Shown here: piece after piece, positions 1-64,000 of the stretch
Layout: the number at the start of each line of letters is the position of its first letter
Numbering within the stretch: the stretch's first letter is position 1
Assembly (NCBI GenBank): GCA_002281755.1
Contig: NCHB01000002.1
Location: forward strand, 62,001 to 126,000
DNA length: 64,000 bases
Source: Sulfurovum sp. 16-42-52
Lineage (GTDB): Bacteria > Campylobacterota > Campylobacteria > Campylobacterales > Sulfurovaceae
Direction: 5' to 3'
Program-made: the position numbers and the translations under genes
The notes under the pieces: model-generated
The model's input: the letters and a program-made list of their open reading frames with translations, nothing else
Database searches by the model: none
What the model was told of the DNA's origin: nothing

Positions 1-1
1 T

Positions 2-445
2 GAAGGCAATCATGATTTTTGCCTCAAGGAGTTATTCCCAGACATCAAAGTCTATAGTAGAGCACAACAACCTGTCTATTTTGACCTTGATAATAAAAAA
101 GTCGCCTTATCACATGGTGACAAATATGAAACAGGTTTTTTGTATGACATCTATTGCAAACTATTACGCAACAAAACAACACTCAAAATCCTCAAGCCAT
201 TTGAAAAACCCATCATCACCCATCGGTTGCAAAAACTCTCCCATAAACACATCTGTTTTACTTTTGATAAGTTTGAGCAACGTGTAGAAGCGATTTTGAA
301 GCACTATAGCGATGTAGACATGGTCATAGAAGGGCATTTCCATCAAGCCAGAGTTATTGGCGAATACATCTCTCTGCCGTCACTCGCATGTCAAGGCAAA
401 GTTGGTCTCATAGAAGAGGGCGAGTTGGTCTTTAAGCAACTCTGA
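2..445 (+). CDS. Calcineurin-like phosphoesterase, LpxH type (5' truncated)
   Basis: The reading frame is open from base 2, so the N-terminus lies outside the window. The visible 147 residues carry three metal-binding motifs of calcineurin-like phosphoesterases in the usual order: EGNHD near the left edge, LSHGD about 35 residues later, and EGHFHQ (GHxH type) near the C-terminus. That spacing and the short length fit UDP-2,3-diacylglucosamine diphosphatase (LpxH), which removes UMP in lipid A synthesis at the inner membrane, but other small metallophosphatases share the motifs. The stop overlaps the start of the next gene (TGATG), so the two are probably translationally coupled. Confidence 0.75.
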   Translation, partial: EGNHDFCLKELFPDIKVYSRAQQPVYFDLDNKKVALSHGDKYETGFLYDIYCKLLRNKTTLKILKPFEKPIITHRLQKLSHKHICFTFDKFEQRVEAILKHYSDVDMVIEGHFHQARVIGEYISLPSLACQGKVGLIEEGELVFKQL

Positions 446-867
446 TGGTGTACCTCACACTTTTTACAGCAGCCTTTTTATCTGCAACCTTGTTGCCTAT
501 GGGAAGCGAGGCATTGCTTCTTTATGATGTATCGCAGCATCATACTGTTTGGTTGTTGTGGAGTGTTGCAACTTTAGGCAACACCTTGGGGTCAGTGTTG
601 AACTATTGGCTGGGGCTAAAAGGTGAGGCGTATCTTGAAAAAAAAGAAGTGGTATCTGCCAACAAAATGAAACAGGCAAAAGTGTTTTTTGAAAAGTATG
701 GAGGAGGCACACTGTTGCTGTCATGGATGCCCATCATCGGAGACCCCTTGACATTCATCGCAGGTGTCCTGGGCTACAGCTTTAAACGCTTTGTGCTCAT
801 TGTCGCTTTAGCCAAAGGAGTGCGTTATGCGTTTGTCATCTTTTTGGCAAGCTCTTTGTCGGTGTAA
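445..867 (+). CDS. YqaA/DedA-type small membrane protein
   Basis: A 140-residue protein with hydrophobic segments at about 3-25, 32-55, 88-108 and 115-138. It has the small-residue-rich pattern of the YqaA branch of DedA/VTT membrane proteins, including GSEALLL near the N-terminus, GNTLGSVLNYWLG in the middle and SWMPIIGDPLTFIAG. Members are inner-membrane proteins linked to envelope lipid homeostasis; the precise substrate is unknown. The start overlaps the phosphoesterase stop, supporting an operon with lipid A metabolism. Its 3' end overlaps the convergent DUF3817 gene by 43 nt. Confidence 0.75.
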   Translation: MVYLTLFTAAFLSATLLPMGSEALLLYDVSQHHTVWLLWSVATLGNTLGSVLNYWLGLKGEAYLEKKEVVSANKMKQAKVFFEKYGGGTLLLSWMPIIGDPLTFIAGVLGYSFKRFVLIVALAKGVRYAFVIFLASSLSV

Positions 868-1118
868 AAAGAGCCAAATGGCACCAAAGAGAGTAGGGTA
901 TAAAACGCCGTCTCTTTCCAACTAAACCCTGCCTCTTTTTTGGCTTCAAAAATCTGATAGATAAACGCAAACACCAATAATCCATGCAACATACCCACGA
1001 TTTTTACTGCTAAAGGATACCCAAACATATATTTGATCGGCATCGCAATAAACAACAAGATGATAAACGAGATACCCTCGATTTTGTTGACAAGACGAAA
1101 CTTTTTTAATTCGGACAT
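825..1118 (-). CDS. DUF3817 small membrane protein
   Basis: A 97-residue protein with two or three membrane segments (about 14-32, 36-57 and 68-85). The N-terminal pattern FRLVNKIEGISF and the central KIVGMLHGLLVFAFIYQ are typical of DUF3817, a short integral membrane domain of unknown function that in other bacteria can be attached to transporters. The gene stands alone on the minus strand and converges on the YqaA-like gene with a 43-nt overlap of coding sequence. Confidence 0.75.
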   Translation of the reverse strand: MSELKKFRLVNKIEGISFIILLFIAMPIKYMFGYPLAVKIVGMLHGLLVFAFIYQIFEAKKEAGFSWKETAFYTLLSLVPFGSFYTDKELAKKMTNA

Positions 1119-1177
1119 AGATGCTCCTATTTTTGATGAGAGTATAGCAGAAGGTGTTTAATAAACTAGATTTTAAT

Positions 1178-2800
1178 TTATGAGCGTCTTGTATTTTGTC
1201 TAAAGGCAACGATAAATTGATAGATAAGTGTTGCTACTATTGCTTTGACAAAAAGGCTGTAAGGAGCTATATGTTCAAAGTAGTCTTCGGACTTAAAGAT
1301 ATTCAGAGGATTTATAAGTTTTGAAATATCATTACTAATATCACGAGCTTCACTAGAAAAACATAAAATCAATATATAGCCTATAAAAGCCAATGCAAAA
1401 AGTCTAATTTTTTTGTAATGATAGCTTGAATAAAGCACTAATCCGATAGCAAACCCTGAAATATTCCACAAAAGTAGATCTGTTTTATCTTTAGTGTTGT
1501 TGGTATCTAAAAATATTTTTGCTTTGAGTAAATCATCGGGGGTCGAGCAAACTATATAAAAAAATGTAGCAAGGAAGCTAAATATGAACATAACCAATAA
1601 AGGACGCATCCAATCAGTACCAAAGTAAGATATATATTTATTTAAATAGAGTGTTATTAGGGTTGATAATTTGTTAGATTCTAAGATATTTTTATTTTTT
1701 ATTTCATCAATAAAGTAATCTTGTTCGATAGAAAATAGTCTATTGCTTTCAGGAATATTTTTTTGATTATCATAAAGATTTTTTAAAATTCTGGCAGTTT
1801 GTCTGTCTGAAATATTTTTTTTGGTTAGTGGACTCGGTTGATCTTTATTTTGAGTATTGGCGATACTAAAAAATCTATCAATATCACTATCCTTGATAAA
1901 AGAATTGTTAATCTTTATATGTTTTATAATAGGATTTCGCATGATAAATGAATCTGCTTTTAAAAATATAAACCCTACATTAGATAAAAAAATTGTATCA
2001 ATAAAATTAACATCATGAAAGTAGACATTAATGAAAAATACTTGTTTTTTGAAGCCTGTTTTAGTAAAATCAGTAAAGCCTTGAAAAATACATGAATTGA
2101 TCGAAACAGAATCTGCAAATACTGCACCACCAAAACTTGCTATTTTTTCAAATTTCAAATCATTAAAAATACATTTTTTTACTGAATTAATTGTTAAATT
2201 TACATGGTCTTGGAAGTGTATTTCTTCAAGTGTAAAGTTATCATGGAATGTTGATTTATTAAATTTAACACCACCTTCTAAATTGGATTTTCTGATGTTA
2301 GTATGTTTTTTAAATGTTGCATTGGAAAAGTCTATGCCTTTGGTTTTACAAGAGATAAGCGAAAAATTATGATTAAATACAGATTCTCTAAAATCTAAAT
2401 CAATTTTAAATTCACTACCTACAATTTGCACTTCTCCGTAGAATATTGCTTTGTAAAAAATAGCAAATAAGCAGCTATCCGAGAGTTCAGAAAGTAGTTC
2501 TTTGGGTGAAACTATACAAGTTTTAACAATCTGTACAGCAGGAAAATGAATAAATGAAAAATCATATATGGAAGGTATTTTAAAATCTTGAGGTGTGCTT
2601 TCAAATAAAAGTTTTAGCTTTTCTATTGATTCCCAAAATTCATTTTGTTTAACTTCTGATTCAGACCAATCTTGATTATTTTGAGTGTCTATTGTAAACC
2701 AATCATTTTTTGAACAAAAGAGAATATCATATTCATCTTGCGTGATAAGCCGACTTTCTAAAAAGCTTTTTATCGCAACATTTTCAGTCATTTCAGGCAT
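1178..2800 (-). CDS. Pentapeptide-repeat-like membrane protein
   Basis: A 540-residue protein. Residues about 135-300 show degenerate A(D/N)LxF-type five-residue periodicity (for example IDFSNATF, SNLEGGVKF, TFHDNFTL, FKKQVFFINVYF), as in pentapeptide-repeat beta-helices. The C-terminal 150 residues hold about four hydrophobic segments (around 398-416, 442-460, 464-484 and 515-533), so a soluble repeat domain is anchored in the membrane. The gene is clearly more AT-rich than its neighbours, suggesting acquisition. Its ATG lies 2 nt after the metF stop, so it has been placed in, or captured by, the metF transcript. Function unknown; some membrane pentapeptide proteins belong to defence or ion-channel systems, but nothing here proves that. 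Confidence 0.7.
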   Translation of the reverse strand: MPEMTENVAIKSFLESRLITQDEYDILFCSKNDWFTIDTQNNQDWSESEVKQNEFWESIEKLKLLFESTPQDFKIPSIYDFSFIHFPAVQIVKTCIVSPKELLSELSDSCLFAIFYKAIFYGEVQIVGSEFKIDLDFRESVFNHNFSLISCKTKGIDFSNATFKKHTNIRKSNLEGGVKFNKSTFHDNFTLEEIHFQDHVNLTINSVKKCIFNDLKFEKIASFGGAVFADSVSINSCIFQGFTDFTKTGFKKQVFFINVYFHDVNFIDTIFLSNVGFIFLKADSFIMRNPIIKHIKINNSFIKDSDIDRFFSIANTQNKDQPSPLTKKNISDRQTARILKNLYDNQKNIPESNRLFSIEQDYFIDEIKNKNILESNKLSTLITLYLNKYISYFGTDWMRPLLVMFIFSFLATFFYIVCSTPDDLLKAKIFLDTNNTKDKTDLLLWNISGFAIGLVLYSSYHYKKIRLFALAFIGYILILCFSSEARDISNDISKLINPLNIFKSEDYFEHIAPYSLFVKAIVATLIYQFIVAFRQNTRRS

Positions 2801-2802
2801 AG

Positions 2803-3720
2803 TTACTCTATCAACTCACTACACAAATCAAACCGATTATGCGTCATCAGGTGCACTTTGCCGTGTATTTCCATCATCTCATCGAAGATGCGTTTTGAAA
2901 GGGCGAAGCCTACTTCTTGTTCTCTCTCTTCCCCATCCATGCTGGCTAGATTCATCTCATCGATGATGCTCTTGGGTACAGAGATACCAGGGACTTTGTC
3001 GTTGATGAAGTTGGCGGTTTTGGCACGGACTATGGGAAACTGTCCTAAGACTAACTGTGCTTCTTTGGCTGTGTCTCTGATGCTCTCTTCTTTGGCTTCT
3101 TCAAAGAGGGCTAGAAGTTCTTTGGCATTGTCTACATCATACACAGGCTGGGTGATGATGGCGCGTGCACCGTAGTTGAGTTTTTTTACCATGCGTTTTT
3201 TTAGGCTGTTCATGTCTTTGGCAGTGGCATTGCTCACAGCAAAAGGGTAGATGGGTTTTGGGGCAGGGTTGAGCTGTTTATTGCTGTAATCCACGCCTTT
3301 GTTGAGATGATGGATGATGCTTAAAAGCAGGGTAGAGTCGCGTTCCAGTACTCCTTTGACATCGGGTTGGTCAGAAAACTTAGCAGGGTCACCCGTGAGC
3401 GCAAGGATGCAGCGCAGGTCAAAATCATTGGCACCCAGAAGAGTAGACTGCAAGGAAAGTTTGTTTTTGTCCCTCATGCTCATGGTAGCGATGACGGGTT
3501 TGCCGAAGGTTTGTTGTACTTTGATGGCTGAGAGGACACCTGACATCTTGAGTTTGGCTAACGGGTTATCGGTACACGAAAAACCCGTGACTTTTTCGTG
3601 TAAGTTATATTTTTTGATTTCAGCGATGATGCCGTCGATGGATGCCCCATGTGGGGGGTTTATCTCAACGGTGATAAAGTTTTTTTCCAGACACAAGACA
3701 TCACAAAATTTTTCAAACAT
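2803..3720 (-). CDS. metF: Methylenetetrahydrofolate reductase
   Basis: A 305-residue protein of the MetF family, which reduces 5,10-methylene-THF to 5-methyl-THF with a flavin for methionine synthesis. Recognisable elements are the N-terminal VEINPPHG strand, ALTGDP in the flavin site, and ITQPVYD near residue 190, which matches the family Q-P-x-F/Y-D substrate motif. Length fits the short bacterial form. It is divergent from serB across 66 bp and followed by the pentapeptide-repeat gene after 2 nt. Confidence 0.9.
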   Translation of the reverse strand: MFEKFCDVLCLEKNFITVEINPPHGASIDGIIAEIKKYNLHEKVTGFSCTDNPLAKLKMSGVLSAIKVQQTFGKPVIATMSMRDKNKLSLQSTLLGANDFDLRCILALTGDPAKFSDQPDVKGVLERDSTLLLSIIHHLNKGVDYSNKQLNPAPKPIYPFAVSNATAKDMNSLKKRMVKKLNYGARAIITQPVYDVDNAKELLALFEEAKEESIRDTAKEAQLVLGQFPIVRAKTANFINDKVPGISVPKSIIDEMNLASMDGEEREQEVGFALSKRIFDEMMEIHGKVHLMTHNRFDLCSELIE

Positions 3721-3749
3721 GGTACTTCTTTAGATAGAGTTATTGTTGC

Positions 3750-3755
3750 TATAAT
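3750..3755 (+). promoter_or_regulatory. Candidate -10 element for serB
   Basis: TATAAT sits about 31 nt before the serB start in the 66-bp divergent metF/serB spacer. No convincing -35 hexamer is visible, which is common in Campylobacterota promoters. Confidence 0.4.
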
Positions 3756-3786
3756 TCTACCTAAATAATACACAGAGGTACAACAG

Positions 3787-4410
3787 ATGGCTAAACTGGC
3801 AGTTTTTGATTTTGATTCGACACTTATGGACGGTGAGACGATAGACTTTTTGGCGCGTCCCTTGGGACTTGAAGCGCAGGTAGCTTCCATCACCGAGCGT
3901 GCGATGGCAGGAGAGTTGGATTTTTACAAAGCACTGAGAGCCAGAGTGGCGTTACTTGAGGGACTAGAAGAGCAAAAAGTTAACGACATTTGTGCTGCGC
4001 TTCCCCTGATACAAGGGGCTGCTGAAGTGGTAGCAGGGCTGAAAGAGAGAGGCTACACCGTGGTCTGTTTCTCAGGGGGCTTTAGAAATGCAACGAAGCC
4101 TGCCTGCCAAAAACTCGGTATCGATGCGGATTTTTCAAACTTTTTGCATGCTGAAAATGGGGTGCTCACAGGGCAGGTGGGAGGTGAGATGATGTACTCT
4201 GCTGCCAAAGGTGACATGATAGTACGATTACAAAGTCTACTCGGTATCGGACGCGAAGATACCTTGGTGGTGGGTGACGGTGCCAATGACTTGAGTATGT
4301 TTGCTCATGCCGACACACGCGTAGCCTTTTGTGCCAAACCGATACTCAAAGAGGCAGCGACGCATTGTGTGGATGTCAGAGATTTGAGAGAGATATTAAA
4401 AATAGTATGA
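3787..4410 (+). CDS. serB: Phosphoserine phosphatase (HAD family)
   Basis: A 207-residue HAD-superfamily phosphatase. Motif I is FDFDSTLMDGE near residues 7-17 (nucleophile and acid Asp), motif II is CFSGGF around residue 95, and motif III/IV is VVGDGANDLSMF near 160. These match SerB, the last step of serine synthesis (phosphoserine to serine). A C1-type cap occupies residues about 20-80. The ATG follows ACAGAGG-type purine-rich sequence. A related HAD hydrolase with another phosphomonoester substrate cannot be excluded. Confidence 0.88.
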   Translation: MAKLAVFDFDSTLMDGETIDFLARPLGLEAQVASITERAMAGELDFYKALRARVALLEGLEEQKVNDICAALPLIQGAAEVVAGLKERGYTVVCFSGGFRNATKPACQKLGIDADFSNFLHAENGVLTGQVGGEMMYSAAKGDMIVRLQSLLGIGREDTLVVGDGANDLSMFAHADTRVAFCAKPILKEAATHCVDVRDLREILKIV

Positions 4411-4419
4411 TGGCGGGGT

Positions 4420-4842
4420 TTATTCCCAGCTTGTTTTGCTTTTAAGATTGCTGGTATCTTTGCCTTGGCTTAGTCTTTGCATAAAGTCTTTCGCATACGC
4501 TAAGCCTTTTTGGGCGAACTGTGTAGCGATTTTGGGCGTATAGACTTGATGACTGGTGTCTGTGAAAAGCTCCACCCAACGCGTAAAATGCGCGTCTTCA
4601 AGCCCTACAATCGTAAAATGAGGCCCATACGGGTCACTAAAGTACAGCTTCTCATCTAAAAACAGTGTAGACCAAAAGTTCACCAAAAGGTCAATATGTT
4701 CACGCCACTCTTCTGCTTCCAAATCTTCTCCCAGTTCGAGTATAAAAAAATGCCCTATAAGGGGATCTCTCATCGCTTGATGATAAAACAAGGTAACAAG
4801 TTGTTCGATGTTTTCTCGGGTGATGGTGTCTTGAAGTATCAC
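4420..4842 (-). CDS. Group III truncated haemoglobin
   Basis: The globin core contains the phenylalanine-rich B helix (LVTLFYHQAMRDP), HIDLLVNFWSTLF, and a proximal-histidine region GPHFTIV followed by AHFTRWVELF, the hallmark of group III truncated haemoglobins such as Campylobacter Ctb. These bind oxygen or NO and are tied to nitrosative stress or microaerobic life. I chose the GTG at 4842 because AAGGA lies nine nt upstream; this gives 140 residues, close to family length. A longer frame from a TTG at 4890 lacks a ribosome site. Confidence 0.82.
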   Translation of the reverse strand: MILQDTITRENIEQLVTLFYHQAMRDPLIGHFFILELGEDLEAEEWREHIDLLVNFWSTLFLDEKLYFSDPYGPHFTIVGLEDAHFTRWVELFTDTSHQVYTPKIATQFAQKGLAYAKDFMQRLSQGKDTSNLKSKTSWE

Positions 4843-4977
4843 GCTTGTTCCTTTGTTTGTTAAACCGTATACACAGTAAGTGTTGTCCAATTTTGGGACG
4901 AAAGTATAGCGATATTTTCAAAAATAAAACAATAATACACACTTTCAATGCCCACTTTAAATCTCAGACCGCTATGC

Positions 4978-4983
4978 TATAAT
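4978..4983 (+). promoter_or_regulatory. Candidate -10 element for ABC exporter gene
   Basis: TATAAT 28 nt before the TTG start of the ABC exporter, in the divergent spacer shared with the truncated haemoglobin gene. The -35 region is not recognisable. Confidence 0.4.
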
Positions 4984-5011
4984 CACACAAAAATATGAAC
5001 CAAGGAATATT

Positions 5012-6778
5012 TTGCACACTGAAAAATGTACAATCAAGGGCTTGCTTTCTCAACTTTTTACCTACAAAAAAGAGGTACTCTTTGGAAATGGTGTCGCCAT
5101 ACTGGCAACCTTTCTTGTGGTGCTGATTCCGCTTTTTATACCTATACTTGTTGATGAATTGTTGCTGGGTAAAGATCATGGCTTTATCACCTTTGTCAGT
5201 CAGCATCTTTTTACCAGTGATGTGAAAGGGTATGTCTTTTTTGTTTTGGCGCTCATCATTTTTTTACGTTTCTTCAGCACACTGCTTTCCATACTCCAAA
5301 CCAAAATATTTGTTTCTATATCAAAAAATATTACTTATACGATGAGGATTTCACTGCTGGAGCATCTCAAGCGTATTTCACTTAAAGAGTTTGAGATGAT
5401 GCGTGTGGGTGCGGTGACATCCAAGCTGGTAACGGATGTGGAAACCATTGACGGTTTCATCAGCTCCACCATCTCAAAACTTATTGTAGCGGTGCTGCTC
5501 TTGCTTTTTTCTGCTATCATTTTACTTGCTATACATTGGCAATTGGCTATCTTTATCTTGATCACCAATCCGCTTGTTGTTTTGTTTACCGTGAAGATGG
5601 CACGAAGCATCGGTGAACTTAAAAAAGAAGAAAATAAAGCGGTCGAAATCTTTCAGGCAACACTCACTGAAACCCTTGAGCTTTTTCACCAGATACGCGC
5701 AGCCAACAAAGAAGCGTATTTTTTTAAACAAAGCCAAATCAAGGCAGAAGCGCTAAAAGAGCACTCGGTCAATTACGGATACAAATCAGATGCTGCACAA
5801 AAACTCTCTTCTCTGGTTTTTCTGACAGGGTACGAGATATTTAGAGCCGTGAGTATTTTGGCAGTGGCTTACAGTGATTTGTCTGTAGGACTAATGTTGG
5901 CAATCTTTTCTTACCTATGGGTGATGGTGGGACCTACCCATGACATTATAAACTTCCAGTACGTACTCTCAAGTGCAAAAGCCGCTTGCAGTCGCATAGA
6001 GAGTATCTATCGTATGGAACAAGAGCCTCAGGTCATACAGCAAAACAATCCTTTTGTGGGAAAACATGCAATTGGTATTGAAGTGAAGAATCTTACCTTT
6101 TCATATCATGAAAATAAAAATATATTAACAAATATAAATATGCAGATACAAGAAGGGATGAAAGTTGCTATCGTTGGTGCAAGCGGTTCAGGGAAGACCA
6201 CACTGTCCAATATCTTGGTCGGATTTTATCCTTTCCATACGGGTGAGATACTCTATAATGGGGTGTCAAACAAAGCATTGAAACTTTCAACTATCAGAGA
6301 AAACATTCATCTCATCTTGCAACATCCTAAACTCTTTAATGATACAATGCGCTTTAATCTGACGCTAGGTAAAAGCTACAGTGATGAATCCGTGAAAAAT
6401 GCGTTGCATATCGCACAGCTGGATGATGTCATGGAGCGTTTGGATTTGGGACTGGATACACTGGTCGGAAAAGACGGTATTAAGCTCAGCGGAGGACAGC
6501 GCCAAAGAGTAGCGATTGCACGGATGATTTTGTCAGACCCCAAAGTGGTCATTTTTGATGAATCAACTTCTGCTTTGGATGTGCATACCGAGGTGAGACT
6601 GTTTGGTGCCTTGCAAGATTTTTTAGCCGATAAAACAGTTATCACGATAGCACACAGACTCAGCACCATCAAAAATGCGGAGTATATCTATGTGCTTGAA
6701 GATGGCGTGGTCGTGGACAGTGGCTCACCTAAAGAACTTTTAGAAAAAGATCAGAGTTATTTTTCAAGTATGGTCTGA
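5012..6778 (+). CDS. ABC exporter, MsbA-like (membrane + ATPase fused)
   Basis: A 588-residue half-transporter. About six membrane helices occupy residues 20-320; the ATPase domain follows, with Walker A GASGSGKTT at about 389-397, signature LSGGQRQR at about 492, Walker B VVIFDES near 513 and the switch histidine in AHR near 547. This is the layout of type IV exporters that act as dimers, such as MsbA (lipid A flippase) or multidrug exporters; the substrate cannot be read from sequence. Translation starts at TTG with CAAGGAAT upstream. uppP follows after 20 nt, so an envelope-lipid role is plausible by context. Confidence 0.88.
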   Translation: MHTEKCTIKGLLSQLFTYKKEVLFGNGVAILATFLVVLIPLFIPILVDELLLGKDHGFITFVSQHLFTSDVKGYVFFVLALIIFLRFFSTLLSILQTKIFVSISKNITYTMRISLLEHLKRISLKEFEMMRVGAVTSKLVTDVETIDGFISSTISKLIVAVLLLLFSAIILLAIHWQLAIFILITNPLVVLFTVKMARSIGELKKEENKAVEIFQATLTETLELFHQIRAANKEAYFFKQSQIKAEALKEHSVNYGYKSDAAQKLSSLVFLTGYEIFRAVSILAVAYSDLSVGLMLAIFSYLWVMVGPTHDIINFQYVLSSAKAACSRIESIYRMEQEPQVIQQNNPFVGKHAIGIEVKNLTFSYHENKNILTNINMQIQEGMKVAIVGASGSGKTTLSNILVGFYPFHTGEILYNGVSNKALKLSTIRENIHLILQHPKLFNDTMRFNLTLGKSYSDESVKNALHIAQLDDVMERLDLGLDTLVGKDGIKLSGGQRQRVAIARMILSDPKVVIFDESTSALDVHTEVRLFGALQDFLADKTVITIAHRLSTIKNAEYIYVLEDGVVVDSGSPKELLEKDQSYFSSMV

Positions 6779-6798
6779 TACATTAAATAAGGAAACAT

Positions 6799-7572
6799 AT
6801 GACACTGATAGATGCATTGATACTTGGAACACTTGAGGGCTTGACAGAATTTTTGCCCATCTCAAGTACGGGACATTTGATTCTCGCATCTGAACTTTTG
6901 GGGCTTGAGCAGACAGACGCGCACAAGGCTTTTGAGGTCTCTATACAGCTTGGCAGTATCTTAGCCGTGCTTTTTCTTTTTGCACATAAGCTGTTAGCCA
7001 ATACCTTGCTCTGGAGCAAGATTATCATCGCCTTTATTCCTACGGCGCTTTTTGGATTTTTGTTTTACAAAACGATTAAGACGCTATTTGGTATAGAAAC
7101 AGTTTCAATCATGCTCGTTGTCGGCGGTGTCGTTTTTTTGATCGTTGAGTATTTGCGCAAAGACCATGACGACACCCATGACAAAACCGTTGAGAATCTC
7201 ACCATGAAAGAGGCACTGATGATAGGCTTGTTTCAAAGCTTTTCTATGGTTCCGGGAACGAGCAGGTCAGGGATGACGATGCTGGGTGGTATTTTTGCAG
7301 GACTCTCACGCAAAAGTGCAGCAGAATTTTCCTTTTTACTTGCCGTTCCAACGATGTTTGCAGCGACATTTTACGACCTTTACAAAAACAGAGATACGAT
7401 GGTCATCGATGACTATAGTTTGGTCGCAGTGGGATTTATGACAGCGTTTATTGTTGCTTTTTTTACGGTCAAATGGATGATGCACTTTCTTACTACTCAC
7501 ACTTTTGTAGTCTTTGGTATTTATCGTATTGTTGTTGGTCTGCTTTTTTGGTTTTTGGTTGTTGGTAACTAG
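6799..7572 (+). CDS. uppP: Undecaprenyl-diphosphatase
   Basis: A 257-residue polytopic protein of the BacA/UppP family, which recycles undecaprenyl diphosphate to the monophosphate carrier for peptidoglycan and polysaccharide export. Both signature regions are intact: EGLTEFLPISSTGH at residues 14-27 and PGTSRSGMT at about 152-160, with roughly seven or eight membrane helices. It follows the ABC exporter by 20 nt, with AAGGA before the ATG, and ends at a good intrinsic terminator. Confidence 0.93.
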   Translation: MTLIDALILGTLEGLTEFLPISSTGHLILASELLGLEQTDAHKAFEVSIQLGSILAVLFLFAHKLLANTLLWSKIIIAFIPTALFGFLFYKTIKTLFGIETVSIMLVVGGVVFLIVEYLRKDHDDTHDKTVENLTMKEALMIGLFQSFSMVPGTSRSGMTMLGGIFAGLSRKSAAEFSFLLAVPTMFAATFYDLYKNRDTMVIDDYSLVAVGFMTAFIVAFFTVKWMMHFLTTHTFVVFGIYRIVVGLLFWFLVVGN

Positions 7573-7585
7573 TTTGGATTTATAG

Positions 7586-7608
7586 AGATTCTCAAGGGAA
7601 TCTTTTTT
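7586..7608 (+). terminator. Intrinsic terminator after uppP
   Basis: Perfect 6-bp stem AGATTC/GAATCT with a 6-nt loop followed directly by a run of T. It lies 14 nt after the uppP stop and separates it from the helicase gene. Confidence 0.75.
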
Positions 7609-7635
7609 AAGTTCAAGATATTTTTTTGGACAGGA

Positions 7636-7651
7636 ACGGGTATAAACCCGT
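7636..7651 (+). promoter_or_regulatory. Perfect hairpin before helicase start
   Basis: ACGGGT-ATAA-ACCCGT, a perfect 6-bp stem with a 4-nt loop, ends 16 nt before the helicase ATG, just upstream of the AAAGGG ribosome site. It is too close to the start and lacks a T-run, so a role in translation or mRNA stability is more likely than termination. Confidence 0.45.
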
Positions 7652-7667
7652 AATTTAAAGGGTCATA

Positions 7668-9050
7668 ATGAATTTTAGTGAATTTAATTTCCATGCCGAT
7701 ATTGCAAAAGGTGTGAAAATAGCAGGCTTTAAAGAGCCAAGCCCCATTCAGGAATTGGCGATTCCTATCGTCATGGGCGGATCAGACATGGTAGGGCAGG
7801 CACATACAGGTACGGGCAAAACAGCAGCCTTTGGTTTACCCATACTTGACAGACTTGCCAAAGGTGAGATAGAACGCGCATTGGTCATCACGCCCACAAG
7901 AGAGCTTGCAACCCAAGTGGCAGACGAACTCTATCATTTAGGTCGTTTTGCTGGGATCAGAACCCTCACGGTCTATGGCGGAGTCGGATATGGACGACAA
8001 ATTGCACTCATCCATAAAGGGGTGCAGATCGTTGTGGCAACACCGGGAAGACTCAAAGATCTGTACAAAAAAGGCAAAATAGACAGTTTCAATCCTGAAA
8101 TAGTCGTGCTTGATGAAGCAGATGAGATGCTGGATATGGGCTTTTTGGACGAGATCAAAGAGATTTTTGAATACATTCCCCAAAACAGACAAACGCTGCT
8201 TTTTTCAGCAACGATGCCAGAACCTATCAAAGAGTTGGCAAGTCATATACTTTATATGCCTGAGTTTATTTCAGCCGTAGGTGAAGATGAAACGACCAAC
8301 AATGTGATTGATCAGCGCTACTACATGATACATGAGCATCAAAGAGATGATGCCATCATAAGACTGCTTGAGACAGAAGAAACCAACAAGTGCATCATCT
8401 TTTGCCGTATGAAACGGGAAGTAGACAGACTGGCAGAACATCTTAATGCACTCGGGTTTAGTGCGAGCGGTTTGCACGGTGACTTGGAGCAATCTGAGAG
8501 AGAAGTGGTCATCAAAGCATACAGAAGAGGCGAGACAAAGATCATGGTAGCAACCGATGTGGCTGCGCGTGGTCTTGATGTCAAAGATGTCACCCATGTG
8601 TTCAATTATCATATCCCTTTTGATCCGCAGTCGTACGTTCACCGCATCGGTCGTACAGGACGTGCAGGCAAGAGCGGACAAGCCATCACGCTGGTAACAA
8701 CAGAAGAGTTTAAAGAGCTGCAACGTATTCAAAAAGAAGTAGGTGCAGAGATGCGACTTGCTACCATACAAGGGCATGGTGGGTTGGATGAAGCAGGATT
8801 TGAGTATCTAGCCGAGCAGATCAGAGATATACCTGTCCATGGTGACGCAGCAACGCTGTTAGGCTACATGAAAGAGATGGATACAACCCTACTTCTGGAA
8901 AAACTCCTCTCAAGGCTCATAGAACAGGAGCAGCATCAGTTTAGCACGCAGATCGGTTTTGATCAGGATACGGTAGATGAGATGATGGAAGATTACAGCA
9001 CCGAACAAAAAGAGACACGCGGTAGCAATCGCAGAAGAAAAAGAAGATAA
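7668..9050 (+). CDS. DEAD-box RNA helicase (CsdA/DeaD-like)
   Basis: A 460-residue helicase with the full motif set: Q motif (FKEPSPIQELAIP), motif I AHTGTGKTA near residue 46, Ia PTRELA, II DEAD near 149, III SAT, and C-terminal ATDVAARGLD and HRIGRTGRAG. The tail beyond residue 370 ends in a basic RGSNRRRKRR stretch, likely for RNA binding. Such enzymes remodel rRNA and mRNA, especially in the cold. It is the first of two DEAD-box genes in the window and is preceded by a terminator and a small hairpin. Confidence 0.92.
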   Translation: MNFSEFNFHADIAKGVKIAGFKEPSPIQELAIPIVMGGSDMVGQAHTGTGKTAAFGLPILDRLAKGEIERALVITPTRELATQVADELYHLGRFAGIRTLTVYGGVGYGRQIALIHKGVQIVVATPGRLKDLYKKGKIDSFNPEIVVLDEADEMLDMGFLDEIKEIFEYIPQNRQTLLFSATMPEPIKELASHILYMPEFISAVGEDETTNNVIDQRYYMIHEHQRDDAIIRLLETEETNKCIIFCRMKREVDRLAEHLNALGFSASGLHGDLEQSEREVVIKAYRRGETKIMVATDVAARGLDVKDVTHVFNYHIPFDPQSYVHRIGRTGRAGKSGQAITLVTTEEFKELQRIQKEVGAEMRLATIQGHGGLDEAGFEYLAEQIRDIPVHGDAATLLGYMKEMDTTLLLEKLLSRLIEQEQHQFSTQIGFDQDTVDEMMEDYSTEQKETRGSNRRRKRR

Positions 9051-9126
9051 TCGCTCTTTTTTAACTAACAGCAAGCAAAATTATTTTAAAATAAAGTGTA
9101 TTAAAATACGAAAAGGTTAGGTTAAA

Positions 9127-9372
9127 ATGGATATTAATTTAGTAGGTGAAAACCTAAAATTTGTGGTATTGGGAATGGCAATTGTATTGGTTTTTCAATT
9201 TATAATGAAGCATTTCAGAAAGAGTGAAACAAGCTCTCAAAACAACGTGTCTGAAACTGTTTCTACACCACGCACAGATACCATTATTAATGACAATCTT
9301 GATGTTTTGCAAGATGCACATCATGTTGCTGCAATCGTAGCAGCTATCACTGAATTTCGTAAACAATCATAA
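9127..9372 (+). CDS. oadG: OadG-like decarboxylase gamma subunit
   Basis: An 81-residue protein with one N-terminal membrane helix (about 11-27) followed by a Ser/Thr-rich linker and a C-terminal segment VAAIVAAITEFRKQ, which is typical of OadG/sodium-pump decarboxylase gamma subunits. In known complexes OadG tethers the biotin-bearing alpha subunit to the membrane beta subunit. It is 16 nt before oadA, so the two are co-transcribed. No beta subunit (OadB) follows in this window. Confidence 0.8.
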   Translation: MDINLVGENLKFVVLGMAIVLVFQFIMKHFRKSETSSQNNVSETVSTPRTDTIINDNLDVLQDAHHVAAIVAAITEFRKQS

Positions 9373-9388
9373 ACTAAGGTACTAAAGA

Positions 9389-11194
9389 ATGGCTAAAAAA
9401 TATATTGATGTAATGGATACTACCTTTAGAGACGGATTTCAGTCTGTCTTTGGCGGTCGTGTGCTTATGGATGACTTTTTTCCTGCAGTTGAAGCAGCTA
9501 AAAAAGCTGGTATTACCCACTTTGAATTTGGCGGTGGGGCAAGATTTCAATCGCTCTATTTTTATTTGCAGGAAGATGCATTTGAGATGATGGACGGTTT
9601 TAGAGAAATCGTAGGGCCTGATGCCAATCTTCAAGTCCTTTCACGCGGTATAAACACTGTAATGCTTGACACGGGAAGCCGTGAGATGATTGATCTTTTT
9701 GCAAAGATGTTCAAAAAACACGGTACTACAACCGTACGTAACTTTGATGCGCTCAATGATGTCAATAATCTTGCTTTCTCCTCAGAGATGATAAAAAAGC
9801 ACGGCATGAACCATGAAGTCGTTGTCACGATGATGGATCTTCCTCCAGGATGTACCGGTGCCCATGATGTGGCTTTTTACGAAAAAACCCTGAGAAATAT
9901 TTTAGATTCGGGTATCGCATTTGACAGTGTTTGTTTTAAAGATGCCTCTGGAACAGCCAATCCGCACAAAGTGTATGACACGATTGATATGGCAAGAAAA
10001 CTTTTGGGCGAATCCGTACACCTCAGACTCCACACGCATGAGACAGCGGGTGTTTCTGTTGCTTCATACCTTGCAGCACTTGAAGCGGGTGCCAACGGTA
10101 TCGATATGGCAGCCTCTCCGGTAAGCGGTGGTACTTCACAACCCGATATCTTAACGATGTTGCATGCCACCAAAGGCTCGAACTACAATCTAGGTGACTT
10201 ACAACTTGATAAAATCCTCAAATACGAAGAGAGACTCAAAGAGTGTCTTTCTGACTATATGATCCCGCCTGAAGCTACACAGGTTTCTCCACTTATTCCT
10301 TTCTCACCTATGCCTGGTGGTGCACTCACTGCCAATACGCAGATGATGAGAGATGCCGGTGATCTTGAGAAATTTGATCAGGTAATCGCTGCGATGAAAG
10401 AAGTGGTAGAGCGTGGAGGTTACGGTACATCTGTAACGCCTGTGAGCCAGTTTTACTGGCAGCAGGCGTATGCAAACGTGATGTTTGGACCATGGAAGCA
10501 GATAGCACCAGGGTATGGACGTATGGTACTTGGGTATTTTGGTAAAACGCCTGTTGAAGCAGATAAAGAGATTATCGAATTGGCATCACAAAAATTAAAA
10601 CTTGAACCAACAACAGAAAACCCACTTGATATTTCAGACAGAGATGAGAAGAAATCAATAGCATACTGGACAAAAGTACTTGAAGATGAAGGACTTGAGG
10701 CAACAGAAGAAAACATCTTCATTGCCGGTGCATGTGATCAAAAAGGTATTGCGTTCCTAAAAGGTGAAGCACCTCTTATGGTAAGAAAAGGTAAAAATAA
10801 TTGTAAGGAAGAAGCACAGATGGCAGGAAATTATACAGTAGTAGTAGACGGTAAACAATATAGTGTACAAGTAGCTGAGGGTGAAGGTGATATTCAGATA
10901 ACACCTGCAGTAACAACTGCGGCTAAAGTGAATGCAGTAGCTGAAGCAGCAGCACCTACAGTGCTTGCATCGGGGGCAGGTGGCACACTGATTCACTCAC
11001 AAACACCTGGTAACGTATGGAAAATCACTAAAAATCCAGGTGACACCGTAGCTGAAGGTGATGTCATTATGATACTCGAAGCTATGAAAATGGAAATCGA
11101 TATTGTCGCACCAAAAGCAGGAAAAATCGCTTCAATCAATGTAAATGTAAATGATTCAGTTGGTGATGGACAGTTGTTGGCAACAATGGCGTAA
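9389..11194 (+). CDS. oadA: Oxaloacetate decarboxylase alpha / pyruvate carboxylase subunit B
   Basis: A 601-residue biotin enzyme. The carboxyltransferase TIM barrel begins with DTTFRDGFQSVF at residues 9-20, contains FKDASGTA with the catalytic Lys near 184 and the metal-binding HLRLHTHETAG, and is followed by the conserved PYC_OADA region. The C-terminal biotinyl domain carries EAMKM with the biotinylated Lys at about 567. Together with oadG this could be a decarboxylase; in many Campylobacterota the same polypeptide acts as the B subunit of pyruvate carboxylase. pckA downstream places it at the C3/C4 node. Confidence 0.9.
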   Translation: MAKKYIDVMDTTFRDGFQSVFGGRVLMDDFFPAVEAAKKAGITHFEFGGGARFQSLYFYLQEDAFEMMDGFREIVGPDANLQVLSRGINTVMLDTGSREMIDLFAKMFKKHGTTTVRNFDALNDVNNLAFSSEMIKKHGMNHEVVVTMMDLPPGCTGAHDVAFYEKTLRNILDSGIAFDSVCFKDASGTANPHKVYDTIDMARKLLGESVHLRLHTHETAGVSVASYLAALEAGANGIDMAASPVSGGTSQPDILTMLHATKGSNYNLGDLQLDKILKYEERLKECLSDYMIPPEATQVSPLIPFSPMPGGALTANTQMMRDAGDLEKFDQVIAAMKEVVERGGYGTSVTPVSQFYWQQAYANVMFGPWKQIAPGYGRMVLGYFGKTPVEADKEIIELASQKLKLEPTTENPLDISDRDEKKSIAYWTKVLEDEGLEATEENIFIAGACDQKGIAFLKGEAPLMVRKGKNNCKEEAQMAGNYTVVVDGKQYSVQVAEGEGDIQITPAVTTAAKVNAVAEAAAPTVLASGAGGTLIHSQTPGNVWKITKNPGDTVAEGDVIMILEAMKMEIDIVAPKAGKIASINVNVNDSVGDGQLLATMA

Positions 11195-11242
11195 TTGTAA
11201 AGTGTATATTTTTACCTTTGTTTACATGTAAAAGATATCATT

Positions 11243-11302
11243 TTATGCTTCCTAAGTAGGAAGCATAAGTTAAAAAACAATAGGCTGTTTTTTAACTTAT
11301 GC
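11243..11302 (+). promoter_or_regulatory. Two mutually exclusive hairpins between oadA and pckA
   Basis: Hairpin A: TTATGCTTCC (11243-11252) pairs with GGAAGCATAA (11259-11268), 10 perfect bp, loop TAAGTA. Hairpin B: 11263-11279 pairs perfectly over 17 bp with 11286-11302, loop ATAGGC. Both need bases 11263-11268, so they cannot form together in one RNA. Hairpin A or B may end the oadA transcript, but neither has a strong T-tail, so an attenuator-like or stability role toward pckA is also possible. Confidence 0.6.
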
Positions 11303-11343
11303 TTTAGCATTTTACAAATACACTGTACAAAAGAGGATACTAT

Positions 11344-12933
11344 ATGAGTACTAAAATGCCCAATGGACTTGACAAACTTGGATTGAAAGACATCGGTGAG
11401 GTGTACTACAATCTGAGTTATGACGAGTTGCAAGCGCACGAAGTAAACAATCAGGAATGTAAGATTTCAACATCTGGCACAGCGATGTGTGATACAGGTA
11501 TTTTTACAGGCAGGAGCCCCAAAGATAAATATTTTGTAGATCAGGCACCTTCAAATCAGCATATCTTTTGGGGTGATGTCAATAAAAAAATAGATAAAAA
11601 AATCTATGATGAGCTGCTTGATATTACCTTGTCACAGCTCTCAGGTAAAAACATTTATGTCACCGATGTCTATGCCGGAGCAAGTGCAGCAAGTAAACGC
11701 TCTATCCGTTTTATTACTGAAGTAGCATGGCAGGCACACTTTGTCAAAAATATGTTTATTCGTCCGACTGAATCTGAATTGGAGAGATTTGTACCCGATT
11801 TTACCGTATATAATGCCTGTAAAACAGTGGATGACAAATACAAAGAACATGGTTTAAACTCTGATGTTTTTGTTGTTTTCAACGTAGAGGACAATGTCTC
11901 TATCATAGGCGGTACTTGGTATGGCGGTGAGATGAAAAAAGGCATCTTTTCGATGATGAACTACTGGTTGCCGCTCGAGGGGAAACTTCCGATGCATTGT
12001 TCAGCCAATGTAGGTGAAAATGAAGATGTCTGTCTCTTTTTCGGTCTTTCCGGTACAGGAAAAACAACACTCTCTACCGATCCTAAACGTGCACTCATCG
12101 GCGATGACGAGCATGGCTGGGATAACCATGGTGTCTTTAACTTTGAAGGCGGATGTTACGCGAAGGTGATTAACCTTGATGAGAAGTCCGAGCCTGAGAT
12201 TTATGGCGCCATTATCAAAGATGCACTACTGGAAAATGTCGTAGCGGATGAAAGTGGCATGGTGGATTACACTGATGGATCTAAAACTGAAAATACACGT
12301 GTCTCTTACCCAATAGAACACATAGCTAATCATAAAAAAGATTTACAGGCCGGACATCCCAATAACATTATTTTTCTCTCCGCAGATGCTTTTGGTGTTT
12401 TGCCTCCAGTATCTAAGCTTACCAAAGAACAGGCGATGTACTACTTTTTGAGTGGCTATACGGCTAAGGTTGCAGGTACTGAAAGAGGTATCACTGAACC
12501 TGTTGCAACATTTTCAGCCTGTTTTGGTGAAGCATTTTTACCTTTACATCCGACAGTGTATGCAAAACTTCTTGGTGAAAAAATAGACGAGCATCGTGTG
12601 AACGTATATCTAGTCAATACAGGCTGGACAGGTGGCCCTTACGGTACAGGTAAACGGATGAGTATTAAAAATACCAGAGCGTGCATCGACGGTATTTTGA
12701 GTGGTGCTATTTTAGATGCTGAGTTTGAAACCTTGGACACATTTAATCTTGCCATTCCAAAAACACTTGAAGGGGTGGAGACAGCAGTACTGAACCCTAG
12801 AAATACATGGATCAATAAAGAAGCGTATGATGCCATGTTGTCAAAGCTTGCTAGTATGTTCCAAGTAAACTTCCACCGTTATGATAGCAATGGAGGAGAG
12901 TTTGACTTTGCTTCTGCGGGTCCTCAGCTTTAA
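11344..12933 (+). CDS. pckA: Phosphoenolpyruvate carboxykinase (ATP)
   Basis: A 529-residue enzyme interconverting oxaloacetate plus ATP with PEP, CO2 and ADP. Key motifs are intact: GRSPKDKY near residue 58, the kinase P-loop GLSGTGKTT at about 234-242, and [15 protein letters not shown] just after. The length is standard for the ATP-dependent form. It has AGAGGA upstream of ATG. Placed after oadG-oadA, it completes a pyruvate/oxaloacetate/PEP set used for anaplerosis and gluconeogenesis in autotrophic relatives. Confidence 0.95.
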
Positions 12934-12946
12934 TTTATCTCTTTTT

Positions 12947-12972
12947 TGCACTTTTGTTTCGGCAAGAGTGCA
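12947..12972 (+). terminator. Hairpin after pckA
   Basis: TGCACTTTTG pairs with CAAGAGTGCA (one G-T wobble) around the loop TTTCGG, 13 nt past the pckA stop. There is no T-run on the 3' side, so it may act in termination with Rho or in protecting the 3' end. Confidence 0.5.
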
Positions 12973-13032
12973 TCATACCGTTAATCAAACTACAGTATAC
13001 TTCGCAAAATCTATTTATCAAAAGGAAACACT

Positions 13033-13248
13033 ATGAATATTAATAAAATCAGATCAACCTGCAGACCGATTAGAATTGTAGTCGGATTGGCCTTGATAGG
13101 GTATGGACTCTATTCAACAAGTCCTCTCTTTAATGATACAATTCAAACATGGACATGGTCATGGTTCTATTTGGGAATCATCCCTCTTATAGCGGGGTTT
13201 GTCAACTTTTGTCCTCTTTGTCTTATCACTAAAAAATGTGACATTTAG
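13033..13248 (+). CDS. DUF2892 (YgaP-type) inner-membrane protein
   Basis: A 71-residue protein with two hydrophobic helices (about 16-28 and 41-64) and the pattern RPIRIVVGLALIGYGL, typical of DUF2892. The C-terminal half has two cysteines in NFCPLCLI, as in many members. Related domains are fused to rhodaneses in YgaP, suggesting sulfur or redox chemistry at the membrane, but function is not shown. AAAGGAA precedes the ATG. It lies 27 nt upstream of the second helicase and may share its transcript. Confidence 0.75.
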   Translation: MNINKIRSTCRPIRIVVGLALIGYGLYSTSPLFNDTIQTWTWSWFYLGIIPLIAGFVNFCPLCLITKKCDI

Positions 13249-13275
13249 TACTGTGCAAAATCAGAAGTTGAATTG

Positions 13276-14613
13276 ATGTCTCTATCAACATTAGGATTAT
13301 CTAACGAACTTCAGAGAGCTGTGAGCGAAAAAGGATATAGTGACGCTACACCGATACAACAAGCTCTTATACCCGCGATGTTCACGGGTCGTGATATCAT
13401 CGCAGGTGCACAAACAGGTACCGGAAAAACGGCAGGTTTTGCCCTTCCCATCCTTCATGAACTGGCCAAAACAGCAGTAGATACTTACCATTACCCTAAA
13501 GCAGTCATTCTTGTACCCACACGCGAACTTGCCCGTCAGGTACACGCCTCTTTTGAAGCCTACGGAAAGTATCTTACGTTAAAAAGCGTAGTGTTGTATG
13601 GCGGTGCGAACCTGACAAAACAAGCCAACACACTGAAAAATGGTGCAGATATTATCATTGCAACATCCGGGCGTCTTCTTGAACATATCAATCAAAAAAA
13701 TATCACCCTTGAAGGGGTGAGTTATCTTGTTTTGGATGAAGCAGATACCATTTTAGATATGGGTTTTGTCCATGAAGTAGGCAAAATACTTGAACATCTT
13801 CCCAAAAAAAGACAAAATGTACTTGTCTCGGCGACACTTTCGGGTTCGGTGAAACGTTTATCGGAGCAGATACTTTATAAGCCAAAACTCATAGAAGTAG
13901 ATAGCATGGGAACCTCCGCACACTCAGTGGAGCAGAGAGTCTATCTGGTTGAGAAAGAGAAAAAAACAGAGCTGCTCTCTTTTTTGATCGGCTCACGTAA
14001 TTACAGCCAGGTTCTTGTGTTTGTACGTAAAAAAGAAGTAGCAGACGAAGTGTCTCATGAGCTCAATCTTTCTGGACTCCAAACGGCAGTGATTCATGGT
14101 GGGAAAAGTTCAGGTGAGAGGAGCAGGGCGTTAGAGGGCTTCAAAGTAGGTAAAGTGCGTGTACTGGTGGCTACAGATATCGCCGCACGCGGATTGGATA
14201 TACCTGCGCTTGAAGTGGTGATAAACTATGACATCCCTCATGTTACGGGCGATTATATACACCGCATCGGGCGTACAGGAAGGGCGGGGGCAAAAGGTCT
14301 TGCCCTTACGCTTATCTCACCGCTTGAGATGGTAGCGCTTAAAGAGGTAGAAAAACTCATGGGTAAAGCGATACCGCAAGAGAGACTTGATGGATATGCA
14401 CCTGCTATGGTAGTGAAGCAAAAAGGTGCACGTAAAAACCCCAATGAACACAAAAATGCTGACGGTGCTTTTGGCAAAAAGAAAAAAGCTGTTGGTGTGG
14501 CGCCTAAAAGCAAAAAACGTAAAACAACCAAACGTGATGCCTATAAAAGTTTTGATGCCCCACAGCCAAAAGCAGAAAAAAAAGAAACAGGACGAAATAA
14601 AAGAAAAAAATAG
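13276..14613 (+). CDS. DEAD-box RNA helicase (RhlE-like)
   Basis: A 445-residue helicase with Q motif (YSDATPIQQALIP), motif I AQTGTGKTA, PTRELA, DEAD, SAT, ATDIAARGLD and HRIGRTGRAG. The last 60 residues are very Lys/Arg-rich with KKKK runs, an RNA-binding tail like RhlE. I prefer ATG 13276 over the adjacent in-frame TTG. It converges on truD with only one base between the stop codons. Confidence 0.92.
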   Translation: MSLSTLGLSNELQRAVSEKGYSDATPIQQALIPAMFTGRDIIAGAQTGTGKTAGFALPILHELAKTAVDTYHYPKAVILVPTRELARQVHASFEAYGKYLTLKSVVLYGGANLTKQANTLKNGADIIIATSGRLLEHINQKNITLEGVSYLVLDEADTILDMGFVHEVGKILEHLPKKRQNVLVSATLSGSVKRLSEQILYKPKLIEVDSMGTSAHSVEQRVYLVEKEKKTELLSFLIGSRNYSQVLVFVRKKEVADEVSHELNLSGLQTAVIHGGKSSGERSRALEGFKVGKVRVLVATDIAARGLDIPALEVVINYDIPHVTGDYIHRIGRTGRAGAKGLALTLISPLEMVALKEVEKLMGKAIPQERLDGYAPAMVVKQKGARKNPNEHKNADGAFGKKKKAVGVAPKSKKRKTTKRDAYKSFDAPQPKAEKKETGRNKRKK

Positions 14614-14614
14614 T

Positions 14615-15715
14615 CTATTTTTCTTTTACCGGTTTGAGTGAAAACTTCCCTATCTCTTCCAAAAAAGTAGTCGCATAGGAGCCTTTAGGCAGATAAAAAT
14701 CAATGCTAAGCTGTTTACTGTCTGCCTGATAGGTTGTTTCTACATTCTTAGGCCATACCCATGCAAAACGTCTGTCACCTTTGAGGCTGCTCAACTCTTT
14801 ATCATCATAGGCACTTTCCAGATGATACGCATCACTTTTTGCACGCTCCACATTGGCACCGCTGAGTAGACCTGTAGGTGAAATTTTACCTTGTTTAAAT
14901 AATTCGCTACTGTGTAACATTTCTTTTACGAAATCCATTTTGCCAAAGGGGTAAGGCATGATAAGATCACCCAAAAACAGTTTAAAAAACTGCGGTTGTT
15001 TGGCCAAGGCATTGATGAGTTCAAGCGGAAAATCTAGCTTTTGCGCTGCCTCTTTGGCGTTATTTTCGCTGATAACTTTAGAGAGTTTTACGCGTAAAGA
15101 GAGCCAGGTATTAAAAAGGTGACTTTGGTAGGCTGAGACTAGAAGTTTCTCTTTACTGCCTTTGAGTTTTTTCCCACTGTGTGCTATCTCTTTGCCTTGC
15201 AGGTATGAGTGAGAGTCTTCTCCAAAGCGCTGATAGCCAAAATAGTTGGGTATGCCATCTACCTGCATTTTTTTCGCTGTCGTGGTAAAAAATTTCGCAT
15301 CGCTTTCGTTGATGTTATGCAAGACAATCATGAAACGATTGCCTTTGAGTTGACCTATTTTGATGGGTGCTTTACTGTAACTGCGTTCCAGTATCTCTAT
15401 TTTTTCAGTTGTCAGATTTTTATTGAGTTCTTTTTCGTACTGTTTGGGAAGTGAAACATACTGTATGGTAGTCGCACTTTTGTCCTTCAGCCCTGCATAC
15501 CCGATGTCGCGCTCTTCCAGCCCCGTAGCTTTGGCAAGAACAGTGATAAGTTTCCATGTGCTCATATCTGTTTTTTTGATCTTGAGGTGCAGATAATTGC
15601 CCGTACCTGTAGCAGGATAAAGCGGTATCTCTTCCACAAAAAAGCGTTCGATGGTTTGTTCAAAATCAAAAGTAAGCGGTGTATGGTTGTAGGCGTAGGT
15701 TTTAATGTGATTCAT
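14615..15715 (-). CDS. truD: tRNA pseudouridine synthase D
   Basis: A 366-residue TruD family enzyme that forms pseudouridine at position 13 of tRNA-Glu and relatives. The catalytic motif GYAGLKDKSATT contains Asp78, and the family motifs NYFGYQRFG (near residue 157) and LLGAN-like TGLLSGAN (near 280) are present. Length is typical. It is monocistronic on the minus strand between the second helicase and the 2-oxoacid oxidoreductase operon. Confidence 0.92.
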   Translation of the reverse strand: MNHIKTYAYNHTPLTFDFEQTIERFFVEEIPLYPATGTGNYLHLKIKKTDMSTWKLITVLAKATGLEERDIGYAGLKDKSATTIQYVSLPKQYEKELNKNLTTEKIEILERSYSKAPIKIGQLKGNRFMIVLHNINESDAKFFTTTAKKMQVDGIPNYFGYQRFGEDSHSYLQGKEIAHSGKKLKGSKEKLLVSAYQSHLFNTWLSLRVKLSKVISENNAKEAAQKLDFPLELINALAKQPQFFKLFLGDLIMPYPFGKMDFVKEMLHSSELFKQGKISPTGLLSGANVERAKSDAYHLESAYDDKELSSLKGDRRFAWVWPKNVETTYQADSKQLSIDFYLPKGSYATTFLEEIGKFSLKPVKEK

Positions 15716-15824
15716 GATGAAATTATAGCGAAATAATGATGTAGCATATCTATGTTGCTGGCAGGATAAGAGTGGAAGTGATATAATCTAAAATAAGTAT
15801 CATAATAAATAGAAAAGGTGAGGC

Positions 15825-17546
15825 ATGAAAGATCGAATAATTACCGTTTCTGTTTCCGGATCTGGTGGCAGCGGGGCAGTAACTATAGGGCTTATTTTAC
15901 TTAAAAGTATAGCAAATGCCGGATTTTATGGCTATATGTCACGTTCTTCCGGCCCTCAGATACGTGGGGGAGAATCATCGGTCATCGTCAGCTTTTCGGA
16001 CCATCCTGTTGAAAGAAATGCAGACTGTATTGATCTGTATTTTGCCTTGGACTGGCGGGGTTTTGAACGCTTCAGTGATGAGATACCTTTGAATTCGGAT
16101 AGTTGTGTTATATTTGATAGCAGTCATGACACACTTCCAGATATGGTTGCAAAAACGGGTGCAAAAATCATTGAAGTAGATCTAAAAGAACAGGTGAAGC
16201 AGATCAAAGGAAGCCTGCCTAACAGCTTTGCCATGGGTATTCTAGCTGCACAAATAGGTTTGTCTCTGGAGAGTATTTTCAAAGCCTTGCAGCAAACATT
16301 GCATCAAAAAGACGAAGCATTCATGGAAGATACTTTCCGTGCTATAGAAGCCGGATATACGCTGCTGAGAGAATCCCCTTCCTTGCTTTCAAACTGGCAG
16401 CCTTCTTCTCAACCCCGATGGAATATCAGCGGTAATGAAGCCTGTGGTCTGGGTGCATTAAGAGGCGGCATACAATTGGTCGCAGCCTATCCTATCACTC
16501 CGGCAAGTGATATTGTAGAATACCTGGCACCTCGTTTGGAAAAAGTCGGGGGCACTGTGTTGATCGCTGAAGACGAATTGGCCGCCATGAATATGGTTAT
16601 CGGGGGTTCTTTTGGCGGTAAAGCCTCTATGACAGCTACATCGGGTCCAGGGATCTCTTTGATGACAGAAGCTATGGGACTGGCTGTTGCGAGTGAAACA
16701 CCGGCTTTGGTGGTGAATGTCATGCGGGGCGGACCTTCGACGGGAATTCCCACAAAATCAGAACAGACCGATCTAAACCAGGCACTGTTCGGCATGCATG
16801 GTGAAGCACCGCATGTGGTGGTTGCACCCTTAAGTATTGCAGACACTGTTTCTGTCACACAATGGGCTGTCGGTCTGGCAGAGGCGATGCAGATTTTGGT
16901 TATCTTGCTGTCCGATCAAAGGCTTGGACAGTCACGTGCCATTATTGATGCGGTACCTGCCAAAGTGTATGGGCTACAGCGTAAAGTATTGGCAGAGGGA
17001 TCTGCCGAGCCGTATGAGCGTTATGCCGTGACAGAAGACAGCATTTCACCGATGGCGATCCCGGGCAATAGACAGGGACTCTATACAGCGGATGGACTGG
17101 AACACACTGCTACAGGCAAGCCCTCTTCGATGGCTTCGGACCATCTGCAGCAATTGAGAAAACGCGAGTCTAAGGTGGCACAGTTTGATTATAAGAACGA
17201 GTGGGCAGAGATCCTGACAAGCGGTAAGAGATCTAGAGCTATTGTATTGACCTGGGGATCTACATTCGGCAGTGTGAAGGAAGCCGTTATGGAACTGCAC
17301 CGTGAAGGTATAGCTGTAGACCTTTTGGCTATTAGACTACTCATGCCTTTACGGGTGGATGCGATCAAAAAATTGTGTGAAGATAAGCAGGTGATCGTCG
17401 TTGAACAATCTTATTCAGGGCAATTTTATCATTATTGCCTGGGGCGGGGTGCTATTGGTGCTTCCTCTTTATCACTGGCAGAAGCAGGACCTTTGATGCT
17501 GAAAAAATCTGATATCAAGCATTTTATCAAGGAGGCGCTTATATGA
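15825..17546 (+). CDS. korA: 2-oxoacid:ferredoxin oxidoreductase, fused gamma-alpha subunit
   Basis: A 573-residue protein. Residues 1-190 are the gamma domain, with the N-terminal SGSGGSGAVTIG loop and SGPQIRGGESSV; residues about 205 onward are the alpha domain beginning NEACGLGALRGG and AAYPITPASDI (near 220), then GPGISLMTEAMG. This is the two-subunit KorAB type, which oxidises or makes 2-oxoglutarate (or a related 2-oxoacid) using CoA and ferredoxin. AAGGTGAGG precedes the ATG. The gene overlaps korB by 4 nt. Substrate is inferred from family only. Base composition seems richer in GC than flanking genes. Confidence 0.85.
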   Translation: MKDRIITVSVSGSGGSGAVTIGLILLKSIANAGFYGYMSRSSGPQIRGGESSVIVSFSDHPVERNADCIDLYFALDWRGFERFSDEIPLNSDSCVIFDSSHDTLPDMVAKTGAKIIEVDLKEQVKQIKGSLPNSFAMGILAAQIGLSLESIFKALQQTLHQKDEAFMEDTFRAIEAGYTLLRESPSLLSNWQPSSQPRWNISGNEACGLGALRGGIQLVAAYPITPASDIVEYLAPRLEKVGGTVLIAEDELAAMNMVIGGSFGGKASMTATSGPGISLMTEAMGLAVASETPALVVNVMRGGPSTGIPTKSEQTDLNQALFGMHGEAPHVVVAPLSIADTVSVTQWAVGLAEAMQILVILLSDQRLGQSRAIIDAVPAKVYGLQRKVLAEGSAEPYERYAVTEDSISPMAIPGNRQGLYTADGLEHTATGKPSSMASDHLQQLRKRESKVAQFDYKNEWAEILTSGKRSRAIVLTWGSTFGSVKEAVMELHREGIAVDLLAIRLLMPLRVDAIKKLCEDKQVIVVEQSYSGQFYHYCLGRGAIGASSLSLAEAGPLMLKKSDIKHFIKEALI

Positions 17547-18373
17547 GAGATATGACACAAGAAACGCTCACGGCAAAGGATTATCTGTCTGACATCCGCC
17601 CTATATGGTGCCCGGGATGCGGCCATTTTTTTATTCTTAGGGCGCTTGCCCAGGCATTCGCCTGGCTAAAACTTCCAAAAGAACAGATCGGACTGATCTC
17701 CGGTATCGGCTGTTCTTCAAGGATCCCTGCCTATATCAATGCGTATGGATTTCATGGTGTGCATGGACGTGCATTGGCTTTGGGAACGGGTTTAAAGGCT
17801 GTACGTCCGGATATGCATGTGATCGTTGCCGGAGGGGATGGCGACGGATATTCCATCGGGGGAAACCATTTTATCCATGCCTGCCGGCGCAATATGGATA
17901 TGACCTACATCGTTATGGACAATGAAGTATACGGTATGACAAAAGGGCAGCCATCGCCTACCACAGAGCCTGACTGGGAAAGCAAGTTTGCACCGCATGG
18001 AACGGGTATTCGTACCTTTAATCCACTCGGGGTTGCTTTGGCTTCAGGGGCAAGTTTCATAGCCCGTGGATTTGCGGGAGACCCCAATGGTCTTACGAAA
18101 CTGATCGTAGAGGCCATAGAGCATAAAGGTTTTTCTCTTGTTGAGATCAAAAGTCCCTGCGTTACTTTTCGTCCGGAAGAGAAAGAGTGGAGCAAAACCA
18201 TGCGGAAAATGAATGTGGTACCTACGGATGATGTGGTAGAAGCAGCCCGAAAAATCCACAGCAGTGACGGGCTGGATACAGGTATTTTCTATCAGGCAAC
18301 ATTACCGGTCTTTGAGCCTCATAGCACCAAAGGAAAAACGGTTTTGGATTTTGAAAAGGAGTTTGAAGTATGA
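17543..18373 (+). CDS. korB: 2-oxoacid:ferredoxin oxidoreductase, beta subunit
   Basis: A 276-residue thiamine-diphosphate subunit. WCPGCGH at residues 22-28 supplies iron-sulfur ligands, GGDGDGYSIGGNHF (about 93-106) and MDNEVYGMTKGQPSPTT bind TPP and Mg. These match the beta subunit of 2-oxoglutarate/2-oxoacid oxidoreductases. AAGGAGG lies 7 nt before the ATG, and the start and end codons overlap both neighbours by 4 nt, so the three genes form one translationally coupled operon. Confidence 0.88.
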   Translation: MRDMTQETLTAKDYLSDIRPIWCPGCGHFFILRALAQAFAWLKLPKEQIGLISGIGCSSRIPAYINAYGFHGVHGRALALGTGLKAVRPDMHVIVAGGDGDGYSIGGNHFIHACRRNMDMTYIVMDNEVYGMTKGQPSPTTEPDWESKFAPHGTGIRTFNPLGVALASGASFIARGFAGDPNGLTKLIVEAIEHKGFSLVEIKSPCVTFRPEEKEWSKTMRKMNVVPTDDVVEAARKIHSSDGLDTGIFYQATLPVFEPHSTKGKTVLDFEKEFEV

Positions 18374-18909
18374 ACCATCCTAAAGAAAACCATTTAGATC
18401 CACTCCGGGTGCTTGCCATGATACATGCCATGATAGAAGAATCCATTTACCACACAGAGACGTTTGCGTATACTTTGAATGTACACCATAATGACAAAGC
18501 GGCCAAAGTATTCCATCTCATCTGTGAACAGTTCAAAGCAGAACAAGGTATCGTTTTGAACGGTACGCTTAATGTGGATCTGCCGACTATCCCTCCTTGG
18601 GAAGAACCTTATACAGAGTATATCCATCCCTCCTCAGTATTGATACATGCCAATTATCTAATGTCCGAATCGGAAGCCTGGAAATTAATGCATGAGATGG
18701 TCGAAATACATAAGCGTTTTTACACTTTTTTATGTAAAGAAAATAGTGTAAATACGCTATTCAGCGTTGTAGACCAATTGGTAAACTATTGCAATGACTG
18801 TGGAGAAAAAAATAAAAGACTGGAAGCGAAAGCAGAAACAAATCGGAGTAAAAGCAGTGAAGATATTGATATCATTGCTCTTCATAGTAATGAAGGCGGA
18901 CTTTGGTGA
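18370..18909 (+). CDS. Unknown helical protein coupled to korAB
   Basis: A 179-residue soluble protein that I do not recognise with certainty. The first 90 residues look all-helical, with acidic and histidine residues spaced as in a ferritin-like or rubrerythrin-like bundle (MIEESIYHTETFAYTL, then FHLICEQFKAEQG), and a second pair HEMVEIHKRF near 115; CNDCG near 138 could bind metal. The C-terminus is polar and probably disordered. It starts inside the korB stop (ATGA) after AAGGAG, so it is expressed with the oxidoreductase; an iron-handling or oxygen-protection role is a guess. Confidence 0.65.
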   Translation: MNHPKENHLDPLRVLAMIHAMIEESIYHTETFAYTLNVHHNDKAAKVFHLICEQFKAEQGIVLNGTLNVDLPTIPPWEEPYTEYIHPSSVLIHANYLMSESEAWKLMHEMVEIHKRFYTFLCKENSVNTLFSVVDQLVNYCNDCGEKNKRLEAKAETNRSKSSEDIDIIALHSNEGGLW

Positions 18910-18988
18910 ACTCCGTCAAATAGACAGCACTGGATACAAAAATCTTATAGAAGTATGATGAAAACATTCATATAAGAGAAAAAGGGTA

Positions 18989-19783
18989 TCAGCCGCATTT
19001 CCCCGGTGCACATTTCATACCGTTAAACTGTCCTGTCATAGTGCCGTTGATACTCTCTTGCTGCATTTTTTTCATTTTTTCTTTCATCATCTCAGGATGT
19101 GCGATAAAGTTGTATCCTTTGTAAAGCGTGATACCGCCATAGAGCACGACAAGCAGGGCAGCAAGTTTCATCATGGTACCTCGAAGTGAACCTTTTTGTA
19201 AAAATTTGGTGACGAAACCTAGAAAAAAGAGTGCAGGGATGGTAGCAAGACCAAAAGTAGCCATGACTAATGCCCCGGCAAAAGGATTGGCTGTACTGGC
19301 TGCAAAGATAGCAAAAGAGTAAACAAGTCCACAAGGAATCAGTCCATTTAATACCCCTAAAAGATAAAAACTTCGATAAGAACGCGAAGACATGAGTGTT
19401 CTAAAACTTTTTTGAAACCATGGGTATCTTGAAACAGACCACTCCGCAGAGTTTAAAAACTTGAATTTCCCCAGAAGCGAAAGACCCGCAAGTATCATCA
19501 GGATACCCGTTAGAACAAAAAGAAGCCCTTTGGTTGTGGGTGTGAAAGCGACCACTTGACCGATAAAACCAAAGAGTGCACCTAGGGCAGTATAGGTGGT
19601 CACACGACCAAAATTATACGCCAAATGTGAAAATGTTTGTTGGGCATAGCTTGATTTTTGGTCTATCTTTGTAGAACTGTAGGCAACGACAATCCCGCCA
19701 CACATCCCAATACAATGCCCCACACTTCCTAAAAAAGCGGTCGTAAGAATGATGATTAAATCTATATTTCCCATATGTGGCAT
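18989..19783 (-). CDS. SafE/DsbD_2-like membrane protein with C-terminal Cys tail
   Basis: A 264-residue polytopic protein of the sulfite-exporter TauE/SafE-like (DsbD_2) group. About six helices fill residues 8-230, and CIGMCGG near residue 25 is the group's typical N-terminal motif, possibly for metal or thiol chemistry. Relatives sit with cytochrome oxidase assembly and copper genes. A Met/Lys-rich segment follows the last helix, ending in MKCAPGKCG; the same kind of tail closes the unrelated DUF4395 protein at 24915-25589. It is divergent from the TerB-like gene. Confidence 0.82.
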   Translation of the reverse strand: MPHMGNIDLIIILTTAFLGSVGHCIGMCGGIVVAYSSTKIDQKSSYAQQTFSHLAYNFGRVTTYTALGALFGFIGQVVAFTPTTKGLLFVLTGILMILAGLSLLGKFKFLNSAEWSVSRYPWFQKSFRTLMSSRSYRSFYLLGVLNGLIPCGLVYSFAIFAASTANPFAGALVMATFGLATIPALFFLGFVTKFLQKGSLRGTMMKLAALLVVLYGGITLYKGYNFIAHPEMMKEKMKKMQQESINGTMTGQFNGMKCAPGKCG

Positions 19784-19842
19784 CCATTTGTTAAGTTTTT
19801 AAAACTATAGTATACTTTTGTTAAATTGGTGTTAAGGATGAG

Positions 19843-20283
19843 ATGGTGTTTCAGGCTGTAAAGCGCAATATGATGAAAATGTTTAGAGAGTTGCTGGTCT
19901 ATCACCATAGTTCGCTGGAGTATCGAGCCAAGATTTTGACACTTTTGGTTTCAGCCAATGGTGACATCTGTGAATGTGAAAAACAAAAACTCAAAGATAT
20001 AGCTCACACTATCTACAAAGACGATCATGAAAGGGCAGAACTGCTTTTGGATGCCGTTTATGAATACCATACGAAAATTATAAACAATAACGGGCTTGAT
20101 TTCGAACACCTTATCATGCTTGTGGAGAAAGAAACAAAAGAGATCAAACGTTTTGCGCAAAAGATAGACATGGATCTTCTGGTTCAGCTACATGAGTGTG
20201 TCGAAGATGAAGATGACAGATTGTTTCAAGAGCGTATTTTGGATTTTTTACAAAACCTTAAGGATGAATATCTTATGGCTTAA
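19843..20283 (+). CDS. TerB-like small cytoplasmic protein
   Basis: A 146-residue, mostly helical protein. LTLLVSANGDICECEKQKLKDIA near residue 35 resembles the metal-binding helix-loop-helix of TerB-like (tellurite resistance B) domains, although the acidic pattern is not perfect. ATG 19843 is preceded by AAGGATG. It lies divergent from the SafE-like gene and 26 nt before the small Cys-rich gene, so these two are likely co-transcribed. Function unknown. Confidence 0.65.
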   Translation: MVFQAVKRNMMKMFRELLVYHHSSLEYRAKILTLLVSANGDICECEKQKLKDIAHTIYKDDHERAELLLDAVYEYHTKIINNNGLDFEHLIMLVEKETKEIKRFAQKIDMDLLVQLHECVEDEDDRLFQERILDFLQNLKDEYLMA

Positions 20284-20309
20284 CTATCAAAAAAAGATAG
20301 GAGGATACC

Positions 20310-20507
20310 GTGAGTTCAGGTTGGGGATGTCAATTTATGGGAACAAAGGGTGAAGATAAAGAGTGGTGTTTAAAGTTGCATCATCATTGCGAGCCTGGTT
20401 GCAAAGGGTGTATTATTGCAGGTAAAGTTGAATTTACACAGCCAAATATCTCTGATGAACAAGAACAAAAAGTAAAAAATCGCTCAGACAATCCGCTTAA
20501 GAGGTAG
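20310..20507 (+). CDS. Small Cys/His-rich protein
   Basis: A 65-residue protein starting at GTG behind a strong AGGAGG. It holds five cysteines and three consecutive histidines: WGCQF, EWCLKLHHHCEPGCKGC. This looks like a metal- or cluster-binding knuckle followed by a polar, disordered tail. There is no signal peptide, so it is probably cytoplasmic. It stops 1 nt before the convergent msrA stop. I do not know the family's function; redox or metal sensing fits the context. Confidence 0.65.
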   Translation: MSSGWGCQFMGTKGEDKEWCLKLHHHCEPGCKGCIIAGKVEFTQPNISDEQEQKVKNRSDNPLKR

Positions 20508-20508
20508 C

Positions 20509-21036
20509 CTATGCCATTTCTTTTGCAAATTTTGCTCTCAGTTTTGCCAGCTTGGGTGGTATGACTGCCATGCAGTAGCCTTGGGTTTGGTTGAGCCGGT
20601 AGTAGTCTTGATGGTAGTTTTCTGCTTTATAATACGATTTTAGCGGCTCTATGGTAGTAACGATGGGTTGGTCATACTCTTTTTGTGCAGCTTCAATTGC
20701 TCCCTCAGCCGCTTCTTTTGTCTCTTCATCGGTGTAGAGTATGGTGGAGCGATACTGTGTACCTCTGTCTGCGCCTTGTTGATTGAGCGTAGTAGGGTTA
20801 TGTGTTGCAAAGAAGATATCAAGTAGGGTATCTGCTGTAATAATATCTTCATTGTAGGTAATCTTGATGACTTCTGCATGCCCAGTTTCACCCGTGCAAA
20901 TATCTCTATAGCTTGGATTGAGTGTGTGTCCGTTGGCATAACCGCTTTCAACATCGCTCACCCCTTTTAGAAGTTCAAATACCGCTTCGGTACACCAGAA
21001 ACATCCACCACCCACTATTAGTTCTTTTGTTGCCAT
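20509..21036 (-). CDS. msrA: Peptide-methionine (S)-S-oxide reductase
   Basis: A 175-residue MsrA enzyme, repairing methionine-S-sulfoxide in proteins. The catalytic motif GGGCFWCTEAVF is near the N-terminus, and DPTTLNQQG-like HNPTTLNQQGADRGTQYRS is the conserved substrate site. There is no MsrB domain fusion. It is transcribed toward the small Cys-rich gene and away from trxC, a thioredoxin that could reduce it. Confidence 0.93.
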   Translation of the reverse strand: MATKELIVGGGCFWCTEAVFELLKGVSDVESGYANGHTLNPSYRDICTGETGHAEVIKITYNEDIITADTLLDIFFATHNPTTLNQQGADRGTQYRSTILYTDEETKEAAEGAIEAAQKEYDQPIVTTIEPLKSYYKAENYHQDYYRLNQTQGYCMAVIPPKLAKLRAKFAKEMA

Positions 21037-21126
21037 TTGACACTCCTTGTTAGTGTATTTATGTTTACTTTATTTGCTATAATACCCAAGAAACTAAAAA
21101 CTATTCTAAAGAAAGGAAGAAGCCTG

Positions 21127-21555
21127 ATGAATGTGAATGTTGTCTGTCCGCATTGTCTTAAAGTCAATCGTATCCCTAAAAAAGAGTCTTATCTAAAAGC
21201 CAACTGCGGTGAATGCAAGAAGTCATTGCTTGAAAGTAAACCTGTATCTGTGGATGCCAACATACTGGCACTCTTTTTAGCCAATTCCGATATCCCCGTT
21301 ATAGTAGATTTTTGGGCGCCTTGGTGTGGTCCCTGCTTGCAGATGGCTCCGGCATTTGAAGAGGTGGCACTTAGTATGCCGCTTCAGGCACAGTTTTTAA
21401 AAGTCAACACCGATGAGCAACAAGCTCTTGGAGGAAAGTACCGCATACAGAGCATACCTACACTTATCGCATTTAAAGCAGGAAAAGAAGTCGACCGGGT
21501 ATCTGGGGCGTTTCAGAGCCTGCAGTTAAAAGCATGGGTGAAGCGACAGCTATAA
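21127..21555 (+). CDS. trxC: Thioredoxin 2 (TrxC)
   Basis: A 142-residue protein with the N-terminal zinc domain typical of TrxC (Cys7, Cys10, Cys27, Cys30 as two CxxC pairs) followed by a thioredoxin fold with WCGPC (Cys67, Cys70) and the cis-proline segment IQSIPTLIAF. It reduces protein disulfides under oxidative stress. I start it at ATG 21127, with AAGGAAG upstream; the reading frame is open further upstream but that part has no homology. Its TAA overlaps the response-regulator ATG by 1 nt. Confidence 0.9.
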   Translation: MNVNVVCPHCLKVNRIPKKESYLKANCGECKKSLLESKPVSVDANILALFLANSDIPVIVDFWAPWCGPCLQMAPAFEEVALSMPLQAQFLKVNTDEQQALGGKYRIQSIPTLIAFKAGKEVDRVSGAFQSLQLKAWVKRQL

Positions 21556-22226
21556 TGAGCAAAATCCTATTACTCGAAGATGATGCTAATCTCAATGAAA
21601 CCATCACAGAATTTTTAGAAGAGAAAGGCTATCAGGTTGTCTCTGTCTATGATGGATATGAAGCACAGGAAAAACTCTATGAAAGCCAGTACGATGTCCT
21701 TTTATTGGATGTTAATACCCCTGGTATCAACGGTTTTGACCTTTTAAAAGAGGCACGCAAGCATGCGGTTTTGGCACCTGCAGTGTTTATTACTTCTCTG
21801 GATTCGGTAGACGATCTTGAAAAAGGTTTTAACAGCGGCTGTGATGACTATATACGCAAACCGTTTTCGCTTAAAGAATTGCACATACGTGTTGAAACAC
21901 TGATAAAACGCGGATTTTATCATGAAACAAAAGAGTTGATGACCATCTCTAAAAATATTGCGTATACGATTAAGAACAATGAACTGATTATTGAAGGTGA
22001 AACGGTCTCTTTGGGACATAAAGAGTCGATGCTGCTCAAGCTTTTTATGAAAAATGAGGGTGAGATTATTGCGCATGAGCGTATTTATGAGCATTTATGG
22101 GATTATGATGAAGAACCCAGCGATACAGCACTGCGTACCTATATCAAAAATCTGCGCAAAATCATAGGCAAGGAAAGAATTGTTAGTATTAAAAAACAAG
22201 GATACAAGTTCATTGCTGAAAAGTGA
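21555..22226 (+). CDS. OmpR/PhoB-type response regulator
   Basis: A 223-residue two-domain regulator. The receiver domain has acidic Glu-Asp-Asp at residues 8-10, the phosphorylated Asp at about 52 (LLLDVNTPG), Thr/Ser in VFITSLDS and Lys in IRKPF. The C-terminal winged helix (about 130-223) includes LGHKESMLLKLF and SDTALRTYIKNLRKIIG, an OmpR-type DNA-binding domain. It starts at the trxC stop and overlaps the histidine kinase, so the kinase is its partner. Confidence 0.9.
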   Translation: MSKILLLEDDANLNETITEFLEEKGYQVVSVYDGYEAQEKLYESQYDVLLLDVNTPGINGFDLLKEARKHAVLAPAVFITSLDSVDDLEKGFNSGCDDYIRKPFSLKELHIRVETLIKRGFYHETKELMTISKNIAYTIKNNELIIEGETVSLGHKESMLLKLFMKNEGEIIAHERIYEHLWDYDEEPSDTALRTYIKNLRKIIGKERIVSIKKQGYKFIAEK

Positions 22227-23367
22227 AAAAAAATCTCTTTTTAGGTTTTTAGCACTTTATACCATGATGGTTATCTTTATGATCATGTTGTTGTCTCTGT
22301 TTTATTATCAGAGCCAAGAGAAGCTGATGCTCTCCGATCAGCGTGCGATGCTTACCAAATATGCCTATATACATACCAAAAGACTGAAAGTTTTGCATCA
22401 TTATTTTGATGAGCGAACAGAGTATCCGCGTGATCCTCGTTTTAAGTCTGCCATTTATGATCTTGAGTATATGAAGATATTTTCACTGCTTGAAGAGCAG
22501 AATGTGCGTTTTGATGAAGAGATTTATATCATCAATAATCATATACACTTGGTAAAGACGTTGGATGAGTTTTATTTGGGGGCAAAGTATCTTGTTGTTG
22601 AGGTAAAAGACAGCGGCGCATGGAGAGGTGATATATGGAAAAACATCATCGGGTACGGGTTCTTGGCGTTGATGTTTTTTATGCTTTTTGGTCTCTATTT
22701 TGCTAAAATGTTTCTTAAACCGATGCGCGATTCGATTGTTTTATTGGATAAGTTCATTAAAGATACGACCCATGAGCTCAATACCCCGCTTTCAGCGATA
22801 TTGGCAAACATTGAGATGATGGATACAGAGGTTATGGGAGAGAAGAACAAAACCAAATTGGCTCGTATCAACATAGCCGCCAAGACGGTTTCTGTACTCT
22901 ATAGGGATTTAACTTATCTGACTTTAGACCACGAAAAAGGAAACCAGGACGAAGCCATCGCACTGAAAGAACTCATTTATGACAGAACCGAATATTTTTC
23001 CGTTTTGGCGCAGTCAAAACACTTAGAATGCAATCTGGATTTGGAAGAGGCAAGTATCACGATGGATAGACGCAAATTTACCAGAGTGATTGACAATCTT
23101 ATCTCCAATGCGATTAAATACAATAAACGAAACGGCACGGTCGGAATCACATTAAGAGAAGGTATGCTTGTAATTTGGGATACAGGTATCGGCATGAAAG
23201 AAGAAAACATTCCCTTTGTGTTTGACAGATATATACGTTTTAATGAGAGTGAGGGTGGATTTGGTGTTGGTCTGAGTATCGTTAAACAAATTCTGGATGA
23301 ATATCATATTTCAATCCAAGTGCAGTCAAAAGAAGAAGAGGGTACACGTATGGTGTTAAGATGGTAA
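22213..23367 (+). CDS. Sensor histidine kinase
   Basis: A transmembrane kinase of about 384 residues. Helix 1 is near residues 10-30, a periplasmic sensor region of roughly 115 residues follows, and helix 2 is near 145-165. The phosphorylated His lies in TTHELNTPLSAI, then N-box DNLISNAIKYN, G1 DTGIGM and G2 GFGVGLSIV. The start is uncertain: I chose TTG 22213, which has AAGGA about ten nt upstream and overlaps the regulator gene. Its 3' end overlaps the next gene by 7 nt. Confidence 0.85.
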   Translation: MLKSEKKSLFRFLALYTMMVIFMIMLLSLFYYQSQEKLMLSDQRAMLTKYAYIHTKRLKVLHHYFDERTEYPRDPRFKSAIYDLEYMKIFSLLEEQNVRFDEEIYIINNHIHLVKTLDEFYLGAKYLVVEVKDSGAWRGDIWKNIIGYGFLALMFFMLFGLYFAKMFLKPMRDSIVLLDKFIKDTTHELNTPLSAILANIEMMDTEVMGEKNKTKLARINIAAKTVSVLYRDLTYLTLDHEKGNQDEAIALKELIYDRTEYFSVLAQSKHLECNLDLEEASITMDRRKFTRVIDNLISNAIKYNKRNGTVGITLREGMLVIWDTGIGMKEENIPFVFDRYIRFNESEGGFGVGLSIVKQILDEYHISIQVQSKEEEGTRMVLRW

Positions 23368-23693
23368 AGTATATTGTCATGATAGCTTTGAGTGTTTCAG
23401 GTTTGTATTGCCAAGATGCCTATGAGCGTCATTGTGTGGAGTGTCATCAAGAACTTCCCACCTCCTTACAAGAGATGTTTAAGCGCTATCTGCTTGTCTA
23501 TAGCGGTGAACAAAATGTCAAAGCGGGACTCAAGCATTATTTAAAACATCCCCTCAAAGAGATATCGGTTATGGACGATTTATTTCTTGAAAATTATGGG
23601 GTGAAAGAGAAAACCACTTTATCAGATAGTGACATTGATGAGGCTTTAGATAGTTACTGGAATAAGTTTAAGGTTTTTAATAAGTTGAAGTAG
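23361..23693 (+). CDS. Small exported CxxCH protein
   Basis: A 110-residue protein with a short signal peptide (about 1-17, ending near LYCQDA) and one CVECH site near residues 24-28 of the precursor, a covalent haem attachment motif. The rest resembles no cytochrome fold I can name and lacks an obvious distal Met. It overlaps the kinase gene by 7 nt, so it may be the periplasmic partner or output of the kinase. An oxygen- or redox-sensing role is inference. Confidence 0.7.
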   Translation: MVKYIVMIALSVSGLYCQDAYERHCVECHQELPTSLQEMFKRYLLVYSGEQNVKAGLKHYLKHPLKEISVMDDLFLENYGVKEKTTLSDSDIDEALDSYWNKFKVFNKLK

Positions 23694-23739
23694 TTACAAT
23701 AAGTTTGGATAAGGTTAAATTATACAGATAAGGATTACA

Positions 23740-24063
23740 ATGAAAAAATTACTTACAGCGCTTACATTGGTGGCATTCACAATGGTCAGTACACCTACAA
23801 CTGCAACAGCAAGTGTAGCAACAGGTCAAAAGATCTTTAAAAAGAAACTAAGAAAATACTGTGGTTTTTCCGGTGTAAGGTTTGCAAGACTGCATTCACA
23901 AGATGAATGGGAAGAGCTCTATGAGAGCGGAAAGTTTATTGATGAAACAAAAAGACTTTGCCCTAAATTGGATGTAACAAAAATCAAAAAAACATGGTGG
24001 AAAGAAATTTATGATTTCACTTACGAGTACGGCACCGGTGGTTCTCACGTTCCTAAGTGTTAA
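23740..24063 (+). CDS. Exported cytochrome-c-like protein without haem site (copy 1)
   Basis: A 107-residue protein with a signal peptide (cleavage near TATAS, about residue 25). The mature part begins TGQKIFKKKLRKYCG and continues to LHSQDEWEELYESGKF, the layout of small periplasmic cytochromes, but where CxxCH is expected there is only one Cys. Three cysteines (KYC, LCPK and the C-terminal PKC) are shared with the next gene. It ends at a strong terminator. Function unknown. Confidence 0.7.
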   Translation: MKKLLTALTLVAFTMVSTPTTATASVATGQKIFKKKLRKYCGFSGVRFARLHSQDEWEELYESGKFIDETKRLCPKLDVTKIKKTWWKEIYDFTYEYGTGGSHVPKC

Positions 24064-24080
24064 GACTGATGTAACTTCCT

Positions 24081-24116
24081 GAAGCAGAAGTCTGTCTTCT
24101 GCTTCTAATTTTTTTC
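24081..24116 (+). terminator. Intrinsic terminator
   Basis: Perfect 10-bp stem GAAGCAGAAG/CTTCTGCTTC with a 5-nt loop and a T-rich tail (TAATTTTTTT), 18 nt after the first cytochrome-like gene. Confidence 0.85.
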
Positions 24117-24184
24117 TACACTTCACAATACTTTCACGATTGTATGTTATGATACATACGCTAAATAAAATAAAAGGAATTAAA

Positions 24185-24499
24185 ATGAATACAGTAACAA
24201 AAATAGCGCTTGCTACTCTACTTGGTATGACGCTATTTTCATCATCTGCAATGGCGGATGTAAAAAAAGGTCAAAAAATTTACCTTAAAAAGCTCAAAGC
24301 GCCATGTAATATGGGTGGAGACAAATTTGCACAAAAACATACGCAAGATGAGTGGGAATCTATCCAGCAAGCTGGAAAATTTGCTGATGAAGTAACTAAA
24401 CTTTGCCCGAAAGCAAAAATAACACCAAAGCAAATTCCTGATGTGTATGATTTTGTATACGAGTATGCTAGCGATTCAGGAAATATACCAAGCTGTTAA
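24185..24499 (+). CDS. Exported cytochrome-c-like protein without haem site (copy 2)
   Basis: A 104-residue paralogue of the preceding gene: signal peptide cut near SAMAD (about residue 23), then KKGQKIYLKKLKAPCN, KHTQDEWESIQQAGKF and LCPK, ending in PSC. Like copy 1 it lacks CxxCH but keeps three cysteines at equivalent places. ATG 24185 follows AAAAGGAA; a longer upstream frame is not supported. The tandem copies probably arose by local duplication and both sit before a true cytochrome c553. Confidence 0.72.
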   Translation: MNTVTKIALATLLGMTLFSSSAMADVKKGQKIYLKKLKAPCNMGGDKFAQKHTQDEWESIQQAGKFADEVTKLCPKAKITPKQIPDVYDFVYEYASDSGNIPSC

Positions 24500-24513
24500 G
24501 CTGTCTTGCTCTA

Positions 24514-24555
24514 AAATGGCGGTGGAAGTTCTGTCTGCAGACTTCTTGAGGTAAC
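24514..24555 (+). terminator. Weak hairpin after copy 2
   Basis: GAAGTTCTG and CAGACTTC can pair around TCTG with one bulged base, 27 nt after the stop of copy 2. There is no clear T-run. Its core resembles the terminator after copy 1, as if the intergenic segment had been duplicated too. Confidence 0.35.
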
Positions 24556-24581
24556 TATATAAACTTTAAAAAGGAAATAAA

Positions 24582-24878
24582 ATGAAAAAAATTGCAATCG
24601 CAATGCTTCTTGCTGGATCTACTTTGCTTATGGCTGACGGTGCTGCTGCTTATGCTAAATGCGTAGGCTGTCATGGTGCAAACGGAGAAAAAGCTGCGCT
24701 CGGTAAATCTGCAATCATCACAGGTCAAGATGCTGCTAAAACTATTGAGCAACTTAACGGATACAAAGCGGGTACACTGAACCAACACGGTATGGGTGGT
24801 CTTATGAAAGGTCAAGTAGCTTCTATGGATGATGCTGCTATCAAAGCTGTTGCAGATCATATTGCTGCAATGAAGTAA
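24582..24878 (+). CDS. Cytochrome c553-like protein
   Basis: A 98-residue monohaem class I cytochrome c. A signal peptide ends near LLMADG (about residue 19), CVGCH is at about 28-32, and GMGGLMKG supplies a likely axial Met near 70. The size and Ala-rich helices match cytochrome c553 of epsilonproteobacteria, a soluble periplasmic electron carrier between the bc1 complex and terminal oxidases. AAAAAGGA precedes the ATG. Confidence 0.9.
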   Translation: MKKIAIAMLLAGSTLLMADGAAAYAKCVGCHGANGEKAALGKSAIITGQDAAKTIEQLNGYKAGTLNQHGMGGLMKGQVASMDDAAIKAVADHIAAMK

Positions 24879-24883
24879 TCTTA

Positions 24884-24909
24884 TGTGACACAAGTTTCCT
24901 TGTGTCACA
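24884..24909. terminator. Hairpin between convergent genes
   Basis: TGTGACACAAG and CTTGTGTCACA form a perfect 11-bp stem with a TTTC loop, between the c553 gene and the convergent DUF4395 gene. There is no T-run on either side, but the position suggests a shared end for both transcripts. Confidence 0.6.
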
Positions 24910-24914
24910 CTCAT

Positions 24915-25589
24915 TTATCCACACTTTCCAGTTTCACATTTCATCTGTTTTGTATTGTTAGCTTTACTTTTATATGTATCAAGATTTACCATACTTTGAC
25001 TATAGAAAAAGAGAGTTATTAAAAATAATAGTAGGCTTATTATTTGATATCTTGAGATTTGTTGTATTTTTTCTTTTGTTTTTACCTCACAAACATTACC
25101 GGGACAATAAAGCGGCTTGCTTTTTTGTAGTTTAAAGTACAAAATACACCCCAAACAGATACCAAAAGCTGTCTCAGAAAATAAAAGCGTGATACATAGC
25201 AGACAAATGGCTATTTTTACATTTGTCATAATTTCAAATACCACAATGATGAAAAACATAATCACAGAGAGGATAAAACCTATGGACCATGCAAATCTTT
25301 TTTGTATAGCTCCTACATATTCTGGCGTTTGATTTTGCACAAAAAAACGTCCCAGTACGAGACTTGGTGCGTAAGTAGGATTGATAAACACACGTATAAA
25401 AAAATCAACCATAAAGACTGTGACGAATATTTTGGTAAAAACAAAATCATGTGTCAGATAGGAGTTTACAAAAGATCCAATCGCAGGTAAAAGTAAAATC
25501 CCTGCTCCTGCGCGTGCTTCTCTCTCATTGAGTACAGGTATATCGTACCCATCAACTTTTTCACCAAAATATACATACTTATCCATCAT
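24915..25589 (-). CDS. DUF4395-like membrane protein with C-terminal Cys tail
   Basis: A 224-residue membrane protein. The core (about 20-150) resembles DUF4395: an early hydrophobic pair, FFIRVFINPTYAPSLVLGRFFV, and later GICLGCILYFKL. It lacks the usual CP-x-S start of the family. An extra helix near 185-200 is followed by a polar tail ending MKCETGKCG, matching the tail of the SafE-like protein at 18989-19783. It is divergent from a second DUF4395 gene, and both face a palindrome-promoter region. Function unknown; a sulfur or redox role is inferred from neighbours. Confidence 0.7.
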   Translation of the reverse strand: MMDKYVYFGEKVDGYDIPVLNEREARAGAGILLLPAIGSFVNSYLTHDFVFTKIFVTVFMVDFFIRVFINPTYAPSLVLGRFFVQNQTPEYVGAIQKRFAWSIGFILSVIMFFIIVVFEIMTNVKIAICLLCITLLFSETAFGICLGCILYFKLQKSKPLYCPGNVCEVKTKEKIQQISRYQIISLLLFLITLFFYSQSMVNLDTYKSKANNTKQMKCETGKCG

Positions 25590-25670
25590 TTCATTTTACT
25601 CATTTGTTTTTGTACTTTTACAGATACTTTGTGTATTGTGTGTGCAGTAAGAAAATAAATATTTATATTT

Positions 25671-25686
25671 TAAATCTATAGATTTA
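25671..25686. promoter_or_regulatory. 16-bp perfect palindrome, candidate operator
   Basis: TAAATCTATAGATTTA is a perfect inverted repeat ending one base before the -35 hexamer at 25688. It lies between the two divergent DUF4395 genes. The rightward operon encodes an Rrf2 regulator, which could bind here and control itself; this is inference. Confidence 0.55.
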
Positions 25687-25687
25687 C

Positions 25688-25716
25688 TTGACTTTTAAAA
25701 AAAAAATGGCTAATAT
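25688..25716 (+). promoter_or_regulatory. Near-consensus sigma70 promoter
   Basis: TTGACT, a 17-bp spacer containing ten consecutive A, and TAATAT. This is the strongest promoter match I see in the window. Transcription would begin near 25723, about 178 nt before the DUF4395 start, and run through a structured leader. Confidence 0.65.
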
Positions 25717-25740
25717 ACAAAAGATTCAATAAGCGTCTGT

Positions 25741-25861
25741 AAAAACCCTAGATAGTTACACCGGACAAGAGCATCAGATTTTTCTTGGTTAATTGTAGTC
25801 TCCCCTATATTGTTAATGGTTAAGCTAAGAAAAATCGGTGTCGTAATATCTCTAGGGTCTT
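25741..25861 (+). ncRNA. Structured 5' leader (candidate riboregulator)
   Basis: The leader folds as a long helix. Outer arms: ACCCTAGA (25745-25752) with TCTAGGGT (25851-25858), GATA/TATC and TTAC/GTAA, then CCG/CGG. Inner arms: GATTTTTCTT (25777-25786) with AAGAAAAATC (25827-25836), 10 perfect bp. A one-sided segment 25764-25776 (GACAAGAGCATCA) and a 30-nt apical region remain unpaired. I cannot match it to a known riboswitch class. The rest of this 311-bp gap (25590-25900) is AT-rich and codes nothing I can support. Confidence 0.55.
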
Positions 25862-25900
25862 TAGAGATGCATTATTGGCATACTGCATAAAAGGTATCTT

Positions 25901-26359
25901 ATGGCTCAAGTCTGTCCTATATCAACCAGAAGAGTTGACTCCAACATGACAAGAATCATATCTTTTCAAGTGGCACTCTTTGCCATCATACTACTTGCCA
26001 CACAAGAGCCACTTTTTGCAGCCATTCTTCTTTTTGACTTCGCTATGAGAGCCTTACGATTTGTACACTACAGTCCTTTTCATATTATAGGCAGTTTTGT
26101 ACTTTCTGGCTGGGGCATCGCACCCAAACTTTGTGATGAATCACCCAAAAGATTTGCACTTTATCTTGGTTTGCTTGCTTCACTCTGTATCGTTGTTTTT
26201 TATCTGGTGGGATTGACTGTACTTGCAACATCCATAACGGCTGTTTTAATTATTTGTGCATTATTGGAAACACTATTCGATTATTGTATAGGTTGTAAGA
26301 TATACTACGCCATTCAAATCGCTAAAGGTTTATACAATAATGATAGGAATTTCCAGTAA
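25901..26359 (+). CDS. DUF4395 membrane protein
   Basis: A 152-residue membrane protein with the family's canonical N-terminus VCPISTRRVDSNMTR, FDFAMRALRF near residue 50, and a late Cys pair in DYCIGCKIYYA. About four hydrophobic segments are seen. DUF4395 proteins often sit with rhodanese or thioredoxin genes; molecular function is not established. AAAAGG lies upstream. The gene overlaps the Rrf2 gene by 20 nt and heads an operon with a sulfhydrylase-like enzyme. Confidence 0.8.
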   Translation: MAQVCPISTRRVDSNMTRIISFQVALFAIILLATQEPLFAAILLFDFAMRALRFVHYSPFHIIGSFVLSGWGIAPKLCDESPKRFALYLGLLASLCIVVFYLVGLTVLATSITAVLIICALLETLFDYCIGCKIYYAIQIAKGLYNNDRNFQ

Positions 26360-26753
26360 AACGATTTATGCTATCGCAGCACTTCAGCAGTTGGGAGATG
26401 TCTCCGATAAAGAAGTCCTGAAGATCAAAGAGATAGCAGCACAAGCATCCATCCCTCAAAACTTTTTAGAACAGATACTCTTGGAGCTTAAAAAACAGGG
26501 TCTTCTTGTAAGCATTAAAGGTGCTTATGGCGGCTACAGGCTGGCTAAAAGTCTTCAAGATATCACACTCAAAGATGTTGTCATGATATTGGAATCAGAT
26601 ATCTTTTCTGATATAGATCAAAAAGACAATCCTTCGCTTCAACTGTTTTGGGATGACTTGAAGCAAAAAGCTTTAACACTGTTTGAGATACCGCTAAGCG
26701 AGCTGAAAGAGTATCAGTATAAAGTCAATCAAACACTTAATTATTCAATATAG
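26340..26753 (+). CDS. Rrf2-family transcriptional regulator
   Basis: A 137-residue winged-helix regulator: ISSKTIYAIAAL at the start, recognition region ASIPQNFLEQILLELKKQGLL, wing KGAYGGYRLAK. It has no cysteines, so it cannot hold the iron-sulfur cluster of IscR or NsrR; cluster-free members such as CymR control cysteine metabolism. It begins inside the DUF4395 gene and is followed after 9 nt by an O-acetylhomoserine-sulfhydrylase-like gene, so autoregulation of a sulfur operon is likely. Confidence 0.88.
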   Translation: MIGISSKTIYAIAALQQLGDVSDKEVLKIKEIAAQASIPQNFLEQILLELKKQGLLVSIKGAYGGYRLAKSLQDITLKDVVMILESDIFSDIDQKDNPSLQLFWDDLKQKALTLFEIPLSELKEYQYKVNQTLNYSI

Positions 26754-26762
26754 GATGCAAAG

Positions 26763-28022
26763 ATGAACCAAACAACCGATTTTAACTATTTTAACACCTT
26801 ACTTGTGCATAGTGTGGGTGAGAAAGTGGGTCCTATTGCACCCACAATCACCCCTTCTGCTGCGTATGGGTATGTAGATGCTGAGGAAGCTGAAGGTATT
26901 TTTGCAGCGCAAGTCAATAAACCGCTCTATGCTAGAGTGGGTAATCCTACCAACGCAAAACTTGAAGCGATTGTTGCAAAGATGGAGGGTGGTTTTGGTG
27001 CCATTGCTACGTCATCGGGTATGGGGGCTATTTCTATGGTATGTACGGCATTTTTATCTGCTGGTGATGAGTTGCTTTGCATCGGTGGATTTTTTGGCGG
27101 TACCTATTCGCTGGTCAATGAAACATTGGCACGTTTTGGCATCACAAACAGCTTTTGTGAAGTAGATGATTTTGAACATATAGAAAATGCACTTAAGCGT
27201 GGCATCAAAATGGTACTGTTTGAATCTGTGGGTAACCCAAGTCTCACATTGCCGGATGTACAACGAATTATCGACTTGTGTAATCACTATGACACACTGG
27301 TGATGATAGATAATACGGCAACCCCGCTTTTGCTTAGACCGTTACAGATGGGTGCAGATATTTCTGTGCACTCTTCAACCAAAAATATGTCTGGACACTC
27401 TGCGGCATTGGGTGGTATCGCTATCTTTAGGGAAGTTAAAGAAGAGGGCGATAAGTTGCTTCATCCAAAGTATACTGATGTACATAAAATCGTTCATAAA
27501 ATGGGCAAAAAAGCCTTTATACCCATCTGTAAAAAAAGAGCCATCCGTGATTTTGGTATGACTGCCAATGCTTTTGGCTCGTTTATGACCATGATAGGAC
27601 TTGAAACGCTTTCACTCAGGGTAGAGCGCATCAACAAAAGTGTGGAAAAAGTAGCAAAGCTATTGAGCGAGCAGCTTCCGCAAACCATCAGTGTCAATCA
27701 TCCTTCATTGCCGTCTAGCCCCGATAATGCACGGTATATTTCAGATTTTCCACAAGGGTGCGGGCCGCTATTGACTCTGAACTGCGGGACAAAAGAGAGA
27801 GCATTTACTTTGTTAAATGGACTTAAAATGGTCATCTTGACTGCAAATATCGGTGACAATAGAACTTTGGCACTCCATATGACTAGTACCATTTACAGTG
27901 ATTTTAATGAAGAAGCGCGTGCTTTTCTAGGGGTAGATGAGGGTCTTATCCGCTTGTCTATTGGGCTAGAAGACCCCAATGACATCGTTGCGGATTTTTT
28001 GCAAGCTGCCACAGCACTATAG
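26763..28022 (+). CDS. O-acetylhomoserine sulfhydrylase / trans-sulfuration family PLP enzyme
   Basis: A 419-residue member of the Cys/Met metabolism PLP family. Visible elements: YARVGNPTNAKLE near residue 58, the PLP-stacking ATSSGMGAIS, the Asp-bearing MIDNTATP, and the lysine site HSSTKNMSGHSAALGG with Lys near 209. It joins sulfide to O-acetylhomoserine (MetY) or acts as a cystathionine synthase or lyase; sequence alone does not decide. Regulation by the upstream Rrf2 protein is suggested by the 9-nt spacing. Confidence 0.85.
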   Translation: MNQTTDFNYFNTLLVHSVGEKVGPIAPTITPSAAYGYVDAEEAEGIFAAQVNKPLYARVGNPTNAKLEAIVAKMEGGFGAIATSSGMGAISMVCTAFLSAGDELLCIGGFFGGTYSLVNETLARFGITNSFCEVDDFEHIENALKRGIKMVLFESVGNPSLTLPDVQRIIDLCNHYDTLVMIDNTATPLLLRPLQMGADISVHSSTKNMSGHSAALGGIAIFREVKEEGDKLLHPKYTDVHKIVHKMGKKAFIPICKKRAIRDFGMTANAFGSFMTMIGLETLSLRVERINKSVEKVAKLLSEQLPQTISVNHPSLPSSPDNARYISDFPQGCGPLLTLNCGTKERAFTLLNGLKMVILTANIGDNRTLALHMTSTIYSDFNEEARAFLGVDEGLIRLSIGLEDPNDIVADFLQAATAL

Positions 28023-28042
28023 GCTGCGAGAGCATAGTCGTT

Positions 28043-28903
28043 TTACCACACAAGCATAGCTTTGAACCCAGAAAAATAACTTTGTAGATGGAACATACTT
28101 TTCTCGGCAAATTGATCCATAAAACTATCCAGTTTGTCTTTTTCTTTCCATGTCGGGGTTTTGACATTGGCTCGTTTTTGTACTTCTTCTTTGGCTTGAC
28201 TTTTGACTCCTACTGTATCGATGAGACCTACTTCTTGTGCACGGGCGGCTGAGAAGATGTGTGCATCGGCATATTCTGCGGCTTTGGCAACATCCAGTCC
28301 TCTGGCTTTGGCAACATCACTAACAAACATATCATACGTGTCTTTGGTGAGTCTTTCGAGTTCCGCGCGTTCTTTAGGTGTCCATTCTCTAGTCGGTGTA
28401 CCTGCTTCTTTGTAGGTACCCTGTTTGACGATTTGGGTTTTGATGCCTACTGTTTTCATGAGCTCAGATACATCTGCACTTTCCATGATGACCCCGATGG
28501 AGCCTATAAGAGAACCAGGGTTGGCGATGATGGTATCGGCGTAGATGGAGGCATAATAGCTTCCGCTTGCCATTGTCCCTGAGGCATAAGCAACAACAGG
28601 TTTGTGTTTTTTTAACTCTTTGATGGCATAGGCTATCTCAATGGAAGGTGGTACAGAACCCCCCGGTGAGTTTACGCTGAGTAATACCCCTTTGATGGAA
28701 GAGTCTTTTTGAACTTCTTCTATCTCTTTGAGTATTGCATCGGCATTCATGATGGGACCTGTGAGCTGTATCTCTTGAAGATTGGCAGGGGTGAGCTGTG
28801 TGGAGCTTGAGGGCATCAAAACCACAAAAGCGATGAGTAAAAAGAGCATCCCCAAAAAGTGTTGACCTATCCATTTGATAGCATTTCCGATAGCACTAAA
28901 CAT
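28043..28903 (-). CDS. sppA: Signal peptide peptidase SppA
   Basis: A 286-residue single-domain SppA. One N-terminal helix (about 15-32) anchors it in the inner membrane; the serine protease core has SVNSPGG and ASGTMASGSYYAS (catalytic Ser near 117) and IGSIGVIM, with the catalytic Lys expected near residue 165-170. It degrades leftover signal peptides. It overlaps the deaminase gene by 8 nt. In Campylobacter, as I recall, sppA and this deaminase are also adjacent. Confidence 0.9.
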   Translation of the reverse strand: MFSAIGNAIKWIGQHFLGMLFLLIAFVVLMPSSSTQLTPANLQEIQLTGPIMNADAILKEIEEVQKDSSIKGVLLSVNSPGGSVPPSIEIAYAIKELKKHKPVVAYASGTMASGSYYASIYADTIIANPGSLIGSIGVIMESADVSELMKTVGIKTQIVKQGTYKEAGTPTREWTPKERAELERLTKDTYDMFVSDVAKARGLDVAKAAEYADAHIFSAARAQEVGLIDTVGVKSQAKEEVQKRANVKTPTWKEKDKLDSFMDQFAEKSMFHLQSYFSGFKAMLVW

Positions 28904-30113
28904 ATTTTTCTCCTTCTATGTAAACTTCTGAGACTTCTTTGGTTTGTAAGATAGTCCAAAGTGCTATCTCTTCTTCTCTTTTGGGTGTCTCAGGCAGGGT
29001 TACCACGGCAAAGTCCGCGTTTTTTCCGACTGCTATCTTACCGCAGTTTAGCCTCAGGATATCTGCTGCATCTGAAGTCACTGCGTGTATGAGCCTTGTT
29101 GCAAGTTTGTCTATAGGGGCTTGATGGTGTAGCATGAGAGCGGCTCTAAGCTCATCAAAGAGATTGAGTGAATCGTTGGAGCTGAGTCCGTCTGTTGCGA
29201 CAGAAAACTTAGCATCCAAGAGATGCTCAATGGCGAGTCTTCCTACCCCTAAGTAGCGATTGGAGCGTGGACAGTGTGCTACAGAATGTCCCTTGTTTAT
29301 CAAATATTCAAGTTCTTCTTTGCTTGCCTGTACACAATGGGTAAAGTGAGTGGGGTAAGTGTCAAAGGCATGGATAAACTCCTCGATGGTCGTGACAGGC
29401 GTAGAGGTATTGAAGAATTTTTCAAAAAAGGGTTTGAATTCTCCTTCACCCTTTTCAAGCCAGTCGCGTTCGGCCTGTGACTCCAAAAAATGTGCACTCA
29501 GTTGCAGGGTATGCTGTTTAGCCAGACCAATAGCCTTGTGCAGGAGTACTGGATGCACAGAGTAAGGTGAATGAATGGCTATTGCAGGAGTGATACGGGA
29601 ATTTTTAACACAGTGCATCGAAGCTTCAAGACGCTGTGTGAAGTCACCATAGAGCATATCGGCATAGGCAGCATTGGAGCCTATGAGTTCGTTAAAAAAT
29701 ACCACACGCTGAGGCGTTTGTTCACACACTTCAAGTTCTGTCCCAAAGCTGGAGATGGCACCAAAAGTTGTGATACCTGAACGCAGCATCGATTCACAGG
29801 CTTGCTTCATTGTGGCATTGTCGCAGGAGGCAAGCAAAGTATCGCGCTGCTCTATGACTGAATGAAGCCAGGGCATAAATGAGCCGTATTGCAAAGCAGT
29901 TTTGTTCGCTGAAAACTCCAGATGCACATGGGTATTGATAAAACCGGGATAAAGTACAGAGTTTGCTTCTGTGTGGTGGGTTTTGGCATCTTTGTAGCGT
30001 GTTTGTAGTGCCTCAGGCGTGTCTATCGCAACGATGGTATCGTTAAAGGCAATGGCTTGATTTTTGATAAAACCATCAGGCGTATAGATAAAATCTGCAA
30101 TGATTATTTTCAT
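28896..30113 (-). CDS. Aminofutalosine-deaminase-like amidohydrolase
   Basis: A 405-residue amidohydrolase. Metal ligands are seen in NTHVHLEFS (about 55-60), the mid histidines, HCPRSNRYLG and ATDGLSSNDSLNLFDEL. Its neighbourhood (sppA, aroQ, folK) matches the Campylobacter/Helicobacter locus encoding 6-amino-6-deoxyfutalosine deaminase of the futalosine menaquinone route, so I favour that; a generic chlorohydrolase-family deaminase is possible. I start at ATG 30113, which has AAGGTG upstream, rather than four codons earlier. Confidence 0.8.
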   Translation of the reverse strand: MKIIIADFIYTPDGFIKNQAIAFNDTIVAIDTPEALQTRYKDAKTHHTEANSVLYPGFINTHVHLEFSANKTALQYGSFMPWLHSVIEQRDTLLASCDNATMKQACESMLRSGITTFGAISSFGTELEVCEQTPQRVVFFNELIGSNAAYADMLYGDFTQRLEASMHCVKNSRITPAIAIHSPYSVHPVLLHKAIGLAKQHTLQLSAHFLESQAERDWLEKGEGEFKPFFEKFFNTSTPVTTIEEFIHAFDTYPTHFTHCVQASKEELEYLINKGHSVAHCPRSNRYLGVGRLAIEHLLDAKFSVATDGLSSNDSLNLFDELRAALMLHHQAPIDKLATRLIHAVTSDAADILRLNCGKIAVGKNADFAVVTLPETPKREEEIALWTILQTKEVSEVYIEGEKYV

Positions 30114-30228
30114 AAATAAAAACACCTTTTATGTAGTTTGGCGATTATAGCATACAAATGAAAAATCGATGAAGGTTTTAACACCATCTGTGCTAGTATC
30201 ACGGCATATTAAACCTAAAGGATAAAAG

Positions 30229-30678
30229 ATGAATACCGGAAAAGTACTGGCACTCTATATGACCATACCTGATTTGATGAAAGCAGGACATCGTATGAAA
30301 TGTGAAGATTTTGAATGTGATCCAGAAGGCATTATCGGAGATATGAAGTATGAGACGACACAAGACAGAGTGATGGTATTGACCTGTCAAAAGAGTTATG
30401 ATATCGCTGATGAAGCGGGTATCGTAGTAGAACAGGGTGTTTTACTTGAAAATATCCATGTGGATATCGATTTGTATGGACTAAAAATCGGCTCAGTCAT
30501 AGAAGCAGGCGAAGCGTTGCTTGAGATTACGGGTATATGTGGGTCTTACGGGTATCTGATGGCACTTTCTCCTGAGTTACCTGAACTGCTTGAAGGAAAA
30601 CGCGGGTTTTTTGTCCGTCCTTTGGATGATGCCAAAATCTGTGTCGGTGATGCAGTGAGTGTAGCTAAAGAAGTATAG
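30229..30678 (+). CDS. MOSC-domain-like protein
   Basis: A 149-residue protein resembling a minimal MOSC domain: an early GIIGDMKYE segment, VMVLTCQKSYDIADEAG, and beta-rich EQGVLLENIHVDIDL followed by LKIGSVIEAGEALLEITG. The C-terminal RGFFVRPLDDAKICVGD places a Cys near the end, as in proteins that carry sulfur for molybdenum cofactors. AAAGGAT precedes ATG. It is probably monocistronic, ahead of a hairpin and aroQ. Confidence 0.75.
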   Translation: MNTGKVLALYMTIPDLMKAGHRMKCEDFECDPEGIIGDMKYETTQDRVMVLTCQKSYDIADEAGIVVEQGVLLENIHVDIDLYGLKIGSVIEAGEALLEITGICGSYGYLMALSPELPELLEGKRGFFVRPLDDAKICVGDAVSVAKEV

Positions 30679-30692
30679 GTCGAGATTAAAGC

Positions 30693-30718
30693 TATTTGGA
30701 TAAAATAATATCCAAATA
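30693..30718. repeat. Perfect 10-bp inverted repeat before aroQ
   Basis: TATTTGGATA-AAATAA-TATCCAAATA lies between the MOSC gene stop and the aroQ start. There is no T-run on the + side, so operator or mRNA hairpin is as likely as a terminator. Confidence 0.5.
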
Positions 30719-30737
30719 AAAATCAGAAGGTACATTC

Positions 30738-31214
30738 ATGAAAATAGTAGTCATCCAAGGTCCAAACCTCAATATGCTTGGTGTAAGAGAACAGGGTATT
30801 TACGGTTCAATGAAATTAGAAGATATTCATGGGCAAATGAAAGCATATGCAGAGAAAAATAAAACAGAAATAGAATTTTTTCAAAGCAATTTGGAGGGTG
30901 AAATTGTTGATCGAATTCAAGAATGTTTAGGTGATGCGGACGGCATCATCATCAATCCTGCTGCGTATACACACACTTCTATTGCGATTCGTGATGCGAT
31001 TGCTGCGGTGCAGATTCCTACGATTGAAGTGCATCTTTCTAACATTTACCAAAGAGAAGAGTTTAGACACAAGTCTCTTACTGCGCCTGTATGTGCAGGT
31101 CAGATAACAGGTATGGGACCGTTTGGGTACCACTTGGCGATGGTCGGTATGACGCAGATACTTGCTGAAGTCGCTGCCATCCGAGAACATAAAGCAAAAG
31201 CACAACAAGCATAA
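30738..31214 (+). CDS. aroQ: 3-dehydroquinate dehydratase, type II
   Basis: A 158-residue type II dehydroquinase of the shikimate pathway. [16 protein letters not shown] at the N-terminus carries the catalytic Tyr and Arg region, NPAAYTHTS is the active-site loop, and [17 protein letters not shown] follows. Length is typical. AGAAGG precedes the ATG. It is followed by a perfect hairpin and then the peptidase gene. Confidence 0.94.
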
Positions 31215-31222
31215 TCTTAATA

Positions 31223-31247
31223 CTAAGGCTTCGCATCGAAGCCTTAG
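31223..31247 (+). terminator. Perfect 11-bp hairpin after aroQ
   Basis: CTAAGGCTTCG-CAT-CGAAGCCTTAG, 8 nt after the aroQ stop. GC-rich for this genome but without a T-run, so it may act as an mRNA processing or partial termination site within an otherwise collinear gene block. Confidence 0.6.
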
Positions 31248-31281
31248 ACTCAATCATATTTATACATATCAAAGGTCGGCG

Positions 31282-32301
31282 ATGAATTATATGCTCAAAG
31301 ATGAAAATGCTATCTACTTTGAATGTGGTTATAGTTGTGATAATGCACTCTATCTTTCGTTGAGAAATGAAGCATTTTTTATCACCGACAGTCGCTATAC
31401 CATCGATGCAACACAGCATGTACGTAAAGCGCAAGTTGTCATCAACGGTGATTTGTATGCACAGGCAGCCCAGATACTCAAAAATGCCAAAGTCAAAAAA
31501 GTTATTTTTGATCCAAAAGAGTGGAGTGTTGCGGGATTTGATCGCATCCGTTCACAGGTTGAGTGTACTTTTGAGCCTGAAATGGATTTTTCTCATAAAA
31601 AGCGTATCATCAAAAATGACGAAGAGTTGAAGCTACTCTCACGTGCTGCGAAACTGGGAGCCAAAGCATTTACGGCATTGGCTGCAGCATTTAACGCAGA
31701 AGGGTTGGGTGAAAGCGAATATCGTTTGACCTATAAAGCCAAGAGTATTTTAAGTGATTTTGGTTCGTATGATTTGAGTTTTGACCCTATCGTGGCGATC
31801 AACAAAAATGCAGCCAAACCCCACGCGACACCGACTTCAAAAAAACTCTCCTGGGGTGATTTGCTTTTGGTGGATGCAGGATTGAAGTACAAGCGGTATT
31901 GTTCAGATAGAACCCGTACTGTTTTTGCACAAGAGGGTTTTGGTTTTGGCACAAAACAGACATTTAGCAAGCAAAAGATACAAAAAGCTTACGATACGGT
32001 TCTTAAAGCACATGATAATGCCATCGCTAAAGCCCGCTCAGGTATGAAAGCAAAAGAGGTGGATGCATTGACACGCGATGTCATCACCAAAGCAGGATTT
32101 GGCGAGTATTATGTGCATTCAACAGGGCATGGTGTGGGACTAGATATCCATGAAATGCCCTACATCTCTACCAAATCAGACACCATCATCGAAGACGGGA
32201 TGGTGTTTACCATAGAACCGGGCATATACATTCCCAATGCTTTTGGTATCCGTATTGAAGATATGGTTGCGATGGTAGAGGGCAAAGCGGTAGTGTTATA
32301 G
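31282..32301 (+). CDS. Xaa-Pro aminopeptidase-like (M24)
   Basis: A 339-residue metallopeptidase. The C-terminal pita-bread domain has all five metal ligands in order: DAGLKYKRYCSD (two Asp), HSTGHGVGLDIHE (His), FTIEPGIYIP (Glu) and GIRIEDMV (Glu). The N-terminal 120 residues form the creatinase-like domain. It removes N-terminal residues before proline. I chose ATG 31282, after AAAGGTCGG; an upstream open frame overlaps aroQ and the hairpin and is unlikely. Confidence 0.88.
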   Translation: MNYMLKDENAIYFECGYSCDNALYLSLRNEAFFITDSRYTIDATQHVRKAQVVINGDLYAQAAQILKNAKVKKVIFDPKEWSVAGFDRIRSQVECTFEPEMDFSHKKRIIKNDEELKLLSRAAKLGAKAFTALAAAFNAEGLGESEYRLTYKAKSILSDFGSYDLSFDPIVAINKNAAKPHATPTSKKLSWGDLLLVDAGLKYKRYCSDRTRTVFAQEGFGFGTKQTFSKQKIQKAYDTVLKAHDNAIAKARSGMKAKEVDALTRDVITKAGFGEYYVHSTGHGVGLDIHEMPYISTKSDTIIEDGMVFTIEPGIYIPNAFGIRIEDMVAMVEGKAVVL

Positions 32302-32304
32302 CCT

Positions 32305-32796
32305 ATGATACAAAAAAAGATAGATGCCAAGCATACGATTATCAAAACCCCGTGTTATCCGTATCGTGTGTCACAACGATCTAAAAGCAGGCAAGGCTCT
32401 AAGAAGGTTTTGTTAGGCATTGGGGGCAATGTGGGGGATGTAGTGCGTCGTTTTGAGCACCTTTTTTGGTACTTGAACCGTTCACGCTTTGTGCAGATAA
32501 GTAAGAGTGCACCCATTGTTAAAAATCCTCCTTTTGGCTATCTGGAACAGGCGGATTTTTATAATTCTTTACTGCTTGTAGAGACTAGGCTCAGTCCCAG
32601 GGCATTGTTGCGTTATGTGTTGCATGTTGAGAAGATCTTTGGCAGGAAACGGCTGTTTAAAGATGCCCCTAGAACGCTGGATATTGATATCATTTTTTAT
32701 GAAAATATCGACATGAAAACAAAAGAGCTGACACTTCCGCATCCGCATTGGCAGGAAAGAGCTTCTGTGGTGATACCTTTAGGGTATTTGAAGTGA
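32305..32796 (+). CDS. folK: 2-amino-4-hydroxy-6-hydroxymethyldihydropteridine pyrophosphokinase
   Basis: A 163-residue HPPK of folate synthesis. The core from about residue 33 has LGIGGNVGD, SKSAPIVKNPPFG, and the signature GRKRLFKDAPRTLDIDIIFYEN. The first 30 residues are an unusual basic extension; an internal start is possible, but no better ribosome site is evident. It begins 3 nt after the peptidase stop and is 22 nt ahead of flhF, as in Campylobacter. Confidence 0.9.
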   Translation: MIQKKIDAKHTIIKTPCYPYRVSQRSKSRQGSKKVLLGIGGNVGDVVRRFEHLFWYLNRSRFVQISKSAPIVKNPPFGYLEQADFYNSLLLVETRLSPRALLRYVLHVEKIFGRKRLFKDAPRTLDIDIIFYENIDMKTKELTLPHPHWQERASVVIPLGYLK

Positions 32797-32818
32797 AACG
32801 ATTAAGAAAGGCATAGAC

Positions 32819-33901
32819 ATGATACATGAAACGTTTGTAGCATCAGATCCTAAAAGTGCCTACGAACAGGCCGTGCAAAAGTATGGAAAGGGCATCGAGC
32901 TTGTTTCGGCAAAACAGATCAAGTATGATGATGGTCATTTGCGTTGTGAAGTCATCATCTCTGTCTCACAAGAGCAGTATATGAAACAAACGATGGGTGA
33001 GGTGCCGGCAGAAGATTTTGATGGCGAGGAAAATGAAGCCCTGATGCAAGAACTCGGTGAGCTGAAAAAACAGTTAGTCCTGATGAAAGAAAATATGCTA
33101 GATAAGGCACAAGAGAGCGTATCGCAGAAAGTAAAAAGACTTTTCATGAATAAAGGCATCACAGAGCCTTGGCTCGATGAGGTGCTTTTGTCCTTGCTTG
33201 ATAATGACATCCTTGAAGACACATCCCTTTTAGTCTCGTATCTGTTAGAGGAGATTGATGAATCGCTACAGGTACAAAAAGAGGCTTTGGACGAGCCTAA
33301 AATCATGATGCTTGTAGGACCTACAGGAGTAGGTAAAACCACCACCATCGCTAAGCTAGCGGCTCGGTATGCTTTTTTGATGGACAGACCCTACAAAGTA
33401 GCACTGCTAAACTTGGACAGCTACAAGGTCGGTGCGTATGAGCAGCTTTCACATTATGCCGATATCATGCAGATAGAACACCTCACAGTCGAAAATCCTG
33501 AAGCATTCAAAGAGGCTTTGGAAGCGGTGGAGGGGTGTGACATCATACTGGTTGACACTGCGGGGATGTCTCCGTATGATACGCAAAAGTTTATCAAATC
33601 TGTTGAGTTTGTCCAGTCAGATGTCCCTTTGAAGATTGAAGTGAGTCTCGTGCTTGCTGCTACGGTGAAGTATGAAGATATGAAAGATATTTACAATAAC
33701 TTTTCATTTTTAGGCTTGGATTCACTCATCATCAGCAAATTTGATGAAACAAAACATTTTGGAACATTGTTAAATTTTATGTTATTATATAAAACACCTA
33801 TGAGCTATTTCTCTATAGGGCAAGAGGTTCCTGATGATTTGATGCCCGCATCCAAAGAATATCTTTTGGAGAAATTTATCGGGGATCTGGATGAAGCATA
33901 A
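32819..33901 (+). CDS. flhF: Flagellar GTPase FlhF
   Basis: A 360-residue SRP-type GTPase. Residues about 80-105 are a likely coiled segment, an N domain follows, and the G domain has P-loop GPTGVGKTT at about 167, LDSYKVGAYEQL, DTAGMSPYD near 246 and SKFDETKHFG near 310, all FlhF features. FlhF marks the flagellar pole. Here no FlhG, FliA, FliM or FliY follows; the next gene is a SpoA-like protein overlapped by 11 nt. It may be a remnant or serve another polar process. Confidence 0.87.
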   Translation: MIHETFVASDPKSAYEQAVQKYGKGIELVSAKQIKYDDGHLRCEVIISVSQEQYMKQTMGEVPAEDFDGEENEALMQELGELKKQLVLMKENMLDKAQESVSQKVKRLFMNKGITEPWLDEVLLSLLDNDILEDTSLLVSYLLEEIDESLQVQKEALDEPKIMMLVGPTGVGKTTTIAKLAARYAFLMDRPYKVALLNLDSYKVGAYEQLSHYADIMQIEHLTVENPEAFKEALEAVEGCDIILVDTAGMSPYDTQKFIKSVEFVQSDVPLKIEVSLVLAATVKYEDMKDIYNNFSFLGLDSLIISKFDETKHFGTLLNFMLLYKTPMSYFSIGQEVPDDLMPASKEYLLEKFIGDLDEA

Positions 33902-34346
33902 AACACAGGCTGTGGGCTTGTTACATATGGTTCAAGCACATGGTATGTATGATACATATACATTTGCGTTGCCTTTGGTTTGGGTCAGTAAAAAGAGGCT
34001 TAAAACCTTAGATGTAGAGGATGTTATCCTGATTGGATTGGATAGATTTAAGGGTGTGCTGGTAAAAGACGGGATGCTGTGTGCAGATGTGATTTTGGGT
34101 GCACAGGGGCTTCAAATCACACACGTGATGCAAGAAGCACTGGATTTGGAAGAGAGTAAGAAGCATGTTGCTGTGATGTTTGTGTGTGCAAACGTGAAGC
34201 TATACAGGCTTGAAGTAGGGCAAATCATAGAGGTTACAGACCTTGAGCAGGTCGATGTGATAGCCGAAGAAAAGAAGATAGCAAAAGGATCATTGGTCTG
34301 TGTGAACAATGAGATTGCCGTGAAGATAAATAAGGTTTTGAGATGA
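33891..34346 (+). CDS. Small protein with FliN/SpoA-like C-terminus
   Basis: A 151-residue protein. The last 50 residues ([11 protein letters not shown], then [18 protein letters not shown] and VKINKVL) follow the pattern of the SpoA domain of FliN/FliY: a hydrophobic G-x-x-(I/V)-E, then a strand, G-x-(L/V)-x-V and a final basic-hydrophobic strand. The N-terminal 80 residues are unassigned. It overlaps flhF by 11 nt and mnmA by 4 nt. A flagellar switch relic is my best reading; the similarity is by eye only. Confidence 0.55.
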
Positions 34347-35365
34347 AAAAAAAGAAAGTACTGGTAGGTATGAGTGGAGGTGTTGACTCAACCGTTACCT
34401 CCATTTTACTGCAAAAAGAAGGTTATGAGGTGGAAGGTGTGTATATGAAACTGCACCATAAACCCGGATACCATGAATCAAACTTCACCAAAGCGCAAAG
34501 AGTCGGGGCGTATTTGGGCGTGAAGGTGCATTTTTTGGATTTGAGTGAAGCATTTCATGACAATGTGTATGATTATTTTGTGCAAAGCTACAAAGAGGGA
34601 CTGACACCAAACCCCTGTGTGATGTGTAACCGTACCATTAAGTTTGGCAAGATGATCGAGTTTGCCGACTCTGTGGATGCAGATTTTGTAGCGACGGGAC
34701 ATTACATCAAGTGTGACGGGGAATACATCTATACCGCGGAAGATCCTAATAAAGACCAGAGTTATTTTTTGTGTGAAGTCAAAAAAGAGGTGCTCCCACG
34801 CTTGATTTTTCCTTTGGGGACTTGGGTCAAAGAAGATGTCAAAGCGTATGCTGCAAAGATAGAGGTACTCAAAGATTTTGCGACACAAAGAGAAAGTTCG
34901 GAGATCTGTTTTGTGGAAAACACTTATGATGAGGTGCTTGCCAAACACATGGACATCGATATGCCTGGAGAGACGATAGATACAAAGGGCAATGTAGTCG
35001 GAACCCATAAAGGCTACATGCACTACACCATAGGAAAACGCAGAGGCTTTTTTGTCAATGGTGCGCATGATCCGCATTTTGTCATCGACATCAAGCCCCA
35101 AACCAACCAAATCGTTGTAGGGACAAAAGAGATGCTTGAAGAGAGTGCCTTTGAGGTCAAGCAGATCAATCTGTTTAAAGAGCTAAAAGAGTTTACCTGT
35201 ACGGTTAAAGTCAGATACCGAACCGCCGCAGTCTCTTGCCGTGTCGTCATCGAGGGCGATAGAGCAAAAGTGCAGCTGGATGAAGCGGTATTTGGCTTGG
35301 CAAAAGGCCAGATTGCTGCGTTTTATGAAGGTGACAAATTGCTTGGTGGCGGTGTGATTTGCTAG
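34343..35365 (+). CDS. mnmA: tRNA 2-thiouridylase MnmA
   Basis: A 340-residue tRNA thiolase that puts sulfur at U34 of Lys/Glu/Gln tRNAs. The PP-loop SGGVDST is at about residues 10-16, NPCVMCNR holds the first catalytic Cys near 92, and SSEICFVEN carries the second near 190. The C-terminal beta-barrel region is complete. The start overlaps the SpoA-like gene (ATGA). Confidence 0.93.
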
Positions 35366-35417
35366 CCAAAGCTGGCTAAAGTCATTTAATAGTTATAAAT
35401 ATAAAAAGAGTAAGAGT

Positions 35418-36179
35418 ATGAAGAAAACCAAACCGTATCTTGTAGCATCCGCTGTAGTATTTTTGTTGTCTGCCTGTGGAGAGCCAGATGCACCCGCAGA
35501 AGAAAAATCATCCGGATTTCACACCAAAAAATCTTCTCTGTTGGTTGTTTTGGACAAAGACAAGCCCAGTAAAGAGACACGAAATGCTTATATGGATGCG
35601 TATGTTGCCACATCGGACCTGCAGTGTCAGCAGTACCTGAGTAAATCACTTGAACCCTCTGGTGAAAGTAAAAAAGAAAATGGGCTTTACATGAGTATCT
35701 TTGACACAGCAAGTACCATCATGGGTGTCAAAACCATCACCGATGGTGCCAAAGAGATCTACAATAGTGCCAGTGAAGAGACGAAAAAAGAGACCAAAAC
35801 AGCCTACGCAAAAGCACTTTCACCTGAGATCAAACGTGGTGTTGAGCTGGCAAGAGAAGAGTACGCAAAAACAAAACTCTACACCAAAAAGTACAAACTC
35901 ATCGAGAGTTACACCTACCCGATGTTAGAGCAGGATCTCAAAACCTACGATAAACTCTGCAATCATGAAGTAGGACTGCTTGAAATCAACAAAGCGCTCA
36001 AAAAAATGCAAAAAAGACCCGCCAACACACCGGCACCTTTTACTTCCAAAGTAGAGATAGACCCTGCTGTCATTGCTAGCAAAGTTGAAAAAGTAAACAA
36101 AGAAGCTGAAGCTAAAATCAATGAAGCCGCACCTAAAGTAAATGCAGAATCGAATGCAACGAGTGCTGTGGCACTCTAA
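35418..36179 (+). CDS. Lipoprotein of unknown function
   Basis: A 253-residue lipoprotein. The signal ends at a lipobox LLSAC, with the lipidated Cys near residue 21, followed by an acidic linker. The mature part is charged and helical with a hydrophobic stretch near 95-110 and a long Lys/Ala/Glu-rich tail from 200 on. I recognise no domain. It sits between mnmA and the MotA-like operon, with its own spacing on both sides; a helper role for the envelope-spanning complex is conceivable. Confidence 0.7.
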   Translation: MKKTKPYLVASAVVFLLSACGEPDAPAEEKSSGFHTKKSSLLVVLDKDKPSKETRNAYMDAYVATSDLQCQQYLSKSLEPSGESKKENGLYMSIFDTASTIMGVKTITDGAKEIYNSASEETKKETKTAYAKALSPEIKRGVELAREEYAKTKLYTKKYKLIESYTYPMLEQDLKTYDKLCNHEVGLLEINKALKKMQKRPANTPAPFTSKVEIDPAVIASKVEKVNKEAEAKINEAAPKVNAESNATSAVAL

Positions 36180-36269
36180 AGTGCTGATTGGGTAGTATGT
36201 TATGGGTGGGCAGAATACTTGGATGTAAATTTGCCAATAAAGTAAACATCATCATTTAACCATTTTAGA

Positions 36270-36275
36270 TATAAT
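36270..36275 (+). promoter_or_regulatory. Candidate -10 element for MotA-like operon
   Basis: TATAAT 30 nt before the MotA/TolQ-like start, in a 125-bp spacer with no coding sequence. The -35 region (ATCATC, TTTAAC) is weak. Confidence 0.4.
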
Positions 36276-36304
36276 CAGTCAATTCATTCTATCTAGGATA
36301 TCTT

Positions 36305-37411
36305 ATGCAACCTTTTGATAAACAGACCACCACTTCATGCACGTCGCACTCCTTTGCAATACTGCTTTTGCCTTTTTTATTTTTGCTGGGTATTGTGCTT
36401 TCATACATAGGCATTTTCCCTGTCACGGTTGAGATACATACCTTGGTGATTGTGACGTTTATCTTTGTGGTTTTTGCTTTGTTTGTCAAACATAATGCCA
36501 ATTATGCGGTGTGTCACATCACCGGCTCGTTTTTTACGATGGAAGAGGATTTACAGTCAGCCTTACGTGAGAATGCATTGACCATCATGGGAAAAACCAA
36601 GTCCACTTTGCATATCAAAGATTTTATCACCGAGTATTATCAGGATATACGCAATGATAATTTTGCCCGTGTTGCGCCTTCTGTGTTTCCGATGCTGGGT
36701 ATTTTGGGTACGTTTGTTGCGATTGCTATCTCTATGCCTGATTTTACAGTCAAAGATATGGCGTCACTTGACCGTGAGATATCGATATTGCTTTCGGGTG
36801 TAGGTACAGCTTTTTATGCCTCGATTTACGGTATCTTTCTTTCACTGATTTGGACGTATTTTGAAAAAAGAGGTATTGCCAAGATCGACAAACAGCTGTT
36901 CAATCTGGAAAAACTCTACGGTCAGCGTGTATGGAAAAAGTCCGAACTCATAAAACATGAGCATATGCAAAGTGAACTCAAAGATCAGCAGATCGTTAGA
37001 ACGCTCAAAGAAACCTTCAATATGGACTTCATCAAAGAGCTGAATGACCAGTATCTGAAAAACTTCACCACCATCATCCATGACACCACGAACTCTTTTA
37101 CCAAACTCACCGTACATATGCAGGAAGCCTCTTCAGAGCTGCGCGATACACTGGAAAACATACACATCAGACAGCAAAGCATCACCGCGGTGGATACGAT
37201 AGAGAGAAATATAGAAGGCTTTAACAGTAATGCGTATAGTCTTCAGCAGACCATGGAGCGATTTGATGAGAGTGTGGATCATACCTTTGTGAAGATCGAT
37301 GAGGAGTTGGGACAGGCTGTGGAGAAGCTGGCTGATTTTTCACAACTGCTTTTGAAGCAGAACCAAGAACTACTTGAGGCGTTACGTACACTCAAAGAAC
37401 GAGAAAAGTAA
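36305..37411 (+). CDS. MotA/TolQ/ExbB-like proton channel (ZorA-like)
   Basis: A 368-residue membrane protein. Two helices lie at about 17-40 and 45-65; the MotA/TolQ/ExbB signature pair follows at about 128-152 (VFPMLGILGTFVAIAIS) and 170-195 (LLSGVGTAFYASIYGIFLSLIWTYF). The C-terminal 170 residues are a long cytoplasmic coiled-coil-like tail, longer than in MotA or ExbB and resembling ZorA of the Zorya defence system. The partner gene follows after 4 nt. Whether this is a conserved housekeeping motor or a defence motor cannot be told here. Confidence 0.75.
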   Translation: MQPFDKQTTTSCTSHSFAILLLPFLFLLGIVLSYIGIFPVTVEIHTLVIVTFIFVVFALFVKHNANYAVCHITGSFFTMEEDLQSALRENALTIMGKTKSTLHIKDFITEYYQDIRNDNFARVAPSVFPMLGILGTFVAIAISMPDFTVKDMASLDREISILLSGVGTAFYASIYGIFLSLIWTYFEKRGIAKIDKQLFNLEKLYGQRVWKKSELIKHEHMQSELKDQQIVRTLKETFNMDFIKELNDQYLKNFTTIIHDTTNSFTKLTVHMQEASSELRDTLENIHIRQQSITAVDTIERNIEGFNSNAYSLQQTMERFDESVDHTFVKIDEELGQAVEKLADFSQLLLKQNQELLEALRTLKEREK

Positions 37412-37415
37412 GACG

Positions 37416-38528
37416 ATGTTTAAACAAAACAGTGCCAATGAAGAGAGTAATTTTTGGATCTCTTATGCAGACCTTATGGCAGGGTTACTCTTTGTGTTTA
37501 TCTTGCTTATCGGTGCGATTGTATCGAAGTCTGTGATTTTGAAGTCGGAGTTACACAGCAAAGAAGAAGCGTTGCTGGGCTTGTCTAAAACACTCAAAAA
37601 CAAAGAAGATGCGCTGGATGAACTAGGCAAGAGTCTAGCAAAAAGCAACGCACTGGTAAGCGAAAAAGACAGTACACTCTCAGAGAACGAGAGAGTCCTG
37701 AAGCTCAAACTTGATGAGATAGACAAGCTCAATAAACTTTTGCTCGAAGCCAATACCAAACACGACATGCTGAGCAATAAAATCATCATCGTTCAAGACC
37801 TGCTTAATAAAAATCAGGAAGAGCTAGAGAAAAACAAAAAGAGCCTCAAAGACTATGAAGGTAAAGTACTCATCCTCTCTAATGACTTGAGCAAAGAAAA
37901 GGATGCGGTTAAACTCAAAGATGAAAAGCTTCTGGCACTGCTCAATGCCATGGATGAGAGCAAAACCAAGTATGATGAACTGGTGGCAAAATTGCAGGCA
38001 CAAAAAGCCAAGATCAAGTCGCTTACGGGTATCAAGTTGCAGGTTATAGCAGCACTCAAAGAGACTCTGGGCGATAAAATCGATATCGATAAAAAAACAG
38101 GTTCACTGAGGCTGGCTTCAAATATCCTCTTTGGCGTGGGTGATGCGGCACTCAAACCTGAGTCCAAGGCAGAGCTGAAAAAGGCTTTTGAAGAGTATAT
38201 CGGTGCGTTGGTGAACAACAAAGAGATCAGACCGCATCTTGACAAGATTATCATCGAAGGGCACACTGACAGTGACGGTACCTACATCTATAACCTAAAA
38301 CTCTCACAAGACAGAGCTTTGGCGGTGATGGAGTATCTGCTGACTTTGGACTTTAGTAAAAAACACAATATACGGCCTATGATGATCGCTTCAGGAAGAG
38401 CATATCTGGATCCTGTGAGCAAAAATGGTGTAGAAGACAAAAATGCCTCAAGACGTATCGAGATCAAGTTTAGACTCAAAAATGAAGATGCGATGCAAGA
38501 GATAGAGAAGGTGCTGGATGCAAAGTGA
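37416..38528 (+). CDS. MotB/OmpA-like stator protein (ZorB-like)
   Basis: A 370-residue protein. A single N-terminal helix with FWISYADLMAGLLFVFILL (proton-binding Asp at about 19) matches MotB/ZorB. Residues about 45-210 form a very charged coiled coil, and residues 220-365 an OmpA-like peptidoglycan-binding domain (IIEGHTDSDG, LSQDRALAVMEYL, NASRRIEIKF). ATG 37416 is preferred; the open frame upstream overlaps the channel gene. It is 4 nt after the channel gene and overlaps the next small gene by 11 nt. Confidence 0.78.
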   Translation: MFKQNSANEESNFWISYADLMAGLLFVFILLIGAIVSKSVILKSELHSKEEALLGLSKTLKNKEDALDELGKSLAKSNALVSEKDSTLSENERVLKLKLDEIDKLNKLLLEANTKHDMLSNKIIIVQDLLNKNQEELEKNKKSLKDYEGKVLILSNDLSKEKDAVKLKDEKLLALLNAMDESKTKYDELVAKLQAQKAKIKSLTGIKLQVIAALKETLGDKIDIDKKTGSLRLASNILFGVGDAALKPESKAELKKAFEEYIGALVNNKEIRPHLDKIIIEGHTDSDGTYIYNLKLSQDRALAVMEYLLTLDFSKKHNIRPMMIASGRAYLDPVSKNGVEDKNASRRIEIKFRLKNEDAMQEIEKVLDAK

Positions 38529-38679
38529 TTTTAATCCAATTCGTCTTAAAAAAGCCAATGCCAAACTGGGCAGGCTTCTGCACCCGATTCATACACCTAC
38601 TGAGCCTATGGAAGAGTCTATCATCGTACCCACAGTGATACCATGGTGGAAAAAGTTACTCAGGGCATTGGGGTTTTAG
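38518..38679 (+). CDS. Small 53-residue protein coupled to stator gene
   Basis: A short frame starting at ATG 38518 with AAGG upstream and overlapping the OmpA-like stop by 11 nt. It encodes 53 residues: a basic N-terminus (FNPIRLKKANAKLGRLL), a proline-rich middle (HPIHTPTEPMEE) and a hydrophobic-basic end (VIPWWKKLLRALGF). No signal peptide. Overlap, ribosome site and lack of other coding use support it as a third operon gene; I know no homologue. Confidence 0.55.
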   Translation: MQSDFNPIRLKKANAKLGRLLHPIHTPTEPMEESIIVPTVIPWWKKLLRALGF

Positions 38680-38757
38680 TTTTATTTTTGATCGGGTTTC
38701 ACATTCATTTCATACAATTGATGTATTGTATATTTTAAAATCAAGGGAAGGATTGAG

Positions 38758-40311
38758 ATGCGTTTTACTATTTTATTGAGACTATCGGTGCTTGTGCTGA
38801 TTGCATTAAATGGCTGTGGGGGAGGTAGTAGTACATCCACCAGCGTAGCAGATAGTACCGCTTTGGTCACCGTGTCGGGTATTATTACCTATGACAAGGT
38901 ACATCCCAATAGTGATTATGTGGGCTTGGATTATACCCATATCACTCAAGAGGCAGCAAAAGCCATTCAGGTTGATGCAGTAGATACCAATAATCAAATC
39001 ATCGCCACGACAACGACAGATAGTGCAGGCAGGTATGCTCTATCTGTGCCGGTCAACACGCAGCTTAAGATACGTGCATCAGCCAAAATGCTTAAAGCCG
39101 GTACCCCAAACTGGAATGTAGCTGTAATAGATCAGAGCAATGCCAATGCGCTCTACGTTATGGAAGGTGCTTTTGCTTCATCAGGTACGGCAGATAGCCA
39201 ACGTACTTTAAATGCCCCGTCTGGTTGGGGTGGTAGTAGTTATACCGGTACAAGAACGGCTGCGCCTTTTGCGATGCTCGATACGATTTATGCTTCGATG
39301 CAAAAAGTATTGGAAGCAGATGCGGGGGCTGTTTTTCCTCCTTTGCTTGTCAATTGGTATGCAGGGAGTGTGGAGGGTACCTATTATAGTGATGGAGGGT
39401 TGTATATTTTTGGTGATGAAGATTTTGATACGGATGAATATGATGACCATGTCATCGCCCATGAATGGGGACATTACTATGAAGATAAATTTTCACGTAC
39501 TGACAGCATAGGAGGAGCGCACAGTGAGGAAGACACCTTAGATATACGTGTTGCTTTTTCTGAAGGCTGGGGAAATGCTTTTTCAGCTATGGCATTAGAA
39601 CATCCTGTTTATTTTGACACGTTTGATGCTAAGCAGGCAAACGGTTTTAACTTTAATGTTGAATCAGGAACATCGACTACTAGAGGGTGGTATAACGAAT
39701 CCTCGATACAGCGCATTTTGTATGATGTGTATGATGATGTTGAGGATGGGGTAGATAGTTTGAGTTTTGGATTTGCACCTATCCATCAGGTATTGACTGG
39801 AGCGCAAAAGACAACGCCTGCATTTACGAGTCTTTTTACGTTTATCACCGCATTAAAAGCTGAAAACAGTGTTAGTGGTGAAGCTATAGATGCTTTGGTG
39901 TTTGATGAAAATATAACTACCATTACCAATATTTATGGTACAGAAAGAGTCAAAAATCCTTACAGCAATCTGACGTTGGGTACTCCACTGTCCCTTCAGA
40001 CTTCCACAACATATGGCATCTATAATACTTTGGATAATCGTAAATATGTGAGGTTTACCATCGCTACTGCAGGGACATATACCATCACAGTGACACAAAC
40101 AAACGGCTCAGACGGCTCAAACGCTGATCCTGATTTTGATATTTATGCTACTGCTTCATTTCAGAGGATTGGATTTTCTTGGAGCGAGGTAGTAGGAAGC
40201 GAGCAAAGCAGTGTGAGTTTGAGTGCAGGTGAGTATCTGCTTGATGTATCTGATTTTAATGATGTTGAAAATGCGACATTTAATGTCACAGTTAACCTTA
40301 AGGTAAATTAG
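38758..40311 (+). CDS. Exported metallopeptidase-like lipoprotein
   Basis: A 517-residue lipoprotein: lipobox near LNGC (residue about 20), followed by Gly/Ser/Thr linker. Residues about 40-120 look like a carboxypeptidase-regulatory beta domain (VTVSGIITYD, DSAGRYALSV). The zinc site HEWGH is at 235-239, and SEGWGNAFSAM (about 270) gives a likely third ligand. A C-terminal beta domain (about 425-515) with GTYTITVTQT and AGEYLLDVSDF resembles PPC pre-peptidase domains. It is probably a surface or periplasmic peptidase. Confidence 0.78.
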   Translation: MRFTILLRLSVLVLIALNGCGGGSSTSTSVADSTALVTVSGIITYDKVHPNSDYVGLDYTHITQEAAKAIQVDAVDTNNQIIATTTTDSAGRYALSVPVNTQLKIRASAKMLKAGTPNWNVAVIDQSNANALYVMEGAFASSGTADSQRTLNAPSGWGGSSYTGTRTAAPFAMLDTIYASMQKVLEADAGAVFPPLLVNWYAGSVEGTYYSDGGLYIFGDEDFDTDEYDDHVIAHEWGHYYEDKFSRTDSIGGAHSEEDTLDIRVAFSEGWGNAFSAMALEHPVYFDTFDAKQANGFNFNVESGTSTTRGWYNESSIQRILYDVYDDVEDGVDSLSFGFAPIHQVLTGAQKTTPAFTSLFTFITALKAENSVSGEAIDALVFDENITTITNIYGTERVKNPYSNLTLGTPLSLQTSTTYGIYNTLDNRKYVRFTIATAGTYTITVTQTNGSDGSNADPDFDIYATASFQRIGFSWSEVVGSEQSSVSLSAGEYLLDVSDFNDVENATFNVTVNLKVN

Positions 40312-40324
40312 AAAGGAAAAAGCT

Positions 40325-40843
40325 ATGAAACGATTGTATATATTTGGTATTTTGTTATTGGTATTTTCACATGCTGTTGGAGCTGAGATCAAAGAGCCTG
40401 TTTCCCAAAAATCACATGTCGCAAAGTGCATCAAGCCGGGTGCACCGGTACAGATACACTATACATCTGAACCTATAGATGTCGGTGCGGTGGGCAAAGT
40501 AGATATTGTTTTGACAACACAGGTCGTGGAAGGCACAATGAAAGTAGTGGTAAAAACAGATAAAGGACTTGATGAGGTCACAGGGCTAGAGAAACCTCTT
40601 TTCTTTGAACTTGGCAAGAATGATACGAAGGAATACCCCTTGCAGGTGGAAGTCTCTTCGTCGCAAGATGGCTTGTACTATGTGAAGCTGATTGTTTCCA
40701 TCAAAGGTCACGGTATGAGAGCTTTTGCGGTGCCCGTGTATGTGGGTGATGGGGTATCTAAAGCAGAGAAAAAACCTGTAGAAAAAACCTCAAGCGGGGA
40801 GGCTATCTCTGTTTCTGCTGCACAGGAGAGCATAGAGGAGTAA
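40325..40843 (+). CDS. Exported protein of unknown function
   Basis: A 172-residue protein with a signal peptide ending near SHAVGAE (about residue 20). The mature part is beta-rich (VDIVLTTQVVEGTMKVVVKTD, YPLQVEVSSSQDGLYYVKLIV), suggesting an immunoglobulin-like fold, with a charged, low-complexity tail. It follows the metallopeptidase gene by 13 nt, with AAAGGAAAAA before ATG, so it is probably a partner or inhibitor-like accessory of that peptidase; this is inference. Confidence 0.65.
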   Translation: MKRLYIFGILLLVFSHAVGAEIKEPVSQKSHVAKCIKPGAPVQIHYTSEPIDVGAVGKVDIVLTTQVVEGTMKVVVKTDKGLDEVTGLEKPLFFELGKNDTKEYPLQVEVSSSQDGLYYVKLIVSIKGHGMRAFAVPVYVGDGVSKAEKKPVEKTSSGEAISVSAAQESIEE

Positions 40844-40856
40844 TCCGCTATGCAGA

Positions 40857-42125
40857 CTATTTACTCTCTTTTTTTCGACTGATTTTTGCGCCCAAGGCGG
40901 AGAGTTTGCCCTCTAGGTTCTCGTAACCACGATCAAGATGGTAGATACGGCGTACTTTGGTTGTGCCTTCAGCAACTAAGCCAGCAAGTACAAGTGCAGA
41001 ACTTGCTCTAAGGTCTGTTGCCATGACATCTGCACCGTAGAGTTTCTCTACGCCTTTCACTGCTGAGACAGAACCTTTGAGCCAAATGTCTGCACCCAAA
41101 CGGTTGAGTTCGCTTACATGCATAAAACGGTTTTCAAAGAGACGCTCTTCGATAACGCTTTCACCTTTTGCGATAGACGCTACCGCCATAAACTGTGCCT
41201 GCATATCTGTAGGAAACCCAGGGTACTCGATGGTGATGAGATTGACAGGCATGAGTGTGGAAGCAGGGTGGATGGTAATGGTGTCATCTGTCAAATCAAA
41301 AGTACATCCCATGTGTTCGAGTTTATCGATAGAGGCACGGATATGTTTGTGATTGACCTTTTTAAGGGTAATGCTTGAGTTGGTAATGGCTCCAGCACAC
41401 AGATACGTCCCCGCTTCGATACGGTCAGGGATGATATCCACTGTTTTAAATGCGAGTGCTTTACCGCCTGTACCTTCGATGCAGAGTTCGCTGCTGCCTA
41501 TGCCTTCTATCTTGACGCCTGCATCGCGTATCATCTCACAAAGCTGTACGACTTCAGGCTCTTTTGCTGCGTTGATGATGGTGGTGGTACCGTGTGCCAA
41601 TGCCGCTGCCATAACGATGTTTTCTGTACCTGTCACAGTGATTTTGTCAAAAACGATTTTGGCACCATGCAGTCCTTTTGGCGCTTCTGCACGCACATAA
41701 CCGCCTTTTATTTCGATGTGTGCACCCATGGCTTCAAGTGCTTTGAGATGCAGGTCTATAGGGCGCTGTCCGATGGCACACCCTCCTGGCAAAGAGACTT
41801 CACATTCACCAAATCGTGCAAGCAAAGGACCTAAAACCAAAATAGAAGCTCTCATTTGAGAGACGATTTCATAAACTGCTTTGGTTGAATTGATCTGCGC
41901 ATTGTTGATGTGTGCTACAGTGTCAGTATGCTCGACTTCTCCTCCAAGCATGGTAAGAAGCTTGAGTAGGGTGCGTATGTCCACCACATTGGGAAGGTTT
42001 GTCAATGTGACTGCTTTGTCACTCAGTATGGTAGCTGCAATAATCGGAAGCGCAGCATTTTTCGCCCCGCTGATAGTAACGCTTCCGCTTAAGGTGTTGC
42101 CGCCGATGATCTCTAAATAATCCAT
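40857..42125 (-). CDS. murA: UDP-N-acetylglucosamine 1-carboxyvinyltransferase
   Basis: A 422-residue MurA, the first committed step of peptidoglycan synthesis. AKNAALP at residues 21-27 holds the conserved Lys and Asn, and [11 protein letters not shown] places the PEP-binding cysteine at 116, the fosfomycin-sensitive form. The repeated inside-out barrel halves and the final DRGYENL region are normal. The upstream 232-bp spacer (42126-42357) is very AT-rich and is shared with the next gene. Confidence 0.95.
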
Positions 42126-42206
42126 GTATGATAGTCCTAAAATATTTGATTGATATGTTTCTTTATTTTAGCTAAAAATCGATTAGAGCTCACAGATAAC
42201 TATTTT

Positions 42207-42289
42207 TTGACAAAAATTTGACAATAATATTGTTTAATATCCAAAATTTAACATTAAAAAATAAAAAATTTGATATTATTCACTATAAT
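42207..42289 (+). promoter_or_regulatory. AT-rich promoter region between murA and unknown gene
   Basis: Two TTGACA hexamers (42207 and 42218), 11 bp apart, and a TATAAT at 42284-42289. None are ideally spaced as a pair, but the TATAAT lies 69 nt before the downstream start. The rest of the 232-bp spacer shows only AT-rich sequence. Confidence 0.35.
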
Positions 42290-42357
42290 ACATGAGGATT
42301 TTGTATATTAATCAATATGCTTCAACATTCATTGTGTAGTATCTCAAAAGGAAAACC

Positions 42358-42960
42358 ATGTCAAGCAGTTTAGAAAAACTCAAAGCACTTGCAAGCAAGC
42401 TTGAAGACAAGTTGGAACAAAAAACAAAAGCAGGCTCCCCTGAAGCAGAAGCCAGCATGGCAGTAAAAATAGAGCCTGAATCAACTTCGGTGCCAGTTGA
42501 AGAATCAATGCCTCAAACTTTGACTGCAGTGCCAACATCGATTTTGCAGCGTATGGAAAACAGCTATGATGGTGTACGAGAAGAGAATATGAACCGTGTC
42601 AAACAGCTCTTTTACAAATTGAAAATATTTGAGAAGTCTCCTGATTTTGAAAATGTTTTTGTCTATAAAGCGATGAACCTTTCAGGCATAGGGCTAAAAG
42701 AAGATGATTTTGGTGAAGTACGCGAGGGTAAATATATTCAGGTCATTGCCATCACCTATGAACCTGATAAAAATGGTAGAAAAAAGGCAAAAAATATCTC
42801 GTTGGGGTATTTTGGCAAAGGGGAGACTTTGGATGAAACTTTAAAGAGCGAAATCATTGAATTTGTTTTGAGATGGCGGTATGAAAAGGCGTTTCAAAAC
42901 CTTGAACACTATAAAGATCTGATTTTAAAGGTTGAAAAACCTGCCACGACACTCTTTTAA
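42358..42960 (+). CDS. Unknown soluble protein
   Basis: A 200-residue protein I do not recognise. Residues 1-60 are low-complexity and charged (Lys/Glu/Ala/Pro/Ser), likely disordered. Residues about 65-195 look folded, with MNRVKQLFYKLKIFEKSPDFENVFVYK-like helices and a later strand region IQVIAITYEP followed by NISLGYFG. There is no signal peptide or membrane segment. AAAGGAAA precedes ATG. It is followed by a weak hairpin. Confidence 0.65.
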   Translation: MSSSLEKLKALASKLEDKLEQKTKAGSPEAEASMAVKIEPESTSVPVEESMPQTLTAVPTSILQRMENSYDGVREENMNRVKQLFYKLKIFEKSPDFENVFVYKAMNLSGIGLKEDDFGEVREGKYIQVIAITYEPDKNGRKKAKNISLGYFGKGETLDETLKSEIIEFVLRWRYEKAFQNLEHYKDLILKVEKPATTLF

Positions 42961-42962
42961 GA

Positions 42963-42989
42963 TGCTGGGAAAATCGTACTTTCCTAGCA
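42963..42989 (+). terminator. Weak hairpin after unknown gene
   Basis: TGCTGGGAAA and TTTCCTAGCA can pair with one G-T wobble around ATCGTAC, starting 3 nt after the stop. No T-run. Confidence 0.4.
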
Positions 42990-43047
42990 GGCACTAATCA
43001 ATAATTGGTTACAATCTACTTCCGAATTTTACTCTTTTAGGATTTGC

Positions 43048-43386
43048 ATGCATCTAGAACTTACACCTGAAGCACTCTTGGCACAGCTTGGTTATACGCA
43101 GAATGAACAGACAGTGAAGCAAATGAACGACATCATCGCGCATACAGACAATTTTCACGCATTTTCTCAACATATCCCTTCATTTAATGATGCGTTGGCA
43201 GTTGAAAAAGGCTATATCGCAATGTCTAACACCCAGCCGTATCTGAAAATAAAATGTGATGAAGACAGCAGCGCGGACAATCTCTCTGCATTTACGGCAT
43301 TGGTGAAACACTGGGAAGAAAAATACAAACTAAATCTCAAAAAAGTAGAGCAAAAACATACCTACTACCTTCTTGGTCAGCATTAA
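43048..43386 (+). CDS. Small unknown protein
   Basis: A 112-residue soluble protein, mostly helical (LTPEALLAQLGYTQNEQTVKQ), with a short beta segment AMSNTQPYLKIKCD in the middle. No motif I can name. It lies 5 nt upstream of the helicase gene, so it is probably co-transcribed; an accessory role with the helicase is possible but unproven. TTTAGGATT precedes ATG. Confidence 0.65.
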   Translation: MHLELTPEALLAQLGYTQNEQTVKQMNDIIAHTDNFHAFSQHIPSFNDALAVEKGYIAMSNTQPYLKIKCDEDSSADNLSAFTALVKHWEEKYKLNLKKVEQKHTYYLLGQH

Positions 43387-43391
43387 ACTGT

Positions 43392-45461
43392 ATGCCGCTT
43401 AGTTCCCTCAATGATGAGCAGCTCAGTGCTGCTACTGCACCCTTGGGGCACAATCTGATCATCGCCAGTGCGGGGACGGGAAAGACTTCTACCATCGTAG
43501 GGCGTATCGCCCATCTTTTGCAAAGCGGATTTGCGCCTTCAGGCATTTTACTTCTTACCTTTACCAATAAAGCAGCAGGTGAGATGATCGTGCGACTGGA
43601 GCGTTATTTTTCCAAGGCTATTGTCAGTCAAATCCAAGCAGGTACCTTTCATGCCGTCTCTTACCGCTGGCTCAAAGAGGTTTATCCGCATCTGGCACTC
43701 AAACAACCCTCTGAGCTTAAAACCCTTTTTAGAAGTATCTACGAGAAACGCAATTTTGAACGGATGAATCTTGACATACAGGCTTTTTCAGCGAGTTATT
43801 TGTATGAGATGTACTCTTTGTACCAAAATGCTTCTTTGGAGCGTTTTGATGTTTGGTTTTTAGAAAAATACCCTGAGCACGAAAGGCTGATGGATGTCTA
43901 TATGGATATTGCACAAGAGTTTGAAGCAGAAAAGATACAGTACGGCTTTGCTTCATATAACGATCTGTTGCTGCGTACCAAAGATTACCTGCAAGAACAT
44001 ACGCTAGACTTCACTGAAGTGCTTGTGGATGAGTATCAGGATACCAACACGCTTCAAAGTGCGCTCATCGATACGCTTAAACCAAACTCTCTTTTTTGTG
44101 TGGGAGACTATGATCAGAGTATCTATGCGTTTAATGGAGCTAATATTGAAAATATTGCCAGTTTTTCAACACGCTATCCCCGTGCAAAAGTTTTTACCCT
44201 TAAGACCAATTACCGCTCGACTGCACCCATATTGTCTCTAGCAAACCGTGTGATAGAACGCAATGAGCGTATCTACCCCAAAAAACTTGAAGTGGGGCGG
44301 GTTATCAAAAGCACACCGCCTAAACTCTTGATGTATACCGATCTCTTTGAGCAGTATCAGTCCATCGCTGAGGGCATCAAACGTACCCATGTACCCAACG
44401 ACCAGATCGCTGTTATCTTTAGAAACAACTCCTCAGCCGATGGTGTGGAAGCCAGTCTTAGAGAGTATGGCATACCGTGTAAGCGTAAGGGAGGAACGAG
44501 TTTTTTTGATGCCAAAGAGATCAAGTTTTTACTCGATCTCTTGGCACTATTGGTGAATGCAAAAGATATGATGGCGTTTATTCATATTTTTGAATATGCA
44601 AGAGGGGTCGGCTCAGCACTCTCCAAAGAGTTTTTCCAGTGTTTTTTGCATTTTGGCAAAGGCAATCTGATGCAGGGGATTCTATTTCCTAAAGTATTTG
44701 ATCTTCCCAAGCTCAATCCCAATAAAAATATACAGCTGGGACTCTTTGAAGAAGATGAACAAATAGGCTCTGCGGCGCGGTTTTCGAGTATGGGACTAGA
44801 TAAAACTCTCTATGAGCATCCGCTGCTCAAACATGCAAAACTCACACAGGATGGCATGGCATTTTTTGCACTCTTTTATGGTTTCATGCAGCGTGTACAT
44901 GGGGTTCAAAAACCTTCAGAGGTTTTGAAGTATGCTGTGACTTCAAAACTCTACGGCATGATAGTGGAGATTTTGGCGACACAAAGAGGAAGGCTCAAAT
45001 CGGGTGAAATCGATGTTGAGAAAAAAAAGAATGCCAAAGAACGCATCGAGAGAAAAGCGCAGCTGCTTTTAGATCTTTCACGTCAATACAATGAATTGCC
45101 CCGTTTTGTCAATGCGATGGTACTTGGTGGCAATGAACTCAGCGAAGGTGAAGGGGTCAATCTGCTGACCGTGCATGCAAGCAAAGGGCTTGAATTTCAA
45201 GAGGTATATGTGATAGATCTGGTGGACGGAAGGTTCCCCAACAGAAAGATGATGTCAAGCATAGAAGAAGAAAGGCGTTTGTTCTATGTGGCAGTGACGC
45301 GTGCCAGAGACAGGCTCTATCTGAGTTTGGCACAGTTTGATAAAGTCAAAAAAATAGACTACAAACCTTCACAGTTCTTGCATGAAGCAGGGCTGATTCA
45401 AGGTGAGTTTGTGGAACCTGAACCCAAAGAAAAGAAGAAAAAACCAAAAAGCGAAGATTAA
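43392..45461 (+). CDS. UvrD/Rep-family ATP-dependent DNA helicase
   Basis: A 689-residue superfamily 1A helicase. Motif I SAGTGKTS is near residue 25, TFTNKAAGEM follows, DEYQDTN (motif II) is near 215, then GDYDQSIYAFNGA, TNYRST, and the C-terminal TVHASKGLEFQEV and VAVTRARDRL. It unwinds DNA in repair or replication restart. The C-terminus is Lys/Glu-rich. Its last four bases overlap the convergent NYN-domain gene. Confidence 0.92.
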   Translation: MPLSSLNDEQLSAATAPLGHNLIIASAGTGKTSTIVGRIAHLLQSGFAPSGILLLTFTNKAAGEMIVRLERYFSKAIVSQIQAGTFHAVSYRWLKEVYPHLALKQPSELKTLFRSIYEKRNFERMNLDIQAFSASYLYEMYSLYQNASLERFDVWFLEKYPEHERLMDVYMDIAQEFEAEKIQYGFASYNDLLLRTKDYLQEHTLDFTEVLVDEYQDTNTLQSALIDTLKPNSLFCVGDYDQSIYAFNGANIENIASFSTRYPRAKVFTLKTNYRSTAPILSLANRVIERNERIYPKKLEVGRVIKSTPPKLLMYTDLFEQYQSIAEGIKRTHVPNDQIAVIFRNNSSADGVEASLREYGIPCKRKGGTSFFDAKEIKFLLDLLALLVNAKDMMAFIHIFEYARGVGSALSKEFFQCFLHFGKGNLMQGILFPKVFDLPKLNPNKNIQLGLFEEDEQIGSAARFSSMGLDKTLYEHPLLKHAKLTQDGMAFFALFYGFMQRVHGVQKPSEVLKYAVTSKLYGMIVEILATQRGRLKSGEIDVEKKKNAKERIERKAQLLLDLSRQYNELPRFVNAMVLGGNELSEGEGVNLLTVHASKGLEFQEVYVIDLVDGRFPNRKMMSSIEEERRLFYVAVTRARDRLYLSLAQFDKVKKIDYKPSQFLHEAGLIQGEFVEPEPKEKKKKPKSED

Positions 45462-46225
45462 TAGTCTACTTTTTGACGAATGCTCATCTGTTTGGTATCA
45501 GGATCAAGATAGATATCAAAGAGATCGATTTCACTGATAAGGTTACTGAGTTTTTTATACCCAAAATTGATAGGAGAAAAAGAAGTTGAGTTGTTGATGT
45601 ATTGTCCGATACTCGAGAGATTTGCCCAGCCGTCTTCATCCATCGTTTGCTCTAATGCTGTTCTAAGTACATTGACCAGCCACGTGTCCTGACGCATCTC
45701 TTTGCCTGACTTTTTCAGCGGTGCATGGAGGGACTCTGTACTGCGTACTTCACTGCTGCCAGCTTCTTTGTGTGTCTCCTGCTTCATCAGCTGTTCGGTA
45801 AAAATAAACTGAGAACACGCAGCCATAAAAGGCTTTGGGGTTTTTCTCTCCCCAAAGCCATACACCTTAATACCCTCATTTTGTACGCGCATCACAACAG
45901 GCGTAAAGTCAGAGTCGCTTGTAGCAAAAGCAAAAGCATCAATGTCCTTGGTGTGTAATAGGTCAATTGCATCGATGGTCATCAAGATATCGGTGGCATT
46001 TTTGTTTTTGGAGTAGTCAAATTGTTGTATGGGTTTGATGGCAAACTCCAAGAGTTTATCTTCCCAATTTTTAAGATTGTCTTTCGTCCAGTTGCCATAG
46101 GCTTGGCGTATGTTTACCACACCATATTTGCTGAGTTCATTGATGATGCCTTCGATGGAGCGATGTGAGATGTTGTCACAGTCTATGAAAAGTGCGATAT
46201 GATCTTCTGTTTTAGTTCTTGCCAT
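45458..46225 (-). CDS. NYN-domain protein with OST-HTH/LOTUS-like C-terminus
   Basis: A 255-residue protein. The N-terminal 150 residues are a PIN-like NYN (DUF88/LabA) nuclease domain with the acidic sites FIDCDN, NATDILMTIDA and ATSDSDFTPVV. The C-terminal 80 residues (DEDGWANLSSIGQYI, FGYKKLSNLI) resemble an OST-HTH/LOTUS RNA-binding domain. An RNA-directed role is likely from the domains. It is 2 nt downstream of rsmD. Confidence 0.85.
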   Translation of the reverse strand: MARTKTEDHIALFIDCDNISHRSIEGIINELSKYGVVNIRQAYGNWTKDNLKNWEDKLLEFAIKPIQQFDYSKNKNATDILMTIDAIDLLHTKDIDAFAFATSDSDFTPVVMRVQNEGIKVYGFGERKTPKPFMAACSQFIFTEQLMKQETHKEAGSSEVRSTESLHAPLKKSGKEMRQDTWLVNVLRTALEQTMDEDGWANLSSIGQYINNSTSFSPINFGYKKLSNLISEIDLFDIYLDPDTKQMSIRQKVDY

Positions 46226-46227
46226 GT

Positions 46228-46842
46228 TTACCCTTTTGGTAGATAATAGGTCATCGTGCTACGACCAAATTTTTTGCGTTTTTTTAATTCCAAAGCACCG
46301 ATACTCTGTGGCATATCCAAATGAGTCATGTGCTCTACAATGACCATCTCACAAGTCTCAGGCTCGATACTCTCTATCAATCGAATTGTTTTGTCATAGA
46401 TATCATCCATCCCGTCACGCGTTGAAAAAGGCGGGTCAAAATAGAAGTAGGTTTTAGCGGTACTTTTTTTCACCATTCCATAAACAAGCGAAAATTTTTC
46501 AAAACTGTCTCCATAAAAGAGATGAGCATTCGCGGCACCCAATCGTTTGACATTGTCTTCCAAAGATCGGTAAGCGGTTTTGTTGTACTCCATAAAGTAG
46601 CAGTTGCCAGCACCTCTACTGAGTGCTTCCAGTCCCACTGAACCGCTTCCGGCAAAGACCTCTACAAAGTTTTTGTCGATGATGTCAAACTGCAGGGTGT
46701 TGAAAAGTGACTCTTTGAGGATGCTTTTTGAGCTGCGTGTCGTGAAGATGTCGGGTATCTCTATTTTCTTGCCTTTATGGATGCCGGCATTGATGGTGGT
46801 GGTAAAGTGTTTGATTTTTTCTTTTTTGATTATTTCTTTCAT
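46228..46842 (-). CDS. rsmD: 16S rRNA (guanine966-N2)-methyltransferase, RsmD-like
   Basis: A 204-residue SAM-dependent methyltransferase. EVFAGSGSVGLEALSRGA (about 61-78) is the SAM-binding motif, and YFDPPF near 135 is the N6/N2-methylation catalytic motif. Length and order match RsmD, which methylates G966 of 16S rRNA. It precedes the NYN gene by 2 nt on the same strand. Confidence 0.87.
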   Translation of the reverse strand: MKEIIKKEKIKHFTTTINAGIHKGKKIEIPDIFTTRSSKSILKESLFNTLQFDIIDKNFVEVFAGSGSVGLEALSRGAGNCYFMEYNKTAYRSLEDNVKRLGAANAHLFYGDSFEKFSLVYGMVKKSTAKTYFYFDPPFSTRDGMDDIYDKTIRLIESIEPETCEMVIVEHMTHLDMPQSIGALELKKRKKFGRSTMTYYLPKG

Positions 46843-46891
46843 GAGTGTATTTTACCTAAACAAGCGTAAGAGTGAGGCATGCGTCTTACAC

Positions 46892-48220
46892 TCAAAAAAG
46901 CACGATTGTTTTGAGTGTGTTGATGAGTTTACTGCCTTCTCGTACATCGGAGCGTTCTTTACCTGGTTCGGTCGAAGTGATGATGGTGCGACCCGTGATG
47001 AGTTTGGTACCGTCATTTTTACGCACCCCCCAATAGGTGTGCATCACAACAGGCTCTCCTTTGTACTCACCCAGATAGAGCACAATGTGCCCTGGTACAT
47101 AAAGCAGGGAACGAAAAGGGTCAGCTTTTTTGATGATGGTTTGTTTTTTGAGTGCCTTAGGCAGTCCTTGGATGAGTACAGACTTGCCATCTTGTGCCTG
47201 TTTACTTGAGTTTCTACGTATAAAAATCCCAAATGCACCCAAAAAATCTCTCGTGGTAGCAGAACAGTCACGACACTCATAACTTCCACCCCAACCATAA
47301 GGTTCACCAAAAAACTCTTTAGCCAGCATCGCGACATTGGCAGGCGTAAAAGGTAAAGGTTTTCTTGCGATAAGTGTGTCATCAACTACATTTACCTGTT
47401 CGATGGATGCCTGACCTTTCTCGTTACGTTTTGCAGCTAAATAGCTTTTTCCGTCGCTACTGAGAGGGAAAATCGTACCCAGTTTCACGATGCTAAGCGC
47501 TTTGCCTGCATCATAGAGTCTGAGGTTGTCCTTGATGACCATCGCGTAGTTTCCGTTTTGAAAGGTTTGGATGAACGCCTCATTCACTAGTGCCAAATCA
47601 GTTGTTCTGACCCAGCCAAAAGAGTAAGATGCACGTACAAATGCCCATTGTTTGTCTTTGGAAAAGTGTGAGAGATAGAGCGGTACATTCATATGTAAAG
47701 ATGAGTTCTGGTTGTAGTCAAAGGGAAAACCCTCACCTGGTTTTTTAGGGTCACGGTAAAAGGCATGCTCTGTAGGCAGTGCCTTGACATTGGTGTGTTT
47801 GACGGTAATAGCCTTATATTTTTTACTATCAAGTTGGCTGTAGTCGGCGTTGTTTATCCATTGTTTGTACACGCTTGAGGGTATGATGCTGCCATCAGCT
47901 TTAAAGATAGGCTTTTTACTGACAAAATTAACTTCCCAGCCCAAATCTTTTTTGGGTATCTCTAGGCTTTGTGCGGCCCACGGTCTAAAATATTTTTCGT
48001 TAAATTTTTTGTCAAATGCCTCTTGCTGTGTTTTGGAAAAGGGTTTGATTTGTGTCGCATAAAATGCAGGATCTTGAGGGATTTTTTGCATATCTGCAAC
48101 AACATTTTTGGGCATATGGTCTATTTTGCTTGTGGTTCGTTTGCTCTCTTTGAGCGTATAGTTCGCCTGCAGGCTTAGGCTCAAGACAAGAAAGGTGAAG
48201 AGAAGGGGTTTTATGTGCAT
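46892..48220 (-). CDS. SH3-domain NlpC/P60 cell-wall peptidase
   Basis: A 442-residue exported protein. The signal peptide ends near LQANYT. SH3-like segments lie in the middle (about 130-270), and the C-terminal NlpC/P60 domain has the catalytic Cys in ECRDCSATTRDF and a His in IVLYLGE/VVMHTYWG. These enzymes cut peptidoglycan stem peptides. I prefer ATG 48220 to the one nine codons upstream because only this start places a signal peptide at the terminus. Confidence 0.82.
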   Translation of the reverse strand: MHIKPLLFTFLVLSLSLQANYTLKESKRTTSKIDHMPKNVVADMQKIPQDPAFYATQIKPFSKTQQEAFDKKFNEKYFRPWAAQSLEIPKKDLGWEVNFVSKKPIFKADGSIIPSSVYKQWINNADYSQLDSKKYKAITVKHTNVKALPTEHAFYRDPKKPGEGFPFDYNQNSSLHMNVPLYLSHFSKDKQWAFVRASYSFGWVRTTDLALVNEAFIQTFQNGNYAMVIKDNLRLYDAGKALSIVKLGTIFPLSSDGKSYLAAKRNEKGQASIEQVNVVDDTLIARKPLPFTPANVAMLAKEFFGEPYGWGGSYECRDCSATTRDFLGAFGIFIRRNSSKQAQDGKSVLIQGLPKALKKQTIIKKADPFRSLLYVPGHIVLYLGEYKGEPVVMHTYWGVRKNDGTKLITGRTIITSTEPGKERSDVREGSKLINTLKTIVLF

Positions 48221-48289
48221 GGTGCTCTCGGTACTGTATTTTGTCATTATGATAATACAATTTGGTTAATAGATGGCGTAGTGGGTTGT

Positions 48290-48333
48290 AAAAGCATTGC
48301 CTCATTTTAAAGGAGGATTTGGCAAGGCAATGC
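48290..48333 (-). terminator. Candidate terminator for DUF2062 gene
   Basis: Read on the minus strand, GCATTGCCT and AGGCAATGC form a perfect 9-bp stem with a 22-nt loop (which contains CCTC/GAGG) and a TTTT end, downstream of the DUF2062 gene. Confidence 0.5.
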
Positions 48334-48406
48334 AGTGTTTGATTACAACAAAAGAAGTATGACGCAGGAGTGTTAAGTTTGTGTTAAATGCGTAAAGTAT
48401 TTTGTG

Positions 48407-48928
48407 TTAGGATTGTTCTTGTTCTGCTTTGGCTTTTCTTTGTTGTTCCTTTAATGCTCTTTCTCTGGTCACCGAGCTGATCCAAAGACGGTTGAGTAAG
48501 ATGTAAATGAGACTTGAGACTACTACAGAGTAAAACGCCGTCCCTACATATAAAGGCACAAGGATAGCATCAAGATTTTCGCTAAACCAATCTATACTCA
48601 GTTCTATATCAGCTACTCCTTCACGTCCTAGCAGGAAATTTCCCGTAAGGTACTCCATATAGTACATCAAAGGCATGGTAAAAGGATTGCTCAGCCACAC
48701 CATGGAGATGGAGATAGGTACATTAAATCGTAGAAACGGTGTGGTAGCCATCACCGCCAACATCTGCATAGGCATCGGGATAAAGCCCCAAAAAAGCCCA
48801 ACATAGATCCCTCGGGTTACCATCTGTCTGTTGACAGCAAGGTACGCCGTAGGCAGATTGTACTTTTCCAAAAAGAGATTGACTTTGCTTTTTTGGTTGG
48901 GATTATTTTTAAAAATTTTTCGTATCAT
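48407..48928 (-). CDS. DUF2062 membrane protein
   Basis: A 173-residue membrane protein with about three helices (residues 40-60, 66-90 and 135-158) and the DUF2062 pattern RGIYVGLFWGFIPMPMQMLAV followed by WLSNPFTMPLMYY. The function of this domain is not known; in some bacteria it is attached to glycosyltransferases. The C-terminus is Lys/Arg/Glu-rich. I chose the ATG at 48928; the longer frame to 49048 would overlap prs. Confidence 0.82.
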   Translation of the reverse strand: MIRKIFKNNPNQKSKVNLFLEKYNLPTAYLAVNRQMVTRGIYVGLFWGFIPMPMQMLAVMATTPFLRFNVPISISMVWLSNPFTMPLMYYMEYLTGNFLLGREGVADIELSIDWFSENLDAILVPLYVGTAFYSVVVSSLIYILLNRLWISSVTRERALKEQQRKAKAEQEQS

Positions 48929-49049
48929 CAGATTCCGTACAGGTGTGGATGTTTTAAAGTGAGTGTATGATGCATGAGCTTTAAACCCCCTTTTTATCAA
49001 CTTTTGTGTAGAATACCATTCTACAATTATGCATAAAAAGGTACACACT

Positions 49050-49985
49050 ATGAGCGGATATATGATATTTTCTGGAACATCAAACCCTGAACTCTCACAA
49101 GAGATTGCAAACTATCTGCAGATGCCTCTTTCATTGGCTACTATCAATCGTTTTTCTGATGGTGAGATTAATGTACAGATTGCTGAGAGTGTCCGTGGTA
49201 AAGATGTGTTTATCATTCAGCCGACCTCTGCACCTGCAAACAGAAACTTGATGGAGCTACTCATCATGACTGATGCACTCAAGCGCTCTTCAGCTAAGTC
49301 TATCACCGCTGTTGTGCCTTATTATGGGTATGCAAGACAAGATAGAAAAGCTGCGCCACGCGTACCTATCTCTGCGAAGCTTGTCGCCAATCTGATGGAG
49401 ACTGCCGGGATTACCAGAGTGGTAACGGTTGATCTTCATGCTTCACAGATACAGGGATTTTTTGATATTCCTGTGGACAATCTTTACGGCGCGATTTTGT
49501 TTATGGATTATATCAGAGCCAAAAAGTTAGCCAATCCTGTGATTGCCTCTCCGGATATCGGTGGTGTCGCAAGAGCGCGGTATTTTGCAGATAGACTGGG
49601 GCTTGATATGGTTATCGTCGATAAAAGACGACAAAAAGCCAATGAGAGTGAGGTGATGAACGTTATCGGTTCTGTTGACGGCAAAGATGTGATTTTGATC
49701 GATGATATGGTGGACACAGCCGGAACGATGGTCAAAGCCGCTAGCGCGCTTAAAAAACTTGGAGCCACATCAGTCATGGCATGCTGTACCCATCCTGTTC
49801 TCTCAGGCCCTGCGTATGAGCGCATCGAAGAGGGTGAACTGGATGAACTGGTCGTTGCCAATACCATCCCCATGACCAAAACAAGTAAAAAGATCAAAAT
49901 GCTTTCCACGGCATCTATGCTGGGTGAAGTGATACGAAGAGTACATAACAATGAGAGTGTCAACTCACTTTTTGAAACAAATTAA
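49050..49985 (+). CDS. prs: Ribose-phosphate pyrophosphokinase
   Basis: A 311-residue PRPP synthase, making the precursor for nucleotides, His and Trp. RYGYARQDRK-like YYGYARQDRK, DLHASQIQGFFDIPVDNL, VVDKRRQKANES and the PRPP-loop VILIDDMVDTAGT are intact. ATG 49050 (MSGYM) has AAAAAGG upstream, and the longer frame from 49029 is not needed. lepA follows after 18 nt. Confidence 0.95.
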   Translation: MSGYMIFSGTSNPELSQEIANYLQMPLSLATINRFSDGEINVQIAESVRGKDVFIIQPTSAPANRNLMELLIMTDALKRSSAKSITAVVPYYGYARQDRKAAPRVPISAKLVANLMETAGITRVVTVDLHASQIQGFFDIPVDNLYGAILFMDYIRAKKLANPVIASPDIGGVARARYFADRLGLDMVIVDKRRQKANESEVMNVIGSVDGKDVILIDDMVDTAGTMVKAASALKKLGATSVMACCTHPVLSGPAYERIEEGELDELVVANTIPMTKTSKKIKMLSTASMLGEVIRRVHNNESVNSLFETN

Positions 49986-50003
49986 TAGTAACCAAGGAAC
50001 GTA

Positions 50004-51815
50004 ATGTCCAACCCTATACCGCAATCACGCATACGCAATTTTTCTATCATCGCACATATCGACCACGGCAAATCCACTTTGGCCGACCGTATCATCCAAG
50101 AGTGTGGTGCTGTGACCGACCGACAAATGTCTGCTCAGGTCATGGACACGATGGATATCGAAAAAGAGCGTGGTATTACGATTAAAGCACAGTCTGTACG
50201 TCTTGACTATGTTAAAGACGGTGAGCATTACATCCTCAATCTCATCGACACTCCGGGGCATGTCGATTTTTCTTATGAAGTGAGCCGTTCTTTGGCCTCT
50301 TCTGAAGGTGCACTGCTCATTGTCGATGCAGCCCAAGGGGTAGAGGCACAAACCATTGCCAATGTGTACATCGCGATGGAAAATAATCTTGAACTTTTGC
50401 CTGTGGTTAACAAGATAGACCTCCCCGCTGCTGATCCTGATAGAGTACTGGCTGAACTGGAAGAAGCCATCGGCATCGATGCCACGGAGCACAATCTGGT
50501 CTCTGCCAAAACTGGGCAGGGCGTGAAAGATCTCATCGATGCCATCGTTGACCGTATCCCTGCACCACAAGGTAAAGAAGACGCTCCGGCAAAAGCACTC
50601 ATTTATGATTCATGGTTTGACAACTATATGGGTGCCTTGGCATTGGTACGTGTTTTTGAAGGCAGTATCAAAAAAGGGCAGATAGTCAAGATTATGGGCA
50701 CTAAAGATGACCATCAGGTGTTGCGTATGATGTACCCCAATCCTATCGCCACTATCGATACCGATGAGATACGCACGGGAGAGATAGGCATCGTGGTGAT
50801 GGGACTCAAAACCGTGGACAGCATCAAAGTAGGCGATACTGTCACTGACTCTAAGAACCCCACCGCTGAACCTATTCATGGCTTTGAGCCGGCTAAACCT
50901 TTTGTTTTTGCGGGGATTTATCCTATCGAGACAGACCGTTTTGAAGATTTGCGTGACGCACTGAACAAGCTTAAACTCAACGACTCTTCGCTCAGTTTTG
51001 AGCCTGAGAGTTCGATGGCTTTGGGTTCTGGTTTTAGAACAGGGTTTTTGGGCATGCTTCACATGGAAGTAGTCAAAGAGCGTTTGGAGCGTGAGTTCAA
51101 CCTTGAACTTATCGCCACTGCACCGACAGTTGTCTACAGAGTCAAGCAAACCAACGGCGAAGAGCTGGTTATCCGAAACCCAAGTGAACTGCCTGAACCG
51201 CAAAAGATAGCCAGTATCTACGAGCCCTATGTCAAAGCGACCATCTTGACACCGCAGGAGTATGTGGGCAATCTCATTAAACTGCTCAACGACCGTCGGG
51301 GTATTCAGGTCAAAATGGACTATCTGAATGAAACGCGTGTTTTGTTGGAGTATGACATCCCGATGAACGAAATCGTGATGGATTTTTACGATAAACTCAA
51401 GTCTATGACCAAAGGTTATGCGAGTTTTGACTATGAACCGACAGGTTTTAGAGAAGGCAAGTTGGTGAAGCTTGATATTCGTGTTGCAGGAGATATTGTT
51501 GATTCTTTGTCTATCATTGTGCCTGAAGAGAAAGCACGTACTAGAGGGCTTGCGTTTGTGGCACAACTTAAAGAACTCATCCCCAGACAACTTTTTGAAG
51601 TCGCTATACAAGCGAGCATCGGCAACAATGTCATCGCACGAAGCAACGTCAAGTCTATGGGTAAAAATGTTACGGCTAAATGTTACGGCGGTGATATCAC
51701 CCGTAAAAGAAAGCTCTTGGAAAAACAAAAAGCAGGAAAAAAACGGATGAAGTCTATCGGTTCAGTGGAAGTGCCACAAGAAGCCTTCATGGCTGTGTTG
51801 AAGTTGGATAGCTAA
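50004..51815 (+). CDS. lepA: Elongation factor 4
   Basis: A 603-residue ribosome-associated GTPase. G1 AHIDHGKST, switch region RGITIKAQ, G3 DTPGHVDF and G4 NKIDL are intact, and the C-terminal LepA-specific domain includes [22 protein letters not shown]4 back-translocates or remodels stalled ribosomes. It lies after prs and directly (1 nt) before the small NifX-like gene. Confidence 0.96.
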
Positions 51816-51816
51816 A

Positions 51817-52173
51817 ATGACGCTCATACCCGTAGAAGAAGATAGAAAAACCATCGCCGAACGCTTTAGAAAAGCCCACTCATTTGCCTTTTTAGATGAG
51901 GGGCAAATCATGGTGCAGGAAAACCCACACAAAACCTCCAAATCTCCCGTATTTTTTGAGTATTTCAACACATTGGGCATCGACACACTTTATGTGAAAG
52001 ATTTGGGTTACAACACTTTTTTGAAGCTTCAAGAGCTAGGCGTTGCGGTGTATCTCATCCAGTCTGCTGCTACTTATAATCGTATCAAACCCAATGAACT
52101 GCTTTTGCTGGATGCAAACAATGCGAAAGAACATTGCTCTTTAGGACATCATGACAAAGAAGCCAAAGAGTGA
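51817..52173 (+). CDS. NifX/NifB-like cofactor-fold small protein
   Basis: A 118-residue protein with a ribonuclease-H-like dinitrogenase FeMo-cofactor biosynthesis pattern: an N-terminal strand (MTLIPVEEDRKTIAERFRKAHSF), FEYFNTLGIDTLYVKDLGYN and a helix-strand LKLQELGVAVYLI. It ends in a His/Cys segment HCSLGHHDK, which could bind metal. Such stand-alone domains occur in non-nitrogen-fixers and their job is unclear. It begins one base after lepA and overlaps the next gene by 4 nt. Confidence 0.6.
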   Translation: MTLIPVEEDRKTIAERFRKAHSFAFLDEGQIMVQENPHKTSKSPVFFEYFNTLGIDTLYVKDLGYNTFLKLQELGVAVYLIQSAATYNRIKPNELLLLDANNAKEHCSLGHHDKEAKE

Positions 52174-52616
52174 CTTGGGCGCTGCACCTGCACCTTATCG
52201 CTGCTATCGCATGGATAGGCGGGGCATTTTTTATGTTTTTGCTGGGTGTAAGCTTACGGAAAAAAGAAGACCAGCAGGCTGTGTATCCACGTATTGGACC
52301 TATTTACGGCTATTTTGAAACGGTGGCATTGCTTATCTTGCTTACCACTGGTTACTTCATGATCTCACACAATGGACTTCTAGCCATACTTTTTTCAAAC
52401 ATCACCAATGAAGTTATCGATGCTTTGCGTACCAAACTCTACATCGTAGGTGTCATCGTGGTACTCACGGTCATCCACATGACCATCTCACTCATAACAC
52501 TGCACCAAGAAAAAACACCCCTTCAGAAGTTTTTTTCCCGTGGCTCCTCGATGGGTATCTTTCTTCTCAATCTTGTCGTGCTGCATTATGCGATGGTGTT
52601 GAGAGACATCTTGTGA
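52170..52616 (+). CDS. CopD-like membrane protein
   Basis: A 148-residue protein with four hydrophobic helices (about 6-25, 48-66, 90-108 and 125-143) and HLHLIAAIAWIGGAFFMFLL, which resembles CopD/DUF2269-type membrane domains with His possibly binding haem or copper. It starts at GTG within the upstream stop (GTGA), so it is translationally coupled to the NifX-like gene. A copper link is suggested by the family; direct evidence is absent. Confidence 0.7.
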   Translation: MTWALHLHLIAAIAWIGGAFFMFLLGVSLRKKEDQQAVYPRIGPIYGYFETVALLILLTTGYFMISHNGLLAILFSNITNEVIDALRTKLYIVGVIVVLTVIHMTISLITLHQEKTPLQKFFSRGSSMGIFLLNLVVLHYAMVLRDIL

Positions 52617-52696
52617 TGATTTCTCTGCCAATTAATCATCCTAACTACCCAGTTTCTATATAATTCGTTTTATTTTTATCAAAAACAGGATTTGCA

Positions 52697-55282
52697 TTGA
52701 GATACATCATCAGCGCGTTACTTTTGGCAGCACTTCTTCAGATATTTTATTGGTTAGGCAGTAATGATACGGTCGTTTCTCCCCCTGATGCCAAAGATTC
52801 TATCCAATCCCTTTCTTATGCACCTTATAGTGGTGGAAGCAGTAAGGAGTTTTTAAGTGAAGAAGAGATTTTTCGTGATCTGAGTTTGCTGAAGCATTTC
52901 ACCAATCAGATACGTGTCTACTCCGCTGAAGATGCACAAAAAGTGTTCCCCTCAGCAAGACAGCTTGGCATGAAAGTGCATTTTGGTTTTTGGCTCTCTG
53001 CCAATGCTGAGGCCAATGCCAAAGAGATTCAGCTTGCCAAAAAACTCATCGATGAGTATTACACTAATATCCAGTCTATTATTGTCGGAAACGAGGTGCT
53101 TTTGCGTAAAGATTTGACATTAGCGCAGTTGGTTGAAGTGATTCGTGATATCAAAAAAATGGTCTACGACATTGATAAACGCTACCCTTACCGCAAATAT
53201 CAGCCTCCTGTAAGTACAGCAGAGGTTTGGAATCTCTGGATAGACAATCCAAGTCTGGGCAAAGAAGTTGATTATATCAATATCCACGTACTGCCGTATT
53301 GGGAGACAATAAAAGCTGAACGCTTTATGCAGTTTTTTGAAGAAGTCTATGCGGATATCAAAAAAACTTTTAAAGGTAAAGCGATTGTCGTCGGTGAGTT
53401 TGGCTGGCCAAGCCAAGGCTATAACAATCAAGGCTCAGTTGCCAACCCTGAAAATCAGGCGACGGTGATTAGACGATTTCTCATTTTTGCCAAAAAACAA
53501 CACATACAGTACAACCTCATGGAAGCCTTTGATCAGCCTTGGAAAGGAAAAGATGAGGGGGGTGTAGGGCAGTATTGGGGTATCTTCGATGCGTATAGGC
53601 ACCAAAAGTTTAACCTTCAAGGTGCTGTTGTCACGGAGCCTTACTGGTTTATCCAGATGGTCGTTGCAGCTATTCTTGGAGCTTTACTGACATTTTTTGG
53701 TCTTCGCAACCAACAGATCAATTTTTTGCATGCGATGACCTACGGTTTGGCGGCACAGGGCATCTCTTTTGGTATCGTGATGTCAGCAGTGTATCCGTTT
53801 ACACATTATATGAATTTTGGTGTGTGGGTGATGTGGGTGATGGGAACGGTGCTGATGATACCGCTGACTGTCATCACCCTTGCCAAGGCAAACGAACTCT
53901 TCAGATGTACCATCGGGCTTAAACCGCAAAGGCTCATACCGCTTGATCTTAAATCCAATCATGTGCCTTTTGTCAGCATCCATGTACCCGCCTATAAAGA
54001 ACAGCCTCATGTACTTGAAGAGACACTGCTTGCCCTGTCCAAACTAAACTATACCAACTATGAAGTTCTGGTGATTATCAACAATACCCCTGAAGCACAC
54101 TACAAAGAGCCAATCAAAGCGTTGTGCGAAAAGCTTGGTTCACACTTTGTCTATCTTGACATCACCTGTACAGGGTTTAAAGCAGGTGCGCTCAATGAAG
54201 CACTGGCTTATACCAACCCCAAAACAGAGATTTTAGCAATTATTGATGCGGATTATGTTTTGAGTCCAAATTGGCTGGTTGATCTGGTGCCCATCTTTGA
54301 TGATCCAAAAGTTGCTTTGGTGCAAGCACCGCAAGACCATAGAGATGGAAATGAGTCATTGCTTAAGACTGCGATGAATGCCGAGTATGCAGGCTTTTTT
54401 GATATCGGTATGGTGGTGCGAAATGAAGAAAATGCCATCGTGGCACACGGAACGATGCTGATGGTAAAAAAATCCGCTTTTGATGAAGTGGGGCAATGGA
54501 CTACCGATACCATTGTTGAAGACAGTGAACTCGGGCTCAGACTCTTTGAAGCAGGGTACATCGCACATTATACCAATCGCCGCTATGGCTACGGTTTGCT
54601 TCCTGACACCATAGAAGCCTTCAAAAATCAACGTCATCGCTGGGCATACGGGGCGATACAGATACTCAAAAAACACTGGCAGCATTTTAAACCTTCCTCT
54701 ACCACGCTGACGCCAGCACAAAAACACCATTTTATTACAGGGTGGTTTTTCTGGCTTTCTGATGCCTTGGGGACGGTTGCGTCGGTTTTAAATATTATAT
54801 GGGTACCTGTGATCATTTTTGTAGGGGTGACCATTCCTACGATTGCGCTTACTGTACCTATTTTGATGGCTTTTTTGGTCAATGTCATCCATGCTTTTAT
54901 ACTCTACAGAACACGGGTAAAAGCAAACCTGTTTCACTCTCTTTTGGGTGCTATTGCTGCAATGAGTCTGCAACTGACCATATTTAAAGCGGTTTTTGAT
55001 GGCTTTGTCAAAGACGGTCTTCCGTTTAAACGCACAGAAAAGGGCGGAAACAGTAAAAAGAGTGCAAAGAGTCCTATTAAAAATGAGCTTATCTTGGCGA
55101 CCTTGTTGCTTGCGTCTTTTGTGGCACTCATCGTAACCAATGAGCAGGAGATAGTTGAAGTTTATCTTTTTGCTGCAACACTGTTTGTGCAGAGTATCCC
55201 TTATGTCTCAGCGATTATTCTTCGAATGATTGAAATTAGCTCTTCCAAAAAAACACTTTTGGTACAGGAGCAAGGTGAATGA
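52697..55282 (+). CDS. GH17 + family 2 glycosyltransferase membrane protein
   Basis: An 861-residue fusion. One helix at 1-19; a periplasmic GH17 domain (about 38-310) with acid/base in GNEVLL (Glu133) and nucleophile in GEFGWPS (Glu234), then NLMEAFDQPWK; helices near 318-395; a cytoplasmic GT2 domain (about 420-650) with IDADY at about 516, VEDSELG near 618 and QRHRW at 645-649; then further helices. This architecture fits NdvB/NdvC-type beta-glucan synthases. Start is TTG with AGGA six nt upstream. The next gene overlaps by 4 nt. Confidence 0.85.
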   Translation: MRYIISALLLAALLQIFYWLGSNDTVVSPPDAKDSIQSLSYAPYSGGSSKEFLSEEEIFRDLSLLKHFTNQIRVYSAEDAQKVFPSARQLGMKVHFGFWLSANAEANAKEIQLAKKLIDEYYTNIQSIIVGNEVLLRKDLTLAQLVEVIRDIKKMVYDIDKRYPYRKYQPPVSTAEVWNLWIDNPSLGKEVDYINIHVLPYWETIKAERFMQFFEEVYADIKKTFKGKAIVVGEFGWPSQGYNNQGSVANPENQATVIRRFLIFAKKQHIQYNLMEAFDQPWKGKDEGGVGQYWGIFDAYRHQKFNLQGAVVTEPYWFIQMVVAAILGALLTFFGLRNQQINFLHAMTYGLAAQGISFGIVMSAVYPFTHYMNFGVWVMWVMGTVLMIPLTVITLAKANELFRCTIGLKPQRLIPLDLKSNHVPFVSIHVPAYKEQPHVLEETLLALSKLNYTNYEVLVIINNTPEAHYKEPIKALCEKLGSHFVYLDITCTGFKAGALNEALAYTNPKTEILAIIDADYVLSPNWLVDLVPIFDDPKVALVQAPQDHRDGNESLLKTAMNAEYAGFFDIGMVVRNEENAIVAHGTMLMVKKSAFDEVGQWTTDTIVEDSELGLRLFEAGYIAHYTNRRYGYGLLPDTIEAFKNQRHRWAYGAIQILKKHWQHFKPSSTTLTPAQKHHFITGWFFWLSDALGTVASVLNIIWVPVIIFVGVTIPTIALTVPILMAFLVNVIHAFILYRTRVKANLFHSLLGAIAAMSLQLTIFKAVFDGFVKDGLPFKRTEKGGNSKKSAKSPIKNELILATLLLASFVALIVTNEQEIVEVYLFAATLFVQSIPYVSAIILRMIEISSSKKTLLVQEQGE

Positions 55283-57213
55283 TGCGCAAAAAACTATTGG
55301 CGATACTCGCAGGACTTGGCGTGATTGTTCTGTTTTGGTACCTTTTGGGTGAAGTGTTTGTCCTTAGAGATAGCGCAAAGCCTGTAACAAAACTCCAATG
55401 TATCTCTTATGCACCCTTTTCAAAAGAGCAGTCGCCTTTTGATTTTGATGATGGTATGGTTATCTCTGAGCAACAAATCAAAAAAGATTTGGCACTTCTT
55501 TCGGTCTATACCGACTGCATTAGAACCTACTCAACCGTCGGACTTGAAGCCATACCGCAAATCGCAAGAGATCTCGGTATGCAGATGTATATGGGTGCAT
55601 GGGTAAGCAGTGATGAAGTGACCACGGAACGAGAGATAGCCACACTCATAAAACTTGCTGGCAAATACCCAGACGTCGTTCGCGCGGTGATTGTCGGGAA
55701 TGAAGTACTGCTTAGAGGTGATACCTCAGATGTTCAGCTAACAGACTACATCCAAAAAGTCAAACAGGCACTCCCCAACGTGCCTGTTACCTACGCTGAC
55801 GTGTGGGAGTTTTGGCTTAAGTACCCTAAAGTAGCCCAAGCAACAGATTTTGTAACCATACACATTTTGCCTTACTGGGAAGATGACCCGATGAATATTG
55901 AGCATGCGATCGCCCACTTGGAAGAGGTAAGAGAAGAGGTGCAAAAAACCCTTGGCAAGAGTGATATCCTTATCGGTGAGACGGGATGGCCCTCTGAGGG
56001 CAGGATGAGAGAAGATGCGCTTCCGAGTAAAATCAACCAAGCTCTGTTTATAAGAGAGTTCGTCAAACTGGCAGAGCAAAAAGGATGGCGTTACAATCTC
56101 ATCGAAGCCTTTGATCAGCCGTGGAAACGTGTCAACGAAGGTGCAGTAGGGGGCTTTTGGGGTCTGTTTGATGCCGATAGAAACGATAAAAAAGTGCTGT
56201 ATGGAGATGTCTCCAACTTTCCACACTATCAAAGCCTTGCCTGGGGTTCTGTACTGCTTTTTCTTGCATTTGCCTTTTTGCTGAAAAACGCTGCACTCCA
56301 AACCCGATCCATCGTTTTTTTTACTTCCCTTAATGCACTGTTTGCCATTTTGTTTATGATGCAGATGGAACAATACAGTGTCACAACACGAAGCAATTTT
56401 GAACTTTTATGGGCTGTGTGTGTCTCCTTGGTGCATCTGTTGATTTACTATCTGTTACTTGTGTTTATCGCAAATGGTACAAAGCCTCAGTCTATCAGTC
56501 TGGATGCACTTTTCTTGAAAAAAATCTTGACTCCTGATGTACTGCTGCAGCTTTTGTTTGTTTTCTCTTTTGTGTTGGTCGTTATCTCCAATCTTGCCCT
56601 CGCTTTTGAAGGACGATATCGCAATTTTGAAATTTATATCTTTATGATTTCGCTCATTTCATTTGGGTATTTGTATGGCAAAAATCTTCAGATGTTTGCT
56701 TTGGGTAGGTTTGCAAAAGTCTCTTTTGTGCTGCTTGTCCTTACTTCACTGGCGCTTGTGTTCAATGAAGGCTGGCTCAATCTATTTTCTGACGTTTGGG
56801 TTGTCATCGCACTGGGGTATGCGTACCTTTTATACCGAGGCACACAAGAGGTTGCCTATAGTGATCTTAAGTCTATCGTAGTGTATCTGGCGGGATTTTT
56901 TGCCCTCTTTGCTGCGTTGAGATTTGGCATTTTGTCAAACAAAGCACTTATTCTTGCCTGCCAAATGCAAGAGGCTACTTGGGTATGTGAGATAAAAAGT
57001 GCATTGGGACTGGCGGCGTACCATGATGTATTTGGCACTTTAGCCATTTTCACAGCACTGTTTGCCTTGGTGAAGAAGCAGAAATTTACTTCCCTTTTGG
57101 CATTGTTCTTCAGTGTGGGTGCCTTGATGCTCTTTAACACCTTACTGGGATCGATTGCTTTTGTAGTCTCCCTGTTTCTGCTTACCAAGGATGAAGCGTC
57201 TTTTACGAGATAA
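55279..57213 (+). CDS. GH17 membrane protein, partner of glucan synthase
   Basis: A 644-residue protein. An N-terminal helix (5-25) leads to a GH17 domain (about 38-320) with both catalytic glutamates (GNEVLL Glu142, GETGWPS Glu234) and NLIEAFDQPWK, paralogous to the first half of the preceding protein. Residues 325-640 form about ten helices without a glycosyltransferase domain. It overlaps the synthase gene by 4 nt after AAGGTGA. It may cut, branch or transfer the beta-glucan made by its partner, or export it. Confidence 0.82.
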   Translation: MMRKKLLAILAGLGVIVLFWYLLGEVFVLRDSAKPVTKLQCISYAPFSKEQSPFDFDDGMVISEQQIKKDLALLSVYTDCIRTYSTVGLEAIPQIARDLGMQMYMGAWVSSDEVTTEREIATLIKLAGKYPDVVRAVIVGNEVLLRGDTSDVQLTDYIQKVKQALPNVPVTYADVWEFWLKYPKVAQATDFVTIHILPYWEDDPMNIEHAIAHLEEVREEVQKTLGKSDILIGETGWPSEGRMREDALPSKINQALFIREFVKLAEQKGWRYNLIEAFDQPWKRVNEGAVGGFWGLFDADRNDKKVLYGDVSNFPHYQSLAWGSVLLFLAFAFLLKNAALQTRSIVFFTSLNALFAILFMMQMEQYSVTTRSNFELLWAVCVSLVHLLIYYLLLVFIANGTKPQSISLDALFLKKILTPDVLLQLLFVFSFVLVVISNLALAFEGRYRNFEIYIFMISLISFGYLYGKNLQMFALGRFAKVSFVLLVLTSLALVFNEGWLNLFSDVWVVIALGYAYLLYRGTQEVAYSDLKSIVVYLAGFFALFAALRFGILSNKALILACQMQEATWVCEIKSALGLAAYHDVFGTLAIFTALFALVKKQKFTSLLALFFSVGALMLFNTLLGSIAFVVSLFLLTKDEASFTR

Positions 57214-57293
57214 AACCATACCGGTTTGAGTCAGACTGTGCTATACTTAATCATAATAAAAAGTGATTTATGATGTGTCTCAAAGGAGTAAGT

Positions 57294-57875
57294 ATGATAT
57301 CTAAAGCAGTAATGATGGTCTTGTTTTCGAGTATGGTGTTCTCACAAGAGAGTTCAGGTTTGTCCCAAAGGCTCAATGCCATAGATGCACAAGAAGAAGA
57401 GATGCTCTCTTCCTTTGAGAAAATCAAAAAAGAGCAGGAAATCAAAGAAGAACAACAAAACGAAGAAAATATAACTATTTCCCAAATGCCTTCTGTAGAA
57501 GAAAAAACGGTGAGAGTTCCCCGGATTGAGTCTGAACAAAGAGATGAAACAGCCCAAAATGAGACTATAAAGACTGACACCGAAGAAAAGGCTACACCTG
57601 ATACACGAACCATAGAAAAAACTGAAGAGACAATACCTCAACCCATACCGTCCAAACCTACTGCGGTTAAATCAAAAAAGCATTCTACAAAAAAGGTAAA
57701 GACAAAAAAGCATACGAAAAAAACAGCTAGAAAATCTGTCAAGAAAAAAAAGCCCCTTGCAGCCAAAACAGAACCTGTAAAACCTGCATCTGCTGTGATC
57801 ATACCTTCACCTGAGCCTACACCGAAAAAAAGAACAGCACTGGAGCATCTGGAGTCTGTACTTAACCTAAAATAA
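57294..57875 (+). CDS. Exported Lys-rich low-complexity protein
   Basis: A 193-residue protein with a signal peptide (cut near FSQES, about residue 18). Residues 25-120 are Glu/Lys/Thr-rich and probably disordered or coiled; residues 125-175 are an extremely basic stretch (KKHSTKKVKTKKHTKKTARK) like histone H1 tails. It ends RTALEHLESVLNLK. In the periplasm such a tail could bind anionic polymers or membranes. ATG 57294 has AAAGGAG upstream. It lies 80 nt after the glucan genes. Confidence 0.65.
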   Translation: MISKAVMMVLFSSMVFSQESSGLSQRLNAIDAQEEEMLSSFEKIKKEQEIKEEQQNEENITISQMPSVEEKTVRVPRIESEQRDETAQNETIKTDTEEKATPDTRTIEKTEETIPQPIPSKPTAVKSKKHSTKKVKTKKHTKKTARKSVKKKKPLAAKTEPVKPASAVIIPSPEPTPKKRTALEHLESVLNLK

Positions 57876-57885
57876 CGGAGTGTTT

Positions 57886-58461
57886 ATGAATGACAAGATA
57901 CAAACAATCATCGATGAAATAGAAGCCATGAAGCAAAAGCTTGCTGAGGAGATCGAACAGCATGAAAAACATATCGGCTATGAGATTAAAAACGGTTATG
58001 TGAGATTTGAGCATGAGGTGCTTGTAAAACAAAAAGAAAATATGAAAAATCTTTTCGCGTGGTTTGGTGATATTCCGCTTTTGCATCTACTGAGTGCACC
58101 GCTTATCTATGCGATGGTGATTCCAGCAGTGATTTTAGATGTGATACTTTTTGTCTACACGCTGGTTGTTTTTCGTATCTACAAATTTGAACCCATTAAG
58201 CGCAGTGATTATATTGTTTTTGATCGTCAGTACCTTGGCTACTTGAATTCCATTGAAAAACTCAACTGTATGTACTGTTCTTATTTCAACGGTTTGATGC
58301 AGTACGCTTCAGCTATAGCAGGAAGAACGGAACTTTTTTTCTGCCCCATTAAACATGCAAAAAAGATTGCGTATGAGCCTCCATTTTATTATCGTTATTT
58401 GTCTTATGGAGACGGTGAGGCGTATCAGAAAAAGCTCAAAGCACTCCGTGAGAATGATTAA
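57886..58461 (+). CDS. Unknown membrane protein with Cys pair
   Basis: A 191-residue protein: an N-terminal coiled helix (1-50), two helices near 68-90 and 92-108, and a C-terminal domain with NCMYCSYFNGL (CxxC, near 128) and LFFCPIKHAKK, a Cys triad that may bind metal. The family is widespread in proteobacteria, but I know no function. I chose ATG 57886 over GTG 57880 because GGAG is five nt before it. It is 10 nt downstream of the Lys-rich gene. Confidence 0.68.
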   Translation: MNDKIQTIIDEIEAMKQKLAEEIEQHEKHIGYEIKNGYVRFEHEVLVKQKENMKNLFAWFGDIPLLHLLSAPLIYAMVIPAVILDVILFVYTLVVFRIYKFEPIKRSDYIVFDRQYLGYLNSIEKLNCMYCSYFNGLMQYASAIAGRTELFFCPIKHAKKIAYEPPFYYRYLSYGDGEAYQKKLKALREND

Positions 58462-58747
58462 AAGAAACAGCAAAACCCATTATCAAAGAAGATAAATCAT
58501 AATCCGAAATGAAAACTGTCTGAATTGTAACGTGAAGAGTAAAATAGAATGAAAAATAATTTTTCCTATTTTATGCTATTTTTTAATTCATTATACAATT
58601 ATAGGTACCTTTGTTCTTTAAAAAATGTTAGTATTTTATATGGCACGCAGCTTTAAAAATATCTGTGCCCATGAACTGTAGCCAAAGAGGAATCAAGTAT
58701 GGTATAATAAAATATTATGCTTTTTATGTGTATAAAAAGGAGTAAAT
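58462..58747 (+). promoter_or_regulatory. AT-rich spacer before Crp/Fnr gene
   Basis: 286 bp without a gene. It holds an AT-rich hairpin at 58541-58572 (AAAATAG and GAAAAAT arms with their complements) and a TATAAT near 58703 about 40 nt before the start. The rest shows nothing I can assign. Confidence 0.4.
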
Positions 58748-59410
58748 ATGCTAGAAAAATTACCTCTTGAGATAGACCAAAGTACATTGCATCACGATAT
58801 TGAAAGATTTGCAAAAGTAGAACTTTTTTCCAAAGGAGACTCTATCTTTACGCCAGAAGAGATGCGTAGAAAGTTCTTTTTTGTACTTGACGGCAGAATC
58901 AAAGTTTCTCAGGTTAATTCACAAGATGGAAAAGAGCAGATTTTGAAGATATTGACCCATGGAGATATGTACGATGTGGTAACGCTTATGGATGATAAAA
59001 TTCATGAGAATCTACTGCATGCATTGGATAAAGTGACTCTTGTTGTCTTTCCTATGGAAGTAGTGAAACGCTGGATACATGAAGATTCTGATTTTAACCA
59101 ACTGCTGTTTCCTTATATTGCAAAACAAATACGGGATACTGAAGAGTTGGCACTAGACCTTTCATTTTATGATATATCTACCAGACTCTTAAAGTTGATT
59201 TATAAGAATATAAACCAGTCAAATCCAACCCAACCCAACCTTTTACGCAATCTCTCACATGAAGAGATTGCCAGCCTTATAGGAACCGTACGCAAAGTAC
59301 TGAACCGCCACATTCAAACACTCAAGCATGACGGTATCATTGATGTAGAGCACAAAAATATCAAACTTAAAGATACACAAAAACTCCTAGATCAACTCTC
59401 TTCGTTGTAA
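58748..59410 (+). CDS. Crp/Fnr-family transcriptional regulator
   Basis: A 220-residue regulator with a cyclic-nucleotide-binding fold (about 25-130, FFFVLDGRIKVSQVN then LTHGDMYDVVTL) and a C-terminal winged helix (SHEEIASLIGTVRKVLNRHIQTL, about 170-195). No N-terminal cysteines typical of FNR are present, and the E..R-S cAMP pocket is not clear, so the signal is unknown. AAAAGGAG precedes ATG. Two hsp20 genes follow. Confidence 0.88.
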   Translation: MLEKLPLEIDQSTLHHDIERFAKVELFSKGDSIFTPEEMRRKFFFVLDGRIKVSQVNSQDGKEQILKILTHGDMYDVVTLMDDKIHENLLHALDKVTLVVFPMEVVKRWIHEDSDFNQLLFPYIAKQIRDTEELALDLSFYDISTRLLKLIYKNINQSNPTQPNLLRNLSHEEIASLIGTVRKVLNRHIQTLKHDGIIDVEHKNIKLKDTQKLLDQLSSL

Positions 59411-59496
59411 CACATTTTTACAAAATGGTACTAAAGTAGCAGACAGCTGGTTTGGAATAGTACTATACTTACTTATCTCAAATAAAAGGATTTAGT

Positions 59497-59943
59497 ATGT
59501 ATGTTACACAATATAACCCAGCCAAAGAGCTTCAAGAGTTTAGAAAAGGGTTTAAATATTTTGATTCGTTTCTAGATAATTTATTGGAAAACAAAGCAAG
59601 CCTGAGTAAAACAGACTTTAGCCCTACGGTTAATACAAGAGAGGGAGAACATGCCTATCATGTTGAAGTTGACCTACCGGGTGTCAAAAAAGAAGATATT
59701 CATGTAGATATCAAAGAGAATGTTCTGACAATCTCTGGTGAGAGAAAAACCAAAAAAGAGATACAAGAAGAGGATTATTACAAAATTGAAAGTGCTTACG
59801 GTAAGTTTGAAAGAAGTTTTACCCTTCCTGAAAACATAGATGTGGAAAATATTCATGCAGAGTCACAAGACGGTGTACTTGAAGTGATTATCCCAAAACT
59901 TGGAAAAGTAGATAAACAGCCTAAACGTATAGAGATTAAATAA
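59497..59943 (+). CDS. Hsp20-family small heat-shock protein (copy 1)
   Basis: A 148-residue chaperone with an alpha-crystallin domain (about 45-130): AYHVEVDLPGVKKEDIHVDI, LTISGERK, and AESQDGVLEVIIPK. The N-terminus is short and includes a FDSFLDNLL hydrophobic patch. It holds unfolding proteins. It follows the Crp/Fnr gene by 86 nt and is six nt upstream of copy 2. No CIRCE element is seen. Confidence 0.93.
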   Translation: MYVTQYNPAKELQEFRKGFKYFDSFLDNLLENKASLSKTDFSPTVNTREGEHAYHVEVDLPGVKKEDIHVDIKENVLTISGERKTKKEIQEEDYYKIESAYGKFERSFTLPENIDVENIHAESQDGVLEVIIPKLGKVDKQPKRIEIK

Positions 59944-59949
59944 GGACTT

Positions 59950-60378
59950 ATGATGGATATTATTGAAAAAACAAAAGAAATTGGAAATGAAATTGAAGAG
60001 AGTTTGGAAAAAGGGTATGAAAAAGGAAAAGAGATACTCAGCAATGTAGCCAGTCATCTTCCTTTTGCCAATCTTGCCAAGAAGAAAAGCGGAGATTTTC
60101 ATGTTGAGATCGATATGCCCGGTGTCAAAAAAGAAGATATCGAGGTGAGAATCGATAACAATATTTTGACGGTAAGCGGTGAGAGAAAAATGAAAAAAGA
60201 GGTAAAAAAGAAAGACTATTATCTGATGGAGAGTTCATTTGGAAGAATAGAGAGAAGTTTTTCTCTTCCTAAAGGAATTGATCAGGATAAGATTAGCGCC
60301 CAATACAAAGATGGCAGACTGGTCATAGACCTTGAAAAAGAAGAGAGTTCCAAGCCCAAAGCCATAGAGGTCAAATAA
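59950..60378 (+). CDS. Hsp20-family small heat-shock protein (copy 2)
   Basis: A 142-residue paralogue of the previous gene. The alpha-crystallin domain (about 45-130) has HVEIDMPGVKKEDIEVRI, LTVSGERK and RLVIDLEK. The N-terminal 40 residues differ strongly (Glu/Lys-rich helix), so the two may form mixed oligomers. It starts 7 nt after the stop of copy 1 with AAGGA upstream. Confidence 0.93.
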   Translation: MMDIIEKTKEIGNEIEESLEKGYEKGKEILSNVASHLPFANLAKKKSGDFHVEIDMPGVKKEDIEVRIDNNILTVSGERKMKKEVKKKDYYLMESSFGRIERSFSLPKGIDQDKISAQYKDGRLVIDLEKEESSKPKAIEVK

Positions 60379-60406
60379 TCTTTTAAAGTGCCGGTATCTT
60401 GTATAG

Positions 60407-60820
60407 CTATAACTTTAATGGCGGTTGTTTGACTTTTGCACGCAAGTGATTGATGGATCTTAGAACAGAGGGATGTTTTAAAATCCAGATTTCAACTTTG
60501 TATTTGTGAGGAAAGTCCAGAAGAAATATGCCGATGAGTATCGTGAGTATGCCCTGACCGGGTAAAAACAGCATGGCTACTCCGCCGAGTATAAAAAGAA
60601 TCCCCAGCATATTTTTAAGCAAAAGAATTATCCAGCGTACGATTTTGGAATGTTTGCGCCACAAATGTCTTTGGCGTTTGGGATGTGAAAAATAATCGGC
60701 AGGAATACGTGCAACTACCCATGAAATGAGTAAAAGAGAAAAAATAAAACCTACAACAGAAGCGATGGTCAAGGGGAGTAAATAGTCTTGATACTGGGAT
60801 AGAAATGCACTCAATGACAT
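60407..60820 (-). CDS. PGPGW-type membrane protein
   Basis: A 137-residue protein with a helix near 14-35 and a hydrophobic pair around 64-100. It contains LPGQGILTILIGIFLLDFP, the characteristic motif of PGPGW-family transmembrane proteins. The function is unknown. It converges on copy 2 of hsp20 and lies 13 nt after the exchanger gene on the same strand, so both are co-transcribed. Confidence 0.75.
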   Translation of the reverse strand: MSLSAFLSQYQDYLLPLTIASVVGFIFSLLLISWVVARIPADYFSHPKRQRHLWRKHSKIVRWIILLLKNMLGILFILGGVAMLFLPGQGILTILIGIFLLDFPHKYKVEIWILKHPSVLRSINHLRAKVKQPPLKL

Positions 60821-60833
60821 AGTGTAAACTACC

Positions 60834-61826
60834 CTATGCCATCGTACTCAGCCCAATCATGGAGAGTATGAAACAAATCAATACAATCCAAGAGTCTAAG
60901 CCTAGTTTGAAGAATTTATGTTGTACTTGATACTTGATGCCCAAAAGATAGATAAACGTCATCAAGATACCCACAAGAGACAAATAAATATTTACGGGTC
61001 CAGAGTGGGTCAATACGGGATTGTGCGATAACACCATCGCAAGCAGTAACAGTGTAGGCAAAAATGCATTTCCGCCAAAGATATCTCCTGCAATGGGTTC
61101 ATAGGAGTTGTTTTTGACAAAAGAGATACCGCTTGATAACTCTGGCAAGGAAGTAACCAACGCCAATACAGTTGCGCCAAAGATGACCCCGTTGATGTTG
61201 AGGCCATCGGCAATCACAGAGCTTGTGTTTTCTAGCAACACACCAAAGACCAATACAATAAAACTGACAAAAACAAGACCCATCAGTGCTTTTTTGGGGT
61301 TTTGTTTTTCAAAAAGTTGAACTTCAGTTTGTGAAACAGGAGTGGGAGTCTGGTATTTTTTAATCACAAACAAACCGCTTATCCAAATGGCTACAATGAC
61401 AAAACCAATAGACATTTCAAACTTCGCATCAATGTGTGTCCCAAGTAAAACCATACCTAAAATGACGATAAGGATAGAGGCTTGTATGAGTGCTATTTTC
61501 TTACCAAACAAAGAACTTAGCGGTAGTGTGCTTTTGCTATTGAAAAAATCAAAAAAAACCAAAAGCAGTGTTTGTATCGCAATACCGCCGATGAGATTAC
61601 CTACAGCCAAGGATGTGTCACCTTTTAGAGATGAGCTGACAGTGATAGCAATCTCAGGCAGATTGGTCACGATTGACAATATCAACGTTCCCCCAAAACC
61701 GCTACCCAGATTGTAATGATAATCCACATAATCCACAAGCGTTGAAAGTTTGATACAAAAATACCAAATCATCGCGCTGGAGAAGAGGAACAATGCGCTG
61801 TTTTGCATAAGGGTAAGATTATCCAT
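60834..61826 (-). CDS. CaCA-family Na+/Ca2+ exchanger-like
   Basis: A 330-residue cation antiporter with ten or so helices and the two alpha repeats of the family: TLILSIVTNLPEIAITVSS with VGNLIGG (about 45-80), and TVLALVTSLPELSSGISFV with GDIFGGNAF (about 230-265). Each keeps the acidic ion-binding Glu in LPE. It swaps Na+ or H+ for Ca2+ across the inner membrane; the exact ion pair is not decided by sequence. Confidence 0.87.
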   Translation of the reverse strand: MDNLTLMQNSALFLFSSAMIWYFCIKLSTLVDYVDYHYNLGSGFGGTLILSIVTNLPEIAITVSSSLKGDTSLAVGNLIGGIAIQTLLLVFFDFFNSKSTLPLSSLFGKKIALIQASILIVILGMVLLGTHIDAKFEMSIGFVIVAIWISGLFVIKKYQTPTPVSQTEVQLFEKQNPKKALMGLVFVSFIVLVFGVLLENTSSVIADGLNINGVIFGATVLALVTSLPELSSGISFVKNNSYEPIAGDIFGGNAFLPTLLLLAMVLSHNPVLTHSGPVNIYLSLVGILMTFIYLLGIKYQVQHKFFKLGLDSWIVLICFILSMIGLSTMA

Positions 61827-61865
61827 GACTGAAGTTTATCGTATGCAGACTTCAAGTTGAAAGCT

Positions 61866-61907
61866 GTTCAATTGAACTTGACATCGTTTTGATTATTGGT
61901 GTAGACT
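61866..61907 (+). promoter_or_regulatory. Palindrome and promoter-like hexamers
   Basis: GTTCAATTGAAC (61866-61877), a perfect 12-bp palindrome, directly abuts TTGACA (61878-61883); TAGACT follows at 18-bp spacing (61902-61907). This lies 185 nt before the Pcm-fusion start. A regulated promoter is plausible. Confidence 0.4.
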
Positions 61908-61977
61908 AGTGTAAAACAAAAAGGAGACTAAGACTGTTTTTTGAGGAATATAAAATCCATTGTATGAATTTCAGTCT

Positions 61978-62043
61978 ATTGTGCCAATAGAAATTGTGCC
62001 AATAAAAACTGTCATTTTTGTCTTTCTGTCATTCTGTCATTCT
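61978..62043 (+). repeat. Two short tandem repeats upstream of Pcm fusion
   Basis: ATTGTGCCAATA occurs twice with 15-bp period (61978-62004), and TTCTGTCA is repeated 2.5 times (62024-62043). They lie in the 266-bp spacer (61827-62092) that otherwise holds no gene. Confidence 0.6.
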
Positions 62044-62092
62044 ATTTTTTGGCTGATTGAAAAAACATATAGCAAATAAAAGGAGTCAAATT

Positions 62093-64000
62093 ATGAGCAA
62101 TTTTGAAGCGTTAAGAGAACAAATGATAGAACGTCAGCTTGTAGCACGTGGATTACATGATCAAGCAGTACTGACTGCTCTCAGTGCTGTCCCTCGCGAG
62201 AAGTTCATACCTACGGAGCTTGTTGAGTTTGCTTATCGGGATTCTCCTTTACCTATTGAAGCGAGCCAGACTATATCACAACCTTATATTGTCGCACTGA
62301 TGACGGCTGCTTTGAAGCTGAAAGAAAATGACCGGGTTTTGGAAGTGGGTACAGGTTCGGGGTATGCAGCCGCAGTACTTGCCGAAATTTCCAATGATGT
62401 GTACACGATAGAACGACATAAGATCTTGGCAGATACTGCGCGGGAACGGCTCCGGGATCTAGGCTATACGAATGTTCAGGTACTGCATGGGGATGGTACT
62501 TTAGGGTGGCCCGAACATGCACCATTTGATGCCATTGTGGTTGCTGCTGGCGGTCCGGAAGTCCCCCAAACGCTTAAAAAACAGTTGGCGATAGGCGGAC
62601 GTTTGGTCATACCGGTGGGCACCTCTTTGGATTCACAGAAACTTATGTATGTACAGCGCATCAGCGAAGATGAGTATGAGGAATCAAATCTAGGAAGTGT
62701 ACGTTTCGTTCCTTTGATCGGTGCAGCAGGCTGGGAAGATGAAAAAGCACAGATTTCTGCTGTACCTAAAACAGAAGAGACATTACCCGAATTAATTTAT
62801 AAATCCAGTGAACATTTCGCCACTATAGAAGATGTCAATCTTGATAATCTCATGGAACGCATTGGCGATAGCCGTATCGTTTTGTTGGGTGAAGCCTCAC
62901 ATGGTAGTGCGGAATTTTATGATATGCGTGCACGTATCACCAAAGAGCTTATAGAGAAGAAAGGTTTTACCATTATTGCGGCAGAAGCAGATTGGCCTGA
63001 TGCTGCACATATCAATAGCTATGTTCATGGCAAAGAACCTGATGCATTGTTACAGCGTCAGCCTTTTTCACGTTTTCCGACTTGGATGTGGGCAAATCAC
63101 TCTGTGTTGAACTTCACACATTGGTTAAAAGCACATAATGACAAGATAGGCTCAAGTCATGAAAAAGTCGGTTTTTATGGTTTGGATTTATACAGTGTCT
63201 ATAGTTCTATGGAAGTTGTACTTCAGTTTTTGGAAAAAGTAGATCCAAAGACCGCCGAGGTAGCCCGTATACGCTATGGATGTTTGATGCCATGGGCGGA
63301 CGATCTTTCTTTATACAGTCGTGCGGTTATTACAAGGCAGTACAGGGAATGCGAAAGGGAAGTATTGATCATACTGCAAAACTTGCTTCAGAAACGAATA
63401 GAATACTCTTTGCAGGATGGAGAGAATTTTTTCAATGCTGAGCAAAATGCAAAGCTGGTTGCCAATGCCGAACGATATTACCGAACGATGTATTATGCAA
63501 AGAGCAATTCGTGGAATCAGCGTGATCAGCATATGTTTGAAATCTTGCAGGACGTTCTTCAATTTCGGGGTCCAGAGTCCAAAGCAGTGATATGGGCACA
63601 TAATTCGCATATCGGAGATGCAAGTGCTACGCAAATGAGCGCAAGCGGTGAAATAAACATAGGTCAGTTAATACGACAGAAGTACGGTGACAAAGCGTAT
63701 AATATAGGTTTTGGTACGGATCATGGTACAGTTTCGGCCGCTTCAGAGTGGGGAGGTCCTTTAGAGATAAAGAAGGTACAACCATCGCATATTGACAGTT
63801 ATGAGCGCGTATTTCATGAGGTGAAGAGTGATAATTTTCTATTGCCCCTGCGTAAACCGTTTCTGGAATTAACACGTAAAAAATTGCTTCAGGAGCGTCT
63901 TGAACGTGCTATCGGTGTCATTTATAGACCTGAAACGGAGTTGCAAAGCCATTATTTTTATGCCTCTTTGCCGAATCAGTTTGATGAATATATCTGGTTT
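62093..64000 (+). CDS. Protein-L-isoaspartate methyltransferase fused to erythromycin-esterase-like domain (3' truncated by window)
   Basis: Open through the right edge; 636 codons visible. Residues about 1-215 are a full protein-L-isoaspartate O-methyltransferase: RFVP-like EKFIP, SQTISQPYIVALM, and SAM motif VLEVGTGSGYAA near 83. Residues about 245 on are an erythromycin-esterase-like domain: LLGEASHGSAEFY, AAEADWPDAAHIN and WAHNSHIGDA, with the catalytic His and Glu present. The fusion joins protein repair to a hydrolase of unknown substrate. AAAAGGAG precedes ATG. Confidence 0.85.
   Translation, partial: MSNFEALREQMIERQLVARGLHDQAVLTALSAVPREKFIPTELVEFAYRDSPLPIEASQTISQPYIVALMTAALKLKENDRVLEVGTGSGYAAAVLAEISNDVYTIERHKILADTARERLRDLGYTNVQVLHGDGTLGWPEHAPFDAIVVAAGGPEVPQTLKKQLAIGGRLVIPVGTSLDSQKLMYVQRISEDEYEESNLGSVRFVPLIGAAGWEDEKAQISAVPKTEETLPELIYKSSEHFATIEDVNLDNLMERIGDSRIVLLGEASHGSAEFYDMRARITKELIEKKGFTIIAAEADWPDAAHINSYVHGKEPDALLQRQPFSRFPTWMWANHSVLNFTHWLKAHNDKIGSSHEKVGFYGLDLYSVYSSMEVVLQFLEKVDPKTAEVARIRYGCLMPWADDLSLYSRAVITRQYRECEREVLIILQNLLQKRIEYSLQDGENFFNAEQNAKLVANAERYYRTMYYAKSNSWNQRDQHMFEILQDVLQFRGPESKAVIWAHNSHIGDASATQMSASGEINIGQLIRQKYGDKAYNIGFGTDHGTVSAASEWGGPLEIKKVQPSHIDSYERVFHEVKSDNFLLPLRKPFLELTRKKLLQERLERAIGVIYRPETELQSHYFYASLPNQFDEYIWF

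Follow-up and report, generated by a model that had tools for sequence, protein, structure and literature searches.

The closest described systems are the Correia elements of Neisseria and the BOX elements of pneumococcus, small noncoding palindromic mobile elements that lie between a promoter and a gene and are folded in the mRNA, with the arms of their terminal inverted repeats (TIRs) as the closing stem (PMC10969869; PMC3049150). In the mtrCDE transcript of Neisseria, RNase III cleaves at the Correia TIRs (PMC10969869). Structured leaders on sulfur amino-acid operons are also known in the form of SAM, SAH and related riboswitches. Campylobacterota are reported to be nearly riboswitch-free, TPP being the sole class detected in C. 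jejuni (PMC3847290).

Here we describe a leader RNA of Sulfurovum sp. 16-42-52 (GCA_002281755.1) ahead of an operon for a DUF4395 protein, an Rrf2 regulator and a sulfhydrylase-like enzyme. It lies in a 64,000-nucleotide stretch of contig NCHB01000002.1 (forward strand, 62,001 to 126,000), here called the window, in which all positions are counted unless another locus is named. The leader shares with Correia and BOX elements its place between promoter and gene and its TIR-like closing stem, but those elements are multi-copy, whereas the leader is present once, at one orthologous site across the genus, has undergone compensatory evolution and has conserved loops of its own that are not found in mobile copies. 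It differs from the SAM and SAH riboswitches in matching no Rfam family, whether at gathering or at relaxed E-value, and in having no detected expression platform and an architecture of one long coaxial stem with a one-sided internal loop and a large apical loop. T-box leaders are likewise found on amino-acid operons, and GGA and UGU motifs occur in the loops here, but there is no T-box match, no terminator and no conserved NCCA-type bulge or specifier, and UGGA is not conserved. The exposed GGA in the internal loop also recalls CsrA-bound leaders; however, none of 31 Sulfurovum genomes has a CsrA over cut-off, with E. coli, B. subtilis and T. maritima as positive controls, and the CsrA-site reading was thus ruled out.

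With Correia and BOX as precedents (PMC10969869; PMC3049150), the leader is best read as a putative transposon-derived regulatory leader. Overall, we hold with moderate confidence that this conserved 5' leader is a structured RNA of MITE origin and acts as a second, post-transcriptional layer beneath an Rrf2 operator. A family of covarying leaders linked to a single operon marks a gap in RNA catalogues, the phylum being riboswitch-poor (PMC3847290).

Operon and promoter region

The first gene of the operon encodes the DUF4395 membrane protein (25901-26359, + strand; Pfam PF14340, E 1e-28). It is followed on the + strand by the gene for the Rrf2-family regulator (26340-26753), whose best equivalog is CymR at 72 bits, under the 195-bit cut-off of that model, and by a PLP enzyme gene that is O-acetylhomoserine sulfhydrylase-like (26763-28022), this best subfamily match also falling under its cut-off. 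The Shine-Dalgarno (SD) sequence of the first gene, AAAAGG (25889-25894, + strand), does not pair with the leader in the predicted ensemble, where pairing between leader and ribosome-binding site accounts for about 1%.

A sigma-70-like promoter (25688-25716, + strand) comprises a -35 box TTGACT (25688-25693), a 17-bp spacer and a -10 box TAATAT (25711-25716), and transcription would be expected to start at about 25722-25724. Orthologous loci have the same promoter layout, and the leader follows this conserved promoter and precedes the first gene. A 14-bp perfect palindrome close to the -35 box on its upstream side, AAATCTATAGATTT (25672-25685), is conserved ahead of leader-bearing and leaderless orthologous operons alike; its own genome has no second exact match and only near-background matches at other sites. 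This palindrome is likely the operator to which the operon's own Rrf2 regulator would bind.

A DUF4395 paralog on the - strand (24915-25589) is divergent from the first gene of the operon (25901-26359, + strand), the two flanking the same promoter region, and several Sulfurovum species have retained this layout. A literature search on Sulfurovum riboswitches or DUF4395 found nothing relevant.

Position and fold of the leader

The conserved folded unit spans 25732-25873 on the + strand (covariance model R1, 129.7 bits, E 1.8e-29), and is thus wider than the extent given in the original prediction. Its minimum free energy is -46.4 kcal/mol (z = -5.3), and none of 200 dinucleotide shuffles is equally stable; the - strand of the region has a z of -3.6 against such shuffles. 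The helices and one-sided insertion proposed from the sequence are present where they had been placed, with an outer 8-bp helix (ACCCTAGA, 25745-25752, with TCTAGGGT, 25851-25858), an inner 10-bp helix (GATTTTTCTT, 25777-25786, with AAGAAAAATC, 25827-25836) and an unpaired stretch on one side at 25760-25770.

The outer helix is part of a longer stem, P1, which extends outward to 25733/25870 (GCGTCT.TAAA.ACCCTAGA) and whose strands (25733-25752 and 25851-25870, + strand) are defined by pairing and covariation. Beneath it, P2 (25755-25759 with 25843-25847) shows compensatory changes in all five of its pairs, and the one-sided internal loop holds a conserved unpaired motif at 25763-25770, which reads GGACAAGA here and GGACAAGG in most species (alignment A1). 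P3, supported by fold and covariation, follows at 25771-25790 and 25823-25841 and contains the inner 10-bp helix. P4 (25791-25821, formed by 25791-25796 with 25816-25821), identified in constrained folds, closes the apical loop AGTCTCCCCTATATTGTTA (25797-25815), which is conserved in cross-species comparison. All of these elements are on the + strand.

Covariation and strand asymmetry

In alignment A1, 96.5% of the cells are standard pairs, and pairing falls to 38-51% in controls with a slid 3' strand, a slide of one column giving about 50%. Changes on both sides occur in 14 pairs against a shuffled mean of 7.1, a number reached in none of 500 shuffles. Six of 30 pairs, located in P1, P2 and P3, covary at E<0.05 under a tree-based null in which inferred substitutions are replayed on random columns (our own R-scape-style script, not R-scape itself). 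The covariance model and the check for compensatory changes that had been suggested for the leader therefore came out in its favor.

In a DNA palindrome, G-U and A-C cells would be roughly equally frequent. Across 43 leaders the G-U to A-C ratio on the + strand is 127:13, counted over cells that are not independent, the species being related, and the selected molecule is therefore the operon-strand RNA and not a DNA palindrome. The covariance model likewise scores the + strand at about 130 bits and the - strand at about 40 bits in the same places.

Conserved unpaired sequence occurs at two places, GGACAAGG in the one-sided internal loop and the apical loop UUGUCUCCCC..AUUGUU. The sequence of P4 varies while its pairing persists (GAAATT/AATTTC, AAGATT/AATCTT, GATAAAC/GTTTATC and GAGATT/AATCTC), and on this changing stem the apical loop retains GUCUCC in most members; AUUGUU is usually retained as well. 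Eight of the 18 P1 pairs are invariant across species.

A search of Rfam 15 with the leader, which had also been proposed, returned no family at gathering or relaxed thresholds. Comparison of sequences thus shows a conserved structured RNA whose P1-P2-P3 stem is held by paired changes on the + strand. The view of the original prediction that a sulfur operon here carries a structured leader outside the known classes holds up in covariation, strand asymmetry, conserved loops and the Rfam search, and we propose the leader as a candidate new RNA family outside the catalogued classes, its ligand and effect being hypothetical.

Distribution within Sulfurovum

Blastn within the genus recovered the leader ahead of the same three genes, and 25 leaders were used to build the covariance model. 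The model matched 43 of 78 Sulfurovum genomes at ≥69 bits (range 69-145 bits); five weaker matches are divergent leaders of the same operon, which lack the internal-loop motif. In total, 48 of the 78 genomes carry the leader ahead of the DUF4395-rrf2-sulfhydrylase operon or its rrf2 gene. One carrier is Sulfurovum sp. AR (L018/L185), whose leader lies at about 21433-21569 of contig NZ_AJLE01000002.1. Among the divergent leaders, that of L098 lies directly ahead of rrf2, DUF4395 having been lost. At L115 the PLP gene is reduced to a remnant.

Most of the 30 genomes without the leader (21) have no Rrf2 ortholog. The other nine do, and comprise seven with leaderless operons, one with a decayed leader that has lost its 3' arm (L209) and one cut by a contig end. 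The seven leaderless orthologous operons keep both operator and promoter, which are followed directly by the ribosome-binding site. In a tree of Rrf2 and the PLP enzyme they branch among leader-bearing species at about six different positions, consistent with a single old gain followed by about six losses within the genus. Given these repeated losses, the leader is not essential. No full leader was found outside Sulfurovum in a 299-genome sample of the order, searched with strict filters that may have missed distant relatives.

In L009 (1692-1802) and L011 (1379-1500), about 110-120 extra bases with a palindrome of their own lie between leader and start codon, possibly a further small insertion.

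Relation to a MITE-like element

The covariance model also matches palindromes at unrelated sites in other genomes, which are copies of a noncoding element with ends GGGCACCTCTAAWAACCC. Copies are mostly 48-59 or about 262-267 bp long (range 48-290), with as many as about 26 in a single complete genome; they occur in 18 of 87 genera of the order, and a reversed-pattern control gave none. The element has the features of a MITE, namely terminal inverted repeats, no coding capacity and many copies (52 distinct). Exact 4-bp duplications lie outside the ends of 25 of the 52 copies against a permutation mean of 4.1, a hallmark of transposition. A search around 17 regions in which most ends are solitary gave no autonomous partner transposon with the same ends. 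Within this Campylobacterales family (L067-L077, L086-L110, L119, L121-L178), the forms of about 265 bp have a strongly palindromic interior and those of about 50 bp are an internally deleted form; no published description of the family was found.

P1 of the leader is homologous to the TIR of this element, GGCACCTCTAAAAACCCTAG. In the window, the 5' strand is identical to it at 16 of 20 positions and the reverse complement of the 3' strand at 17 of 20; mean identities across leaders are 15.8/20 and 16.8/20 for the two arms, against a background of 8.2. The adjoining ATGTTRTG is also common to some leaders and the mobile element. The internal and apical loops of the leader are absent from the mobile copies, and the interior of the mobile copies is absent from the leader. 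Orthologous operons without the leader represent the empty site, and no target duplication is recognizable at the leader itself.

Because P1 is homologous to the TIRs, leaderless orthologous operons exist and the tree places them among leader-bearing species, we interpret the leader as an exapted MITE. Its descent from a MITE-like element, the terminal inverted repeats of which became P1, is well supported by these comparisons, and the direction would be from MITE to leader and not the reverse since the MITE is widely and the leader narrowly spread. The suggestion that the leader might be a decayed inverted-repeat element was thus correct as to origin, P1 being homologous to a mobile TIR, but not as to decay, as selection acts on its structure at a fixed, genus-wide position. 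Scattered copies of the same repeat had been named as evidence against a leader; the leader is single-copy in its own genome, which has no MITE copies, and P1-related mobile copies are found in other genomes. The transposon origin is traceable and testable, given the MITE ancestry, sister operons that have this promoter but no leader, and mobile copies whose ends are still intact today.

Possible function and alternative explanations

The Rrf2 protein at the palindrome would provide transcriptional control, and the leader may add a post-transcriptional layer on top of it. The simplest proposal is that the rigid stem would expose both conserved loops for specific recognition, either by a small molecule or by a protein, and that binding would alter translation or half-life of the DUF4395-rrf2-sulfhydrylase mRNA. 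RNase III cleavage at the duplex might combine with loop recognition. An expression platform (terminator, SD masking or alternative fold) was not found, nor was a conserved alternative helix; the leader has no detectable terminator, and the U-tract after P1 is not conserved. Masking of the operon's own SD by the apical loop was rejected, as complementarity is no better than to the SDs of other species (permutation P 0.59). A hairpin that would compete with P1 (ATCTCTA-TAGAGAT, 25848-25868) is present here and absent in the CCCAGGG clade, and is not a family feature. Inspection of the leader sequences gave no conserved upstream reading frame. Since termination and ribosome-binding-site masking are unsupported, a readout through mRNA processing or stability is likelier, and the readout is most likely either loop recognition by a ligand or protein or processing of the RNase III type.

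In a strict metabolite-binding riboswitch, the internal and apical loops would make up a binding pocket, which might include a loop-loop pseudoknot, and a ligand would switch expression. This is possible but doubtful. Aptamer-like conserved unpaired nucleotides are present at two places on a three-part stem, although the five divergent members lack GGACAAGG, and the operon belongs to sulfur amino-acid metabolism. Complementary loop motifs for a pseudoknot also exist (GACAA with UUGUC, or AAGG with CCUU), but neither pairing is kept in every member, and complementarity within species is not above that between species (P 0.21), with no co-variation. P1 has no family-wide conserved switching partner, the leader lacks terminator and SD masking, and known riboswitches are almost absent from the phylum (PMC3847290). 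The metabolite or tRNA sensing initially suggested is hypothetical, with no expression platform found and no tRNA or tmRNA-like gene or features detected. It seems improbable that a mobile palindromic element domesticated at the base of Sulfurovum gave rise to a new ligand-sensing riboswitch class for sulfur metabolism; if it did, this would be a traceable riboswitch built from a transposon in a phylum with almost none, and a ligand, if found, would raise the interest of the leader, given that the phylum is poor in riboswitches (PMC3847290).

A serious rival, though rather unlikely, is that the leader is a processing or stability element, its long P1-P2 duplex being cut by RNase III or shielding the 5' end in the manner of Correia-type MITEs. 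P1 comprises about 18 pairs with two single mismatches and begins about 10 nt from where the transcript is expected to start, and the MITE ancestry of the leader and RNase III cleavage at the Correia TIRs of mtrCDE (PMC10969869) speak for such a role, which, however, neither needs nor explains the conserved apical loop and one-sided internal loop and leaves the maintenance of P4 despite its changing sequence unexplained.

We consider it quite improbable that the leader is the source of a trans-acting sRNA whose C/U-rich apical loop pairs with G-rich ribosome-binding sites elsewhere. An exposed UCUCCCC loop in a unit of about 140 nt behind its own promoter would suit this role, but across five genomes the complementary 9-mer AGGGGAGAC shows no enrichment, with counts at or below the reversed control, the U-tract after P1 is not conserved, and the leader is single-copy and operon-linked. 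A DNA-level element, that is, a palindromic protein-binding or cruciform site near the promoter, is very unlikely: origin from a palindromic mobile element and eight P1 pairs that never vary, beyond what pairing needs, agree with it, but the strand asymmetry of both the G-U and A-C cells and the model scores, and the location downstream of the promoter, argue against it. That the leader is a functionless neutral MITE relic is hardly credible, its TIR homology and repeated loss in the genus being outweighed by compensatory changes over P1-P3, conserved loops, a fixed position in 48 genomes and the absence of the mobile copies' interior.

Elsewhere in the window, at 11230-11310, two intergenic inverted repeats (ACTTATGCTTCCTAAGTAGGAAGCATAAGT-like and AAAAAACAATAGGCTGTTTTTT) give a weak model match of 18.6 bits and look unrelated to the leader.
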